This document shows positions 1 to 58,459 of a stretch of 58,459 nucleotides of DNA, in pieces. Numbering within the stretch: the stretch's first letter is position 1; each line of letters opens with the position of its first letter. Source of the stretch: Clostridia bacterium (GTDB lineage: Bacteria > Bacillota > Clostridia > Christensenellales > RUG350). The position numbers were made by a program, and so were the translations under genes. Where the stretch lies: contig JAGBSX010000034.1 in NCBI GenBank assembly GCA_017631635.1, forward strand, positions 1 through 58,459. The letters are read 5' to 3'. Below the pieces are notes generated by a model. The model saw only the letters and a program-made list of their open reading frames with translations. It was not told the origin of the DNA and searched no databases.

Positions 1-1175
1 CTACTGCTATCAACGAGGATATCAAGGGATTGGACGGAGTCGAGGTGTCTAGATATATCACGGTAGTAGGCGCTAGTTTGGATCAGAAGTTTTATCAAGC
101 AGTCAAGTCTCTGCTACTCTACCCAGAGGCAAAAGGTCAACCTATGAAGGTAGTCTACACTCCTCTACACGGAGCAGGTATGAGACCAGTTATGCGTATG
201 CTATCGGATATGGGCATAGCAGTCCACCTCATAGATGAACAAGCCACACCCGACGGAGATTTTCCTACCGTGGCAGTACCCAATCCCGAAAATAGCGAGG
301 CGTTGAGTATGGCTATAGAGCAGGCAGTCTCTATCGGAGCAGATGCAGTCATAGCCACAGACCCCGACTGCGACCGTATGGGAGTAGCCTGTCTAGACAA
401 AGCAGGTGGTATGACTCTCATATCTGGTAATGCCACGGGTGCGTTGCTCACCGACTACGTACTCTCTCGCAAGAGAGAATTAGGCAAACTCACCTCCAAG
501 TCCGTCATTATCAAGAGTATAGTCACCACCGAATTGGCGCGAAAAGTCGCCGAGGGATATGGCGTAGGCTGTATAGACGTATTGACTGGATTTAAATTCT
601 TCGGAGAGAAGATCAAGGAGTGGGAGATATCTCACGAGTACGAATACGAATTTGGATACGAAGAGAGTTATGGTTATCTAGGTGGCACTCACGCTAGAGA
701 CAAAGACGCCGTGAGCGCATCTATGCTATTTGCCGAGATGCTAGCCTACTACAAGTCAAAGGGAGTATCCGTGCTAGAGAGACTAGAGGAGATATATCAG
801 CGATACGGTTATTATAAGGATTTGAGCATATCGGTAGTCTACAAAGGACTAGACGGTATGAAGATAATGGCAGACAAGATGGAGGTCGTCAAAGCCCTCA
901 ACCCTACCACTCTAGGTGGGTACAAAGTAGTGGCTGTGAGCGACTTTAGCAAAGGCACTAAGACGTATACGGACGGCAGAGTAGAGGCTCTACCTCAAGC
1001 CAAGTCCAACGTAGTCAAGTTCTTCTTTGAAAATGGAGACTGGTGCTGTGTGAGACCGTCTGGCACAGAGCCAAAACTCAAATATTATATATCTGCTAGC
1101 GCACCTACTATGGCACAGGCAGAGCAAAAGTTTGATAATATAGCACAAGAACTTAGCAAATACGTGAATAATTAA
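1..1175 (+). CDS. Phosphoglucomutase / phosphomannomutase family, 5'-truncated by window edge
   Basis: Interconverts glucose-6-phosphate and glucose-1-phosphate, feeding the glycogen genes that follow. The frame is open from base 3, so the TTG at 30 is not a real start. About 390 C-terminal residues are present, against a usual 560-580, so the N-terminal domain with the catalytic phosphoserine lies outside the window. Visible motifs are the metal loop TDPDCDR, the sugar-binding loop GYEESYGY (typical of the large PGM2/PgcA-type branch) and the phosphate-binding RPSGTEPKLKYY near the C terminus. glgC starts 24 bases downstream after a strong AAGGAGGGGG site, so it is probably the first or an early gene of the glycogen operon. 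The family is certain; glucose versus mannose specificity is inferred from the neighbours. Confidence 0.93.
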   Translation, partial: TAINEDIKGLDGVEVSRYITVVGASLDQKFYQAVKSLLLYPEAKGQPMKVVYTPLHGAGMRPVMRMLSDMGIAVHLIDEQATPDGDFPTVAVPNPENSEALSMAIEQAVSIGADAVIATDPDCDRMGVACLDKAGGMTLISGNATGALLTDYVLSRKRELGKLTSKSVIIKSIVTTELARKVAEGYGVGCIDVLTGFKFFGEKIKEWEISHEYEYEFGYEESYGYLGGTHARDKDAVSASMLFAEMLAYYKSKGVSVLERLEEIYQRYGYYKDLSISVVYKGLDGMKIMADKMEVVKALNPTTLGGYKVVAVSDFSKGTKTYTDGRVEALPQAKSNVVKFFFENGDWCCVRPSGTEPKLKYYISASAPTMAQAEQKFDNIAQELSKYVNN

Positions 1176-1199
1176 CCTGATTGATAAGGAGGGGGTTTT

Positions 1200-2396
1200 A
1201 TGTATTACAACAAGAAAGAAACGGTAGCTATGCTACTAGCAGGAGGAGCAGGCACTAGACTAGGCGTATTGACTAGAGACGTAGCCAAGCCTGCCGTACC
1301 ATTTGGAGGAAAGTACCGTATCATAGACTTTACTCTGAGCAACTGTATCAATTCCGGTATAGACACCATAGGAGTACTCACCCAGTACCAACCGTTTGAA
1401 CTCAACCAATATATAGGTAATGGTCAACCTTGGGACTTGGACCGTGTCAACGGAGGAGTATTCGTATTGCCACCATATATGAGGACTGGCAATAGTGGTG
1501 AGTGGTACAAGGGTACTGCCAATGCTATCTACCAAAATATCAACTTCATCAAAGGATACAATCCCGAATACGTCCTCATACTCTCTGGCGACCATATCTA
1601 CAAGATGGATTATGACAAGATGCTAGACGAGCACAAGAAGAAAAATGCTGATTGTACCATAGCCGTCATCAACGTATCTATAGACGAGGCCAAGAGGTTC
1701 GGTATAATGAAAACTGACGAAGAAGGCCGCATCACGGAATTCTTTGAAAAACCAAAAAACCCCGTCTCCACCAAAGCATCTATGGGTATCTACATATTTA
1801 ACTGGCAGAGACTCAAGCAGTATCTAATCGCCGACGAAGAGGACAAGACCTCTAGCAACGACTTTGGCAAAAATATCATACCAAATATGCTAGCAGACGG
1901 ACTAAATCTCTACGCATACGAATTTGACGGATATTGGAAAGACGTCGGTACTGTAGGTAGTCTATGGCAAGCAAATATGGATTTGCTAGACGCCAATAGT
2001 GGCATCAATCTATCCGACGGAGCGTGGAAGATATACGCTCGTAATATGGCAGAGCCACCTCAATGCGTACATAGTGGAGCGAAGGTAGTCAATACCTTGA
2101 TGAGCGAAGGTTGTGTCATATCAGGCGAGGTCAAGCACTCTATACTATCCCAAAAGGTGACTGTGGAGGAGGGCGCTATCGTAGAGGATAGCATACTATT
2201 CCCAGGCGTAGTCGTCAAGAAGGGTGCTATCGTGAGATACAGTATAGTAGATAGTGGAGTAGTCGTAGGCGAAGGTGCTAGAGTAGGCGAAGAGAACGCT
2301 ACTTTGGATGAAATCGCAGTAATCGGCGCTCACGCAATCATACAAAAAGATACCGTAATAGCCAAAGGCTCTATGGTAGAAGGGAGGTCACTATGA
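1200..2396 (+). CDS. glgC: Glucose-1-phosphate adenylyltransferase, catalytic subunit
   Basis: Makes ADP-glucose from ATP and glucose-1-phosphate, the committed step of glycogen synthesis. The protein has 398 residues, the normal family length. The N-terminal nucleotide-binding loop GGAGTRL followed by KPAVPFGG is intact, as are [11 protein letters not shown] (metal/nucleotide site), FFEKP and the YWKDVGT sugar site. The C-terminal third is a left-handed beta-helix with hexapeptide repeats. AAGGAGGGGG lies just upstream of the ATG. It overlaps glgD by four bases (ATGA). In Bacillota the active enzyme is a GlgC/GlgD heteromer, which this arrangement supports. Confidence 0.97.
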
Positions 2397-3496
2397 GTGT
2401 CAAGGGTATAATATTTGCAAGTGACAGAGAGGTCAAACTCAACGAATTGACCATACACCGTACTACCACTTCGCTACCATATGGTAGTAGATATAGATTG
2501 ATAGACTTCGCACTATCCAACTTCGTCAATAGTGGAGTGACTAGCGTAGGTATCATAGCACGCAAAAACTACGAGTCCCTCATGGACCATATTCGTATGG
2601 GTAGAGACTGGGATCTCAATCGCAAAAATGCAGGTATAGCAGTATTCCCACCACTATCATTTGGTTCTGGTGAGATGAGCAAAGGCAAGGTAGATTCGCT
2701 CTACGGCATTATGTCATACCTAGTCAATGCCAAAGAAGATTATGTATATCTCACCAACGGCAATCTCGCTATCAACGTGAATATCAACGACGTAGTAGCC
2801 AAGTTTGAGAAGACAAATGCAGATATAGTAGTCATGGCTCACGAGACGATACCATCTACTTCTCGTAGAGTGGTGCTAGAGGTGGACGACTCCGACAAGG
2901 TGAACGATATACTCATCAGCGAGGGATATACCTCCATCAGACAACTAGTATCACTAGGAGCATATCTTATCAAGAGAGATTTGCTCATATCATTGGTGCA
3001 GTCTGCGTATCAACGCAATCAAATGGATTTTGAGAAGGATATACTCCAACGCAAAGTAGGTAGCCTACAGATGTACGCCTACATAGTAGACTGCGCGTAC
3101 GTGATAGACGATATCAAGTCCTATTACAATGCTAGTATGCAACTGCTCAACGACGAGGTGAGAGACGAACTATTCTATTCAAACGGTCGTATCTACACCA
3201 AAGTCAAGGACTCAGCCCCCACTATATACAAGGAGGGAGCAGAGGTGTCAAATTCGCTGATAGCAGACGGCTGTATCATAGGTGGCAAGGTCACCAACTC
3301 TATACTATTTAGAGGAGTAGTAGTGGAGGAGGGTGCAGAGATAGTAGACTCTATCGTGATGGAGAAAGGACGTATCTCTAGGGGTGCTAAACTATCTCAC
3401 GTCATCACCGACAAACAAGTGCACGTGGCAGAGGATAGAGTATTGTCTGGCACAGAGACTTATCCTATCGTAGTAGCCAAAGGTAAACAGGTATAA
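2393..3496 (+). CDS. glgD: GlgD, regulatory paralogue of ADP-glucose pyrophosphorylase
   Basis: A GlgC homologue of 367 residues whose N-terminal catalytic loop is lost: where GlgC has GGAGTRL, this protein reads [12 protein letters not shown]. The fold core ([27 protein letters not shown]) and the C-terminal beta-helix remain. GlgD of Bacillota is known as a poorly active or inactive subunit that modulates GlgC. The gene starts inside the glgC stop codon (ATGA overlap), implying translational coupling and fixed stoichiometry. glgA follows 34 bases later. Confidence 0.95.
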
Positions 3497-3530
3497 AAAG
3501 ACAAGTAAAAATATCCTTTAGGAGGAGAGT

Positions 3531-4955
3531 ATGAGAGTACTATTTGCTAGTTCGGAAGCAGCCCCTTTTATCAAGTCTGGTGGACTAGGAGACGTAGCAG
3601 GCGCTTTGCCAAAAGCATTGGTAAAAGCAGGCGTAGACGTCAGGGTAATATTGCCCTACTACCAAGATATCAAACCTCAACTTTGCCAAGATATGACGTA
3701 CGTAGGCAATATCTACGTGCCTCTCGCGTGGCGAAGACAGTACTGTGGTATATTTACCAAGACTGTAGACGGAGTGAGATATTATTTTGTAGACAACGAA
3801 TATTATTTTAAGAGAAAAGGCATATACGGTCATTATGATGACGCAGAGAGATTTTCATTTTTCTCTCGTGCCATACTCGAGTCTATGAAAATCACCGGAT
3901 TTTATCCAGATATAGTGCATTGTAACGATTGGCAAACAGGACTAGTACCAGTATACCTAGACGCATATTATCGCCATGACAAAGAGTATAGCCAGATGCG
4001 TACCTTGTTCACCATACACAATATAGAATTTCAAGGTAAATACGGCAAGGACGTGCTAGCAGACGTGGTGGGATTGCCTGAGGACAAAAATGCGCTTATT
4101 GATTATGCAGAGTGTGTCAATTATATGAAGGGCGCTATCGAGTCTGCCAACGTCGTGAGTACCGTATCCAACTCATATGCTACGGAGATACTAGATAGTT
4201 ATTATGCATACGGACTAGAGGATATCCTCATAGACAGACAGTACAAACTCAAGGGTATCGTCAACGGCATAGACGTCGATAGTTACAATCCATCTACCGA
4301 CAAATGTCTATTTGCGTGCTACGACGCTATGGACTTCACCCCCAAGGCTACTTGCAAACAACAACTATTGCGTATGCTAGATATGCCAGAGGTAGAGGGC
4401 AGACCTCTAGTGGCTATGATTACTAGACTCACCAACCAAAAAGGTATAGACCTAGTGCTAGAGGTGATAGAGGAGATATTGTCACGTGATTTGCAGATGG
4501 TAGTGCTCGGCACGGGAGACTGGGCGTACGAGGCTAGTCTCAGAGACGTGGAGAAAAAATATCCTAGCAAATTTAAGGCGCTCATCACCTTCTCAGAGGA
4601 TTTGGCACGAAAGATATATTCTGGTGCAGATATGTTCTTGATGCCATCGAGATTTGAACCTTGTGGACTCAGTCAACTTATCGCTATGAGATATGGCAAC
4701 GTACCTATCGTGCGAGAGACTGGTGGACTCAAAGACACCGTCGCACCATACATAGTAGGTGAGGGAGAGGGTACTGGATTTACTTTTTATAGTTATAATG
4801 CTCACGATATGCTCGGCGCTATCGACAGGGCGATAGAGGTATATACACAACCTCTCGAGTGGCAAAAGGTAGTACGCAACTGTATGGAAAAGGATTACAG
4901 TTGGACTGCTAGCGCTACTAAATACCATCAACTTTATCAACAAATACTCAACTAA
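3531..4955 (+). CDS. glgA: Glycogen synthase (ADP-glucose, GT5)
   Basis: Extends alpha-1,4-glucan chains from ADP-glucose. The 474-residue length is typical. The N-terminal ADP-glucose loop KSGGLGDVAGALPKAL (K15) and the C-terminal SRFEPCGLSQL block, holding the conserved Glu and Cys-Gly-Leu of GT5 enzymes, are both present. TIHNIEFQGKYG and NGIDVDSYNP are further GT5 signatures. The GT-B fold has two Rossmann domains. AGGAGGAG sits about 7 bases before the ATG. It is cytoplasmic and operonic with glgCD and glgP. Confidence 0.97.
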   Translation: MRVLFASSEAAPFIKSGGLGDVAGALPKALVKAGVDVRVILPYYQDIKPQLCQDMTYVGNIYVPLAWRRQYCGIFTKTVDGVRYYFVDNEYYFKRKGIYGHYDDAERFSFFSRAILESMKITGFYPDIVHCNDWQTGLVPVYLDAYYRHDKEYSQMRTLFTIHNIEFQGKYGKDVLADVVGLPEDKNALIDYAECVNYMKGAIESANVVSTVSNSYATEILDSYYAYGLEDILIDRQYKLKGIVNGIDVDSYNPSTDKCLFACYDAMDFTPKATCKQQLLRMLDMPEVEGRPLVAMITRLTNQKGIDLVLEVIEEILSRDLQMVVLGTGDWAYEASLRDVEKKYPSKFKALITFSEDLARKIYSGADMFLMPSRFEPCGLSQLIAMRYGNVPIVRETGGLKDTVAPYIVGEGEGTGFTFYSYNAHDMLGAIDRAIEVYTQPLEWQKVVRNCMEKDYSWTASATKYHQLYQQILN

Positions 4956-4968
4956 AGTAGGAGAATAT

Positions 4969-7386
4969 ATGAAACACATCAATGCGACCAACCTAAAAGA
5001 ACTAATTAGCCAAAAGACCGAGAGAATATTTGGTATAAAAGTGGCTGATGCTGCCGACAACCAACTATTCAAAGCCTTGTGTCTAGTGGTGAGGGATTTA
5101 TTGACGCAAAAGAGAATTGATTTTAAGAAAGGAGTGGCAGACAAACAACTCAAGAGAGTGTACTATATGTCTATGGAGTTTTTGCTAGGCCGTTCTCTCA
5201 AAAATCACCTCCACAACCTCAAGATATACGATACAGCCGTATCCGTACTCAAGGATATGGGCAGAGATATATCTGCACTTATGGAGATAGAGCCTGATGC
5301 AGGACTAGGCAACGGAGGACTAGGTAGACTAGCAGCCGCATTTATGGATGCGCTCACCTCCAGAAACTATATGGCGACGGGATTTAGCATAAGATATGAC
5401 TATGGTATCTTTGCCCAACGTATAGTGGACGGTTGGCAGGTGGAGATGCCTGACAACTGGTTAGAAAACGGTTCTGTGTGGCTAGCGCCTAGAGTAGAGG
5501 ATACCTTTGAAGTCAAATTTGGTGGCAAGGTAGACGAAGTGTGGGATGAGAAGGGTATGCACCCTATACTATCAGACTACACCACTATACTAGCCATACC
5601 ATACGATATGCACGTATCTGGATACGATAGCGACGCAGTCAACACCTTGAGACTATGGACAGCCAAAGCCCCAGACGACTTTGACCTAGCGCTATTCTCT
5701 AGAGGTGAATACGTCAAGGCTATGGAGCGCAAGGCTATGGCAGAGGCTATCAGCAAGGTACTATACCCTGCAGACGACCATTATGAGGGCAAGTCTCTAC
5801 GTCTCAAGCAACAATACTTCTTCGTATCGGCATCTATACAGTCTATACTCAAGAAACATATCGCCAAGTACGGCACTATCGACAATCTAGGAGACAAGGT
5901 GGCTATTCACGTCAACGATACTCACCCTGCTTTATGTATACCCGAACTAATGCGTATACTACTAGACGACTACGGATATTCGTGGGAGGGCGCTTGGAAT
6001 ATCGTCACCAAGAGTATATCCTACACCAACCATACCGTTATGTCGGAGGCGCTAGAGAGATGGCCTCAATCGTTGTTTATGTCTCTACTACCACGTGTGT
6101 ATCAGATAGTCAACGAGATTAATCAGAGATTTTGTCACGATTTGTGGAATGCTTTTCCATCAGACTGGGATAGAGTCAGTCGCAACGCTATCGTTAGTCA
6201 CAACGAGGTGCGTATGGCGAATTTGTGCGTAGCGGCCTCTCATACAGTCAACGGCGTATCGGCACTACACTCGCAGATACTCAAGGACGATTGTTTCCAC
6301 GATTTTTATAAGATGACTCCACACAAGTTTACCAACGTCACCAATGGTATCACTCACCGTAGGTGGCTAGAGCAAGCCAACCCAGAACTATCCAAACTAA
6401 TAGATAGTCTCATAGGCGAAGAGTGGAGAACCAAGCCTGATACCTTAGAGAAATTGCTAGCGTTCAAAGATGACAAGAAGGTCATAGAGAAGTGGGCTAG
6501 TATCAAGAGAGCCAACAAGGTCAAATTAGCCGAGTATATCAAGTTGAAAAACGGTGTGGATATAGATCCAGACTCTATATTTGACGTACAAGTCAAGAGA
6601 TTGCACGAGTACAAGAGACAACTACTCAATGCTATGCATATACTTGACCTATATCTACGTCTCAAGGACAATCCTGATATGCCTATCAATCCTCACACTT
6701 TCATATTTGGAGCGAAGGCAGCGCCTAGTTATTATATGGCGAAGATGGTCATCAAGTTCATATCTGCGCTAGCCGACCAGATTAACAACGACGCCTCTAT
6801 CAAGGGCAAAATCAAGGTAGTATTTTTGGAGAATTATTGCGTGACGATAGCCGAGAAGGTAATGCCTGCATCCGACGTGTCTGAGCAAATCTCCACAGCA
6901 GGCAAAGAGGCTAGTGGTACTGGCAATATGAAGTTTATGATAAACGGTGCTATCACCCTAGGCACAGAGGACGGCGCTAACGTAGAGATACACGAGAGAG
7001 TTGGAGACGACAATATATTTATCTTTGGTATGCAGACCGACGAGGTCAACGAGTTGCGTCCATCTTACAATCCTACATCCTACTACAACTCAAATCCTGA
7101 CATCAAGAGAGTCATAGATTATATGAGAGAGGGAGTGGCAGGGGTATCGTTTAAGGAACTAGCCGATTCTCTACTATTTGGCAAATCTCCTGATACTTAT
7201 ATGGTGCTAGCAGATTTCGCTGATTACAAACTCAAACACAGTATGCTAGACTCTACCTATACTGACAAGCAGAAGTGGTATAGTATGAGTATAGTCAATA
7301 CTGCTATGGCAGGATTTTTCGCTGCCGACCGTAGTGTAGAAGATTACGCTACCAATATTTGGCACTTGGATAAATATTCAAAATGA
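4969..7386 (+). CDS. glgP: Glycogen/starch phosphorylase (GT35)
   Basis: Releases glucose-1-phosphate from glycogen by phosphorolysis. The 805-residue length matches the family. The pyridoxal-phosphate lysine is K655 in GTGNMKFM, followed by the glycine-rich LGTEDGANVEI. The N-terminal GNGGLGRLAA and DNWLENGSVW blocks are also typical. TAGGAG lies just upstream of the ATG, 13 bases after glgA. It overlaps the following GH13 gene by four bases. Keeping synthesis and breakdown in one operon suggests control at enzyme level rather than by opposite transcription. Confidence 0.97.
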   Translation: MKHINATNLKELISQKTERIFGIKVADAADNQLFKALCLVVRDLLTQKRIDFKKGVADKQLKRVYYMSMEFLLGRSLKNHLHNLKIYDTAVSVLKDMGRDISALMEIEPDAGLGNGGLGRLAAAFMDALTSRNYMATGFSIRYDYGIFAQRIVDGWQVEMPDNWLENGSVWLAPRVEDTFEVKFGGKVDEVWDEKGMHPILSDYTTILAIPYDMHVSGYDSDAVNTLRLWTAKAPDDFDLALFSRGEYVKAMERKAMAEAISKVLYPADDHYEGKSLRLKQQYFFVSASIQSILKKHIAKYGTIDNLGDKVAIHVNDTHPALCIPELMRILLDDYGYSWEGAWNIVTKSISYTNHTVMSEALERWPQSLFMSLLPRVYQIVNEINQRFCHDLWNAFPSDWDRVSRNAIVSHNEVRMANLCVAASHTVNGVSALHSQILKDDCFHDFYKMTPHKFTNVTNGITHRRWLEQANPELSKLIDSLIGEEWRTKPDTLEKLLAFKDDKKVIEKWASIKRANKVKLAEYIKLKNGVDIDPDSIFDVQVKRLHEYKRQLLNAMHILDLYLRLKDNPDMPINPHTFIFGAKAAPSYYMAKMVIKFISALADQINNDASIKGKIKVVFLENYCVTIAEKVMPASDVSEQISTAGKEASGTGNMKFMINGAITLGTEDGANVEIHERVGDDNIFIFGMQTDEVNELRPSYNPTSYYNSNPDIKRVIDYMREGVAGVSFKELADSLLFGKSPDTYMVLADFADYKLKHSMLDSTYTDKQKWYSMSIVNTAMAGFFAADRSVEDYATNIWHLDKYSK

Positions 7387-9173
7387 TTAGATACAACCCC
7401 ACTATTCAATACTACAAGTCTCCTCTAGGAGCAGTCGCCACAGGTACTACCATCACTTTGCGTTATCTAGCAGAGAGGAGTATGGACGTGATGGGTGTGA
7501 CTATGTGCTTGCGAAGAGAGGACGAGGAGATATATTATCCTATGAATATATCTAGCCGTGACTACGAGAAGGACGTCTACACCTTGTCTCTCACTATACA
7601 AAATGCAGGAGTGTACTACTATAGATACGAGATGTACACCTCTCACGGAGTAGTATACGTAGGCAAGGACGAGGATTACAATGCTACCTACGGAGAGTGG
7701 TTGCCAGAGTGGAGACTAGTGGTGTACGAGGAGGATTACGCTCCCAAGTATCAAGTGGGGGGTATCAATTATCATATATTTGTCGATAGATTTTGTCGCA
7801 AGCCCTCCCTAGAGGGAGATTATAAACCTTGGGGAGAGACTCCTAGCGTGGCTAGCGCCGACGGTAAGTACAGGGCAGATGATTTTTATGGAGGAAACTT
7901 CGAGGGGATTAGGTCGAGACTAGGATATCTCAAGTCGCTAGGTGTGACCAATATATACCTATCTCCTATCTATGAGGCAGAGTCAAATCACCGCTACGAC
8001 GTGGGAGACTTCATGCGAGCAGATAGTAGGCTAGGTAGCGAAGAGGACTTCGCTAGACTATGCGCTGACGCCAAGTCGCTAGGTATGACCATTATGCTAG
8101 ACGGAGTGTTCAATCATAGTGGCTCAAATAGTGTCTATTTCAACAAAGAGGGCAAGTACGATACGGTAGGCGCATACCAGGATATAGATTCGCCATTTCA
8201 CGATTGGTACTATTTTGATACCTTCCCAGACGGATATAGGTCGTGGTGGGGCATACGCAACGTACCTACTCTCAACAAGGATAACAAGGAGTACCTATCT
8301 CTCATACTAGGAGAGGGAGGTATGATAGACAAGTGGATGAGCCTAGGTGTGGACAACTGGAGACTAGACGTCGCAGACGAACTACCAGACCATATGCTAG
8401 ACGACATACGCAAGGTAGCCAAGAGAAACAATCCCGACGCTATCATAGTGGGCGAAGTGTGGGAAAATGCAGTCACCAAGATAGCCTATGGTCAAAAGCG
8501 CAGATATTTTATCGGTCGCCAACTAGACGGTGTGACAAACTATCCGTTTATGAATATGATACACGACTACGTGAAGGGTGGAGACAATTCTCTAGTAGTC
8601 AAGACCACTAGAGAGTACCTAGAGGATTATCCTCACGGGGCTCTGATGAGTAGTATGACGGTGCTAGACACTCACGACACTATTCGCGCCATCAATGCCT
8701 TGAGTGGAGAGACTATGCCAGAGGGTAGAGAGGCCCAGTCCAAGGCTCATCTATCCAAGGAGGGGTACGAGATAGGCAAATGCAGGCTCAAGATGGCTAG
8801 CGTGCTCCAATATATATTGCCAGGTACACCTACCCTCTACTATGGAGACGAGGTGGGATTGACTGGTTGGAGCGATCCACTCAATAGGGCTTGTTATCCG
8901 TGGGGTGGCGAGGACGAAGAATTGCTCGAGCATTATAGACTGCTGGGAGATATCAGGAGTCGCTACGCTAGGCAAATGGCAGGGGGCACGTTTTTCGTAG
9001 AGGGAGAGATATTGCACCTAGTTCGCTATGCAGACGGAGTGCAACTACACCTACTCATGAACAACACAGGCGAGACAGTTCAACTGTGGAATACACATCA
9101 CGACATATACACAGGCTCGGACAAGAAGGTGCTAGAGCCTATGGACTACATACTATACGAGGAGAGATATTGA
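7383..9173 (+). CDS. GH13 alpha-amylase family glycosidase (neopullulanase/cyclomaltodextrinase-like)
   Basis: Hydrolyses alpha-glucans or maltodextrins. The protein has 596 residues. Residues 1-120 form a beta-rich N-terminal domain, and the catalytic barrel begins near GINYHIFVDRFCR. The catalytic triad is intact: nucleophile D329 (WRLDVADE), acid/base E358 (IVGEVWENA) and D432 in LDTHD. LDGVFNHSG is GH13 region I. No signal peptide is seen, so it acts in the cytoplasm, consistent with debranching or trimming of limit dextrins from GlgP. The start overlaps the glgP stop (ATGA). No branching enzyme is encoded nearby, and nothing here shows branching activity. Exact substrate is not determinable from sequence alone. 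Confidence 0.92.
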   Translation: MIRYNPTIQYYKSPLGAVATGTTITLRYLAERSMDVMGVTMCLRREDEEIYYPMNISSRDYEKDVYTLSLTIQNAGVYYYRYEMYTSHGVVYVGKDEDYNATYGEWLPEWRLVVYEEDYAPKYQVGGINYHIFVDRFCRKPSLEGDYKPWGETPSVASADGKYRADDFYGGNFEGIRSRLGYLKSLGVTNIYLSPIYEAESNHRYDVGDFMRADSRLGSEEDFARLCADAKSLGMTIMLDGVFNHSGSNSVYFNKEGKYDTVGAYQDIDSPFHDWYYFDTFPDGYRSWWGIRNVPTLNKDNKEYLSLILGEGGMIDKWMSLGVDNWRLDVADELPDHMLDDIRKVAKRNNPDAIIVGEVWENAVTKIAYGQKRRYFIGRQLDGVTNYPFMNMIHDYVKGGDNSLVVKTTREYLEDYPHGALMSSMTVLDTHDTIRAINALSGETMPEGREAQSKAHLSKEGYEIGKCRLKMASVLQYILPGTPTLYYGDEVGLTGWSDPLNRACYPWGGEDEELLEHYRLLGDIRSRYARQMAGGTFFVEGEILHLVRYADGVQLHLLMNNTGETVQLWNTHHDIYTGSDKKVLEPMDYILYEERY

Positions 9174-9175
9174 TT

Positions 9176-10027
9176 ATGCTAAATATATTTGCATTTGGCA
9201 AAGCCCAATCGGTAGAAGAACTAAAGTTTGACGGAGACAAATATCTATACAAGAGCATACCCGACCAGTTGAATCAAGAGGTGACTGACCTCAGGGCAGA
9301 GTGCGACGAATATGAGAAAAAGGCTCAACCACCACTATGGTTCAAGATACTACAAGGACTGCTACTTATCGTGGCGTTTGTCTGTACTATTATGATAGTA
9401 TTGCAAAACAAGTCTCTAGTAGATATGATAGCCACCGACCTCCCTCTAGTGATAGTGGCAGGCGTGTCTATGGTAGGACTAGTGACGGTACTATTCATCA
9501 ATAGGCAAAAGGAGAAGAATTTCACCAAGACCGAAGAGTTTAAGTCGTTGATAGACAAGAGCAACGAACTAATCGTCAAGATAAGAGATGCGCTAGGTAT
9601 TGCCAAAAACGCCAAAGAACTAGACGTACTAGCCCAACCATACAAAGTGGTAGACGGTGTGAAGGTCAAGAGTGAGAAGTTTGATTATCTACCACTATCC
9701 AACTTCGTATATCTAGACGGCGAGGGCAAATTGTGTGTGGCAGACCTAGAGAGAGTGTACGCTGTGGACAAGAAGGATATCACCAAGATATCCTACGTCA
9801 ACGGACCTATACTACTCTCACGTTGGACCAAAGAGACTGCTATCAAGGACGCTATCTACAAAGATTACGACCTCAAGAAAGCCTCCTCTGGTATGGTGAG
9901 AGTATGTGGTTTTTACGCATTTGAGATACAAGACGGCAAGGACAAATATTACCTCGCCGTAGCCCCCTATGATGCCAAAGAGGTGGCTCGTATGATAGGC
10001 AAAAAACTCCCTGCTATGAAGAAATAA
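9176..10027 (+). CDS. Two-TM membrane protein of unknown function, end of glycogen operon
   Basis: I do not recognise this 283-residue protein. It begins with ATG two bases after the GH13 stop; an in-frame ATG at 9086 lies inside GH13 and is rejected. Residues 1-60 are soluble with a charged helix. Two hydrophobic segments follow at about 60-85 (ILQGLLLIVAFVCTIMIVL) and 95-115. Then comes a charged, possibly coiled segment and a soluble C-terminal domain of about 150 residues (PLSNFVYLDGEGKLCVADLERVYAV...). It is the last gene before a terminator and shares the operon's codon usage. A membrane-associated role linked to glycogen metabolism is only a guess. Confidence 0.75.
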   Translation: MLNIFAFGKAQSVEELKFDGDKYLYKSIPDQLNQEVTDLRAECDEYEKKAQPPLWFKILQGLLLIVAFVCTIMIVLQNKSLVDMIATDLPLVIVAGVSMVGLVTVLFINRQKEKNFTKTEEFKSLIDKSNELIVKIRDALGIAKNAKELDVLAQPYKVVDGVKVKSEKFDYLPLSNFVYLDGEGKLCVADLERVYAVDKKDITKISYVNGPILLSRWTKETAIKDAIYKDYDLKKASSGMVRVCGFYAFEIQDGKDKYYLAVAPYDAKEVARMIGKKLPAMKK

Positions 10028-10052
10028 AATATTTAAGAGAGTACAAAATAAA

Positions 10053-10085
10053 AAAATAGCAACTGTATATCGCAGTTGCTATTTT
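10053..10085. terminator. Bidirectional terminator, glycogen operon / pseudouridine synthase
   Basis: A perfect 13-base stem (AAAATAGCAACTG / CAGTTGCTATTTT) with a 7-base loop lies between two convergent genes. The A/T ends give a U tract in both directions. The last two bases overlap the stop codon of the minus-strand gene. Confidence 0.9.
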
Positions 10086-10905
10086 AATTGAAATCGGGGG
10101 TGTGGTCAAAGGTGAGTCTCTCGTGGGTGAAAGGGTGCGAGAAAGATAGGTGAGAGCAAGCGAGCATTTGTCCAGAGTTGTACTCTCCATCGCTAGATGA
10201 ATAGAGAGTGTCTCCCTTGACTGGGTGACCTATATAAGAGGTGTGTACTCTGATTTGATGAGTGCGACCAGTCATCAGCCTAATGCGTGCTATCGTGTCT
10301 CCCTCTACGTAGGATATAGGCTCTATTATCGTGCGACTAGGTTTGCCTAGTGGAGACACTACTCTCACTATGCTATCTGGCACTCTATATATAGGCTCGT
10401 CTATATCGACGATATTCTCCACTATACCCTCTAGCCTAGCAGTATACACCTTGTCGATAGTGGTGTGAGAGAGTATGCTGTGAGAGAGTGTATTGAGGGC
10501 TATGAGCATTAGCCCCTCCGTGTCCTTGTCTAGTCTAGTGACTACTCTATACGTCTCTCCACCGTATATATGATTGAGCCCAGCGAATACGTTGAGTTCT
10601 TCGTGTCCACGTGTCGCCATAGAGGTAATGCCCCTAGGCTTGTAGATGACGAGGATATCTTCATCTCTATATACTATCTCTATAGCGCAATCTCGCGATA
10701 TAGGATACGGCTTGGACTTCTCTGGGATACGTATCTGTAGCACTTCTCCTGCGTGCAATGTGTCGGTGGCTATTTTATTCTCTCCCCCTACCGTCATACC
10801 TGCAGAGGTCTTGATGAGAGTCTCTATGCGTGACGAAAAGTGGGCTTTGAGAAAGTCCCTAAGAATTATATCCTTATCGGTGGTGAGCGTGAGCGTCTTG
10901 TCCAT
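10084..10905 (-). CDS. RluA/RluD-family pseudouridine synthase
   Basis: Isomerises specific uridines in rRNA or tRNA. The catalytic motif RLDKDTEG carries the essential Asp (D126 from this start), and the second signature RTHQIRVH is followed by GHPVKGD. The start chosen is the ATG at 10905 (MDKTLT...). A GTG at 10923 is also in frame, but neither has a Shine-Dalgarno site. The length is 273 residues. A promoter-like TTGTCA-17-TACAAT has its -10 box only 8 bases before this ATG, suggesting a leaderless transcript. No S4 domain is obvious at the N terminus. The target RNA position cannot be assigned. Confidence 0.9.
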   Translation of the reverse strand: MDKTLTLTTDKDIILRDFLKAHFSSRIETLIKTSAGMTVGGENKIATDTLHAGEVLQIRIPEKSKPYPISRDCAIEIVYRDEDILVIYKPRGITSMATRGHEELNVFAGLNHIYGGETYRVVTRLDKDTEGLMLIALNTLSHSILSHTTIDKVYTARLEGIVENIVDIDEPIYRVPDSIVRVVSPLGKPSRTIIEPISYVEGDTIARIRLMTGRTHQIRVHTSYIGHPVKGDTLYSSSDGEYNSGQMLACSHLSFSHPFTHERLTFDHTPDFN

Positions 10906-10913
10906 AGATATAT

Positions 10914-10942
10914 ATTGTATCACATATCACGGATATTGACAA
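10914..10942 (-). promoter_or_regulatory. Promoter of the pseudouridine synthase gene (leaderless)
   Basis: On the minus strand, TTGTCA (10942-10937), a 17-base spacer and TACAAT (10919-10914) lie with the -10 ending 8 bases before the ATG at 10905. Expected initiation falls within one or two bases of the start codon. Confidence 0.65.
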
Positions 10943-10996
10943 GATATACTCACCATTATCTATATGCAGTATTATTATGAATAGGGAGCATACGAT

Positions 10997-11025
10997 TTGA
11001 CTAATCGAGGCAAAAGGTGTATATT
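10997..11025 (+). promoter_or_regulatory. Promoter of the MATE gene (leaderless)
   Basis: TTGACT (10997-11002), a 17-base spacer and TATATT (11020-11025) are followed after only 6 bases by ATG at 11032. There is no Shine-Dalgarno site, so initiation should fall on the start codon itself. Confidence 0.7.
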
Positions 11026-11031
11026 TAGATT

Positions 11032-12396
11032 ATGAGTGCTATGACCAAACAAGAGAAAATGACCAAAGAGCCTGTCAAGAAACTGGTGGTATCTCTAGCG
11101 ATACCATCTATTATTAGTATGCTTATCACTATGATATACAATTCGGCAGACTCATTTTTTGTATCTATGGTGTCAGGAGAGGATAGCGCTACCACAGGGT
11201 CTATAGGAGTGGTGCTATCGCTAATGTCTCTGATACAAGCCATAGGTTTTTTCTTTGGACACGGCACGGGCAATTATTCATCGAGGGCATTTGGCAGAGG
11301 AGAGGATGACAAAGCCAAGGATATGGCGTCGACGGGATTCTTTAGCGCGCTCATATTCGGCGTACTCTTTAGCGTGATAGCCTATCTACTATTGCCAGAG
11401 GTGGTCACTCTACTAGGCGCTACCCCTACGATACTCCCCTATGCTATTAGTTATGCCAAGTACATAGTGCTAGCGGCCCCTTTCTATATGGGCGCATACG
11501 TGCTAAATATCCAACTGCGATTTGAGGGCAACGCCTCTGTCGGCACGATAGGTATAGCAGTAGGAGGTATACTCAATATCGTATTAGATGCAGTCTTTAT
11601 CCTAGGTCTAGGCATGGGCGTAGAGGGTGCAGGACTAGGCACTTTGATAGGGCAGGTAGTAGGATTTGGTACTATGTTGATAGTCAAACAACGATTTGGT
11701 CTAGCGAGAGTAGAATTATCTAGATTTAAGCCTAGCCGTGTGCTATATAGAGAGATGATAGGAGGAGGTCTCCCCTCGCTATGTCGCCAAGGTCTCACAG
11801 CCATAGCCTTCGCTACTCTATGCAACTGCGCAGGAGTATACGGAGATAGCGCCATAGCAGGTATGTCTGCCGTCAACAAGGTAATGGGTATAGGTGGCTC
11901 TCTCATCATAGGATTTTCGCAAGGATTTCAACCGGTGTGTGGATTTAGTTATGGAGCAGGGCTATACGATAGAGTGCGAGAGGGATTTGTATTTTCAGTA
12001 AAGACAGGTCTCGTGATGCTACTAGTCATATCAGTAGCAGGTATCGTATTTGCCGAAGATCTAGTGAGGGCATTTGCATCTGATCCATCGGCAGTTAGTT
12101 TTGGTGCGACGGCTATGCGTATACAATGTCTGTCCTTCCCACTAGCGTCGTATATAGTGGTGTCCAATATGTCCTTGCAGACTATGGGCAAGACTCTATA
12201 CGCGACGATACTTTCTGCTGCTAGACAAGGACTAATATTTATACCTTGCGTACTCATACTACCATTATTTTTGGGAGAACTAGGGGTACAAGGCTCGCAA
12301 GTGGTGGCAGATATATTGACGTTTTTGATATCTATACCTATCATGCGTGATACTTGGCGAGAGATAGACAAATTGAAGAAAAACGTGGCAAAATAA
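11032..12396 (+). CDS. MATE family multidrug/sodium antiporter
   Basis: A polytopic membrane protein of 454 residues with about 12 hydrophobic segments and the MATE-type internal two-fold repeat (KKLVVSLAIPSIISMLITM... at the start of the first half). It probably extrudes cationic compounds in exchange for Na+ or H+. The ATG at 11032 sits 6 bases from a good -10 box and has no ribosome site. In-frame ATGs at 11041 and 11059 would cost only a few residues. The PAP2 gene follows after 16 bases with its own AGGAG, so they are probably cotranscribed. The substrate is unknown. Confidence 0.92.
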   Translation: MSAMTKQEKMTKEPVKKLVVSLAIPSIISMLITMIYNSADSFFVSMVSGEDSATTGSIGVVLSLMSLIQAIGFFFGHGTGNYSSRAFGRGEDDKAKDMASTGFFSALIFGVLFSVIAYLLLPEVVTLLGATPTILPYAISYAKYIVLAAPFYMGAYVLNIQLRFEGNASVGTIGIAVGGILNIVLDAVFILGLGMGVEGAGLGTLIGQVVGFGTMLIVKQRFGLARVELSRFKPSRVLYREMIGGGLPSLCRQGLTAIAFATLCNCAGVYGDSAIAGMSAVNKVMGIGGSLIIGFSQGFQPVCGFSYGAGLYDRVREGFVFSVKTGLVMLLVISVAGIVFAEDLVRAFASDPSAVSFGATAMRIQCLSFPLASYIVVSNMSLQTMGKTLYATILSAARQGLIFIPCVLILPLFLGELGVQGSQVVADILTFLISIPIMRDTWREIDKLKKNVAK

Positions 12397-12412
12397 TAAG
12401 TAGGAGAATATT

Positions 12413-13348
12413 ATGAAAAGAAAGACTTGGTTGTATATATCATTGTCCGTGCTACTAGTAGCGCTCATGGCAGTAGCCTCGGTGTGGGATCTAGATATCG
12501 CTAGGGCCGTGGCTAGTCTAGCAGAGGGCGAGTATTATAGCGACAATGCATTTGGCGTAGTATTTGAGGTGATAGGAGTAGCCCCTATCTATATAGCAGT
12601 CATACTAGCGTGTATAGTGATATTTAGCGAGGCAGACGCCATCAAAGGCAGTCTCTTTTGGAGAATAATCACCGCGATAGCAGGTATGGTAATGGGTTGG
12701 TATATGTACTCTACTATAATAGGATACGTAGGCGACCACCTGGGCAATTCTGCGCTCACCGAGGGTGTCGTGGCAAATATACTACTAGCCCTAGCAGGTA
12801 TCATCACGACGGGAGGATTGTACCTACTATCTCTCAAGGTAGATAGTAGTATCAAGAGAAAGTTGCTAGTATGGGCTTTCGTCGTGCTATTTGCAGCCAT
12901 CATAGGCAAGGTGCTCACCGAGATTCTCAAAGGTATGGCAGGACGTATGAGGTATAGGGCTATGTGGGCAGAGGGAGACTACGCTGGATACACCCCTTGG
13001 TACGAGTGGGTAGGCAAACGCAAACCTACTGCCGAACAGGTGGCTATGGGTATGCCTAGCGATATATACAAATCTTTTCCATCAGGGCACACTTCTGCCG
13101 CTACTATGTCGATAGTATTTGGACTGATACCTCACGCACTAGGAGTGCAGAAGAAGAGTACTATCAGTTGGGTGTGGATAGTGAGTATCGCTTTCCCAAT
13201 ACTAGTAGCCGTGTCTCGTATGGTAGTGGGTGCTCACTTCTTGAGCGACGTGACCATAGGAGCATTGACCACGGTAGTAGGATACGTGGTGGGACTAGTA
13301 TTGTCTCCTATCGTAGTCAAAGCACTCACGAGGTCTAGCAGAGACTAA
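12413..13348 (+). CDS. PAP2-superfamily membrane phosphatase
   Basis: An integral membrane phosphatase of lipid phosphates or undecaprenyl pyrophosphate type, 311 residues. The three PAP2 motifs are visible: K-x6-R (KGMAGRMR, although the usual following Pro is Tyr), SFPSGHTS with the catalytic His, and SRMVVGAHFLSD. At least six hydrophobic segments are present, beginning with an N-terminal one. TAGGAG precedes the ATG. It follows the MATE gene in the same direction and ends at a strong terminator. The actual substrate cannot be told from sequence. Confidence 0.9.
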   Translation: MKRKTWLYISLSVLLVALMAVASVWDLDIARAVASLAEGEYYSDNAFGVVFEVIGVAPIYIAVILACIVIFSEADAIKGSLFWRIITAIAGMVMGWYMYSTIIGYVGDHLGNSALTEGVVANILLALAGIITTGGLYLLSLKVDSSIKRKLLVWAFVVLFAAIIGKVLTEILKGMAGRMRYRAMWAEGDYAGYTPWYEWVGKRKPTAEQVAMGMPSDIYKSFPSGHTSAATMSIVFGLIPHALGVQKKSTISWVWIVSIAFPILVAVSRMVVGAHFLSDVTIGALTTVVGYVVGLVLSPIVVKALTRSSRD

Positions 13349-13365
13349 ATTCAAACCTAAAATCG

Positions 13366-13397
13366 CCGTCTATTACGTAGTAATAGGCGGTTTTTTT
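13366..13397 (+). terminator. Terminator after PAP2 gene
   Basis: An 11-base stem (CCGTCTATTAC / GTAATAGGCGG, one G-T pair) with a 3-base loop is followed by seven T. Confidence 0.9.
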
Positions 13398-13470
13398 GAA
13401 AAAAGTTGGGGGAGCAGAGTTTTTTAACCAAAAAAGTGGCTAGTTAGCCCAAAAATATACCTCGTATGCT

Positions 13471-13499
13471 TTGCATAAATGTAAAATTCGTGTTATAAT
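13471..13499 (+). promoter_or_regulatory. Promoter of the oxaloacetate decarboxylase operon
   Basis: TTGCAT (13471-13476), 17 bases, TATAAT (13494-13499). The leader of about 40 bases contains a small GGTC...GACC hairpin and then GGAGG before the ATG at 13548. Confidence 0.75.
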
Positions 13500-13547
13500 G
13501 TATCCTGAGAAAGGTCGGCTTGACCGTCCTATTATATGGAGGTAAAT

Positions 13548-13862
13548 ATGTTGAGCAATTTGACGTCGCTACTAGCGGCAGCCGAGCCACTAGGCGAGAT
13601 AGATGCTTGGGCAGTCGTACTAGGTATAGGCATAGTATTTTGCGGACTAGTAGTCATCATACTAGTATGCTACCTAATGGGCATATTGGCTCAGGAGAAG
13701 CCTGTCGCAGACACTACCGTAGCACAACCCGAAGAGCCTGTTGAGCAAAAGGTGCTCATAGAGGCAGAACCAGAGGTGGTAGTAGCCCTATCTGCAGTCA
13801 TAGCAGAGGATATGGGAGTAGACGCTACTGATTTTAGAATAATATCTATTGAGAAAATTTGA
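13548..13862 (+). CDS. Oxaloacetate decarboxylase gamma-like small membrane subunit
   Basis: A 104-residue protein with one N-terminal transmembrane helix (AWAVVLGIGIVFCGLVVIILVCYLMG) and a soluble acidic, Glu/Val/Pro-rich tail, the architecture of OadG/MmdD-type subunits that scaffold the decarboxylase complex at the membrane. The ATG at 13548 has GGAGG at the right distance; the ATG at 13536 overlaps that site and is rejected. The stop lies 10 bases before the biotin carrier. The short C-terminal FRIISIEKI resembles a partner-binding tail. Assignment rests on topology and position, as sequence conservation in this family is low. Confidence 0.85.
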   Translation: MLSNLTSLLAAAEPLGEIDAWAVVLGIGIVFCGLVVIILVCYLMGILAQEKPVADTTVAQPEEPVEQKVLIEAEPEVVVALSAVIAEDMGVDATDFRIISIEKI

Positions 13863-13872
13863 GGAGATTAAT

Positions 13873-14235
13873 ATGAGAACTTACAAAGCAAACGTAAATG
13901 GTCAAGATTACATAATCAAACTAGAGATGGTCGGAGATACTGCTCCTGCAGTCGCACCAGTCGCACCAGTAGCCCCTGTCGCTACTCCTAGTGCTGCACC
14001 TGCTCCTGTGGCTATGGGCAACGGAGAGAAGATACTAGCACCTATGCCTGGCACTATACTAGACGTCAAGGTGTCAAATGGTCAAGCAGTCAAGAAGGGA
14101 GACCTACTATTTGTACTAGAGGCTATGAAGATGGAGAACGAGATATTCGCATCTCAAGACGGCAAGGTAGCCAACGTAGCAGTCCAAAAGGGCGCTAGCG
14201 TCACCTCTGGCCAAGCACTATGCGAATTGGTATAA
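13873..14235 (+). CDS. Biotin carrier subunit of the Na+-translocating decarboxylase
   Basis: Carries carboxybiotin between the carboxyltransferase (alpha) and the membrane decarboxylase (beta). Its 120 residues comprise a short N-terminal domain, an Ala/Pro/Val linker (about 28-54) and a biotinyl domain. K86 in EAMKMENE is the biotinylation site, 34 residues from the end as is usual. The ATG at 13873 is preceded by GAGGAG; an in-frame TTG at 13849 overlaps the previous gene and is rejected. It lies between the gamma-like and beta subunits, as in methylmalonyl-CoA or oxaloacetate decarboxylase operons with a detached carrier. Confidence 0.95.
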   Translation: MRTYKANVNGQDYIIKLEMVGDTAPAVAPVAPVAPVATPSAAPAPVAMGNGEKILAPMPGTILDVKVSNGQAVKKGDLLFVLEAMKMENEIFASQDGKVANVAVQKGASVTSGQALCELV

Positions 14236-14248
14236 CTAGGAGAGAGAT

Positions 14249-15430
14249 ATGCAATACATTGAGAATTTTCTAAAAGAGACTGGTTTTTACCTCTTTGCAC
14301 AAGGTGACAACTGGAAGATGCTAGTGATGATAGCCGTCGCTTGTCTACTACTATATCTAGCCCTTGTCAAGAAGTTTGAGCCACTACTACTCACTACTAT
14401 AGCATTTGGCATGCTACTCACCAATCTACCTGGTGCAGAGATGTTTCACGAGGAGATATTTAAGGACGGACACGTGCATTGGGACTTGATGGGAGGCGCA
14501 GACCCTACTATCACAGCAGGTATACTAGACTATCTATATCTAGGAGTCAAGTTGGGTATATATCCTTGTCTAATATTCTTGGGCGTAGGTGCTATGACCG
14601 ACTTTGGTCCACTTATCGCTAACCCCAAGAGTTTGTTGATGGGAGCAGCCGCCCAACTAGGTATATTCATTACCTTCATAGGCGCTAGACTACTAGGATT
14701 TACTGGTGCAGAGGCAGGCAGTATAGGTATCATAGGTGGTGCAGACGGCCCTACCGCTATATTCGTCACCTCCAAACTAGCCCCACACCTACTAGGACCT
14801 ATCGCAGTAGCAGCGTATTCGTATATGGCGCTAGTACCTGTCATACAGCCACCTATCATGAAGATGCTCACCACTCCTGAGGAGAGAAAGATAGTCATGA
14901 AGGAACTTCGTCCTGTGTCTAAGAAGGAGAAGATACTATTCCCTATAGTAGTCACTATCATAGTGGCTCTCATAGTACCATCTGCTACCCCACTAGTAGG
15001 ATGCTTGATGCTAGGCAATCTATTTAAGGAGTGTGGTGTGACTGACAGACTATCCAAGACTGTCCAAAACGAACTAATGAATATAGTCACTATATTCTTG
15101 GGTATCACGGTAGGCGCTACTGCTACGGCAGGCACATTCTTGTCACTAGAGACACTCAAGATAATAGCAATGGGCGTCGTAGCATTTGGTATCGGTACAG
15201 GTGGTGGTGTGCTTATCGCCAAGTTTATGAACCTATTCCTCAAAGAGAAAATCAATCCGCTTATCGGTAGCGCAGGTGTATCTGCCGTGCCTATGGCGGC
15301 TAGAGTATCGCAAGTAGTCGGTCAAAAGGAAAATCCATCCAACTTCTTGCTAATGCACGCTATGGGACCTAACGTCGCAGGCGTAATAGGCTCTGCTATC
15401 GCAGCAGGTGTCCTACTATCTATATTCTAA
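14249..15430 (+). CDS. oadB: Na+-pumping decarboxylase beta subunit
   Basis: The integral membrane subunit that decarboxylates carboxybiotin and couples this to Na+ export. The 393-residue length and multiple hydrophobic segments are typical. [13 protein letters not shown], the conserved [15 protein letters not shown] (which holds the Na+-site Asp) and [15 protein letters not shown] near the C terminus are family hallmarks shared by OadB, MmdB and GcdB. AGGAGAG precedes the ATG. The oxaloacetate assignment comes from the alpha subunit next door. Confidence 0.95.
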
Positions 15431-15447
15431 GATAAGGAGATAATATT

Positions 15448-16884
15448 ATGGCTAAGAAAAATCCACTCAAGATTACAGAAACTATACTTAGAGATGCTCA
15501 CCAATCCCAAGCAGCTACTCGTATGAAACTAGAGGATATGCTACCTATGTGCAAGACTCTAGACGAGATGGGATACTGGTCTATAGAGTGTTGGGGAGGA
15601 GCAACTTTTGACAGTTGTATCCGTTTCCTCCACGAAGATCCATGGGAGAGACTACGCAAACTCAAGGAGGCTATGCCAAATACCAACCTCCAGATGCTAC
15701 TCCGTGGTCAAAACCTACTAGGATACAAGCCTTATGCAGACGACGTAGTAGACGAGTTTGTCAAGGCTTCTATCAAAAATGGTATCAACGTAATACGTAT
15801 ATTTGACGCACTCAACGACCCACGCAATATGGAGCAAGCCATGAAGTCTACCAAGGCTTACGGCGGTATATGTGAGGCTGCTATTAGTTACACCACCTCT
15901 CCTATACACAACGAAGAGTACTTCGTCAACCTAGCAGTTAGACTAGCCGAGATGGGCGCAGATACTATATGTATCAAGGATATGGCAAACTTGCTACTAC
16001 CATATGATGCATATTCTCTAGTCAAGGCTATCAAGAAAGAGGTAAATCTACCTATCCACCTACACACTCACAACACTTCTGGTACTGGCGATATGACCTA
16101 CCTAAAGGCTGCCGAGGCAGGTGTAGATATAGTAGATACTGCATTGTCCCCTATGTCCAACGGTACTTCTCAACCTACCACAGAGTCTCTAGTAGCAGTA
16201 CTCAAGGGTACTGATAGAGATACTGGCCTAGACCTAGAGAAGATGAGCGAGGCTGCCACCTACTTCAGAGGTGTCGCTGCCAAACTCAAGGCTGACGGTA
16301 TACTAGACCCCAAGGTGCTCAACGTAGATACCAACACCCTACGTTATCAAGTACCAGGTGGTATGCTCTCCAACCTAATGAACCAACTCAAGCAAGCAGG
16401 TCAAGAGGACAAACTCTACGAAGTGCTAGCCGAAGTACCTAGAGTTAGAGAGGACTTTGGTTATCCACCACTAGTCACTCCTTCTTCTCAAATAGTAGGT
16501 ACTCAGGCTGTATTCAACGTACTCAATGGTGAGAGATACAAGACCTTCACCAAGGAGAGCAAGGCTGTACTACGTGGCGAATATGGTCAACTACCAGGCG
16601 TAGTCAATGAGGACGTACGCAAGAAGGCTATCGGTGACGAAGAGGTCATCACTTGCAGATTTGCAGACACCGTAGCACCAGAGATGGACAACTGCAAGAA
16701 GGTAATAATGGATGAGAAGGGACTAGCCCGTGACACCGAGGATATCCTCACCTACGCTATGCTACCTCAAGTAGCCGAGAAGTTCCTCACCGAGAAGTAT
16801 GATGAGGGCAAGCCAGTAGAGGTATCTATACCTAGCGATCCAAATACCACTACCTACGTAGTCAAGGTAAAGGCTCTAGACTAA
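15448..16884 (+). CDS. oadA: Oxaloacetate decarboxylase alpha / pyruvate carboxylase subunit B-type carboxyltransferase
   Basis: Transfers CO2 between oxaloacetate and biotin. The protein has 478 residues with the TIM barrel signature ETILRDAHQS at the start, the metal site HLHTHNTSGTGDM, and the conserved IKDMANLL segment supplying the carboxylated-lysine region. There is no C-terminal biotinyl domain, which fits the separate carrier gene at 13873. Together with the gamma-like and beta subunits this makes a Na+-pumping complex rather than pyruvate carboxylase. A terminator follows directly. Confidence 0.95.
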   Translation: MAKKNPLKITETILRDAHQSQAATRMKLEDMLPMCKTLDEMGYWSIECWGGATFDSCIRFLHEDPWERLRKLKEAMPNTNLQMLLRGQNLLGYKPYADDVVDEFVKASIKNGINVIRIFDALNDPRNMEQAMKSTKAYGGICEAAISYTTSPIHNEEYFVNLAVRLAEMGADTICIKDMANLLLPYDAYSLVKAIKKEVNLPIHLHTHNTSGTGDMTYLKAAEAGVDIVDTALSPMSNGTSQPTTESLVAVLKGTDRDTGLDLEKMSEAATYFRGVAAKLKADGILDPKVLNVDTNTLRYQVPGGMLSNLMNQLKQAGQEDKLYEVLAEVPRVREDFGYPPLVTPSSQIVGTQAVFNVLNGERYKTFTKESKAVLRGEYGQLPGVVNEDVRKKAIGDEEVITCRFADTVAPEMDNCKKVIMDEKGLARDTEDILTYAMLPQVAEKFLTEKYDEGKPVEVSIPSDPNTTTYVVKVKALD

Positions 16885-16895
16885 TCAAACAAATG

Positions 16896-16925
16896 AAAAA
16901 CACTCTGCCTCGCAGAGTGTTTTTA
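16896..16925 (+). terminator. Terminator after oadA
   Basis: AAAAACACTCTGC / GCAGAGTGTTTTT stem with a very short loop and a flanking T run. It can serve the convergent regulator gene as well. Confidence 0.9.
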
Positions 16926-16937
16926 ATTTTTCGTTGT

Positions 16938-17147
16938 TTAATATTCTTTTATCCCCAATAAATAATCGGAAGAGACGTTGAAAATCTCCGATATAGAAAT
17001 AAGCATTTCTATGTCTGGTAGTGTTTCTCCTCTTTCCCATTTGCTAACACAAGATTGCTTAACGTTACATTTTTGAGCAAACGCATCTTGGTTAAGCCTG
17101 TTTTCTATACGCAATTCTTTAATTCTTTGTGCAAACTTATTTTTCAT
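16938..17147 (-). CDS. XRE-family transcriptional regulator (probable autorepressor)
   Basis: A 69-residue single-domain helix-turn-helix protein (QDAFAQKCNVKQSCVSKWERGETLPD is the HTH region). It is divergent from a lipoprotein gene. The shared region holds three copies of the palindrome AGTCT-N5-AGACT, one abutting this gene's own -10 box, so it most likely represses both itself and the lipoprotein. A TATAAT lies only 6 bases before the ATG and there is no ribosome site, suggesting a leaderless mRNA. The A/T-rich codon usage, poor in CTA leucine, differs from the neighbouring operons and suggests acquisition. Confidence 0.93.
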   Translation of the reverse strand: MKNKFAQRIKELRIENRLNQDAFAQKCNVKQSCVSKWERGETLPDIEMLISISEIFNVSSDYLLGIKEY

Positions 17148-17153
17148 ACTATA

Positions 17154-17159
17154 ATTATA
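17154..17159 (-). promoter_or_regulatory. -10 box of the XRE gene
   Basis: TATAAT on the minus strand, 6 bases upstream of the ATG. The -35 is weak. Its outer end touches operator 1. Confidence 0.6.
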
Positions 17160-17173
17160 GTCTCTCCAAGACT
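17159..17173. promoter_or_regulatory. Operator 1, AGTCT-N5-AGACT
   Basis: A 15-base palindromic site (AGTCTCTCCAAGACT) sits next to the -10 box of the XRE gene. It is one of three matching sites in 82 bases. Confidence 0.75.
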
Positions 17174-17187
17174 AAAATATAGCAAAA

Positions 17188-17202
17188 AGTCTTGACAAGA
17201 CT
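17188..17202. promoter_or_regulatory. Operator 2, AGTCT-N5-AGACT
   Basis: AGTCTTGACAAGACT contains the -35 hexamer (TTGACA) of the lipoprotein promoter at its centre. Confidence 0.8.
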
Positions 17203-17220
17203 AAAAAATATGTTTATACT
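17192..17220 (+). promoter_or_regulatory. Lipoprotein gene promoter
   Basis: A perfect TTGACA (17192-17197), 17 bases, TATACT (17215-17220). The -35 is inside operator 2, and the expected start point lies at operator 3. Confidence 0.85.
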
Positions 17221-17225
17221 AAAAT

Positions 17226-17240
17226 AGTCTTATCGAGACT
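17226..17240. promoter_or_regulatory. Operator 3, AGTCT-N5-AGACT
   Basis: AGTCTTATCGAGACT covers the expected transcription start of the lipoprotein gene, a classical repression position. Confidence 0.8.
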
Positions 17241-17263
17241 ATTTTTTGCAAAGGAGAATAAAT

Positions 17264-17749
17264 ATGAAAGTTAAAACAGTATTAGTAGTGTTAATGTTGA
17301 TGTTTTGTAGTGTTTTTGCTGGTTGTACAGGTGCAGGGGGAGGAGGCAATACCTTGCCAAACAATCCTACTAACTCCAAATTTAATTCTACTCCGCAAAT
17401 AAGCATAGTAGCAGAACTTGGAGAAAATATTTTGGGATATCCAAATGTAACTGCCCAAATCACTAACAATAGCGAAAAAGATATTGCGGCATTGCGATTT
17501 TATGTACAATATTATGATGTATATGGAGATATTACAACAAATTATATAGATGCAAACAAATTGAGTTGTGATAACACTATCTTGTCTGGGGCAAGTTATA
17601 CTGGAGTTTGGCAGTTTTATAACGAAAAAATTAAAAGTGTTGATTTATACATATACAGTATATATTATGCAGATGGTTCCGAGTGGGGAGATAAAGATGC
17701 TACTAAATCAACCATATTGAACAATGGATATAAGATACAAGTTGTTTGA
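17264..17749 (+). CDS. Small secreted lipoprotein, FxLYD-like domain (tentative)
   Basis: A 161-residue exported lipoprotein. The signal peptide (VKTVLVVLMLMFCSVFAGC) ends in a lipobox, followed by a Gly-rich spacer. The rest is a beta-rich domain (VTAQITNNSEKDIAALRFYVQYYD...) resembling the Ig-like FxLYD type often seen in Bacillota surface proteins; this family call is tentative. The start is the ATG at 17264 behind AAAGGAG; ATG 17246 would add six residues upstream of the ribosome site. It is tightly controlled by the divergent XRE protein. Its A/T-rich codons match the regulator, so the pair probably moves together. Function is unknown. Confidence 0.85.
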   Translation: MKVKTVLVVLMLMFCSVFAGCTGAGGGGNTLPNNPTNSKFNSTPQISIVAELGENILGYPNVTAQITNNSEKDIAALRFYVQYYDVYGDITTNYIDANKLSCDNTILSGASYTGVWQFYNEKIKSVDLYIYSIYYADGSEWGDKDATKSTILNNGYKIQVV

Positions 17750-17809
17750 TATGTAGAATTTTTAATTAATTTGTTTTACACTTTATCGAGTAGAAAAATT
17801 TAATGTAAT

Positions 17810-17843
17810 AAAAAGGATAACGAAAGGGTTCGTTATCCTTTTT
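17810..17843. terminator. Bidirectional terminator between lipoprotein and MATE genes
   Basis: A 15-base stem (AAAAAGGATAACGAA / TTCGTTATCCTTTTT) with loop AGGG, flanked by A and T runs on the two sides. Confidence 0.92.
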
Positions 17844-17868
17844 CATTGTTGACTACAAGATATTAGTT

Positions 17869-19284
17869 CTATGCTTGCTCCACGGTGAGACCTCTGTCGA
17901 TTAGAGACTGCCTATTCTCTTCACAAGTCCTGATTATCTTAGGTCTAGCGACAAATATTAGATAAACTAGTAGAGCCATTATGGTGATTACCCAAGTGAT
18001 AGGGTAGGATAGGAGTACTCCACCTAGGGAGTGTAGAGTAGGGATAGGGAAGAATAATTCTATCCATACTATCCTTAGTCCTACTACGCCTATGACGTTG
18101 AATACTGCAGGGAAGATAGAGTATCCTGCGCCTCTGAGTATACCTGCGAAGGCGTCCATCACTCCACACAAGAAATAAGTAGAGCATATCACCGTCAATC
18201 TCTCTACACCTGCTTGTATCTGCACAGGGTCTGTGAGGTATAGTGATAGTAGAGGTTCTCTTAGGAGATACACTATCGTAGAGGTCACAGTACCTGCCAC
18301 AAATGAGCATAGAGGGAGGAGATAGTAGGATTTTTTCACTCTAGCATAATCTCCTACTCCTACGTTTTGGGAGACGTAGGTGAGACCTGTGTGCTGGAAG
18401 GATATCATCACGGTATACACGAAGCCGTCTATCGACATACCTGCAGTATTGCCGTTGACAACGCTAGCGCCCAAGGAGTTGATGGCAGATTGTATATATA
18501 TATTGGATATAGAGAATAGCGAAGATTGTATACCGTTGGGTACACCTATTAGGAGTATTTGCTTGGTGACGTCTGCGTGTAGGCGTACCTTGGGGATATA
18601 TAGTTTGATAGCGCTATTTTCTCTCATTAGGCATATGACTACGTAGGTGGCAGAGAATACTTGGGATAGCACGGTGGCTATGGCGACTCCGTCTACCGAC
18701 ATGCCTAACACTATCACGAAGAATAGATTGAGACATACGTTGATACAGCCTGCTATTAGCATTATCATCAAGGGGCGCTTGGTGTCGCCTATTGCCTTGA
18801 GACAGGCAGAGCCGAAGTTGAATATAGAATTAAATATAATACCTACTAGATACCACCTGACGTATACTAGAGATAGACCTATTATCTCGTCAGGAGTATT
18901 TATCAGCCGTAGTAGTGGTTCGCCGAGTAAGATACCTAGTATGCAGACGAGGACACCTAGCACTACGGATAGAGCCATAGAGGTATGTACCGACCTAGAC
19001 ACGTCGTCATCTTTCTTAGCGCCGACGTACCTAGCGATTACCACCGTAGCACCCATAGATATACCCAAGAATAGATTGACTAGTAGAGAGCATATAGCAG
19101 TACTGCTACCTATAGCCCCCACGGCGTTTGGCTCACTAGAAAAAGAGCCTACCACTATCATATCCACTGCATTAAATAGACATTGCAATACGTTGGTAAT
19201 GATGAGAGGTATGGCGAAAGTGATTATGCACCTGAGGGCATTGCCCTTAGTCATATCTATAGAATAATTCTTGGCAGTAGTCAT
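17869..19284 (-). CDS. MATE family efflux transporter
   Basis: The second MATE transporter of the window, 471 residues and about 12 membrane segments. The start (MTTAKNYSIDMTKGN) has GGAGGAG at the right distance. LRCIITFAIPLIITNVLQ and VDMIVVGSFSSEPNAVGAIG are typical MATE first-helix and loop segments. It stands as a single-gene unit on the minus strand. The substrate is unknown; it is probably a drug or metabolite antiporter. It is distinct from the one at 11032. Confidence 0.93.
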   Translation of the reverse strand: MTTAKNYSIDMTKGNALRCIITFAIPLIITNVLQCLFNAVDMIVVGSFSSEPNAVGAIGSSTAICSLLVNLFLGISMGATVVIARYVGAKKDDDVSRSVHTSMALSVVLGVLVCILGILLGEPLLRLINTPDEIIGLSLVYVRWYLVGIIFNSIFNFGSACLKAIGDTKRPLMIMLIAGCINVCLNLFFVIVLGMSVDGVAIATVLSQVFSATYVVICLMRENSAIKLYIPKVRLHADVTKQILLIGVPNGIQSSLFSISNIYIQSAINSLGASVVNGNTAGMSIDGFVYTVMISFQHTGLTYVSQNVGVGDYARVKKSYYLLPLCSFVAGTVTSTIVYLLREPLLSLYLTDPVQIQAGVERLTVICSTYFLCGVMDAFAGILRGAGYSIFPAVFNVIGVVGLRIVWIELFFPIPTLHSLGGVLLSYPITWVITIMALLVYLIFVARPKIIRTCEENRQSLIDRGLTVEQA

Positions 19285-19421
19285 ATCTACTCCTCCTCAA
19301 TTCAAGAGAGATTGTAAACCTCTATATATGCAAAGTCAAGCGAAATACATATATTTTTTTCGACATTTTTTAGATAAAAAGCAAGTGCGCAAATTTTTGA
19401 AAAAGAGGTATCAAAAATTGG

Positions 19422-19451
19422 TTGATTTGTCAATATTTAGTATGATATAAT
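19422..19451 (+). promoter_or_regulatory. Rubrerythrin promoter
   Basis: TTGATT (19422-19427), 18 bases, TATAAT (19446-19451), then AAGGAG before the ATG at 19478. Confidence 0.7.
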
Positions 19452-19477
19452 ATAAAAAAATCAAGGAGTGAGATATT

Positions 19478-20116
19478 ATGATTTATAAATGTAAAGTATG
19501 TGGCGTAGTATTTGAGAGTAGCGACGCAGAGCCTATATGTCCTGTGTGCAAGGCAAAGGGAGACAAACTAATCCCTATGAAGAACAAGTACGAGGGTACT
19601 AAGACTGAGCAAAACCTCCACGAGGCATTTGCCGGTGAGTCTCAGGCTCGCAACAAGTACACCTATTTCGCATCCAAGGCCAAGAAAGAGGGCTATGAGC
19701 AAATAGCCGCTATATTCCTCGAGACTGCCGACAACGAGAAGGAGCACGCCAAGTTGTGGTTCAAGGAACTAAATGGTATCGGTGGCACAGCCGACAACTT
19801 GCTCGCAGCAGCAGAGGGAGAGAACTACGAGTGGACTGATATGTACGATACCTTCGCCAAAGAGGCAGAGGCAGAGGGATTTGTGGAGTTGGCTCAGAAG
19901 TTTAGAATGGTAGCCGCCATCGAGAAGACTCACGAGGAGAGATATAGAGCACTACTCAACAACGTAGAGACCAAGCAAGTCTTTGAGAAGGCTGGCATCA
20001 CTATCTGGGCTTGTCGCAACTGTGGACATATCGCTATAGGAGTGAGCGCTCCAGAGAAATGTCCTACCTGTGACCACCCACAAGCATACTTTGAGATAAA
20101 GAAAGATAATTATTGA
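19478..20116 (+). CDS. Rubrerythrin with rubredoxin domains at both ends
   Basis: A non-haem iron peroxidase that detoxifies hydrogen peroxide in anaerobes. The protein has 212 residues. An N-terminal rubredoxin-like site (C5, C8, C21, C24) is followed by the four-helix diiron domain ([41 protein letters not shown] supply the Glu/His ligands) and a second rubredoxin site (C179, C182, C195, C198). Classical rubrerythrins have only the C-terminal one and reverse rubrerythrins only the N-terminal one. AAGGAG precedes the ATG. It is monocistronic, ending at a terminator. Confidence 0.95.
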
Positions 20117-20132
20117 TAAATAAAAAAAATAG

Positions 20133-20167
20133 CGACCTACCATATATAGTGGTGGGTCGTTTTTTTT
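20133..20167 (+). terminator. Terminator after rubrerythrin
   Basis: A 10-base stem (CGACCTACCA / TGGTGGGTCG, one G-T pair) followed by eight T. Confidence 0.9.
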
Positions 20168-20335
20168 GGGCAAAAAAATATTAAAAAAATTTTTACCAAA
20201 TAATTAGGTTGCGCCACAAAAAGACTAGTATTTATGCAGGTAAAAATTGCAAAAAATATCGAAAAACACAGTAAAATAAGGCTTTTTTTATTGATTATTA
20301 TGCATAGAATCGTGATTTTTATGCAATAATGTGGA
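20168..20335. other. A/T-rich intergenic stretch, nothing recognised
   Basis: Between the rubrerythrin terminator and the NrdR boxes I see only A/T-rich sequence with T and A runs. No ORF with a ribosome site and no convincing hairpin was found. Confidence 0.5.
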
Positions 20336-20351
20336 TAACTATATCTAGTGC
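20336..20351 (+). promoter_or_regulatory. NrdR box 1
   Basis: TAACTATATCTAGTGC matches the NrdR consensus acaCwAtATaTwGtgt at the core positions. It lies exactly 32 bases (three helical turns) before box 2. Confidence 0.75.
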
Positions 20352-20358
20352 AAAATGG

Positions 20359-20386
20359 TTGACAACGACACAATATATAGTATATT
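20359..20386 (+). promoter_or_regulatory. nrdDG promoter
   Basis: TTGACA (20359-20364), 16 bases, TATATT (20381-20386). NrdR box 2 fills the spacer and reaches into the -10. Confidence 0.7.
20368..20383 (+). promoter_or_regulatory. NrdR box 2
   Basis: ACACAATATATAGTAT is a near-perfect match to the NrdR consensus and overlaps the promoter, as expected for repression of ribonucleotide reductase genes. Confidence 0.88.
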
Positions 20387-20447
20387 ATAGTAAGGCAACC
20401 ACAAAAGAATAGAAAGGCAAGAGTGTGATGCCTTTAAGGAGGAGATT

Positions 20448-22622
20448 ATGAAAATCATCAAGCGTAATGGAGCAGAGGTAGAGTTTGACATTGAGAAAAT
20501 CATAGGCGCTATCGAAGCCGCCAACAACGAAGTAGTGGAGAGTGATAGACTCACCGAAGAGCAAATCAAAGTAATTGCTCACACAGTAGAGTATATTTGC
20601 TCCAAGCGTACTAGAGCACTAGGGGTGGAGGAGATACAGGACCTAGTAGAGAACGAACTCATGAAATTCGGCGCTCACAATCTCGCGCGCACCTACATTA
20701 CTTATAGATACAAGCGTCAACTCGCTCGTCAATCAAATACTACCGACGAGTGCATATTGTCTTTGATTGAGTGCAACAACGAAGAGGTCAAGCAGGAGAA
20801 TAGCAACAAGAATCCTACCGTCAACTCTGTCCAACGTGATTATATGGCAGGAGAGGTCAGCAAGGATATCACCAAGCGTATACTGCTAGCGCCTGACGTA
20901 GTACGCGCTCACGAGGAGGGTGTCATACACTTCCACGACGCAGACTACTATGCCCAACATATGCACAACTGCGACCTAGTCAACCTAGAGGATATGCTCC
21001 AAAACGGTACTGTTATCTCTGATACTATGATAGAGAAACCACACAGTTTTTCTACTGCTTGCAATATCGCTACTCAGATAATAGCCCAAGTAGCATCATC
21101 TCAATACGGTGGTCAGAGTATATCTCTCACTCATCTAGCGCCATTTGTCCAAATCTCTAGAGAGAAGATAACTCTAGAGGTCAAGGCTGAGATGGAGGAC
21201 ATAGGAGTCACCCTCACCGACGAGAAGATATCCTCTATCGTCGAAAAGAGAGTGCGTGACGAGATACGCAAGGGTATACAGACTATCCAATACCAAGTAG
21301 TCACACTAATGACTACCAACGGTCAAGCACCTTTCATCACGGTATTTATGTATCTAGGAGAGGCGAAGAACGAGAGAGAAAAGCAAGACCTAGCGATAAT
21401 GATAGAGGAGACCTTGCGCCAACGTATCGAGGGCGTCAAGAACGAGAAGGGTGTATATATCACCCCTGCTTTCCCAAAACTCATATACGTACTAGAGGAG
21501 CAAAATATACACGAGGACAGTCCATACTATTACCTCACCAGACTAGCAGGAGAGTGTACTGCCAAGCGTATGGTGCCTGACTACATCTCCGAGAAGATAA
21601 TGAAAAATCTCAAGGTAGACAAAAATGGCGACGGACATTGTTATACTTGTATGGGATGCAGGTCTTTCCTCACTCCATACGTGGATGAAAATGGCAAAGC
21701 CAAGTATTACGGCAGATTTAATCAAGGCGTAGTCACCGTCAACCTAGTAGATATAGCATTGTCTAGTTACAAAAATGAAGAGGAGTTTTGGAAGATATTT
21801 GACGAGCGTATGAAGTTGTGTCATAGAGCGCTCCAAGCACGTCACGAGAGACTCACCGGTACTATGTCTGATGCAGCCCCTATACTATGGCAACACGGTG
21901 CTTTGGCTAGACTACAAAAGGGCGAGACTATCGACAAACTACTCCACGGTGGATATTCTACCATATCCCTAGGATATGCAGGTCTATGGGAGACCGTATA
22001 CTATATGACTGGCAAGAAACTCACAGAAGAAGAGGGCAAGGAGTATGGTCTCAAGATAATGCGCAAACTAAATGAGTACACAGCCAAGTGGAAACAAGAG
22101 GAGAATATAGATTATTCTCTATACGGCACTCCACTAGAGAGTACTACCTACAAGTTCGCCAAGAGTCTCCAAAAGAGATTTGGTATCATCAAGGGAGTGA
22201 CTGATCGCAACTACATCACCAATAGTTATCACATACACGTGACCGAAGAGATAGATGCGTTTGACAAACTCAAACTAGAGTCCGAATTCCAACAATTATC
22301 CCCTGGTGGCGCTATCAGTTACGTCGAAGTACCAAATATGCAACACAACCTAGATGCAGTCATGTCTGTCATCAAGTTTATCTACGACAATATAATGTAC
22401 GCCGAACTAAATACCAAGAGTGACTTTTGTCAAGTGTGTGGATACGACGGTGAGATACAGATAGTAGAGGACGATGGCAAACTCGTATGGGAGTGTCCTA
22501 ATTGCCAAAATCGTGACCAAGACAAACTCAACGTAGCACGCCGTACTTGTGGATATATAGGCACTCAATTTTGGAATCAAGGTCGTACCCAAGAAATCAA
22601 AGAGAGAGTATTGCACCTATAA
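20448..22622 (+). CDS. nrdD: Anaerobic ribonucleoside-triphosphate reductase
   Basis: A glycyl-radical enzyme making deoxynucleotides without oxygen, 724 residues. An N-terminal ATP-cone (about 1-95) provides allosteric control. The C terminus has the zinc site (CQVCGYDGE ... CPNCQNRDQ) and the glycyl-radical motif RRTCGYIG with G702. TAAGGAGGAG precedes the ATG. nrdG, its activase, overlaps the stop codon by one base. Tandem NrdR boxes upstream show control by NrdR, whose gene is not in this window. Confidence 0.98.
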   Translation: MKIIKRNGAEVEFDIEKIIGAIEAANNEVVESDRLTEEQIKVIAHTVEYICSKRTRALGVEEIQDLVENELMKFGAHNLARTYITYRYKRQLARQSNTTDECILSLIECNNEEVKQENSNKNPTVNSVQRDYMAGEVSKDITKRILLAPDVVRAHEEGVIHFHDADYYAQHMHNCDLVNLEDMLQNGTVISDTMIEKPHSFSTACNIATQIIAQVASSQYGGQSISLTHLAPFVQISREKITLEVKAEMEDIGVTLTDEKISSIVEKRVRDEIRKGIQTIQYQVVTLMTTNGQAPFITVFMYLGEAKNEREKQDLAIMIEETLRQRIEGVKNEKGVYITPAFPKLIYVLEEQNIHEDSPYYYLTRLAGECTAKRMVPDYISEKIMKNLKVDKNGDGHCYTCMGCRSFLTPYVDENGKAKYYGRFNQGVVTVNLVDIALSSYKNEEEFWKIFDERMKLCHRALQARHERLTGTMSDAAPILWQHGALARLQKGETIDKLLHGGYSTISLGYAGLWETVYYMTGKKLTEEEGKEYGLKIMRKLNEYTAKWKQEENIDYSLYGTPLESTTYKFAKSLQKRFGIIKGVTDRNYITNSYHIHVTEEIDAFDKLKLESEFQQLSPGGAISYVEVPNMQHNLDAVMSVIKFIYDNIMYAELNTKSDFCQVCGYDGEIQIVEDDGKLVWECPNCQNRDQDKLNVARRTCGYIGTQFWNQGRTQEIKERVLHL

Positions 22623-23152
22623 TGAAATACGCAGTTATTAAGAAGAACGATATAGCCAATGGTACGGGAGTGAGAGTGTCGCTATTTGTGTCAGGCTGTT
22701 CGCACAGGTGTGCAGGGTGCTTCAATAGTGAGGCGTGGGACTACGATTATGGTCAGCCTTTTACCCAGAGTGTAATAGACGAGATACTATCTGCTTGCGC
22801 TCCTGACTATGTGAGAGGACTATCACTACTAGGTGGAGAGCCACTAGACCCACTCAACCAAGAGGGTGTATGTACTTTACTTAGACAGTTCAAGGAGGCT
22901 TATCCTACCAAGGACGTATGGTGCTACACAGGATACGTCTACGATCCAGACCTAATGATAGGTGGCAGAGCGTATGGTATACACACCTACGAGATACTGT
23001 CATCTGTAGACGTGCTAGTAGACGGTCCGTTCGTAGACAAACTCAGGAGTCTCAAACTCAAGTTTAGAGGTTCGTCAAATCAACGCATTATAGATATGCC
23101 CTCTACTCTCAAACAAAATAGAGTGATACTACTCGACGAGAACAAATATTGA
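22622..23152 (+). CDS. nrdG: Anaerobic ribonucleotide reductase activating protein (radical SAM)
   Basis: Generates the glycyl radical on NrdD using S-adenosylmethionine and a 4Fe-4S cluster. It has 176 residues. The cluster motif CX3CX2C is C26, C30, C33 (GCSHRCAGC), and SLLGGEPL is the SAM-binding glycine motif. The ATG shares one base with the nrdD stop (TAATG), so translation is coupled. An in-frame ATG at 22547 lies inside nrdD and is rejected. Confidence 0.97.
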   Translation: MKYAVIKKNDIANGTGVRVSLFVSGCSHRCAGCFNSEAWDYDYGQPFTQSVIDEILSACAPDYVRGLSLLGGEPLDPLNQEGVCTLLRQFKEAYPTKDVWCYTGYVYDPDLMIGGRAYGIHTYEILSSVDVLVDGPFVDKLRSLKLKFRGSSNQRIIDMPSTLKQNRVILLDENKY

Positions 23153-23157
23153 TATTA

Positions 23158-23194
23158 CCTCGCTTGTCTACTGAGACAAGCGAGGTTTTCTTAT
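23158..23194 (+). terminator. Terminator after nrdG
   Basis: A 12-base stem (CCTCGCTTGTCT / AGACAAGCGAGG) with loop ACTG and TTTTC after it. Confidence 0.9.
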
Positions 23195-23251
23195 GACTAC
23201 GTAGCAGTACGAATAACTAGATAGTCAAATAATTAAAATAGCAAATTAGAG

Positions 23252-23280
23252 TTGAAAATATAGCAAATTGATGATATAAT
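23252..23280 (+). promoter_or_regulatory. Promoter of the LRAT-like gene
   Basis: TTGAAA (23252-23257), 17 bases, TATAAT (23275-23280). The leader is only about ten bases and carries GGAG before the ATG at 23298. Confidence 0.75.
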
Positions 23281-23297
23281 GACTATGGAGATATTTT

Positions 23298-23879
23298 ATG
23301 ATAAGATGGATATCGAAAAAACCTCGCTACGGCGACCATATCAGAGTGTCTAGAGGGTATTATTATCATCACGGCATATATTTCTTTCCGTGGAGAGTGA
23401 TACATTTTTCGGCGTACAACGTAGACGGTGAAGAGGGAGAGACTAGCGCCCAGCGTGCCTGTATCATCAAGACCACCTTCAAGGACTTTCATAGAGGAGA
23501 CCGAGTAGAGGTGAGAGTGCTTAGTGATGAGGAGAAGAAGAGCAAGCGCAAGTGGTGGCAGGTAGCCAGGATAGCCAAAGGTGAGGTAGGCAAGCGAAGA
23601 GGTACTTACAATATCATCAAGAACAATTGCGAACACTTTGTCAACGAGGTGCTATTTGGAGTGAGATATAGCGAACAATCTGCTCACCCTATTCGCCACG
23701 TGCTACAACTAGGAGACCAACGTCGTCTCAACAAAGAGCACGAAGAGGAGAAGCAGAGGCAAAAGAAAAAGAGAAAATGGTGGCAAATCATATTGCCAAA
23801 GAGAGAGAAGGTCGCAGAAGATAAGACTCCTGCCCCCAAGACTAAAAATAAGAAAAAATCAGGCAAAAAGTCTACATAA
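23298..23879 (+). CDS. LRAT-like (NlpC/P60 superfamily) protein with basic tail
   Basis: A 193-residue protein. Residues 10-125 fit the LRAT/H-REV107 type of circularly permuted papain-like domain: GDHIRVSRGYYYHHGIY carries H24, a second His lies 12 residues on at H36, and the catalytic Cys is C111 in NNCEHFVNE. Such domains act as acyltransferases, phospholipases or thiol hydrolases. Residues 140-193 are a strongly basic Lys/Arg-rich tail with no signal peptide or membrane helix, suggesting binding to acidic membranes or nucleic acid. It is monocistronic with its own promoter. Function in bacteria is not established. Confidence 0.8.
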   Translation: MIRWISKKPRYGDHIRVSRGYYYHHGIYFFPWRVIHFSAYNVDGEEGETSAQRACIIKTTFKDFHRGDRVEVRVLSDEEKKSKRKWWQVARIAKGEVGKRRGTYNIIKNNCEHFVNEVLFGVRYSEQSAHPIRHVLQLGDQRRLNKEHEEEKQRQKKKRKWWQIILPKREKVAEDKTPAPKTKNKKKSGKKST

Positions 23880-23902
23880 ATACAAAAATACTCCCTTTTT
23901 GG

Positions 23903-23931
23903 TTGATAAATCGGCAAATATATGATATATT
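23903..23931 (+). promoter_or_regulatory. Hydrogenase gene promoter
   Basis: TTGATA (23903-23908), 17 bases, TATATT (23926-23931), then AGGTGA before the ATG at 23962. Confidence 0.7.
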
Positions 23932-23961
23932 TGCTATCGATTAGACGATATAGGTGATATT

Positions 23962-25395
23962 ATGCAAAAAATGAGAAAATTCGATACCAAGATACAGCAT
24001 CTCAAGTACAAAGTTTTGAGAGAAATAGCCAAAGAGGCTTGGGAGGGGACTCTCACAGAGAAAGTGATAGAGATACCCAAGCGTATCATCCCAGGCAAAG
24101 TGCCTACCCTACGCTGTTGCGTATACAAGGAGAGGGCTGTGGTCGGCGAGAGAATGCGTATGGCTATGGGTGGAGATAAGCAAAACCCCAACGTCATAGA
24201 GGTCATAGATATCGCTTGCGACGAGTGTCCAGTAGGAGGACACGAGGTCTCCAATGCTTGTCGTGGCTGTATGATGCACCGTTGCGAAGACGTGTGCAAA
24301 AAGGGTGCTATATACTTTGACAATCACCACATAGCGCACATAGACAAGTCCAAGTGCGTAGAGTGTGGACTATGCGCCAAGGTGTGTCCTTACGGCGCTA
24401 TCATCAATCGCAAACGCCCTTGCCAAAATGCTTGCAAAGTCAAGGCTATATCCGTCTCCGAGGATAAGACTGCGCTCATAGACAACAAGAAGTGTATCTC
24501 TTGTGGCGCTTGCGTATACAACTGTCCTTTTGGTGCGATAGTAGACAAGTCTTATATCCTAGAGGTGATAGATATCCTCAAGGGTAGCGAGAATAATACC
24601 AAGTACAAAGTGTACGCAGTAGTAGCGCCATCTATCGCTAGTCAATTTACTTACGCCACCTTGGGACAAGTGATGAGTGGACTCAAACAACTAGGATTTT
24701 ATTCGATAGCAGAGGCAGCCCTAGGCGCAGACATAGTGGCAGTAGAAGAGGCTAGAGAATTTGCCAAGAAAGAATTCCTCATTAGTTCGTGCTGTCCTGC
24801 ATTTGTGGACTTCGTAGAGAAGAATTTCCCTGCTATGAGAGAGTACGTATCTACATCTATATCTCCTATGGGCGCTATATCTCGCCGTATCAAAGAGGCT
24901 GACCCTACTAGCAAAGTGATATTTATAGGACCTTGCACAGCCAAGAAAGCCGAGGCGAAAAAATCCACCGTATCTACTTACGTAGACCAAGTATTGACTT
25001 TCGAAGAATTGCAAGCCCTCTACGATAGTAGAGATATAGATATATCCACCCTAGAGGAGACTACCCTCGAGGGAGCATCAGGGTATGGTCGTACGTTCGC
25101 TAGATGTGGAGGACTAGGAGAGGCTATAGCCGAGGGACTCAAGGAGCAGGGTATAGACATACCACTCAAGGCTATCAGTTGCAACGGCATAGAAGAGTGC
25201 CGTCTCACACTCCTCAAGAAGAGCAAAAACCTCATAGACGTCAACTTCATAGAGGGTATGGCGTGCGTAGGTGGTTGTATAGGTGGAGCAGGTTGCCTCA
25301 CTCATAGCGACAAAAATGCTCAACGTATCCAAGACTATAGTCGTCAAGCAGGAGACAAGACTATCCAAGATGCAGTAGACGGTATAGATTTGTAA
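23962..25395 (+). CDS. [FeFe] hydrogenase, monomeric, probable group B
   Basis: A cytoplasmic enzyme of hydrogen metabolism, 477 residues. Two 4Fe-4S ferredoxin clusters (CVECGLCAKVCPYG and CISCGACVYNCPFG) precede the H-cluster domain. Its three signatures are L1 SSCCPAF (C277, C278), L2 GPCTAKKAE (C325) and L3 EGMACVGGC (C435, C439). L1 has Ser instead of Thr and L2 PCTAKK, as in group B rather than group A enzymes. The N-terminal region has extra cysteines (CDECPVGG..CRGCMMHRCEDVC). No hydE/F/G maturation genes are in the window. The electron partner is probably ferredoxin. Confidence 0.92.
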   Translation: MQKMRKFDTKIQHLKYKVLREIAKEAWEGTLTEKVIEIPKRIIPGKVPTLRCCVYKERAVVGERMRMAMGGDKQNPNVIEVIDIACDECPVGGHEVSNACRGCMMHRCEDVCKKGAIYFDNHHIAHIDKSKCVECGLCAKVCPYGAIINRKRPCQNACKVKAISVSEDKTALIDNKKCISCGACVYNCPFGAIVDKSYILEVIDILKGSENNTKYKVYAVVAPSIASQFTYATLGQVMSGLKQLGFYSIAEAALGADIVAVEEAREFAKKEFLISSCCPAFVDFVEKNFPAMREYVSTSISPMGAISRRIKEADPTSKVIFIGPCTAKKAEAKKSTVSTYVDQVLTFEELQALYDSRDIDISTLEETTLEGASGYGRTFARCGGLGEAIAEGLKEQGIDIPLKAISCNGIEECRLTLLKKSKNLIDVNFIEGMACVGGCIGGAGCLTHSDKNAQRIQDYSRQAGDKTIQDAVDGIDL

Positions 25396-25398
25396 TAG

Positions 25399-25427
25399 TT
25401 ATCAAAATGTAGCACCTCTCATATCAT
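25399..25427 (+). promoter_or_regulatory. Possible promoter of the M1 peptidase gene, inside the terminator
   Basis: TTATCA (25399-25404), 17 bases, TATCAT (25422-25427). The -10 lies in the loop side of the hydrogenase terminator hairpin. It is a modest match. Confidence 0.4.
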
Positions 25428-25444
25428 AGTGAGAGGTGTTTTTT
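25413..25444 (+). terminator. Terminator after hydrogenase, abutting next start codon
   Basis: The CACCTCTC / GAGAGGTG stem is followed by six T, then G and the ATG of the next gene. The 3' arm (AGGTG) is also the only ribosome-site candidate for that gene. Confidence 0.85.
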
Positions 25445-25445
25445 G

Positions 25446-26888
25446 ATGAAAAAATGCGTATTGATTTTGATTATCACGGCTATGGCGAGTGGTGTGCTAT
25501 CTGCTTGCACCGAAGATAGTAGCGTGGCTATCCCTAGATACGATATAGAGGTAGATTATCTAGGCGACACTCTAGAGATAGAGGAGCATATATATTATCA
25601 ACACGGAGGAGATACTACCTCGCAGTTGGCGATTATGTTATACCCAAGCGCCTACCAGAGTGTAGACACGGTGGGTGGGGAGAATAACACCGATTACTTT
25701 GAAAAAGGTAGTGTGGAGCTAAAGAGTGTGTGTATCGACGGCGTGCAGAGTGAGTACTCTATAGGGGGATATCTAGACACTTGTCTCACGGCCAACCTCT
25801 CCCAACCCCTCTCGTATATGAGTGAGATAGAGGTGGATATATGCTATACTATATGCTTGCCACATTGTGATGCTAGGCTAGGTATCACTAGCGACGGTGT
25901 GGTGAATTTGTCCAACTTTTATGCAGTCATACCCTCTCTGCGTGATGGAGTATGGTCTATAGACGACTACGTATATATAGGTGATCCATACGTGAGTGAC
26001 CTTAAGGATATAGACTTGTCTATCACTATACCTAGTGGCTACACCCTAGCGCACGGAGGAGGCAAGGTGGAGAGAGTGGATAGCGAAGAGAGTAGCACCT
26101 ATACTCTAGAGTATAGCCAAGTGAGAGACGTGGCTGTGTGTATATCCGACAAATATCAATTTAGCAAGATGGATATAGATGGAGTGGAGATTACCTATTA
26201 TTACTATCAAGATACGGATTATCTCAATACTCTCTACGTCGCTAGAGATAGTCTACGATATTTTGTCGAGACTTTTGGCGAATACCCCTACGACACCTAC
26301 TCCGTAGCAGAGACGTCTCTAATGGCTGGGGGGATGGAGTATAGTGGATTTAGCCTAATCAACTCCAAGTTAAAAAAAGAAGATAGAGAGTATACCGTAG
26401 TGCACGAGACTGCTCATCAATGGTGGTACAATATAGTAGGCACGGACAACGTGCGAGAGCCTTGGATAGACGAGGGGCTAGCAGAATATTCGACGATATT
26501 GTACCTAGGTGAGATATATGGCGAAGAGTGGGTGCGAGAGCAGGTGTATAGCACGGAGAACGCCTATATGCTATACGTTGACCTAAAGGACAAAGTATTT
26601 GACGACAAGGTCAATAGTATCACTAGGAGTATATACGAGTACAATGGTACTTTGGACTACACCTATCTAGTGTATCTCAAGAGTATGCTAATGCACTCCA
26701 ATTTACACGAATTGCTAGGGGAGAAGTATCTAGTTTCTTTGCGTACGCTAGTTCGTGACAACTATATGTCCCAGATTGACAAAGATATACTTATCAATAC
26801 CTTTGCCAAGGTAAATAATAGAAAAATGGATATATTTTTCGACGCTTGGCTAGAGGGTAAAGTGTACGTGTTGCCCATGGCTAGTTGA
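25446..26888 (+). CDS. M1-family zinc metallopeptidase, lipoprotein
   Basis: A surface-anchored aminopeptidase-like enzyme, 480 residues. The signal peptide (KKCVLILIITAMASGVLSAC) ends in a lipobox cysteine. A beta-rich N-terminal domain occupies about 30-240. The gluzincin zinc site is H320-E-T-A-H324 with the third ligand E343 in WIDEGLAEYS. GGMEYSGF matches the substrate-recognition GxMEN block, with Ser in place of the usual Asn after Tyr. The ATG lies directly after the previous gene's terminator; the terminator's 3' arm (AGGTG) is at the right distance to serve as ribosome site. An alternative TTG start one codon earlier is unlikely. Confidence 0.9.
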   Translation: MKKCVLILIITAMASGVLSACTEDSSVAIPRYDIEVDYLGDTLEIEEHIYYQHGGDTTSQLAIMLYPSAYQSVDTVGGENNTDYFEKGSVELKSVCIDGVQSEYSIGGYLDTCLTANLSQPLSYMSEIEVDICYTICLPHCDARLGITSDGVVNLSNFYAVIPSLRDGVWSIDDYVYIGDPYVSDLKDIDLSITIPSGYTLAHGGGKVERVDSEESSTYTLEYSQVRDVAVCISDKYQFSKMDIDGVEITYYYYQDTDYLNTLYVARDSLRYFVETFGEYPYDTYSVAETSLMAGGMEYSGFSLINSKLKKEDREYTVVHETAHQWWYNIVGTDNVREPWIDEGLAEYSTILYLGEIYGEEWVREQVYSTENAYMLYVDLKDKVFDDKVNSITRSIYEYNGTLDYTYLVYLKSMLMHSNLHELLGEKYLVSLRTLVRDNYMSQIDKDILINTFAKVNNRKMDIFFDAWLEGKVYVLPMAS

Positions 26889-26926
26889 GGGAATTTGGCT
26901 AAATTGGTGCTAAAATTAAAAAAACC

Positions 26927-26955
26927 TTGACAAAATTACTATATCATAGTAAGAT
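26927..26955 (+). promoter_or_regulatory. leuS promoter
   Basis: TTGACA (26927-26932), 17 bases, TAAGAT (26950-26955). The leader is about 35-40 bases, too short for the T-box riboswitch often found before leuS in Bacillota. Confidence 0.65.
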
Positions 26956-26997
26956 TATCTAGAAATAACATCAATTACTACAAGAAGGCAAATAATT

Positions 26998-29418
26998 ATG
27001 GATTATATCGCAATTGAGAAAAAGTGGCAAGACAAGTGGCAACGTGACGACGTATACAAGTTTGACAAGACCAAAGTAGGCAAAAAGAAGTACGTAATGG
27101 AGATGTTCTCATATCCATCAGGCGCGAAACTACACGCAGGACATTGGTTTAACTTCGGACCTAGCGATTCGTACGCTAGGTTTAAGGCTATGCAAGGCTA
27201 CAACGTATTTGAGCCTATGGGATTTGATGCGTTTGGCTTGCCTGCTGAGAATTACGCTATCAAGACTGGTATACACCCAGAGGACAGCACCTTGAAAAAT
27301 ATAGACACCATGGAGCGTCAACTCAAGGCTATGGGCGCTATGTTCAACTGGGATGCAGAGGTCGTGACCTGTATGCCAGACTACTACAAGTGGACACAAT
27401 GGATGTTTGTCCAACTATATAAAGCAGGACTCGCTTATCGCAAGGAGGCCCCTGTCAACTGGTGTCCATCTTGCGCTACCGTGCTAGCCAACGAGCAAGT
27501 AGTAGACGGTGCTTGCGAGAGATGTAATAGCACAGTCGTTCGCAAGAACTTGACACAATGGTTCTTCAAGATAACTGATTATGCCGAAGAATTGCTCAAC
27601 TGCCTAGACGACCTAGACTGGCCAGAAAAGACCAAACTAATGCAAAAGAACTGGATAGGAAAGTCTACCGGTGCAGAGGTAGAGTTCACTCTCGACAACG
27701 GCAAGACCTTTAGAGTATTTACCACCCGTGCAGACACACTATACGGAGTGTCCTACGTGGTACTAGCCCCAGAGCATCCTCTAGTAGACGAGATTACCAC
27801 CCCTGATAGACAGGCAGATATAGATGCTTATCGCGATATGGTGAGCAAGGTCAACGAGATAGAGAGATTGTCCTCCACTAGAGAGAAGACGGGCGCATTT
27901 ACAGGCGCTTATGCTATCAACCCTATCAATGGCAAAAAGGTGCAAGTATGGGTGGCTGATTACGTGCTATACTCATACGGCACGGGTGCAGTTATGGGCG
28001 TGCCTAGTCACGACGAGAGAGATTTTGCATTTGCCAACAAGTACGGTATGGATATCACTAGAGTCGTCAAAGGTGGCGAGGGTGTAGACGACACTCTACC
28101 ATTTGTCGAAGAGGGATACGCTATCAACTGTGATGAATTTGACGGTCTACCTACTAGCGAGGCGAAGAAGGGTATCGTAGAGAAACTAGCGAGTATCGGC
28201 AAAGGTAAATTTGTCACCAACTATAGACTACGTGACTGGCTAGTATCACGCCAGAGATATTGGGGTGCTCCTATCCCTGTGGTATATTGCGACAAGTGTG
28301 GTACAGTAGTAGTCCCAGAGGAACAACTACCAGTACTACTTCCTAGAGACGTTGACTTCAAGCCTGACGGCAAGTCACCTCTACGCAAGCACGAGGGATT
28401 CATGAATACTACTTGTCCACATTGTGGTGGACCTGCTACTCGCGAGGCAGACACGCTAGACACCTTCGTATGTTCGTCGTGGTATTTCCTTCGCTATCCT
28501 GACAACAAAAATCAGGACAAGCCATTTGATAGCGAGTGGATCAATCAGATGCTACCAGTAGACAAGTATATCGGAGGTGCAGAGCATGCTTGTATGCACC
28601 TACTATACGCTAGATTTTTTGTCAAGGCGCTACGCGATATGGGATATCTCAACTTTGACGAGCCATTTAAGTCTCTAGTACACCAAGGTATCATACTAGG
28701 ACCAGACGGTCAAAAGATGAGCAAGTCTCGAGGCAACGTAGTTAGTCCAGACTCATACATAGACAAGTACGGCGCAGATGCGTTTAGGATGTATCTAATG
28801 TTTGGATTTAGTTATACCACGGGTGGCCCTTGGAGCGACGACGGTATCAGGAGCATAGCCAAATATCTAGACCGTGTAGAGAGACTAGTACTAGGATATA
28901 TCGACAAGACCGAGAGTAGTGACGATATAGGAGAGGAGGAGAAGAACCTCAACTATATACTAAATACCACTATCAAGAAGGTCACCGAGGATATGGAGGC
29001 ATTTAGTTTCAATACTGCTATCGCTAGACTTATGGAGTTGACCAACGCTATCTACCTCTACAAGGGTACTAACGTCAACTTTATCAAGGACGTACTAGAC
29101 AAGATGGTGAGACTACTAGCGCCTATCACTCCTCACTTTAGCGAAGAACTAAATATGTTGATGGGCAAGCCTTATCCTATCATCAAGAGAGAGTACCCAC
29201 TAGTAGACGAGAGCGCTCTAGTGAAGAACGAGGTGGAGATCGCTATCCAAATCAATAGCAAGATAAAAGGTCGTATTATGATACCTACCGACAAGTCTGG
29301 CAAAGACCTAGAGGAGTATATAATCGCCTTGCCAGAGGTAGTAGCACTCATAGGAGGCGCTACCGTACGTAAGATAATAGTAGTGCCAGGCAGATTGGCA
29401 AATATCATAGTAGGATAA
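26998..29418 (+). CDS. leuS: Leucyl-tRNA synthetase
   Basis: Charges tRNA-Leu. At 806 residues it is the full bacterial length. The class I signatures are present: the HIGH-type motif HAGH in [13 protein letters not shown] and KMSKS in [12 protein letters not shown]. The inserted editing (CP1) domain spans roughly 225-420 ([29 protein letters not shown]). Two zinc-like CxxC pairs (CPSCATV..CERCNS; CPHCG) are visible. A weak AAGAAGG ribosome site precedes the ATG. A small membrane-protein gene follows after 12 bases. Confidence 0.98.
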
Positions 29419-29430
29419 AGGGACGGATAT

Positions 29431-29991
29431 ATGGCAAACAACAAAAAAGGTGTATTGAGTACGATAGTCGGGGCGGTGATAGCCGTCGTGACTTTTGTGC
29501 TGGTGGTCGCCAAGTTTGTCATGAATAAATTGGTCAAAGGCATAGTATTCTTTGGACTAGAGATACCGTTGATATATATATTGTACGGCGCTCTACTCAA
29601 GGCTATATTTGGATTTGACGTAGGTGCAGGGGATATCAATGCTACGCTATACACGTGGGGATTTTACGTGAGTATAGCCCTAGCAGTGGTGGTGACCATT
29701 AGACACATCATCACCCCTGACCAAGCCAAAGTTAGATACGTAGCCAAGCATACCCAAGAGGACAAGCCCAAGAAGAAAGGTTGGTCTATATTCAAAAAAC
29801 CTACCCCACAAGCCACAGCCTCTGTTCCTACACAATATTCTCCAGCACCTAGGTACGTAGAGCCACCTAGAGTACGCACTCAACCCTTGGTATACCGTAG
29901 CAAGGTGAATCCCGAACTACTCATTTACGAATATCCAGATAGATACGACGTATACCGTGACGGCAGATTGCACGCGATAGAATACAAATAA
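29431..29991 (+). CDS. Small membrane protein of unknown function
   Basis: Not recognised. It has 186 residues and three hydrophobic segments within 1-95 (LSTIVGAVIAVVTFVLVVAKFV; IVFFGLEIPLIYILYGALL; WGFYVSIALAVVVTIR). A Lys-rich, then Pro/Gln/Thr-rich linker follows, and a short C-terminal block with many tyrosines (VYRSKVNPELLIYEYPDRYDVY). The tail is probably cytoplasmic. GGGACGG precedes the ATG. It follows leuS and ends at a terminator. No function can be inferred. Confidence 0.75.
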   Translation: MANNKKGVLSTIVGAVIAVVTFVLVVAKFVMNKLVKGIVFFGLEIPLIYILYGALLKAIFGFDVGAGDINATLYTWGFYVSIALAVVVTIRHIITPDQAKVRYVAKHTQEDKPKKKGWSIFKKPTPQATASVPTQYSPAPRYVEPPRVRTQPLVYRSKVNPELLIYEYPDRYDVYRDGRLHAIEYK

Positions 29992-29998
29992 GAAGTAT

Positions 29999-30027
29999 AT
30001 CACACCCTGGAGGGTGTGATTTTTTTT
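29999..30027 (+). terminator. Terminator after leuS operon
   Basis: A 9-base stem (ATCACACCC / GGGTGTGAT) with loop TGGA, followed by seven further T. Confidence 0.92.
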
Positions 30028-30165
30028 GTAAAGATATCAAAATACCCTTGCATATATATAGTGGCTGTGTTAAAATGTTCGTAGTATCGAAAATTTATAT
30101 AATTGTATCGTTATTTACAATGATTATACTTGCGACAAGTGGTACAATATAAAAAGGAGATAGTT

Positions 30166-31890
30166 ATGATATACGAGATATTACCTAGTGAGCACAATAC
30201 GCGCGCTATCAACGAGGCAATAGCCAAGGCGCAAGCAGGAGATACCGTCAAACTAATAGATGCAGACTACTATATAGACCTAGAGACTGCCTACGTGGGA
30301 GACGTGTACCCCTCCAACAACGACGGTGGAGTACGCACCGTACCTATATATATCAAAGACAAACACGGCATCACCATAGACGGTGGTGGTGCAAAACTAA
30401 TATTTAGTGGCAAGATATCCCCTATCGTAGTGGATAACTGTAGTGACTTTGTGATGAAGAACTTCACTATAGACTTTGTAGAGCCACAAGTACACCAAGG
30501 TACTGTCATAGAGTCAAACGAAGAGTATATAGAGTTTGAGATAGACCCTACAAATTACCCTTATCGTGTAGAGGGCAAGGACGTGTATTGGCAAGTAGGA
30601 GACGTAGAGATACCTAGCAATAGTATCTATATATTTGACTACGACAACGACAGCGAGACAGGTCGTAGAAATTATATAATGGCACACTTTGCCATAGGCA
30701 AATACGCCGACGAGCACGTAGATAGCGAGTGGAGTGTCACCAATGCTGGCACTAAATTCCCTAGATATCTACTAGTAGACGCAGAGGAGAAGACTCACGG
30801 TATACTTCGTCTAAATTATCGACCAAATTCTTCTACCTTGTTCTATCCCAAGGGCTCTAGGATACTATTTCACCTCACCGAGGGAGATAGGCTAAACGAC
30901 ACAGTATTTACCAAGGATTGCCAAAACGTACTCTACGAGGATATAATTATTCGCCGTGGTCCTACTATGGGATTTATCACCCAACTCACCCGTGATATGA
31001 CTCTCAGAGGTTGTAGGATAGAGCCTGATAGAGATAGGGGAGACCTACTCACCACTACTGCAGATAGCGTGATGTTTGTAGACGCTATGGGAGATATACT
31101 CATAGACAAGTGTTATATATCTTGCTCACTAGACGACGGACTAAACGTGCACTCTACGTATCTGGGTGTCAACAAGGTGGAGGGCAACCGTCTACTTCTC
31201 AATATTGAGCACAAGCAACAAAAGGGCTACAACCCTATGGTAGTAGGACACAAAGTAGCATTTCTCAATACCTCAAACCTTAGGTTGATAGAGGGCGAAT
31301 ACTACGTCACCTCCTCTAAACTCCTAGAGGACAAATTTCATATAGAAGTCACCCTGTCTAGCGTACCAGAGGGTATAGATGAGCATTACAATATAGTCAA
31401 TATGACTACCCAACCAAATATAACTGTGCAAGATACCGAATATTACCGTTCGACTTGTATCCTCATAGCCACGGCAGGCAAATCGATATTTAGGAGAAAC
31501 AAGGTACATACCATAGGAGACGCTATTCACGTGGTAGACGAGCCAGGCAAATGGCACGAGGCAGGACTAACTAGAGACTGTACTATCGAAGACAATGAGT
31601 TTTATCGTTGTGGAGAGTGGTCTGACGGCTACCTCCTCAGAGTAGTAGAACGCCATATTGAGAGAGACCTAGCAGTAGCCGAAGACTTCGTGCATAAAAA
31701 TATCGTCTTTAGAAACAACAAGATAGTAGGCAGAAATCCCAAGATATTCCACGCGTGTTCGGTAGACGGACTAGTCATAGAAGGCAATACTTTCGTGAGA
31801 GATAGACAGAGCAAATTTAGAGACTCCGTGCCATACGTATTCGTTGACTGCAAAGACGTCAAGATGAGTGGCAATAGTTTTGAATTTTGA
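30166..31890 (+). CDS. Right-handed beta-helix glycosidase, GH110 alpha-1,3-galactosidase-like
   Basis: Probably removes terminal alpha-galactosyl groups. The protein has 574 residues from the ATG at 30166, which has AAGGAG; an in-frame GTG at 30130 is rejected. It is a single parallel beta-helix: an N-terminal cap (NTRAINEAIAKAQAGDTVKL), many helix turns (ITIDGGGAKLIFSG; FVMKNFTIDF), and the block TTADSVMFVDAMGD ... CSLDDGLNVHSTYLG, which resembles the acidic active-site region of GH110. No signal peptide is seen, so the substrate must be imported first, unlike the secreted Bacteroides enzymes. The family call is by recalled resemblance; a related beta-helix family is possible. Confidence 0.75.
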   Translation: MIYEILPSEHNTRAINEAIAKAQAGDTVKLIDADYYIDLETAYVGDVYPSNNDGGVRTVPIYIKDKHGITIDGGGAKLIFSGKISPIVVDNCSDFVMKNFTIDFVEPQVHQGTVIESNEEYIEFEIDPTNYPYRVEGKDVYWQVGDVEIPSNSIYIFDYDNDSETGRRNYIMAHFAIGKYADEHVDSEWSVTNAGTKFPRYLLVDAEEKTHGILRLNYRPNSSTLFYPKGSRILFHLTEGDRLNDTVFTKDCQNVLYEDIIIRRGPTMGFITQLTRDMTLRGCRIEPDRDRGDLLTTTADSVMFVDAMGDILIDKCYISCSLDDGLNVHSTYLGVNKVEGNRLLLNIEHKQQKGYNPMVVGHKVAFLNTSNLRLIEGEYYVTSSKLLEDKFHIEVTLSSVPEGIDEHYNIVNMTTQPNITVQDTEYYRSTCILIATAGKSIFRRNKVHTIGDAIHVVDEPGKWHEAGLTRDCTIEDNEFYRCGEWSDGYLLRVVERHIERDLAVAEDFVHKNIVFRNNKIVGRNPKIFHACSVDGLVIEGNTFVRDRQSKFRDSVPYVFVDCKDVKMSGNSFEF

Positions 31891-31911
31891 TAAAAACTAA
31901 ATAATTATAAG

Positions 31912-31942
31912 TACCCACTACCTAGATAGTGGGTATTTTTTT
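31912..31942 (+). terminator. Terminator after beta-helix gene
   Basis: A 9-base perfect stem (TACCCACTA / TAGTGGGTA) with loop CCTAGA and seven T. Confidence 0.92.
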
Positions 31943-32015
31943 GTAGGCAATCACATATTCAGTCAAAGTCAAGACAATAACAAAAATAAAATTTTTGTAA
32001 ATATATGTAAAATAA

Positions 32016-32044
32016 TTGACAAAGAGATATATAAGAAATATAAT
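32016..32044 (+). promoter_or_regulatory. Promoter of the polyamine regulator / pot operon
   Basis: TTGACA (32016-32021), 17 bases, TATAAT (32039-32044), a consensus promoter. The leader is about 125 bases before the ATG at 32178. Confidence 0.88.
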
Positions 32045-32048
32045 GTTT

Positions 32049-32083
32049 ACATAAAATAAACTTTATGTTTAGCAAAACTAAAC
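32049..32083. promoter_or_regulatory. Inverted repeats at the start of the pot operon leader
   Basis: ACATAAA-N6-TTTATGT (32049-32068) lies on the predicted start point. The overlapping GTTTAG-N5-CTAAAC (32067-32083) is followed by five T. The first is a plausible operator for the XRE-cupin repressor; the second could be a weak attenuator. Confidence 0.5.
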
Positions 32084-32177
32084 TTTTTAACGAGAAATCC
32101 TATTTTTTACCAAAATATTTCTAAGCCAAAGCGAGTATTTTTGTGAGGTGGGGTTTTTTGATTTGAAGGGAGATATT

Positions 32178-32711
32178 ATGCAGATAGGCAATCGTATCAG
32201 GATAATGCGACAGCGCTGTGGACTGACGCAAGAAGAATTGGCCGACAGGTGCGAACTCACCAAGGGGTATATATCCCAACTAGAGAGTGACACCTCATCT
32301 CCGTCTATAGCGACTCTCAGCGATATACTAGAGGCTCTAGGGACGACTCCTGCAGAGTTCTTCAAGGAGGAGCAGGAGGAGAAGGTAGTATTTACCGAGG
32401 CAGATTACTTTGAGAAAGAGTCCGACACGGGTACAATCACTTGGCTAGTACCAAATGCCCAAAAGAACGAAATGGAGCCTATCATAGCGCGTATACCACC
32501 TCATACCTCCACTACCGTAGATATGCCTCACGAGGGAGAGGAGTTTGGCTACGTGATGAGTGGTAGCGTGATAGTGCATATAGGCAACAAGTCCTATCGG
32601 TGCAAAGAAAAGGGGACTTTTTATATAGTTAGCAACAAACCTCATTATATAGAGAACAAATACGATAAACCAGCCAAAGTGATATGGGTAGCAAGCCCAC
32701 CTACTTTTTAG
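32178..32711 (+). CDS. XRE-cupin transcriptional regulator (PuuR-like) of the polyamine operon
   Basis: A 177-residue regulator. An N-terminal HTH (TQEELADRCELTKGYISQLESD) is joined to a C-terminal cupin (HEGEEFGYVMSGSVIVHIGNKSYRCKEKG) that typically binds a small effector, here probably a polyamine. The ATG at 32178 has AAGGGAG; an in-frame GTG at 32148 is rejected. potA follows after 9 bases, so the regulator heads the operon it probably controls, a common Bacillota arrangement. Inverted repeats at the promoter are candidate binding sites. Confidence 0.93.
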   Translation: MQIGNRIRIMRQRCGLTQEELADRCELTKGYISQLESDTSSPSIATLSDILEALGTTPAEFFKEEQEEKVVFTEADYFEKESDTGTITWLVPNAQKNEMEPIIARIPPHTSTTVDMPHEGEEFGYVMSGSVIVHIGNKSYRCKEKGTFYIVSNKPHYIENKYDKPAKVIWVASPPTF

Positions 32712-32720
32712 GAGAGAGAT

Positions 32721-34172
32721 ATGTCTAATAACGTAAACATCATAGAAATCAAGAACGTAGTCAAAGATTATGACGGCAAGACTGTCGTAGAGAACCTCAA
32801 TCTCAAGATTAAGAAAGGCGAATTCGTCACTCTACTAGGACCTAGTGGTTGTGGCAAGACTACCACTTTGCGTATGATAGCAGGATTTGAAAAACCTACT
32901 AGTGGACAAGTATTTATAGACGGAGTGGACGTCACGGATATCCCTCCACACCTTCGTCCTGTCAACACGGTATTCCAAAAGTACGCGCTATTTCCACACC
33001 TCAACGTATTTAAGAATATAGCCTTTGGACTACAACTCAAGATGATACCAGACGGTACGGAGAAGGTAGGCAAAGACGGTAAGGTATACGAGGGACTACG
33101 ACGATTGACCAAACAAGAGATAGAGGAGAAGGTCAACCGTGCGCTCAAGATGGTAGACCTAGAGGACTACGGATACAGAGACGTCACCTCGCTATCTGGT
33201 GGTCAACAGCAACGTGTGGCTATCGCTAGAGCGCTAGTCAACGAACCCGAGGTGCTACTACTAGACGAGCCACTAGGCGCGCTAGACCTCAAGATGCGCA
33301 AAGATATGCAGATAGAACTAATGAACATGCACAAGAAATTGGGCATTACTTTCGTATACGTCACTCACGACCAGGAGGAGGCCCTCACTATGAGTGACAC
33401 TATCGTAGTCATGCGAAAGGGAGAGATACAGCAAATCGGCACTCCCAAGAAGGTGTACGACGAGCCTGCCAACGCATTTGTCGCAGACTTCATAGGCGAA
33501 TCAAATATATTTAGTGGAGTTATGCTAGAGGACTACAAGGTTATGTTTGCATCACAGACCTTTGAGTGCGTGGACAAGGGCTTTAAGCAAAATGAGCCTA
33601 TCGACGTTATCATACGTCCAGAGGATATCTATATACTAGACGCAGACAATCCTAGCGCTATGTTCAAGGGAGTGGTTGATTCGTGCGTATTCAAGGGCGA
33701 CCATTACCAAATCATACTCATCACCGAGGGCAACGAGATGCTCATACACGACAACGTAGAGTGTGAGATAGGACAAGAGGTAGGTGGCTACGTCAAGCCG
33801 TTTGACCTACACATTATGCACAAGTCCCGTATAATCAACGAGATAGAGACGCAGATGTGGGACAAGGGTATAGTGGAGATATGTGGAGGCAGATTCCCTT
33901 GCGATAGCGAACTACCAGAGAATACTCCTGTCAAAGTGTCCGTAGAGTTTAAGGACGTAGAGGTATGCGACGACGAAGAGGACGGAGAGATAGGTGGCGA
34001 AGTAGTCAACACTATATACAAGGGTAGTTATTATCAATGCGTGATTAGGACTGATAGCAACTACGACTTCTTCGTAGATACCCAAGACGAGTGGCTCAAG
34101 GGAGACAGAGTAGGTATCAATATACCCAAAGACAAGATTAAGATAACACCTATCGTAGCAGAGGAGGAGTAA
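32721..34172 (+). CDS. potA: Spermidine/putrescine ABC transporter ATP-binding protein, extended
   Basis: The ATPase of polyamine import. Walker A GPSGCGKT, signature LSGGQQQR, Walker [12 protein letters not shown] and the H-loop THDQEEAL are all intact. At 483 residues it is about 100 longer than the usual 350-380. About 25 extra residues ([19 protein letters not shown]) follow FGLQLK within the helical subdomain. The C terminus has two TOBE-like repeats instead of one ([15 protein letters not shown] and [15 protein letters not shown]). AGGAGAG precedes the ATG. It is cytoplasmic, pairing with PotB and PotC. Confidence 0.96.
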
Positions 34173-34173
34173 G

Positions 34174-34956
34174 ATGAAGAAACTCACTCTCTCACGCAAG
34201 GTATTTTCGTACCCTTATATATTATTTATGCTATTGTTCGTGGTGACACCTCTGGTGCTCATACTAGTCAATGCATTTATAGTAGACGGCAAGATTGACT
34301 TTTCCAACTTTGTCGATTATTTTGGCAACCCTGCCAATATGAACGTACTCACACTATCTATCGAGGTGGGAGTCATCACCACGCTACTATGCTTGCTCAT
34401 AGGCTATCCTACTGCCTATCTACTATCCAAGATGAACGCAGGCAAACTACTAGTGCTTATATTTATAATGCCTATGTGGGTCAACTTTTTGCTACGCACC
34501 CTCGCTACCAAGACGATATTTGAGGCGCTAGGAGTGCAACTAGGTATAGGCACGGTTATCGCAGGTATGGTGTACAACTATCTACCTATGATGATACTAC
34601 CTCTACACACTACCATTAGTGGTATAGACAAGAGTTATATCGAGGCGGCAGGAGACCTAGGTGCTAGTCCACTACGAGTATTCACTAGAGTAGTAGTACC
34701 TATGTCTATGACGGGTATCATATCTGGTATCACTATGGTATTTATACCTACCATATCCACCTTCGCTATATCTCAACTACTCAGCAATAGTTCTATATAC
34801 CTATTTGGTGATTCTATCCAACTCAAATTTGACCAAGGTATGTACGGAGTAGGTAGCGTAATGAGTATAGTTATGCTAGTGCTGGTGCTACTTAGCAATT
34901 TTATCATCAACAAGGTGTCTGGTAGAGACAACCAAAATAGGAGCACGCTATTATGA
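34174..34956 (+). CDS. potB: Spermidine/putrescine ABC transporter permease
   Basis: A membrane permease of 260 residues with six hydrophobic segments. The ABC coupling (EAA) loop reads YIEAAGDLGASPLRVFTRVVVP. GGAGGAG lies in the end of potA. It overlaps potC by four bases (ATGA). It forms a heterodimer with PotC. Confidence 0.95.
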   Translation: MKKLTLSRKVFSYPYILFMLLFVVTPLVLILVNAFIVDGKIDFSNFVDYFGNPANMNVLTLSIEVGVITTLLCLLIGYPTAYLLSKMNAGKLLVLIFIMPMWVNFLLRTLATKTIFEALGVQLGIGTVIAGMVYNYLPMMILPLHTTISGIDKSYIEAAGDLGASPLRVFTRVVVPMSMTGIISGITMVFIPTISTFAISQLLSNSSIYLFGDSIQLKFDQGMYGVGSVMSIVMLVLVLLSNFIINKVSGRDNQNRSTLL

Positions 34957-35756
34957 AGAAAGCATTTAGTTCGATATTTTTATTTGTAGTAGCAGCGTTT
35001 TTGTACGCACCTATAGTGCTAGTCATAGTGTATTCTTTTTCGGGTAATTCCAACTTTACCTTTACCGACGGTATCAACTTTGACGCGTACTTGTCTATAT
35101 TTACCTCAGACAAGACTCCAAAACTACTAGAGGCTCTACGCAACACTATGCTGATAGCCGTCATATCTTCCGTCATATCTACGATACTAGGTACGGTGTC
35201 AGCCATAGGTATATATTACCTAAACAAACGCAGTCGTAGAGTAGTGGAGAGCATCAATCAACTCCCTATGATAAATAGTGAGATGGTCATGGCAGTATCG
35301 CTCATGATATTTTTCGTGACCTTCACTTTCCCAGAGGGATATTTGAGATTGATAATAGCGCACGTTAGTTTTTGCACGCCATACGTAGTACTATCCGTTA
35401 TGCCAAAACTAGAGCAAATGGACCCCAATATCTACGAGGCGGCGCTAGACCTAGGCGCAGGGCCCGTGAGGGCTATGACCACCGTAGTAGTACCTATACT
35501 CACTCCTGGTATTATATCGGGATTTGTGATGGCGTTCACTATATCGATGGACGACTTCATCATCACGGAGATTAACAAAGGCGCTACCACGGGCATAGAG
35601 ACTCTATCCACCTATATATACCATGATGCGAGAGTGCAAGGACTAGAGCCATTTTGGTTTGCAGTATTCTCCATTATATTCGTAGTGGTGCTAGCGATAC
35701 TACTATTTGTCAACTTGCACAAGGTACGCAAGGAGCAAGAGGAGGTCAAGGTATGA
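34953..35756 (+). CDS. potC: Spermidine/putrescine ABC transporter permease
   Basis: The second permease, 267 residues with six hydrophobic segments. The EAA loop is YEAALDLGAGPVRAMTTVVVP. It begins within the potB stop and overlaps the potD start by four bases (ATGA). The C terminus is short and basic, on the cytoplasmic side. Confidence 0.95.
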   Translation: MKKAFSSIFLFVVAAFLYAPIVLVIVYSFSGNSNFTFTDGINFDAYLSIFTSDKTPKLLEALRNTMLIAVISSVISTILGTVSAIGIYYLNKRSRRVVESINQLPMINSEMVMAVSLMIFFVTFTFPEGYLRLIIAHVSFCTPYVVLSVMPKLEQMDPNIYEAALDLGAGPVRAMTTVVVPILTPGIISGFVMAFTISMDDFIITEINKGATTGIETLSTYIYHDARVQGLEPFWFAVFSIIFVVVLAILLFVNLHKVRKEQEEVKV

Positions 35757-37129
35757 GCAAACTAAAGGTAATATTAGCCTCTGTACTCATACTAGCCTTC
35801 ATAGCAGGTATGATAGTGCTAGGTATCAAAGACCCTACGGACGAATATCTAGTAGTGTACAATTGTGAGGAGTATATAGAGCCATCTACGATAGATGCAT
35901 TTGAGGAGTATTATGAGGAGGTCACGGGCAGTAGTATCACGGTGAGATACTCTACCTACGACACCAACGAGACTATGCTCACCAAGGTACGCAACGGCGA
36001 CGCTCGTATAGACGTATGCGTAGGCTCGGAGTATGCAATTGAGCGTATGCTCAAACTAGACCTACTATACTCTATAGCAGAGGTAGAGACTCTATCTAGC
36101 CACGCCATATCCAATTCGGCGCTAGTCAATCCCTACGTAGACGGCAAGATAGCCGAACTATTTGGAGACGTAGAGGGAGAGAATATGAGAGATTATTTCG
36201 TACCATATATGTACGGTACTCTAGGTATCCTCTACAACAACGAAGTAGTCACGGAGGAGGATTTGCAGACAGGTTGGGGGCTTATGCTCAACGAGGGAGG
36301 CAATCCTCTACTAGAGGGTATGATACTCATGAAAGATAGCGTGAGAGACTCCTATGCTGCAGCCATATGCTACGCATACCAAAACGATATGATACCTGGT
36401 GAGTATGATGGTTATAGTGTAGGTCAACTCATTAGTTGTAGCGACGACGCGCTACTAGCAGTAGCCGAGAGCGTGCTAAATAGTCAACGCCCTCATCTCA
36501 AGGGATACGAGGTAGACTTTGGCAAAGACGATATGATAGCCTCTAGGGCATACGTATGTCTAGCATGGAGTGGAGACGCTATGTACGCCATAGACGAAGA
36601 TCCAGATGGCAAACTATCTTATTTCGTACCAGAACTAGACGGCGAGGCGCTAGGCAACGTGTGGTTTGACGGTTGGGTAATCCCCAAGACTGCAGACAAC
36701 CTACGAGGTGCTAGTATGTGGGTAGACTTCATGTGTAGAGAGGATATCACTATGGCAAATATGCTATCGGTAGGATATACCTCTGCCATAGACCCTGATA
36801 TTCTTCGCCTTGACGAAGATTGCAGACAAATGCTAGTAGATTATATCTACGAGTACGAGATACTAGACGAAGATGCTAGTGATGAGGAGATAGATGAGTT
36901 TATCGAATTGTTTTTTGACGATACGGTGAGATATCCTGAGACCTCGGCGCTACTAGGAGTTATGCAAGACTACAAAAACGTAGACAGCGCAGTATCTATG
37001 TGGGAGAGAGTCAAAGCCGAGACTATAGATTTGATACCCGCGATACTCATAGGACTAGGAGCATTGGGAGTGGTAGCATTGATAGTGTGCCTCGCTACTC
37101 TGCCCAAGAGATATCGACTCAAGAAATAA
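35753..37129 (+). CDS. potD: Spermidine/putrescine-binding protein with N- and C-terminal membrane anchors
   Basis: The polyamine-binding component, 458 residues from the ATG overlapping potC; an in-frame start at 35654 lies inside potC. The binding-protein fold begins with LVVYNCEEYI, where most homologues have YNW, and continues through the typical TYDTNETML and TLGILYNNEVV blocks. The N-terminal hydrophobic segment has no lipobox cysteine. The C terminus carries a second hydrophobic helix (AILIGLGALGVVALIVCLATL) followed by a basic KRYRLKK. The protein is therefore probably tethered at both ends rather than lipidated. Confidence 0.92.
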   Translation: MSKLKVILASVLILAFIAGMIVLGIKDPTDEYLVVYNCEEYIEPSTIDAFEEYYEEVTGSSITVRYSTYDTNETMLTKVRNGDARIDVCVGSEYAIERMLKLDLLYSIAEVETLSSHAISNSALVNPYVDGKIAELFGDVEGENMRDYFVPYMYGTLGILYNNEVVTEEDLQTGWGLMLNEGGNPLLEGMILMKDSVRDSYAAAICYAYQNDMIPGEYDGYSVGQLISCSDDALLAVAESVLNSQRPHLKGYEVDFGKDDMIASRAYVCLAWSGDAMYAIDEDPDGKLSYFVPELDGEALGNVWFDGWVIPKTADNLRGASMWVDFMCREDITMANMLSVGYTSAIDPDILRLDEDCRQMLVDYIYEYEILDEDASDEEIDEFIELFFDDTVRYPETSALLGVMQDYKNVDSAVSMWERVKAETIDLIPAILIGLGALGVVALIVCLATLPKRYRLKK

Positions 37130-37141
37130 TATCACACAAAT

Positions 37142-37169
37142 AGTCTACTATCACTAGTAGACTTTTTTG
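37142..37169 (+). terminator. Terminator after potD
   Basis: A 9-base stem (AGTCTACTA / TAGTAGACT) with loop TCAC, then T run. Confidence 0.9.
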
Positions 37170-37232
37170 TACTTATGAGAGATTTGAATACTCTAGAGGA
37201 TAGTATTTTAATTATTTTGATGTGGTATTTAC

Positions 37233-37261
37233 TTGCAAAATTCGCAAAAAGATATTATTAT
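37233..37261 (+). promoter_or_regulatory. Promoter of the WalJ-like gene (near-leaderless)
   Basis: TTGCAA (37233-37238), 17 bases, TATTAT (37256-37261). The ATG is 13 bases past the -10, giving a leader of about 7 bases with no ribosome site. Confidence 0.55.
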
Positions 37262-37274
37262 ATTATATAAGACT

Positions 37275-38012
37275 ATGAAACTAGTAATATACAATTTAGC
37301 GAGTGGCTCTAGAGGCAACTGTACTATCGTGACTGACTCTGTGACGTCTATTATGGTAGATGCAGGGATAGGGTATCGCACGATAAAGTCACGTATGCCG
37401 GTAGGTATAGCAGGGATACAAGCCCTACTCATCACGCACGAACACACAGACCACGTGCGTAGCGTAGACGCTATATCCTCTCACGGTATCACGGTGTACG
37501 CGCATCCTTTGAGTGCCAAGGCTCTGCCTATAGAGGTGCAGGAGATAGTAGAGAAACCCTTTAGCATAGGGACTATCACGGTGACGCCATTTAGAGTACC
37601 ACACGACGCTAGGTATACCTTGGGATACACCTTTGAGACAGAGGACAGCAAGGTGGCTGTGATGACCGACTGTGGACATATCAATGATGCGATAGTCAAT
37701 CATCTCATAGGTTGCGAGAGTGCGCTCATAGAGTCAAATCACGATATAGAGATGCTCAAGAGTGGACCTTATCCCCAATATCTCAAGAATAGGATAATAG
37801 GCAACAACGGACATTTGAGCAACGACGCTAGTGCGAAATTGCTCACGTACCTAGCAGGCAGGAGACTCAAGTCTGTGATGCTAGGACACCTCAGCGAACA
37901 AAACAATACTCCACTCATAGCCCTCAACACGCTCAACGACAGTCTACAGAGGGCAGGCAGGAGTCTAGAGATAGTAGTGGCTAGCATGGACAAGGTCACT
38001 ACGATACAATAA
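37275..38012 (+). CDS. Metallo-beta-lactamase-fold hydrolase, WalJ/YycJ type
   Basis: A metal-dependent hydrolase of 245 residues. The active-site motif THEHTDHV follows the N-terminal SGSRGNCTIV that marks the YycJ/WalJ group (single-strand DNA exonuclease or cell-wall-linked in other Bacillota). Further metal ligands lie in MTDCGH and near SNHD. The ATG at 37275 is preferred; the in-frame ATG at 37233 falls at the -35 box. No Shine-Dalgarno site is present. serS follows 12 bases downstream. The walKR partners usual for WalJ are absent here. Confidence 0.88.
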   Translation: MKLVIYNLASGSRGNCTIVTDSVTSIMVDAGIGYRTIKSRMPVGIAGIQALLITHEHTDHVRSVDAISSHGITVYAHPLSAKALPIEVQEIVEKPFSIGTITVTPFRVPHDARYTLGYTFETEDSKVAVMTDCGHINDAIVNHLIGCESALIESNHDIEMLKSGPYPQYLKNRIIGNNGHLSNDASAKLLTYLAGRRLKSVMLGHLSEQNNTPLIALNTLNDSLQRAGRSLEIVVASMDKVTTIQ

Positions 38013-38024
38013 ACGGAGGCATAT

Positions 38025-39305
38025 ATGATAGACGTCAATCTAATTAGAGAAGATGCAGACCTAGTCAAGGCCAAATTGCTCAAGAAGGGTGTAGAGGTAG
38101 ACTTTACTCCTTGGCTAGAGGCTGACAAGAGAAGAAAAGAGATAATAGGTGAAGTCGAGGCTATGAAAGCACGCAAGAACAAGGTATCTAGTGAGATACC
38201 TGCTCTCAAGAAGGCTGGACAACCTGTGGACCATATATTTAAGGAAATGAAAGACTTGGGTACAGAGATAGCCAAGTTGGACGAGGAGAGAGCAGAGGTA
38301 GAGAAGTTTATGCAAGACTTTATCTGCCGTTTGCCAAACCTACCCGACGACGACGTGATTGCCGGTGGCAAGGAGGCCAACGAGGTAGTCAAGGTGTTTG
38401 GTGAGAAGCCAGTATTTGACTACGAGCCCAAGAACCACGTGGACCTATGTACCTCACTAGGACTTATCGACTACGAGAGAGGAGTCAAGGTGGCAGGTAA
38501 TGGTAGTTGGATATATAGAGGTATGGGCAGTAGACTAGAGTGGGCTCTACTCAACTTCTTCATCACCGAGCATATCAAAGACGGCTACGAACTCATACTC
38601 CCACCTCATATGCTAGGCTACAATTGTGGCTTTGGCGCAGGACAATTCCCTAAGTTTGCCGACGAGGTATACTGGGTAGGTAGCGAAGGTGCTAGCGAGA
38701 GTGGCAGATTTATGCTCCCTACTGCAGAGACTATACTAGTCAATATGTATGCAGGAGAGATAATGGAGGCAGATATGCTACCACTCAAATTCGCAGGCTA
38801 CACCCCTTGTTATCGCAAGGAGGCAGGTAGTTATCGTAGCGAAGAGAGAGGTATGATTAGAGGTCACCAATTCAACAAGGTAGAGATGGTCCAATACGCT
38901 CACCCAGACCACAGCCAAGAGGCGTTTGAAGAACTAGTAGGCAAGGCTTGTGCGCTAGTGGAAAAGTTGGGATTGCACTATAGACTCAGCAAACTAGCGG
39001 CAGGAGATTGCTCTGCTAGTATGGCGCGCACCTACGATATAGAGGTATGGATACCTAGCATGGGTATCTACAAAGAGGTGTCTAGCGTATCCAACGCCAA
39101 CGATTACCAAGCGCGTCGCAACAATACTAGATTTAGAGATACGGACGGCAAACTCAAGTACGTACACACTCTCAACGGTTCGGGACTAGCCACTTCACGT
39201 ATACTCCCAGCCCTAGTAGAGCAGTACCAAAATGCCGACGGTTCTATCACCGTACCAGAGGTGCTCAGACCATTTATGGGAGGAATCGACAAGATTACTC
39301 TATGA
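38025..39305 (+). CDS. serS: Seryl-tRNA synthetase
   Basis: Charges tRNA-Ser; 426 residues. An N-terminal coiled-coil arm (about 30-110, rich in Lys/Glu) binds the tRNA long arm. The class II core has motif 2 (CYRKEAGSYRSEERGMIRGHQFNKVE) and motif 3 (LNGSGLATSRILPALVE). ACGGAGG precedes the ATG. It is cotranscribed with the WalJ-like gene. No T-box is seen. Confidence 0.98.
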   Translation: MIDVNLIREDADLVKAKLLKKGVEVDFTPWLEADKRRKEIIGEVEAMKARKNKVSSEIPALKKAGQPVDHIFKEMKDLGTEIAKLDEERAEVEKFMQDFICRLPNLPDDDVIAGGKEANEVVKVFGEKPVFDYEPKNHVDLCTSLGLIDYERGVKVAGNGSWIYRGMGSRLEWALLNFFITEHIKDGYELILPPHMLGYNCGFGAGQFPKFADEVYWVGSEGASESGRFMLPTAETILVNMYAGEIMEADMLPLKFAGYTPCYRKEAGSYRSEERGMIRGHQFNKVEMVQYAHPDHSQEAFEELVGKACALVEKLGLHYRLSKLAAGDCSASMARTYDIEVWIPSMGIYKEVSSVSNANDYQARRNNTRFRDTDGKLKYVHTLNGSGLATSRILPALVEQYQNADGSITVPEVLRPFMGGIDKITL

Positions 39306-39344
39306 TATAATAATAACGACTTAAGGACAATCGGAGGGTAGGCT

Positions 39345-39818
39345 ATGTTATTAGATAAAATTGATATTGATATCTTGAGATATCTACAGGAGGACTCATC
39401 TATATCCAATTTGGATTTATCCAAGAAGATAGGAGTCTCTCCATCTACCTGCCTCACCAGGACCAAGGCGCTCAGGTCCGGAGGCTTTATCACGGGCAAC
39501 GTCGCTATCGTTGACCCAGAGAAGGTAGGCTTAAATACTACGGCGTTTACGCTAGTGAGTATCAAGGACACCTCTTCTAGCAGTTTTGACGAATTCTTGA
39601 GAGATATTCGCCAACGTGACGAGGTGCTAGAGTGTTATACTATCACAGGAAATTATGCGATATTGCTCAAGGTGGTAGTTAGTGACGTCAAGAGTTATAG
39701 AGAATTTCTCACCCAAGTACTCATGGCGAACGAACTAGTATCGCAGATACATACCAATATCGTAATGGGGAGAGAAAAGGTCACCACACGTCTACCCCTA
39801 GAGAGTATCCAACAATAA
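39345..39818 (+). CDS. Lrp/AsnC family transcriptional regulator
   Basis: A 157-residue regulator with an N-terminal winged HTH (ILRYLQEDSSISNLDLSKKIGVSPSTCLTRTKAL) and a C-terminal RAM/ACT-like amino-acid-sensing domain. CGGAGGG precedes the ATG. A second Lrp/AsnC gene and an aminotransferase follow directly. In such pairs the two proteins may work as a heteromer controlling amino-acid metabolism, which is inference here. Confidence 0.93.
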   Translation: MLLDKIDIDILRYLQEDSSISNLDLSKKIGVSPSTCLTRTKALRSGGFITGNVAIVDPEKVGLNTTAFTLVSIKDTSSSSFDEFLRDIRQRDEVLECYTITGNYAILLKVVVSDVKSYREFLTQVLMANELVSQIHTNIVMGREKVTTRLPLESIQQ

Positions 39819-39833
39819 AAAAGGAGTTTTATT

Positions 39834-40325
39834 ATGAACTGTCTTGACAAAAAGGTGCTTGCCCTATTGCAAGAGGACTGCAGATACGACCACGCGCGTA
39901 TAGCCACTATGCTAGGCGTGAGCAAGGAGGAGATAGACGATACTATCAAATCCCTAGAGGACAAAGGTGTCATAGTCAAGTACACCGCTATCATCAACGA
40001 GGACAAGATGGACGTGAGTCCTATCAATGCCCTCATAGAGGTAAGAGTCACCCCACAAAATAGATGTGGTTTTGATGCAATCGCCGAGGAGATTATGAAT
40101 TTTGCAGAGGTCAAGGCAGTATATCTAATGAGTGGAGTATACGACCTCTCCATAGCAGTAGAGACAGAGTCTATGAGAGACTTGTCGCTATTTGTCAGCG
40201 AGAAGTTGTCTACCATAGATAGCATAGTAGGTGTGGCTACACACTTCATTATGAAGAAATACAAAGACGGAGGAATTATCCTAGACAAAGGGGATAATAG
40301 CACTAGGTTGCCTATACACGAATGA
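39834..40325 (+). CDS. Second Lrp/AsnC family transcriptional regulator
   Basis: A 163-residue paralogue with the HTH at about 5-50 (ALLQEDCRYDHARIATMLGVSKEEIDDTI) and the RAM domain after residue 65. AAAGGAG precedes the ATG. The stop overlaps the aminotransferase start (ATGA), indicating translational coupling and probably local regulation of that enzyme. Confidence 0.93.
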   Translation: MNCLDKKVLALLQEDCRYDHARIATMLGVSKEEIDDTIKSLEDKGVIVKYTAIINEDKMDVSPINALIEVRVTPQNRCGFDAIAEEIMNFAEVKAVYLMSGVYDLSIAVETESMRDLSLFVSEKLSTIDSIVGVATHFIMKKYKDGGIILDKGDNSTRLPIHE

Positions 40326-41509
40326 TGGATTACAGCAAACATCTAAACCCAATAGCCAAATCACTCAAGCCATCTGGCATTCGAAAGTTTTTTGATATAG
40401 TGGCAGAGAGAAAGGACGCCATCTCCCTAGGAGTAGGTGAGCCTGATTTTGGCACGCCTTGGAATATATCTGACAAGGCTATCAAATCCGTCAAGGCAGG
40501 ATACACTCATTACACCTCAAATGCTGGACTCATGCAGTTGAGAGAAGAGATATCCAACTACTATAGCACCAGATACGGCGTGAAGTACGATCCCAAGAGT
40601 GAGATATTAGTCACCGTAGGTGCTAGCGAGGGTATCGACCTAGCCATGAGAGCCCTAGTGAGTGAAGGAGACGAGGTGCTAGTGGCTAGCCCTTCGTACG
40701 TGTCCTACGCTCCTTGTATATCGCTAAACGGTGGAGTAGCCGTACCTGTGAGATGCTACGAAAAGGATAATTTCAAACTCACCAAGGAGAACCTAGAGCA
40801 GGCTATCACTCCTAGGTCCAAGGTACTCATACTACCATACCCCAACAATCCTACTGGCGCTATCATGACCAGAGAGGACCTAGAGGATATAGTACCTCTC
40901 ATCATCAAGCACGACCTCATAGTCGTCAGCGACGAGATATATAGCGAACTCACCTACAATGGTAGAGAGCATTGTTCGATAGCATCTATAGAGGGTATGT
41001 GGGATAGAACTATCACCCTCAATGGATTCTCAAAGGCTTTTGCTATGACAGGCTGGAGACTAGGATACTTCATGGCTCCCAAGGGGATAGTAGACGTCGT
41101 GTACAAGATACATCAATACGCTATCATGTGCGCCCCCACTATGAGCCAATTTGCAGGACTAGAGGCACTCACTAGTGGTATGGCAGACGGCTTTAGTGAA
41201 GTAGAGAAGATGAAGGCGCAGTACGACAAGAGACGAAAGTATCTAGTGAGAGAACTCAACGATATGGGACTACATTGTTTTGAGCCAGAGGGAGCGTTTT
41301 ACGTATTCCCTTGCGTCGAATCTACCGGTATGACGGGAGAAGAGTTCGCCGAGAGACTACTAGAGAGCCAAAACGTAGCCGTAGTACCAGGTAGCGCATT
41401 TGGAGATGAGGGTAGATACTTCGTGCGTATTAGTTATGCATACAGTATCAAGGATATCGACGTGGCGCTCTCACGCATTAGAGCATTTTTGAAACAAATA
41501 GATAAATAA
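40322..41509 (+). CDS. PLP-dependent aminotransferase, class I
   Basis: A cytoplasmic aminotransferase of 395 residues (fold type I, aspartate aminotransferase superfamily). The PLP lysine is in LNGFSKAFAMTGWRLGY. PYPNNPTGA and SDEIYSELTY are the other family signatures. The start overlaps the regulator stop; ATG 40325 is equally possible. With two Lrp/AsnC genes in front, an alanine or branched/aromatic amino-acid substrate is plausible, but it cannot be assigned from sequence. Confidence 0.93.
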   Translation: MMDYSKHLNPIAKSLKPSGIRKFFDIVAERKDAISLGVGEPDFGTPWNISDKAIKSVKAGYTHYTSNAGLMQLREEISNYYSTRYGVKYDPKSEILVTVGASEGIDLAMRALVSEGDEVLVASPSYVSYAPCISLNGGVAVPVRCYEKDNFKLTKENLEQAITPRSKVLILPYPNNPTGAIMTREDLEDIVPLIIKHDLIVVSDEIYSELTYNGREHCSIASIEGMWDRTITLNGFSKAFAMTGWRLGYFMAPKGIVDVVYKIHQYAIMCAPTMSQFAGLEALTSGMADGFSEVEKMKAQYDKRRKYLVRELNDMGLHCFEPEGAFYVFPCVESTGMTGEEFAERLLESQNVAVVPGSAFGDEGRYFVRISYAYSIKDIDVALSRIRAFLKQIDK

Positions 41510-41523
41510 TAGGGGAGTAGATT

Positions 41524-41568
41524 ATGTTTTGTCCTAGATGTGGAAAGGAATTAGAACTCAACAAATAA
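41524..41568 (+). CDS. 14-residue zinc-knuckle micro-ORF
   Basis: A complete short frame, MFCPRCGKELELNK, with a good GGGGAG site eight bases upstream, in the 15 bases after the aminotransferase. CPRCGKEL is the first half of a zinc-ribbon, as found at the N terminus of many Clostridia membrane proteins. It is therefore either a decayed remnant of such a gene or a real micropeptide. A terminator follows within 7 bases of the stop. Confidence 0.45.
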   Translation: MFCPRCGKELELNK

Positions 41569-41574
41569 AAAACA

Positions 41575-41609
41575 GGTCCACTACAATTACGGTAGTGGAC
41601 CGTTTTTTT
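41575..41609 (+). terminator. Terminator after the aminotransferase operon
   Basis: A 10-base stem (GGTCCACTAC / GTAGTGGACC) followed by seven T. Confidence 0.92.
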
Positions 41610-41634
41610 GGATAATAGTAGAGATATGCAAGAG

Positions 41635-41664
41635 AAAAACGAAGTCGATTGACTTCGTTTTTTT
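41635..41664. terminator. Terminator of the Mrp gene (bidirectional)
   Basis: AAAAACGAAGTC / GACTTCGTTTTT stem with loop GATT, flanked by A and T runs. Confidence 0.9.
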
Positions 41665-41676
41665 TGATAGTTATAT

Positions 41677-42501
41677 TTATTGTTCAAATTTGGAGAGTAT
41701 CTCGTCTATCACAGGCTCTACGAGTGTGGTGTCAGCCTCTTCGATACGGCCGTCATCTACTAGAGAGGATAGTTTTGGATTGATAGGTAGTCTAGCGAGA
41801 ACGGGGATATTTCTCTCCTTGGCTATCTCATCTATCTTGGATTTGCCAAATATCTCTATGCGTTTGCCACAGTCAGGGCACTCTAGGTACGAATAATTCT
41901 CTACTATACCTAGTATAGGCACGTTCATCAATCTAGCCATACCTATAGCCTTCTCCACTATCATAGATACTAGGTCTTGAGGAGAAGTCACCATAATGAT
42001 ACCACTCACAGGTAGACTTTGGAATACCGTGAGAGGGACGTCTCCAGTACCAGGAGGGCAATCTACGAACATATAGTCCACCTCTCCATACGCTACCTCT
42101 TGCCAAAATTGGAGTACAGCCCCTGCTATGACAGGACCACGCCACACTACTGGAGAGGAGGTGTCTGGGAGTAGGAGATTGAGAGACATCACCTTGATAC
42201 CCGTATCGGTAGTCATAGGTAGTAGCGCCTCACCGTTGCCACTAGCCATACCCGATAGTCCAAATGCTTGGGGGATAGATGGACCGGTCACGTCGGCATC
42301 TAGTATAGCCACCTCTCTGTCTCTGCGTCTCATAGCCGTAGATAGTAGGGAGGTCATCATAGATTTGCCTACGCCACCCTTACCGCTGACTACTGCTATC
42401 ACGTGCTTGACGTTGCTACCCTTATTTTGGGGTTTTATAAATTCTTTTCTATCTTTGCAGTTCGAACTACAATTCGAACAATCGTGTGTACATTCACTCA
42501 T
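41677..42501 (-). CDS. Mrp/NBP35-family iron-sulfur cluster carrier ATPase
   Basis: A P-loop ATPase that assembles and delivers 4Fe-4S clusters, 274 residues. The deviant Walker A is GKGGVGKS, and YLECPDCG carries the conserved CxxC for the bridging cluster. An N-terminal Cys-rich segment (C4, C8, C11, C15: SECTHDCSNCSSNC) resembles the NBP35 ferredoxin-like extension. I take the ATG at 42501, which has GAGGTG upstream; the ATG at 42513 lies before that site. It fits an organism with many Fe-S enzymes. Confidence 0.93.
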   Translation of the reverse strand: MSECTHDCSNCSSNCKDRKEFIKPQNKGSNVKHVIAVVSGKGGVGKSMMTSLLSTAMRRRDREVAILDADVTGPSIPQAFGLSGMASGNGEALLPMTTDTGIKVMSLNLLLPDTSSPVVWRGPVIAGAVLQFWQEVAYGEVDYMFVDCPPGTGDVPLTVFQSLPVSGIIMVTSPQDLVSMIVEKAIGMARLMNVPILGIVENYSYLECPDCGKRIEIFGKSKIDEIAKERNIPVLARLPINPKLSSLVDDGRIEEADTTLVEPVIDEILSKFEQ

Positions 42502-42525
42502 ATCGCACCTCATATTTATGTATAT

Positions 42526-42554
42526 AATATATACCCTATTTGAATATTTGTCAA
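42526..42554 (-). promoter_or_regulatory. Promoter of the Mrp gene
   Basis: On the minus strand TTGACA (42554-42549), 17 bases, TATATT (42531-42526). Confidence 0.8.
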
Positions 42555-42563
42555 ACCAACTAG

Positions 42564-42581
42564 ATTGACAATCTTGTCAAT
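42564..42581. promoter_or_regulatory. Palindrome ATTGACAA-TC-TTGTCAAT
   Basis: Perfect 8-base arms around TC, in the region between the divergent Mrp and NhaC genes. Possibly an operator; no protein can be named. Confidence 0.45.
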
Positions 42582-42645
42582 ATGCTTTTTTATTTGCGAT
42601 TTTGTCCCAAAATACATCTATAATTTGACAAAATGCGCCTATCAC

Positions 42646-42675
42646 TTGACACGGAGGGGTTAATGATAGTATTAT
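42646..42675 (+). promoter_or_regulatory. nhaC promoter
   Basis: TTGACA (42646-42651), 18 bases, TATTAT (42670-42675), then AGGAGGG at 42691. Confidence 0.7.
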
Positions 42676-42706
42676 TTTGTTATCAAATAGAGGAGGGCTT
42701 GTTTTG

Positions 42707-44350
42707 ATGAACAAGACTATCAAAAATCTTATCATTGCTCTAGTCGGCTTAGTAGTCATGGTGGCTGCGTTTATCGTAGTACCTATGGTATGGCCAGAGC
42801 ATATCACCGTAGCAGGTACTTGGGTAGCACTATTGCCACCAGTTATCGCTATCGTACTAGCACTCATCACCAAAGAGGTGTATTCATCACTATTCGTAGG
42901 TATAGTGGCTGGTATACTTATGTACGCTAGATTTGACTTTTTGCTAACCGTAGATACTCTAGTTAGCGAATTTACAGCAAATATCGGCGATAGTTACAAT
43001 ATCGGTATACTTATATTCCTAGTTATACTAGGTATCCTAGTAGCCCTTATGAACAAAGCCGGTGGTTCTAGGGCTTATGGAGAGTGGGCTACCAAGCGTA
43101 TCAAGACTCGTAAGAGCGCGCTACTAGCCACCTTTGGTCTAGGCGTGATGATATTCGTAGACGACTACTTCAACTGTCTCACAGTAGGTAATATCATGCG
43201 TCCTGTCACCGACAAGCACAATATATCTAGAGCCAAACTCGCCTATATCATAGACGCTACTGCAGCGCCTATCTGTATCATAGCGCCTGTGTCCAGTTGG
43301 GCAGCAGCAGTATCTGGTACTATCTCAGAGGTAGGCAATACCACCCTCAATGGATTCCAAGTATTCTTGGAGGCTATACCATTTAACTTCTATGCGATAC
43401 TCACTATCGTGACTATCATCACCATCACTCTACTCAATATAGAGTTTGGTCCTATGAAGAGACACGAGGACAATGCTATCGCTACAGGAGACCTATTTAC
43501 CGAGGGAGACAAGCCTTATAGAGAAGACGAAGGCGAAGTGTCTAGCAAGGGCAAGGTTATCGACCTAGTTCTACCAGTAGTCGCACTCATAGTATTTTGC
43601 ATACTAGGTATGATATACAATGGTGGTATACTAGTGAACGGTGGAGATATCATAGATGCTTTCTCAAATTGTGATGCATCAGTAGGACTCATGATAGGTG
43701 GTATATTTGGTCTACTATTTACGATAGTATTCTACCTAGTCAGAGGAGTGCTCACCTTCAAAGAAATCACCGATTGCATACCTCAAGGATTCAAGGCTAT
43801 GGTCCCTGCTATATTGATACTATGTTTCGCTTGGACTCTATGCGACGTATCACGCAATCTACTAGAGGCAGGTTCTTTCGTACAAGGCATACTAGCCAAC
43901 CAAACTCTAGGATATTTCTTGCCTGCTATCTTCTTCGTGATAGCACTAGGTATAGCATTTGCTACCGGTACTAGCTGGGGTACGTTTGGTATACTACTAG
44001 CATTGATTATCCCAGAGGTAGGCGAACTATCACCTCAACTACTAGTGGCTTGCTCTGCCGCTATGGCAGGTGCTGTGTGTGGAGACCACATATCTCCTAT
44101 ATCCGACACTACCATCATGGCTAGCGCAGGAGCACAATCCAACCACATCAACCACGTCAAGACACAGATACCTTACGCTCTAGTCGTAGCAGGCGTATCT
44201 TTCGTGAGTTATCTCATAGCAGGATTCGTACCACTATGGTACGTAATGCTACCACTATCTATCGTGCTAATGGTAGGTACTCTACTAGTCCTCAAGAAAG
44301 TACTAGACAAGAGAGATGCCAAGGTGATAGAGGAGAAAGTAGCAGAATAA
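42707..44350 (+). CDS. nhaC: Na+/H+ antiporter, NhaC family
   Basis: A polytopic membrane antiporter of 547 residues with about a dozen hydrophobic segments and the internal duplication typical of the family. GTSWGTFGILLAL and CGDHISPISDTTIMAS are NhaC signatures. The ATG at 42707 lies nine bases after AGGAGGG; a TTG one codon earlier is possible. It would export Na+ against H+ or, with the oxaloacetate decarboxylase keeping internal Na+ low, run the other way; direction is inference. Confidence 0.93.
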   Translation: MNKTIKNLIIALVGLVVMVAAFIVVPMVWPEHITVAGTWVALLPPVIAIVLALITKEVYSSLFVGIVAGILMYARFDFLLTVDTLVSEFTANIGDSYNIGILIFLVILGILVALMNKAGGSRAYGEWATKRIKTRKSALLATFGLGVMIFVDDYFNCLTVGNIMRPVTDKHNISRAKLAYIIDATAAPICIIAPVSSWAAAVSGTISEVGNTTLNGFQVFLEAIPFNFYAILTIVTIITITLLNIEFGPMKRHEDNAIATGDLFTEGDKPYREDEGEVSSKGKVIDLVLPVVALIVFCILGMIYNGGILVNGGDIIDAFSNCDASVGLMIGGIFGLLFTIVFYLVRGVLTFKEITDCIPQGFKAMVPAILILCFAWTLCDVSRNLLEAGSFVQGILANQTLGYFLPAIFFVIALGIAFATGTSWGTFGILLALIIPEVGELSPQLLVACSAAMAGAVCGDHISPISDTTIMASAGAQSNHINHVKTQIPYALVVAGVSFVSYLIAGFVPLWYVMLPLSIVLMVGTLLVLKKVLDKRDAKVIEEKVAE

Positions 44351-44382
44351 CTAGCATACGCAAAAGACATTGTCAAATATAA

Positions 44383-44442
44383 ATTTGATTAAAAAGTTAA
44401 AATAAGAAAAAAATGCAGTCCACTGAGGACTGCATTTTTGAT
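44383..44442 (+). repeat. Direct repeat A (XRE-gene tail remnant plus terminator)
   Basis: 60 bases nearly identical to repeat B at 45428-45486: one T/C change, one indel in the A run, and different hairpin loops (ACTGA versus TTGGT). In repeat B the first half encodes the end of the XRE protein (LTKKLK-stop). Here the same codons (LIKKLK-stop) remain without a gene, so this is the relic of a second copy. Its hairpin serves nhaC and the SLOG gene as terminator. Confidence 0.85.
44409..44439. terminator. Bidirectional terminator between nhaC and SLOG gene
   Basis: AAAAATGCAGTCC / GGACTGCATTTTT stem with loop ACTGA, inside repeat A. Confidence 0.9.
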
Positions 44443-44444
44443 TA

Positions 44445-44993
44445 TTAAGAGAATACGTTTATTATATGTTTTTTCTTTCGTTTGGCATATTCGTAGGCGA
44501 TACGAGTTCCACTTTTGGTTTGGTAAGTAGTCATAGCACCTTTTAATCGTCTTGGTGGAGGTAGATAATTTTGGTCATAATAAAAGATACAATAATCGCT
44601 ATCATCTATCATTTCTTGATTACGCTCTACATAACTTGCTCTTCCGCTGTCGTATCTTGTTTTATGGATAATTTCTTCGTCTACGTACAATATTTTTGAA
44701 TCTTTGGTAGGTATTAGTGAAAAAATTTTTTCCCACGATTTTCTATCTGTTTCTAGCATTGCTAGTTCGTGTCCTGTAGAGTAATCTATTCTAATGATAG
44801 TAGGGTGCTTTTTTTTAAGTTCGCTAACTATATCTAGGCACAAAGTATTAAATTCACTACGGCTTCCAAATAAAAATCTAGTCACATTGTTTTTAACAAA
44901 TAGACTTTCTACAATCTCTGACACCTTTTGCCTAAGATCCTCGCTACAATTGACTTTTCTATGCCCTATAAAACAACAACTATTTTGCCTCAT
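44445..44993 (-). CDS. SLOG-family (DUF1273-like) protein
   Basis: A 182-residue protein resembling the SLOG/YpsA-like Rossmann family: FIGHRK near the N terminus, FLFGSRSEFNTLC (the nucleotide-binding glycine region, here GSRSEF), then DDSDYCIFYYD and SGTRIAYEYAKRKKKHIINVF at the C terminus. SLOG proteins bind nucleotide-derived ligands and recur in stress and defence loci. The start MRQNSCC (44993) has a weak AGGT; the upstream in-frame start at 45023 looks less likely. It is divergent from an XRE regulator across an A/T-rich palindrome-filled region. The A/T-rich codon usage is foreign to the window. Confidence 0.82.
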   Translation of the reverse strand: MRQNSCCFIGHRKVNCSEDLRQKVSEIVESLFVKNNVTRFLFGSRSEFNTLCLDIVSELKKKHPTIIRIDYSTGHELAMLETDRKSWEKIFSLIPTKDSKILYVDEEIIHKTRYDSGRASYVERNQEMIDDSDYCIFYYDQNYLPPPRRLKGAMTTYQTKSGTRIAYEYAKRKKKHIINVFS

Positions 44994-45054
44994 TATATAC
45001 CTATTTTGTAATAAAAATATCAATAATTACAATATACGTATATAATAATAACAT

Positions 45055-45087
45055 ATTACGTATAATATTGCAAATAATATACGTAAT
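45055..45087. promoter_or_regulatory. Long inverted repeat between SLOG and XRE genes
   Basis: 15-base arms (ATTACGTATAATATT / AATAATATACGTAAT, one mismatch) around GCA. Further ACGTA copies lie at about 45032-45043 and 45088-45103. It is a probable regulator-binding region. Confidence 0.6.
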
Positions 45088-45112
45088 ACGTTAATACAGT
45101 ACGTGTTTTCTT

Positions 45113-45128
45113 TAGTAAAATTTTACTA
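45113..45128. promoter_or_regulatory. Perfect 16-base palindrome before the XRE start
   Basis: TAGTAAAATTTTACTA ends 8 bases before the ATG at 45137; its last bases form part of the TAGG ribosome site. Binding here would block the regulator's own expression. Confidence 0.6.
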
Positions 45129-45136
45129 GGTAAAAT

Positions 45137-45451
45137 ATGGAAAAAGCAAATTTGACAAAACAGGACATATTAAATAGGATAGGATATTTTAGAAATCTTA
45201 GAAATATTTCAGCGTACAAGCTTGGATTAGAATTGGGGCATTCAAAAACTTATTTCTATAGAATTGAAAGCGGTGAAATCCAACTAACTTTAGATACTTT
45301 GCTAGAAATATTAGATATTTTGCAGGTGTCAACCACCGAGTTCTTTTCTCCTATTCTAAAAGAAGAAGACGTGGCTTTATTTGAGGCTTTCAACAATCTA
45401 TCTCCCGACAGCAAGCAAACAATATTGGATTTGACTAAAAAGTTAAAATAA
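45137..45451 (+). CDS. XRE-family transcriptional regulator of the SLOG module
   Basis: A 104-residue regulator with an HTH at about 8-65 (ISAYKLGLELGHSKTYFYRIESGEI) and a C-terminal segment (FEAFNNLSPDSKQTILDLTKKLK) common in small phage-like repressors. The ribosome site is a weak TAGG. It is divergent from the SLOG gene and likely controls both. Its final codons are duplicated 1 kb upstream in repeat A. The A/T-rich composition matches the SLOG gene. Confidence 0.9.
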   Translation: MEKANLTKQDILNRIGYFRNLRNISAYKLGLELGHSKTYFYRIESGEIQLTLDTLLEILDILQVSTTEFFSPILKEEDVALFEAFNNLSPDSKQTILDLTKKLK

Positions 45452-45485
45452 GAAAAAATGCAGTCCTTGGTGGACTGCATTTTTG

Positions 45486-45486
<1 letters not shown>
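45428..45486 (+). repeat. Direct repeat B (end of XRE gene plus terminator)
   Basis: Partner of repeat A at 44383-44442. It ends on the last base of the tRNA-Thr gene (45486). Confidence 0.85.
45452..45485. terminator. Bidirectional terminator of XRE gene and tRNA-Thr
   Basis: AAAAATGCAGTCC / GGACTGCATTTTT stem with loop TTGGT, inside repeat B. Confidence 0.9.
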
Positions 45487-45562
<76 letters not shown>

Positions 45563-45734
45563 AAATTTGGCTAAAACCTTGTTTGCGAAAGTAATTATAT
45601 ACTAAATAAATAAAAAATGCAAATGTTTTTCACTAATATTTTAATTCTCAATAAAAATATATCTATTTGAGAGTATATATATTCTGCGATAGAGTGTACA
45701 CTAGTCCTTAGGCTCAGTCGCAAAAAAATAAAAT

Positions 45735-45760
45735 AGCACCGTACCTTGCGATACGGTGCT
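45735..45760 (-). terminator. Terminator of guaA
   Basis: AGCACCGTA / TACGGTGCT stem with an 8-base loop, followed on the minus strand by ATTTTATTTTTTT. Confidence 0.88.
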
Positions 45761-45768
45761 TGGTTTGA

Positions 45769-46749
45769 TTATTCCCACTCTATAGTGCCACATGGCTTTG
45801 GTGTGAGGTCGTATAGTACTCTATTGACTCCCTCTACCTCGCTAGTGATACGATTGCATATCTTGTTGAGAATATCGTATGGTATCTCCTCTATGGTAGC
45901 AGTCATAGCGTCTACCGTGTTGACTGCACGGATGATGACAGGGTAGGCGTACGTGCGCTTGTCATCCTTGACTCCTACTGACCTGAAGTCTGGTACTGCC
46001 GTGAAGTATTGCCATACCTTGCCCTCTAGACCTGCTAGCGCGAATTCTTCACGAAGAATAGCGTCGGATTCTCTCACAGCCTCTAGTCTATCACGAGTGA
46101 TAGCACCTAGACATCTCACTCCTAGACCTGGGCCTGGGAATGGTTGACGATATACCATAGAGTCTGGTAGACCTAGAGCCTTGCCGACTACTCTCACTTC
46201 GTCCTTGTATAGTAGGCGTAGTGGTTCGATTAGTTCAAACTGTAGGTCGTCTGGTAGACCTCCTACGTTGTGGTGAGCCTTGACACCACCACTCTCTAGT
46301 ATGTCTGGGTATATAGTACCTTGAGCCAAGAAATCGATACCTTCTAGTTTGCGTGCCTCTTCTTCAAATACTCTGATGAACTCAGCACCTATTACTTTTC
46401 TCTTTTGCTCAGGCTCAGCCACCCCTGCTAGTTTGGACAAAAATCTGTCTACTGCATCTACGTATACGAGGTTGGCGTCTAGTTGATTGCGAAATACCTC
46501 TACGACTTGCTCAGGCTCGCCCTTGCGTAGTAGTCCGTGATTGACGTGTACGCTGACTAATTGTTTGCCGATAGCCTTGATGAGTAGTGCTGCCACTACC
46601 GAACTGTCTACACCACCTGATAGTGCTAGTAGGACCTTGCGGTCTCCTACGGTTTGTCTAATTTCTGCTATTTGTTCCTCTATAAAGGCATTGGCTAGCG
46701 CATCATTGGTGATGCGTTGCATATCTATAGGTCTTACGTTGGATAGCAT
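45769..46749 (-). CDS. guaA: GMP synthase ATP-pyrophosphatase subunit, no amidotransferase domain
   Basis: Converts XMP to GMP. The 326 residues are only the synthetase half: the PP-loop [10 protein letters not shown] (S44-S50), the XMP site region [10 protein letters not shown], and the C-terminal dimerisation domain ending in the canonical CGTIEWE. The usual bacterial enzyme is about 510-525 residues with an N-terminal glutamine amidotransferase. The start has GGGAGG, and no amidotransferase sequence lies in the 247 bases upstream, so this is a genuine short protein. It must use free ammonia or a separately encoded glutaminase subunit, as archaea do. Confidence 0.93.
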
Positions 46750-46772
46750 ATATACCTCCCTGATTTGTTTGT

Positions 46773-46796
46773 GACTGCGCCTAGATAGGCGAAGTC
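46773..46796 (-). promoter_or_regulatory. Stable hairpin in the guaA leader
   Basis: GACT-x-CGCCTA-loop-TAGGCG-x-AGTC on the minus strand, 25-50 bases before the start codon and not followed by a T run. It may be a leader structure; it matches no riboswitch I know. Confidence 0.5.
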
Positions 46797-46932
46797 AACT
46801 GGATAGTAAAATAATAATACAACTACCCCCCTTGTGTCAAGTCGATATCCTCAAAAAATACCATTTGACATAGATATTTTTATAAAAAAATTATCTATGA
46901 TTTACTCAAAAGCCCTAATCAATCGAAAATAG

Positions 46933-46962
46933 TTGACACTAGGCGATTTTTATTGATATACT
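46933..46962 (+). promoter_or_regulatory. Glutamine synthetase promoter
   Basis: TTGACA (46933-46938), 18 bases, TATACT (46957-46962), then AGGAG before the ATG at 46997. Confidence 0.78.
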
Positions 46963-46996
46963 CAAATGAATATACCTACACTAGGAGAAGACAGTT

Positions 46997-49090
46997 ATGA
47001 TAGATATACCTGCTATATTTGGCAGTCTAGTATTTGGCGACGAGCAGATGAAGGAGAGATTGCCTTTGGCTACCTACACAGAGTACCGTGAGTGCATAGA
47101 GAGTGGCAAGCCACTCACTCTAGACGTTGCCAACGTCATAGCCTCTGCTATGAAGGACTGGGCTATCGAGAAGGGTGCTACTCACTATACGCATTGGTTT
47201 CAGCCTATGACTGGCATGACTGCCGAGAAACACGATAGTTTCATGGAGCCTACTCACGACGGCAGAGTTATTATGCAATTTAAGGGCAAGTCTCTAGTAC
47301 AGGGCGAGCCTGACGCTAGTAGTTTTCCATCAGGTGGACTACGCGCGACTTTTGAGGCGAGAGGATATACTGCTTGGGATCCTACTTCTCCTGCATTTAT
47401 CAAGGACAATACGTTGTGTATACCTACGGCGTTTTGTAGTTATTCGGGAGAGGCACTAGACAAGAAAACACCTCTACTACGCAGTATGGACGCTATCAAT
47501 CGCCAAGCCATGCGTATACTCAATCTCTTTGGCAATCAGACCGGCGCTACCAAGGTAGTCACTACGGTAGGTCCAGAGCAAGAATATTTTCTCATAGACC
47601 GTAGCGTATACGATATGCGTCCCGACCTAGTGCATTGTGGCCGTACCCTCATAGGTGCTAGACCACCCAAAGGTCAAGAGATGGAGGACCACTACTTCGG
47701 CGTCATCAAGCATAGAGTCAAGGACTTCATGTGCGACCTCAACGTGAGACTATGGGAACTAGGTGTATACGCCAAGACGGAGCACAACGAGGCTGCTCCT
47801 GCTCAGCACGAATTAGCGCCAGTATTCGCCACGGCAGGTATCGCCACCGACCACAACCAACTCACCATGGAGATAATGAAGTCTACTGCTAGTGAGTATG
47901 ATATGGTGTGCCTACTCCACGAGAAGCCATTTGCTAGTGTCAATGGTAGTGGCAAGCACAACAACTGGGCTTTGGCTACCGATACTGGAGTCAACCTACT
48001 CGAGCCAGGAGACACCCCTCACAAAAATGCTAGATTTTTGCTATTTTTGACAGCAGTCATCAAGGCTGTGGACGAATACCAAGATTTGCTACGCATATCC
48101 GTAGCATCTGCAGGCAACGACCACCGTCTAGGCGCAGGCGAAGCCCCTCCTGCTATAGTATCTATGTTTTTGGGAGACGAACTAGCGCAGATACTAGAGT
48201 GTATGGAGACTGGGGAGAAGTATCTAGGCAGAGAGACGGTAGAGTTGGAGACAGGCGCTAGCGTGCTACCACATTTTGCCAAGGACACCACCGATCGCAA
48301 TCGTACCTCTCCATTTGCCTTTACTGGCAATAAGTTTGAATTCCGTATGCCAGGCAGTAGTTTTAGCGTGGCAGAGCCAAATATCGTGCTAAATACTATA
48401 GTCGCAGAGAGCCTACGCCAGTTTGCAGACGAACTAGAGAGAGCAGAGGACTTCAAGAGTGTTTTGTCTAGTCTCATCAAGCGTACTATCTCCAAGCACA
48501 AGCGCATTATATTCAACGGCAACAACTACACCGACGAGTGGGTGAGAGAGGCTAGAGAGAGAGGATTGTCAAATTATCCTTCGACAGTAGACGCTATACC
48601 TCATCTACTAGACGACAAGAATATAGAGCTATTTACCTCACACGGAGTATATAGTCAGGCAGAACTAGAGTCTAGACTAGAGATACAACTAGAGAATTAT
48701 AGCAAGATACTACACATAGAGGCATTGACTATGACCGATATGGTTCGCAAGGCTGTCGTGCCTGCAGTAGTAGAGTATCAAAATATGCTACTAGACACTC
48801 TCAAGTCCAAGATGACTATAGGCGGTATCAATACCTCTCTAGAAGAGTCCCTCATCAAAGACATATCTACACTCAGTGCAGATATGTACACGGCGCTCAT
48901 CAAACTAGAGAGAGACACAGCCAAGGTTGAGCGTATGAGTGGAGCGTACCAGACGGCTATATATTATCGTGACCATATAGTCAAAGATATGGAGAAACTA
49001 CGCAAACTAGTAGACACTCTCGAACTTACGGTTGGCAAAGATTATTGGCCATACCCTACCTACGAAGATATGCTATATAGTATCAAATAG
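46997..49090 (+). CDS. glnN: Glutamine synthetase type III
   Basis: Makes glutamine from glutamate and ammonia. At 697 residues it is the large GSIII type, unlike the 440-470-residue GSI. GSIII hallmarks are the early [16 protein letters not shown] segment, THWFQPMTG and [11 protein letters not shown]. The C-terminal [22 protein letters not shown] is also typical. AGGAG precedes the ATG. It is monocistronic and ends in TAG, a stop rarely used in this window. No obvious nitrogen-control site was recognised. Confidence 0.97.
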
Positions 49091-49144
49091 TCTCAATTTG
49101 TCTATATCGTATACAACAAATAGCAAAAGAAAATCCAAGAAAAT

Positions 49145-49182
49145 AATTAAGCCCTCCGTTGTGGAGGGCTTAATTGTTTTTT
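49145..49182. terminator. Bidirectional terminator, glutamine synthetase / malic enzyme
   Basis: A perfect 13-base stem (AATTAAGCCCTCC / GGAGGGCTTAATT) with loop GTTGT, then GTTTTTT. Confidence 0.95.
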
Positions 49183-49197
49183 AATATTCAGTAGTGA

Positions 49198-50370
49198 TTA
49201 TATACGCGCAACGCCTGTGCGTATGGCTGCTTGCTTGACTGCCTCTGCTACCGTAGGGGCTACTCTCTCATCAAATGCGTGAGGTATGACGTATTCTGGA
49301 TTCAACTCATCATCAGATACCAAAGATGCTATGGCCTTGGCTGCCGCTATCTTCATCTCCTCATTGATTTCTCTAGCGTATACGTCTAGTGCGCCACGGA
49401 ATATACCAGGAAAGGCTAGTACGTTGTTGATTTGGTTAGGGAAGTCGCTACGACCTGTACCTACTACCTTCGCACCTGCTGCTATGGCCTCATCAGGCAT
49501 TATCTCAGGTACAGGGTTGGCCATAGGCATTATGATAGGGTCTACGTTCATAGTGCGTATCATATCTGCTGTGATAGTACCAGGGGCACTCACTCCTACG
49601 AATATATCTGCGCCTACCATAGCGTCTGCTAGAGAACCTTGGCGTCCCTCTTTGTTGGTAATCTGTGCGATTTGTTCTTTGATAGAGTTGAGTCCACTAC
49701 GACCTTGGTAGATGATACCTTGTCTATCGCACATATAAGCGTCCTTTATACCAAAGGATAGTAGTAGTTTGCATATAGCCACACCAGCAGCGCCTGCGCC
49801 ACTAAATACTACTTTGCAATCCTCCATCTTCTTGCCGACTATCTTGAGTGCGTTGATGACTCCTGCTACGCATACTACTGCAGTACCGTGTTGGTCGTCG
49901 TGAAAGATAGGTATATCGGTGCAAGCCTTGAGTTTTTCTTCTATCTCAAAGCAACGTGGAGCAGATATGTCCTCTAGATTAACTCCACCAAAACTGCCTG
50001 ATAGTAGCGATACGGTGCGAACTATCTCATCTACGTCGTGAGTCTTTATGCATAGTGGTATGGCGTCTACTCCACCAAAAGACTTGAATAGTACGCATTT
50101 GCCTTCCATCACAGGCATACCTGCCTCAGGGCCTATATCGCCTAGACCTAGCACGGCACTACCGTCTGTGACTACTGCCACGGTATTCCACCTGCGAGTT
50201 AGGTCAAATGATTTGTGTACGTCTTTTTGTATCTCTAGGCAAGGTTCGGCTACGCCTGGCGTGTATGCTAGAGACAAGTCTTCTTTGTCGTTGACAGGCA
50301 CGCGAGATATCATCTCTATCTTGCCTCTCCACTCATAGTGTTTCTTGAGAGATTCTTCTTGATAATCCAT
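49198..50370 (-). CDS. NAD(P)-dependent malic enzyme (oxaloacetate-decarboxylating)
   Basis: Oxidatively decarboxylates malate to pyruvate. About 390 residues, the short bacterial form. [11 protein letters not shown] holds the catalytic Tyr, [12 protein letters not shown] the metal and catalytic region, and [15 protein letters not shown] the Rossmann nucleotide site. I start at the ATG at 50370 ([11 protein letters not shown]), which has GGAG six bases upstream; the ATG four codons earlier has none. It shares the C4/pyruvate node with the oxaloacetate decarboxylase operon at 13548-16884. Confidence 0.95.
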
Positions 50371-50544
50371 AAGTTGCTCCATGATTTAGTATAGTATATT
50401 CTCAAAAAAGAACGTATAAATTATATCACTATTTATCAAATATCAAAAGTATTTTGTGACACAAAAGTACAAAAAAAATTTGTTCTTTTAGGTTAATATT
50501 TTATGCATTTTGTTAGAAGGTATAAAATGTATAACAAGTTTGTC

Positions 50545-51195
50545 TTATCTAGGCTTAGTAGGGCCGTATATACTCATAGTCGTAGGGATATTCTCCTTGT
50601 CTAGGGTGAGTATGGAGTATAGACTTGGTCTACGGTGTGTAGGTGCAGGCAATAGTGGTGATATAGAGGATATATGTACACCGTTGTCTAGTTTGGTATA
50701 GAGTGCATTGTATACGCTGATTTTGCCTCCGTGGTAGTATATGCCTATCATACCGTTTGATACGCATTGGGAGTGAGCCATACGCCTATTGCCTCCTATA
50801 CACAGTAGTATCTCTGCGCCCATGAGAGATAGTATACGACCACACTCAAAATACGATACGTCATCATCTATCAACACACCTATCTTGCCGTAGCGAGTGT
50901 CGTGTATGACAAATGATGAAGATAGTGAGTATTTGTTGTCACCGTGAGTCATATCGCTAGTGCCTATGAGTTTGCCATTTTCGGCTAGCACGACCGAATT
51001 AAATAGTTTGTCTCCGAGTTTGAGGTGGCAGGGGAGGGTGTAGAGTAGATTTTTTTGTTTGGAGATATGGCAGATTGATTTGAATATATGAGAAGTCCCC
51101 TTGAGTTCGTCCTCTAGACTGATGACGTCGGGATAGGTGGGAGCAATATAAAAGCAGGAGTGAGTACCTGCTTTGAGTTGGGTAAATATCTGCAT
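50545..51195 (-). CDS. Nitrilase-superfamily protein lacking catalytic residues
   Basis: A 216-residue protein aligning with carbon-nitrogen hydrolases: LFNSVVLAENGKLIG, then RYGKIGVLIDDDVSYFECGRILSLMGAEILL, which matches the usual GKIGLLICYD..FPE..R.L.L.GAE block. The catalytic Cys is Asp here (D110), and the lysine that normally follows the GxL.G segment is Met (M82), so it cannot be a classical amidase. It is also shorter than the usual 260-300 residues. A GAGG site lies before the ATG. It is the last gene of the minus-strand flippase-yabN-dusB operon. Confidence 0.82.
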   Translation of the reverse strand: MQIFTQLKAGTHSCFYIAPTYPDVISLEDELKGTSHIFKSICHISKQKNLLYTLPCHLKLGDKLFNSVVLAENGKLIGTSDMTHGDNKYSLSSSFVIHDTRYGKIGVLIDDDVSYFECGRILSLMGAEILLCIGGNRRMAHSQCVSNGMIGIYYHGGKISVYNALYTKLDNGVHISSISPLLPAPTHRRPSLYSILTLDKENIPTTMSIYGPTKPR

Positions 51196-51241
51196 AGCGT
51201 TCCTCTACTATATGATATGTAGCAGAAAGTACTACGGTGCA

Positions 51242-52165
51242 TTAGTCTGGTATCAGCATAATGGCCTCGTATAGAGAGTCGTAGTTGGTCGCGCCAAATA
51301 CAGCCTCCTTGACTGCTCTAGAGCCACGCCTACCACCTGCGTAATAGCACACGTGCTTTTTCATAGCGTTGACCACGTATCTTTCGCTAAAATGTGGTCG
51401 TAGTAGTTGTACGTGCTCTAGGGCGAGGTCTCTCTTGGACGTCTCTACCTCTATACCTCGTATGGTAGAGAATATCTCCGGATTGCCTAGCGCTCCCCTA
51501 CCTATCATCACGCCACTACAACCCATGTCCATACACTCTAGATAATCTGCTTGGGTGAGGATATCTCCATTGGCTATGACAGGTATGGACACAGCCTTTA
51601 CGGTGCGAGCGATTATCTGTCTATCTGCTTTGCCTCTATACATTTCTTCTCTAGTGCGACCGTGTACTGTGATAGCATCTGCGCCTGCACTCTCTATCAC
51701 TTTGGCAAATTCGTCTGCCTCTATTACACCGTCACAAGATTTGCGAAATTTGACTGTGAGGGCTTTGCCTTGGGCGTGTAGCACCTGAGCCGTGGCTTTG
51801 ACTATACGGTAGGCTAGGTCTGGGTCTCGCATGAGGGCAGAGCCGTCGCCATTTTTCACTATCTTGGGGACGGGGCAACCCATATTGATATCTACGATAT
51901 CAAAATCTAGTTTGCCTGCTTGTTCGCTGATGATATCGGCATCAGAGCCAAATAGTTGCACTCCACTAGGTCTCTCTAGAGGAGAGGTGACTAGTAGGGC
52001 TTGGGTATTCTCATTTTCGTACATTAGACCTTTGGCAGATACCATCTCGGTATAAGTGAGTCCTGCTCCGTACACTTTGGCCAAGTGGCGAAATCCCACG
52101 TCGGTATATCCAGCGAGTGGCGCGAGTATTACGTTTGAGGAGAGGGTGATATTACCTATTCTCAT
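51242..52165 (-). CDS. dusB: tRNA-dihydrouridine synthase, DusB-like
   Basis: An FMN enzyme reducing uridines in the tRNA D-loop, 307 residues. LAPLAGYTDVGFR at the N terminus, DINMGCPVPKIVKNGDGSALM with the catalytic Cys, and TVHGRTREEMYRGKAD are Dus signatures. The start at 52165 (MRIGNITLSSN) has GAGGTG and overlaps the yabN end by 14 bases. A longer in-frame start at 52207 lies inside yabN and is rejected. Confidence 0.95.
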   Translation of the reverse strand: MRIGNITLSSNVILAPLAGYTDVGFRHLAKVYGAGLTYTEMVSAKGLMYENENTQALLVTSPLERPSGVQLFGSDADIISEQAGKLDFDIVDINMGCPVPKIVKNGDGSALMRDPDLAYRIVKATAQVLHAQGKALTVKFRKSCDGVIEADEFAKVIESAGADAITVHGRTREEMYRGKADRQIIARTVKAVSIPVIANGDILTQADYLECMDMGCSGVMIGRGALGNPEIFSTIRGIEVETSKRDLALEHVQLLRPHFSERYVVNAMKKHVCYYAGGRRGSRAVKEAVFGATNYDSLYEAIMLIPD

Positions 52166-53408
52166 TTTGCACCTCGTTGAGATATTTGGCGAGGACTTCT
52201 TCGGCATCTATATCGTATGCTCGAGCGAGTCTGACTACTGCCATGAGTAGACTAGGCACGTCTCCCTCCTCCACGAGAGAGGATATGAGAGTTTTGCACT
52301 CTGCTACCGATAGGCTAGAGCCACCCTCTTTGTCGAGATATTTGATGACCTTGGACGCGCGCATGAGGGAGGGTAGGGTGACAGGCACGTTTTTGATAGG
52401 TGAGCCTTTGGACTGTTTCTCCACCTTCTTGGCGTTCTCCCACGCGACTAGAGCCTCGTCTGCGTTTGATGCTACGACGTCGCCAAATATGTGTGTGTGG
52501 CGAGTGATGAGTTTGTGACATAGTTCGCTGAGCATATCGTATAGACTAAATTCGCCTACGTCCTCGGCTATCTTGGCGTGAAATATCGCTTGTAGTAGTA
52601 CGTCGCCAGTCTCCTCTCTCATCATCTCCTCGTCCATACGGTCGATACCTTCGGCTAGTTCGTATGCCTCTTCTATTAGATTTTTGCGAATACTCTCGTG
52701 TGTCTGCGCCATATCCCAAGGACAGCCACCTGGCGCACGGAGTTTGCGCATTATCTCCCATAGGTCGTCAAAGGTGTATCTGCTACGGCTTAGCATATCT
52801 TTGCCCTCTACAAGTAGGGTGGTCGCATAATCGTAGTGAGATTGTCTATCTATATCTACGATAGTAGACACGCTCACTTTGTCGCTAGATAGTATGTACA
52901 CCGTGGTATCTTCGCTATATCTGTCTAGTAGTATTAGTTTGAGTTCGCCTGCCATATACGCATTGTCTACCTCGGTGATGACTAGAGGGATACTAGGGTC
53001 TATGTGGGAGGTAGAGGTGATATCGTATATACTACGCACCGTATAGGAGGTGTCTGGGGCGAGAGTGAGACTAGAGGACCTAGATACAGAGGGAATGATA
53101 TCCACTTGCGTCTTGGATAGTAGCAGTTTGACGGAGTTGTCTTCATAGCCACTACCGTCTACTAGATATACCGAGCCATCTTCGGCATTTAGCAATCTAT
53201 CTACGATAGATGAGTATAGCGTGTCAAAATCCTCTGCTACCTCGTAGAGGTCGTCCATACTCTCGTAGTCTATCCCTAGGTCTATGAGTATAGATGCAGA
53301 TACAGTCTTGTCTGTACGCACGTACACCTTGGTCGCTTGCTTGAGTACCTCGTACGCACGCAAGGATATATCGCCTTTGTTCACACCTAGTCCTATTACA
53401 GTTAGCAT
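52152..53408 (-). CDS. yabN: YabN-like fusion: tetrapyrrole-methylase-like domain plus MazG pyrophosphatase
   Basis: A 418-residue two-domain protein. Residues 1-200 resemble the SAM-dependent tetrapyrrole methylase fold, but the glycine loop reads GLGVNKGDIS instead of the usual GLGPGD, so methylation may be lost. Residues 210-370 are a MazG nucleoside-triphosphate pyrophosphohydrolase (LRAPGGCPWDMAQTHESIRKNLIEEAYE; EETGDVLLQAIFHAKIAE) with the metal-binding Glu/Asp sets. It probably clears aberrant nucleotides. AGGAG precedes the ATG. It follows the flippase by 8 bases. Confidence 0.93.
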   Translation of the reverse strand: MLTVIGLGVNKGDISLRAYEVLKQATKVYVRTDKTVSASILIDLGIDYESMDDLYEVAEDFDTLYSSIVDRLLNAEDGSVYLVDGSGYEDNSVKLLLSKTQVDIIPSVSRSSSLTLAPDTSYTVRSIYDITSTSHIDPSIPLVITEVDNAYMAGELKLILLDRYSEDTTVYILSSDKVSVSTIVDIDRQSHYDYATTLLVEGKDMLSRSRYTFDDLWEIMRKLRAPGGCPWDMAQTHESIRKNLIEEAYELAEGIDRMDEEMMREETGDVLLQAIFHAKIAEDVGEFSLYDMLSELCHKLITRHTHIFGDVVASNADEALVAWENAKKVEKQSKGSPIKNVPVTLPSLMRASKVIKYLDKEGGSSLSVAECKTLISSLVEEGDVPSLLMAVVRLARAYDIDAEEVLAKYLNEVQNENR

Positions 53409-53416
53409 AATTACTC

Positions 53417-54898
53417 CTATTTTGCAAATTCTCTCTTGTCTATTACTCCTAGTTTGAATAGTAGAGCCAGATATATAGCCGAGCCTATCAAGACGGCAGG
53501 TATAGTCATATCGTAGGACAGTCTAGTCAACGAGGAGATTACGACAAATATTATAACACCACTTAGGGTGATTTTGCCAACGAATTTGACCATATCTGGA
53601 TTTTTTTTGCAAAAAGACCTAAAATATCTCATTGATAGCATATGAGTAATGAGATAGCACGCTACTCCACCTATCGCCCAGGCGTATATGCCTATATTTG
53701 GCATTAGACAAATAGTAGATATTACTCTAGTAGCGACGCCTATCAGTAGTACCTTGACGTTGACCATAGGCACACCCACCCCTTGGAGCATAGCGCTATA
53801 TATATTTGATGCAGACAAAAATATAATGGACACGCTAGATAGCACTATTAGATTGGTCGCTACTACCTTGTGAGAGGTGGATAGCACAGGGTAGAGTATA
53901 TCTATGATATAACTAGCGCAGGTGCAAAACACTACCACAGCCAATATACTCACTGCATAGCAATATTTTAAGGAGGTGCTACATTTGTAGGAGAGGGTGT
54001 CTCTATCTCCATTATCTTTGAGAGAGGAGAGTGATGGCAATATCGCCGTGGCGATAGATACTGCTACCACGATAGGTACGTTGATGAGAGAGCCTACTGA
54101 TGCAGAGGCTATACCGTATAGAGAGGTCGCCTCCACCACGCCGACTAGTGGAGAGAGAAGATTGACTACCAGTAGACTATCTAGCATAGAGGATAGTGGT
54201 ACTATGAGACTACCTACCGTGATAGGTATAGAGTAGGTGGCTAGTCTAGTGAAAGTGTATCTATCTGGCAATCCAACTACTAGAGTAGGAGTTGGTCTGT
54301 GGCGTAGATAGAGTATATATAGGTATATCGCTGATACTAGTTCGGATATAGATATACCCAGTAGTGCTCCCACTACTCCGTATTCGACACCTCTAGGGGC
54401 TAGATATATAGACAGGGTGAGACCTGCTACTAATTTGACTACTTGTTCGATTAGTTGGGAGATGGCTGTGGGAGTCATATTCAATTTTCGCATAAAGTAC
54501 CCACGCAAGGGTGCTATGATGCCTGTAAATAGTATGCTAGGGGCTATCGCCATATATCCTATAGAGGCGTGAGGATTGCCTTGCACAGATGAGATTATAG
54601 GCGCTAGCGCTACTATCAGCAGTGTGAGCGCTCCGGATATCACTACACTATACGATACAGCCACCTTGACTAGAGATTTGTCATCTATAGAAGGTATCGA
54701 CGCCATAGTCGCAGGTATACCTCCAGAGGATATAGTGATGAGTAAAGCGTAGATAGGGAATATCAGTTGGTATAGTCCCATACCCTCGCTACCTAGTATA
54801 TTTGTGAGAGGTACTTTGTATAGAGCGCCTATCACTTTGCAAATGACGGCAGATATAGTCAGTAGTAGAGCGCTTGACAAAAAGGTAGTATTTTTCAT
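53417..54898 (-). CDS. Polysaccharide/lipid II flippase-like protein (SpoVB/MviN, MOP superfamily)
   Basis: An integral membrane protein of 493 residues with about 14 hydrophobic segments. FLSSALLLTISAVICKVIGALYKVPLTNILGSEGMGLYQLIFPIY is the recognisable start of the SpoVB/Wzx-type family that moves lipid-linked saccharides. The SpoVB-yabN order also occurs in sporulating Bacillota, though sporulation itself is not shown here. The ATG at 54898 has no ribosome site; an alternative GTG at 54961 adds 21 Pro-rich residues and lacks one too. Confidence 0.88.
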   Translation of the reverse strand: MKNTTFLSSALLLTISAVICKVIGALYKVPLTNILGSEGMGLYQLIFPIYALLITISSGGIPATMASIPSIDDKSLVKVAVSYSVVISGALTLLIVALAPIISSVQGNPHASIGYMAIAPSILFTGIIAPLRGYFMRKLNMTPTAISQLIEQVVKLVAGLTLSIYLAPRGVEYGVVGALLGISISELVSAIYLYILYLRHRPTPTLVVGLPDRYTFTRLATYSIPITVGSLIVPLSSMLDSLLVVNLLSPLVGVVEATSLYGIASASVGSLINVPIVVAVSIATAILPSLSSLKDNGDRDTLSYKCSTSLKYCYAVSILAVVVFCTCASYIIDILYPVLSTSHKVVATNLIVLSSVSIIFLSASNIYSAMLQGVGVPMVNVKVLLIGVATRVISTICLMPNIGIYAWAIGGVACYLITHMLSMRYFRSFCKKNPDMVKFVGKITLSGVIIFVVISSLTRLSYDMTIPAVLIGSAIYLALLFKLGVIDKREFAK

Positions 54899-54928
54899 AA
54901 GGTTAGTATGTGGAGGAGGAGGTTTTTT

Positions 54929-55021
54929 ATGTACGCTTGTGGTGGACAAAAGACACCCCACAATATATTGTGCTTTGAAATTTTTGACGAAAAATCACTT
55001 GATTTAGCAGTCGAAGGATGA
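54929..55021 (+). CDS. Possible 30-residue ORF with strong ribosome site
   Basis: ATG at 54929 follows GGAGGAGGAGG by six bases and encodes 30 residues (MYACGGQKTPHNIL...), ending at the dnaD -10 box. It lies antisense to the flippase upstream region. No homology is recognised and no promoter was found, so it may be chance. Confidence 0.25.
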   Translation: MYACGGQKTPHNILCFEIFDEKSLDLAVEG

Positions 55022-55027
55022 TATATT
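54999..55027 (+). promoter_or_regulatory. dnaD-dnaI promoter
   Basis: TTGATT (54999-55004), 17 bases, TATATT (55022-55027), then GGGAGGGGAG before the ATG at 55076. Confidence 0.75.
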
Positions 55028-55075
55028 ATAGGCTATCGTGTGATTATGCCCTATAGGGAGGGGAGAGAAGTTTTT

Positions 55076-56527
55076 ATGGCTTTTTGCAAGTACAATACCG
55101 ATTATATTCAGGACAGGTATACTATTATCGACAATATGTTTATTGCCGAATTTTTGCCATTTGCTCCTGACAACGCCGTCAAGGTGTACACTTACGGTAT
55201 GTACCTATGCTCAAATCCTCACGACGAGGACAATACCATAGAGGGTATGAGCGCAGTACTATCTCTCACTCCAGACGAGATACTAGAGGCATATAGATAT
55301 TGGGAGGAGCAAGGGCTAGTAGAGATCAAGGACGGTAGTCTATCATCTATCAAATATCTCCCTGTCAAGTCTTATATGACTGCCCCCAAGAAGTATAAGC
55401 CTGAGAAGTACGCCGACTTCAACAAACAGTTGCAAGTGATGTTTTCTAGCCGTATGATTACTCCAAACGAGTACAATGAGTATTATGGAGTGATAGAGAG
55501 TTGCCACATACAACCAGAGGCTATGCTGATGATTATACAGTATTGCATCAATCTCAAGGGTGGCGACATCAGGTATCCTTACGTGCTAGCCGTCGCCAAG
55601 GACTGGGCGAAGAACGGCATACGCACCTTTGAAGACGTCGAGGCGAAGATAAAGGAGCACGAACTCAATGATGAGAATATCATCAAGATATCACGCGAAC
55701 TAGGACTAGCCACCAGAGGTGGACTAGAGGAGAGAGAGTATTATCTGAAGTGGACCAAGAGTTGGGGATTTGACCTAAGTGGCATACTTTTCGCTGCCTC
55801 CCAATGCAAGAAAAAGGGTGGGTTTAAGAAGTTGGACGGTCGCCTAGACGAATATTATCGACTAGGTATATACACCTCCCAAGATATGGAGCAACACAAG
55901 AAAAACAAAGATAAACTCTACAACCTAGCAGGCGAAGTCAACAAGATAATAGGCTTGTATTACGAGTCGCTAGACTATATCGTAGAGAGTTATATATCAT
56001 CCTGGATGCAGAGAGGATACGACGAGCAAGCTATATTGACCATAGCCAAATATTGCCAAGTGTCCTCCATACGTACCCTAGAGGGAGTCAACGGCGCTAT
56101 CACTAGATTTTACAAAATGGGACTACTCACCACCGAGGCTATCAACCAGTATCTCGATATGCTCATACAGGGAGACAATGCTATCGCCTCCTTGCTAGAG
56201 ACTACCGGTATGCTACGTGGAGTGACTACCCAAGATAGAGAGTACTACAATACTTGGACCAATATCTGGGGATTTGATAGTGAATTGATAGACTACGTAG
56301 CCAAACTATCCGTAGGCAAGGCTCAACCATTTGCGTATATCAATAGAATACTCGCTAGCTTCAAGTCCAAGGGTATATACACCGTAGCAGAGGCTAGCCG
56401 TCAAGAGGGTATCATAGACGCCCCCAAGAAGAAAGCCCCTGTCGCATACGAAGAGCATAACTATACCAAAAAGGAGTTGGAGCCGTTCTTTAGCAGTATG
56501 GACGACTTTGACAATATAGAGGTGTGA
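55076..56527 (+). CDS. DnaD-domain replication initiation protein
   Basis: A helicase-loading/primosome protein, 483 residues. An N-terminal winged-helix region (about 1-110: NAVKVYTYGMYLC ... LTPDEILEAYRYWEEQGLVEIKDG) is followed by DnaD/DnaB2-like helical repeats, recognisable by the YYxxWxxxWGF pattern seen at both YYLKWTKSWGFDL and YYNTWTNIWGFDS. It is larger than DnaD of B. subtilis (about 230) and closer to DnaB in size. The start at 55076 (MAFCKYN) has GGGAGGGG; in-frame starts at 55040 and 55046 are upstream of that site. dnaI follows directly. Confidence 0.9.
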   Translation: MAFCKYNTDYIQDRYTIIDNMFIAEFLPFAPDNAVKVYTYGMYLCSNPHDEDNTIEGMSAVLSLTPDEILEAYRYWEEQGLVEIKDGSLSSIKYLPVKSYMTAPKKYKPEKYADFNKQLQVMFSSRMITPNEYNEYYGVIESCHIQPEAMLMIIQYCINLKGGDIRYPYVLAVAKDWAKNGIRTFEDVEAKIKEHELNDENIIKISRELGLATRGGLEEREYYLKWTKSWGFDLSGILFAASQCKKKGGFKKLDGRLDEYYRLGIYTSQDMEQHKKNKDKLYNLAGEVNKIIGLYYESLDYIVESYISSWMQRGYDEQAILTIAKYCQVSSIRTLEGVNGAITRFYKMGLLTTEAINQYLDMLIQGDNAIASLLETTGMLRGVTTQDREYYNTWTNIWGFDSELIDYVAKLSVGKAQPFAYINRILASFKSKGIYTVAEASRQEGIIDAPKKKAPVAYEEHNYTKKELEPFFSSMDDFDNIEV

Positions 56528-56528
56528 T

Positions 56529-57485
56529 ATGGATATAGTTTTATTACGTCAAGCGCAGAGCGAGACACTACAGATACGCACCTACCACGAGAGACTATTC
56601 GCCGACAGAGTAGCCGAGATGAGGAGTATAGACGAGTATCGAGAGATAGATGACCAGTACCTAGATATATGTTTCGCTATTAGCAAGGGAGAGGCTTATG
56701 GAGAGGACACGTCGGCTCTAGAGATAGAGAGGGAGAGAGTGGCTAAGGATAGAGATGCTATCCTAGTCAAACTAGGATATCCTCTAGATTATCTCCTAAA
56801 GTCACACACCTGTCCTATATGTCTAGACGTAGGCTATATAGACGGCGAACTATGTGATTGCGTCAAGAAGAGGGTGGCTATCATAGCCAAGAGAAATTGC
56901 AAAGTGCCAAATCTCGACAAATACACTTTTGAGAGTTTTGACGAGAGTATATTTGAGGGAACGAAACAGTACAAGGCTATGACTGCGCTATATAGGGCTA
57001 TGCAGACCTACGTGGACAAGTACCCTCACGTGAGATATAGAAATATCGTGCTAATGTCCCCCACGGGAGTAGGCAAGACTTCGCTAGTGAGTTGTATGGT
57101 CAATGCCCTTATCGACAAGGGTGTGGACGTCTACTATATCACGGCTTTTGAGATGAACGACCTGATGGTCAAGTATCATACCACTATGACGGACGCTAGG
57201 GAGATATATATGCAAAAGTTGCTCTCCTGCGACGTGCTAGTGATAGACGACTTAGGTGTAGAGCCTATCCTCAACAACGTGACCGTGGAGAACTTGCTCA
57301 CAGTACTCAATGAGCGAAAGAATAGTGGTCTACACACTATCATCTCTACCAACCTAGACGCAGAGGGTATCATGCTCAAGTACGGAGAGAGAGTGTGGTC
57401 TAGACTATTTGACCGAGAAGACACTCTAGCAAGAGTCATAGAAGGCGACGACTTGAGAATAATAAACAACGGTAAAACTAGATAA
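56529..57485 (+). CDS. dnaI: DnaI/DnaC-like helicase loader ATPase
   Basis: An AAA+ ATPase that loads the replicative helicase, 318 residues. An N-terminal helical domain leads to a Cys cluster (HTCPICLDVGYIDGELCDC, a zinc site usual in DnaI). The AAA+ core carries Walker A SPTGVGKTS (K183) and Walker B VLVIDDLGVEP. The ATG begins one base after the DnaD-protein stop, with the ribosome site inside that gene. The DnaD plus DnaI pair is diagnostic of Bacillota. Confidence 0.95.
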   Translation: MDIVLLRQAQSETLQIRTYHERLFADRVAEMRSIDEYREIDDQYLDICFAISKGEAYGEDTSALEIERERVAKDRDAILVKLGYPLDYLLKSHTCPICLDVGYIDGELCDCVKKRVAIIAKRNCKVPNLDKYTFESFDESIFEGTKQYKAMTALYRAMQTYVDKYPHVRYRNIVLMSPTGVGKTSLVSCMVNALIDKGVDVYYITAFEMNDLMVKYHTTMTDAREIYMQKLLSCDVLVIDDLGVEPILNNVTVENLLTVLNERKNSGLHTIISTNLDAEGIMLKYGERVWSRLFDREDTLARVIEGDDLRIINNGKTR

Positions 57486-57495
57486 TATAGGTACG

Positions 57496-57535
57496 AAAAG
57501 ACCAAATTGAACAAACAAATTCAATTTGGTCTTTT
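57496..57535. terminator. Terminator after dnaI
   Basis: A perfect 16-base stem (AAAAGACCAAATTGAA / TTCAATTTGGTCTTTT) with loop CAAACAAA, usable in both directions. Confidence 0.92.
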
Positions 57536-57598
57536 GATTTGTCAAAATATCGATATTTTAACTTCAAACTTCAAATTTAAGATATTCTCAAAAAAATC

Positions 57599-57627
57599 TT
57601 GCTATTCTTCATAAAAGTTGTTATAAT
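57599..57627 (+). promoter_or_regulatory. Promoter of the candidate structured RNA
   Basis: TTGCTA (57599-57604), 17 bases, TATAAT (57622-57627). The expected start (about 57634) falls within the first strand of the closing stem. Confidence 0.8.
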
Positions 57628-57630
57628 GAG

Positions 57631-57745
57631 GTTGCGACATAAACTAAATAATTCTTGAGAAAAGTATACTTCGGGTAGAAGTGTACCGTTTTCGCATTAC
57701 ATACAAATCTTTTTTCAAGAGTTATAGTTATGTTTGTGTCGCAAC
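57631..57745 (+). ncRNA. Candidate structured RNA / riboswitch-like leader
   Basis: A 115-base segment with nested complementarity. The closing stem is GTTGCGACA (57631-57639) with TGTCGCAAC (57737-57745), extended by AAAC/GTTT. An inner stem pairs CTTGAGAAAAG (57654-57664) with CTTTTTTCAAG (57709-57719), one G-U. An apical hairpin is GTATACTTC / GAAGTGTAC (57664-57686) with loop GGGTA. About 22 unpaired bases (57687-57708) follow it. A good promoter sits exactly before and a terminator and a lipoprotein gene follow. It is not a tRNA, SRP RNA or RNase P RNA, and matches no riboswitch I recall. A 6S-like RNA is a weaker alternative. Confidence 0.6.
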
Positions 57746-57768
57746 AAAGCGGAACGTGCATTTTTGCT

Positions 57769-57804
57769 AGTGTCGTTTCGTTTTGGAACGACACTTTTTA
57801 TTTT
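57769..57804 (+). terminator. Intrinsic terminator between candidate RNA and lipoprotein gene
   Basis: AGTGTCGTTTC / GGAACGACACT stem (one G-T pair) with a 5-base loop, then TTTTATTTT. Its 5' arm repeats GTGTCG from the closing stem of the RNA upstream, so alternative pairing is possible. Confidence 0.85.
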
Positions 57805-57824
57805 GCGAAAAAAGGAGAAGATTT

Positions 57825-58459
57825 ATGAAAAAGAAAATCTTATCAGTTTTAATAACGATATTAGCACTTTGCATGTGTATGTTTACAATGACGGCTTGTA
57901 GTGGCAAGGTTGAGTTTAAGATTAACTTTGTTGTTGAGGGCGAAGTTTATGCAACTGTAACCACGTCTGGTGATGAGGAGATAACTATGCCCACGTCGCC
58001 TACCAAGACAGGCTATACTTTTGACGGTTGGTACTATGACAACGGTGAGTGGAGACTACCCTTCAACAAATATGTGACTATCTCTAGAGACATATCCATA
58101 TATGCTAAGTTTAGTATAGCGCCTACAGTAGGACTTGCCTACGAGTTGTCAACTGATGGCACTTACTACACGTTGACAGGTATAGGTAGTGCAATCGACA
58201 CAGATATTGTTATACCTAGTACCTACAACGATAAGCCTGTGAAGAGTATAGGTGATGATGCGTTCCTTAATTGCTCGTCATTAACAAGCGTAGTAATAGG
58301 CGATAGCGTAACAAGTATAGGTAATTTTGCGTTCGCTGGTTGCAGTGAATTAACAAGTATAGTAATACCAAATAGCGTAACAAGTATAGGCTATAAGGCG
58401 TTTGAGGATTGTAGTAGTTTAGAAGAAATAACGTTACCATTTGTAGGTAAATCGTTAAA
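57825..58459 (+). CDS. Lipoprotein with Listeria-Bacteroides repeat and BspA-type leucine-rich repeats, cut by window edge
   Basis: A secreted surface lipoprotein, at least 211 residues and continuing past the window. The signal peptide (KKKILSVLITILALCMCMFTMTAC) ends in a lipobox Cys. Residues about 30-100 form an InlB B-repeat-like domain (PTKTGYTFDGWYYDNGEWRLPFN...YAKF). From about 110, BspA-like LRR_5 repeats start (VTSIGNFAFAGCSELTSIVIPNSVTSIGYKAFEDCSSLEEITLP). Such proteins mediate adhesion. AAAGGAG precedes the ATG, 20 bases after the upstream terminator, so expression would need read-through or another promoter. Confidence 0.92.
   Translation, partial: MKKKILSVLITILALCMCMFTMTACSGKVEFKINFVVEGEVYATVTTSGDEEITMPTSPTKTGYTFDGWYYDNGEWRLPFNKYVTISRDISIYAKFSIAPTVGLAYELSTDGTYYTLTGIGSAIDTDIVIPSTYNDKPVKSIGDDAFLNCSSLTSVVIGDSVTSIGNFAFAGCSELTSIVIPNSVTSIGYKAFEDCSSLEEITLPFVGKSL

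Follow-up and report, generated by a model that had tools for sequence, protein, structure and literature searches.

Related leader RNAs and non-coding RNAs

Leaders in which an antiterminator and a terminator exclude each other ahead of a Shine-Dalgarno (SD) sequence and a gene are known from terminating riboswitches and from attenuators of the trp and T-box type. LoaP- and EAR-type antitermination leaders are structured RNAs located near the promoters of long operons or of genes that encode surface products, and 6S RNA (RF00013) is a long rod of about 170-190 nt with an internal bulge and its own promoter. Candidate structured RNAs have also been described from gut Clostridiales, Clostridiales-1 being one of them (PMC2864571).

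We analysed a putative leader RNA near the end of a 58,459-nt stretch of DNA (hereafter the window) from a Clostridia bacterium of the order Christensenellales (contig JAGBSX010000034.1). It shares the features mentioned above with the respective systems, but differs from each of them. No Rfam match to a riboswitch or a T-box was obtained, control of the antiterminator strand is predicted to depend on a pseudoknot that it forms with a long rod's apex, and the family displays a strict promoter-to-P1 spacing and diverse surface-protein targets. Unlike LoaP and EAR leaders, the present element includes the terminator, and the Rfam scans gave no EAR-type match. Unlike 6S RNA, the family is multi-copy and occupies a fixed position before ORFs. 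RF00013 was absent from the genome and the locus, while control genomes did match. The Clostridiales-1 model RF01699, taken as part of the Rfam 15 set searched, matched no locus scanned.

At gathering thresholds, neither the window region nor any of 32 homologous loci matched an Rfam 15 family, nearby tRNAs apart, and permissive scans returned only weak matches of miRNA and snoRNA type at chance level. The first-pass annotation, made from the sequence alone, could not assign the RNA to a known class and had named a match to a housekeeping RNA such as 6S as a refutation; the Rfam result agrees with the former, and neither 6S nor any other family matched. We found no description of the family in the searchable open-access literature, which lacks most subscription papers, or in a text search of PMC2864571. 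The region 57631-57804 belongs to a large family of structured RNAs that appears not to have been described. Its anatomy, conservation, covariation, genomic position and the predicted folding of truncated transcripts indicate that it is probably a cis-acting transcription attenuator, serving as the 5′ leader of a lipoprotein gene and representing a leader RNA family found across the Clostridia. Attenuation is an old principle; what appears to be new here is the RNA family, which lies outside Rfam 15 and the searchable literature.

Structure of the putative leader and its promoter

The features of the locus, all on the forward strand, are as follows.

57599-57627, forward: extended -10 promoter (TTGCTA, 17 nt, TGtTATAAT), conserved in homologous copies
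57631-57644, forward: P1 5′ strand, with the transcript start expected in its first nucleotides (fold, covariation)
57645-57663, forward: P2 5′ strand, helix of variable length (fold; class-level covariation in its upper part)
57664-57672, forward: P3 5′ strand, switch segment 1 (predicted fold)
57675-57696, forward: segment 2 (A), comprising the apical loop, P3 3′ strand and J3/2 bulge (covariation, permuted-partner test)
57710-57730, forward: P2 3′ strand (predicted fold)
57732-57745, forward: P1 3′ strand (fold, covariation)
57746-57767, forward: segment 3 (B), partner of A or of the terminator 5′ arm (covariation, permuted partners, folding)
57769-57784, forward: segment 4 (C), terminator 5′ arm and loop, putative antiterminator 3′ strand
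57785-57803, forward: segment 5, terminator 3′ arm and T run (terminator helix covaries)
57813-57817, forward: Shine-Dalgarno AGGAG (sequence)
57825-58459, forward: candidate controlled gene, a lipoprotein with List_Bact repeat and BspA-type LRR_5, running off the window

The consensus-spaced promoter noticed in the first pass is present, with TTGCTA at 57599-57604, TG at 57619-57620 and TATAAT at 57622-57627, the -35 and -10 elements being 17 nt apart. Taken in isolation it is at chance level (2 sites found, 2.1 expected), but it is conserved at a fixed distance in the homologues: out of 161 homologous copies, the gap between the -10 element and P1 is exactly 3 nt in 142, the spacer is 17 nt in 138, and the extended TG is found in 122. 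The intrinsic terminator (helix 57769-57795, then the T run) lies between the promoter and the lipoprotein gene, which starts with ATG at 57825; terminator and ribosome binding site had both been placed correctly. Further upstream, directly 3′ of a dnaC-like gene, a perfect 16-bp inverted repeat (AAAAGACCAAATTGAA/TTCAATTTGGTCTTTT) occupies 57496-57535, and it is probably a terminator parting that gene from the RNA/lipoprotein unit.

The three stems proposed earlier (57631-57639/57737-57745, 57654-57664/57709-57719 and 57664-57672/57678-57686) all exist as parts of a single, almost uninterrupted rod of about 42 bp that carries a large 3′-side bulge, and the closing helix P1 is longer than proposed, 14 bp (57631-57644/57732-57745). 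The minimum free energy of 57631-57804 is -65.8 kcal/mol against a mean of -33.0 in dinucleotide shuffles (z = -9.4), and none of the 200 shuffles reached this value.

Distribution of the family

A DNA search retrieved two homologues with 72-75 % identity, adjoining different genes. A covariance model built on three sequences (R1) matched in 54 of 297 genomes of the order; a model of 30 sequences (R2) matched in 111 of 396 genomes of the order and, in a sample covering the class Clostridia, in 75 of 341. Among 299 genomes sampled from the whole phylum the source genome was the sole match at E ≤ 1e-6, which argues that the model does not merely catch any hairpin followed by a terminator. Full scans found four copies in the source genome and 24, 10, 12 and 12 in four other genomes.

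The search with an exact apical pattern yielded at least 119 stretches in named genomes. Nearly all of the matches listed come from MAGs of gut Clostridia (Oscillospiraceae, Ruminococcaceae, Monoglobus and others), and there was no match among viral contigs. One exact match (L170:2655-2677) comes from a record bearing the name of an archaeon, Methanolobus; as R2 gives none there, it is a chance match or a contaminant. Tandem arrays, in which each unit has its own promoter and terminator, occur at L178:885-1669 (four units) and L183:1202-2049 (three units). We also noticed a subfamily whose closing helix differs (TACCACATTA/TAGTGTGGTA); it coexists with the TGCGACA type, sometimes in tandem with it in one locus, and its members include L061:4378-4541, L065:1593-1746, L055:181-349, L113:1215-1373 and L120:1501-1655.

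Long inverted repeats dispersed in many copies among mixed neighbouring genes could also be expected of a passive hairpin belonging to a transposable element or a recombination site (MITE- or attC-like). We regard this as very improbable. Copies in the same genome are highly diverged, among them the second copy in the source genome, which scored 55.6 bits with R1, versus 191.7; moreover, promoter and terminator are fixed, the compensatory changes are at the level of RNA, and no recombinase was recognised among the neighbours listed.

Alternative pairings

Strand A can pair either with the P3 5′ strand or with B (57747-57767), and B can alternatively pair along the full length of the terminator 5′ arm (57746-57762/57769-57784), giving a 16-bp antiterminator. 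The helices A:B and B:C were both missing from the first-pass list of stems, and both are conserved in homologues. In 46 homologues, the energy of B:C was -12.8 kcal/mol with own partners and -7.8 with permuted partners (sd 0.37), and that of A:B -17.9 and -13.2 kcal/mol (sd 0.46). The same test at the class level (31 homologues) gave z of -6.3 for B:C and -6.5 for A:B; permuted-partner statistics ignore relatedness among the sequences. Neither helix was modelled in the covariance model that found the class-level set.

Covariation was evaluated for P1, A:B and the terminator together. Among 30 order-level sequences, 92.3 % of cells were paired, with 99 double-change cells against 27.6 in shuffles (none of 500 reached the observed value), and slid-alignment controls stayed below 53 % paired. 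Among 82 class-level sequences the values were 94.9 % and 314 against 82; with the antiterminator replacing A:B and the terminator, they were 93.2 % and 274 against 76. Again none of 500 shuffles reached the class-level counts, and the slid controls were far lower. As 61 of the 82 class-level sequences are loci found by an exact pattern inside strand A, invariance in A is partly a matter of selection, and the modest class-level covariation of A:B is explained by the same choice; the order-level set lacks this bias. Covarying homologues, the search for which had been suggested as a check in the first pass, were thus found, and they support its reading of the region as a structured RNA with its own promoter and attenuator geometry before a gene.

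The switch pair that had been proposed originally was a different one. GTGTCG does occur twice, in the P1 3′ strand and in the terminator 5′ arm, and the terminator 3′ arm was therefore thought able to pair with either. However, its pairing with the P1 3′ strand is weakly supported (against permuted pairs, z = -6.6 in the order and -2.0, near noise, in the class) and is broken in several homologues, the covarying alternatives being A:B and B with the terminator 5′ arm. Pairing of the P1 5′ strand with the terminator 5′ arm was also considered and is unsupported (z = -1.9).

When folding of the growing window transcript was predicted, the antiterminator appeared at 156-160 nt and the terminator once its 3′ arm was made. 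Predicted energies were about -17.4 kcal/mol for the antiterminator, -14.7 for the terminator, -10.9 for P3 and -20.0 for A:B, the last being a plain duplex energy that ignores the geometry and pseudoknot cost of a helix crossing P1/P2. The alternative folds thus appear close in predicted energy, as would be expected of a switch. The antiterminator stretch had a median of -16.4 kcal/mol, compared to -6.9 after shuffling B; since 67 % of shuffled B strands still form at least 8 bp with C, counts of pairs by themselves carry little weight. Two features of an attenuator are found at the locus: an intrinsic terminator between promoter and gene and, by sequence and predicted folding, a conserved antiterminator that excludes it.

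Genomic context and target genes

An SD sequence and ORF follow on the same strand within 300 nt in 136 of 162 distinct copies. For the 152 copies with enough flanking sequence, the proportion within 40 nt was 65 %, against 11 % for random positions and 0.6 % for antisense. The distance from terminator to start codon is about 20 nt, with a sharp peak at 15-25 nt.

This placement bears on the alternative offered in the first pass, an independent small RNA. It would be about 165-170 nt long and lie upstream of genes by chance. The element has its own promoter and terminator, as do the units of the tandem arrays, single-stranded regions are available, and some copies lack a clear ORF downstream, which would also fit. 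Nevertheless, we consider such an RNA unlikely: the tight spacing to a downstream SD and start codon and the consistent placement speak against it, and a conserved antiterminator competing with the terminator would serve no purpose in a simple small RNA.

Lipoproteins, LRR proteins of the BspA type and further exported proteins make up most of the putative targets. Pfam searches on 108 target proteins gave BspA LRR (20), zinc ribbons (7), List_Bact repeat (5) and copper amine oxidase N-domain (4), with Ig-like, collagen, CAP, CHAP and others at 1-3 each. In the source genome, the window copy precedes the LRR lipoprotein gene, copy C3 another lipoprotein gene with LRR-like repeats, and copy C45 a small HTH gene followed by a gene for an 888-residue lipoprotein; all three copies examined of the four hence precede a lipoprotein gene or a gene run containing one. 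The gene in the window had been described as encoding an adhesin-like lipoprotein, which holds in the sense of a BspA-LRR lipoprotein but not otherwise. In several class-level genomes, small cysteine-rich ORFs (MIIDITGIELIPGNGGKDCPGNGE..., CCCDECNY) recur directly 3′ of the RNA (L107, L105, L108, L181).

Proposed attenuation mechanism

In the attenuator that we favour, two folds would switch in the cell, P3 together with the antiterminator representing the ON state, in response to a ligand or a protein. RNA polymerase would start at the foot of P1 and produce the long P1-P2-P3 hairpin, followed by strand B. If A is kept in P3, B would be free for the arriving terminator 5′ arm, the 16-bp antiterminator would form and the gene would be transcribed. 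If B instead captures A, a pseudoknot through P1 would open P3 and use up B, so that the terminator could fold and transcription would stop near 57800. The element would thereby act as a chain of five segments, in which 1:2 and 3:4 mean read-through and 2:3 and 4:5 mean termination, the choice being set by the signal acting on the P2/P3/A region.

Regarding the nature of this signal, the attenuator may be a small-molecule riboswitch, with an aptamer in P2, P3 and the junctions whose ligand stabilises P3 (ON) or the A:B pseudoknot (OFF); we put this forward tentatively, at somewhat under even chances. The bulged, sequence-conserved J3/2 and the AATA elements adjoin the attenuator chain, and the many copies before functionally varied genes are reminiscent of second-messenger riboswitches. 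On the other hand, P2 differs greatly in length and sequence among copies, the conserved residues are mostly accounted for by the alternative pairings, and the target genes point to no metabolic pathway. Were this reading right, to which we give the same tentative credence, the RNA would represent a new class of riboswitch and one of the more common classes in gut Clostridia. A ligand at the apex of the promoter-proximal rod would control a pseudoknotted anti-antiterminator, and a single signal would thereby coordinate many surface and secreted proteins.

A slightly less probable possibility, at about one chance in three, is that the setting of the attenuator depends on an RNA-binding protein or specialised antitermination factor, or else on a trans-acting RNA that pairs with strand A. 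The long paired rod with conserved foot and apex and the exposed apical strand A are consistent with it, and so is the fact that the target genes often encode long surface proteins. Against a protein factor stands the result for LoaP, the one known candidate tested, which was above the NF033641 cut-off in none of 15 RNA-bearing genomes; LoaP is unlikely to be the factor setting the switch.

The segments A, B and C of the proposed attenuator offer direct mutational tests, and a curated model of the family would annotate many unexplained intergenic regions. The RNA occurs in many families of the Clostridia and reaches ten to twenty-four copies in some genomes, and it precedes genes for lipoproteins, LRR proteins and other surface or secreted proteins, with which gut bacteria would contact their environment. 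Should the switch prove real, uncultured gut Clostridia would have part of their surface under the control of one signal.
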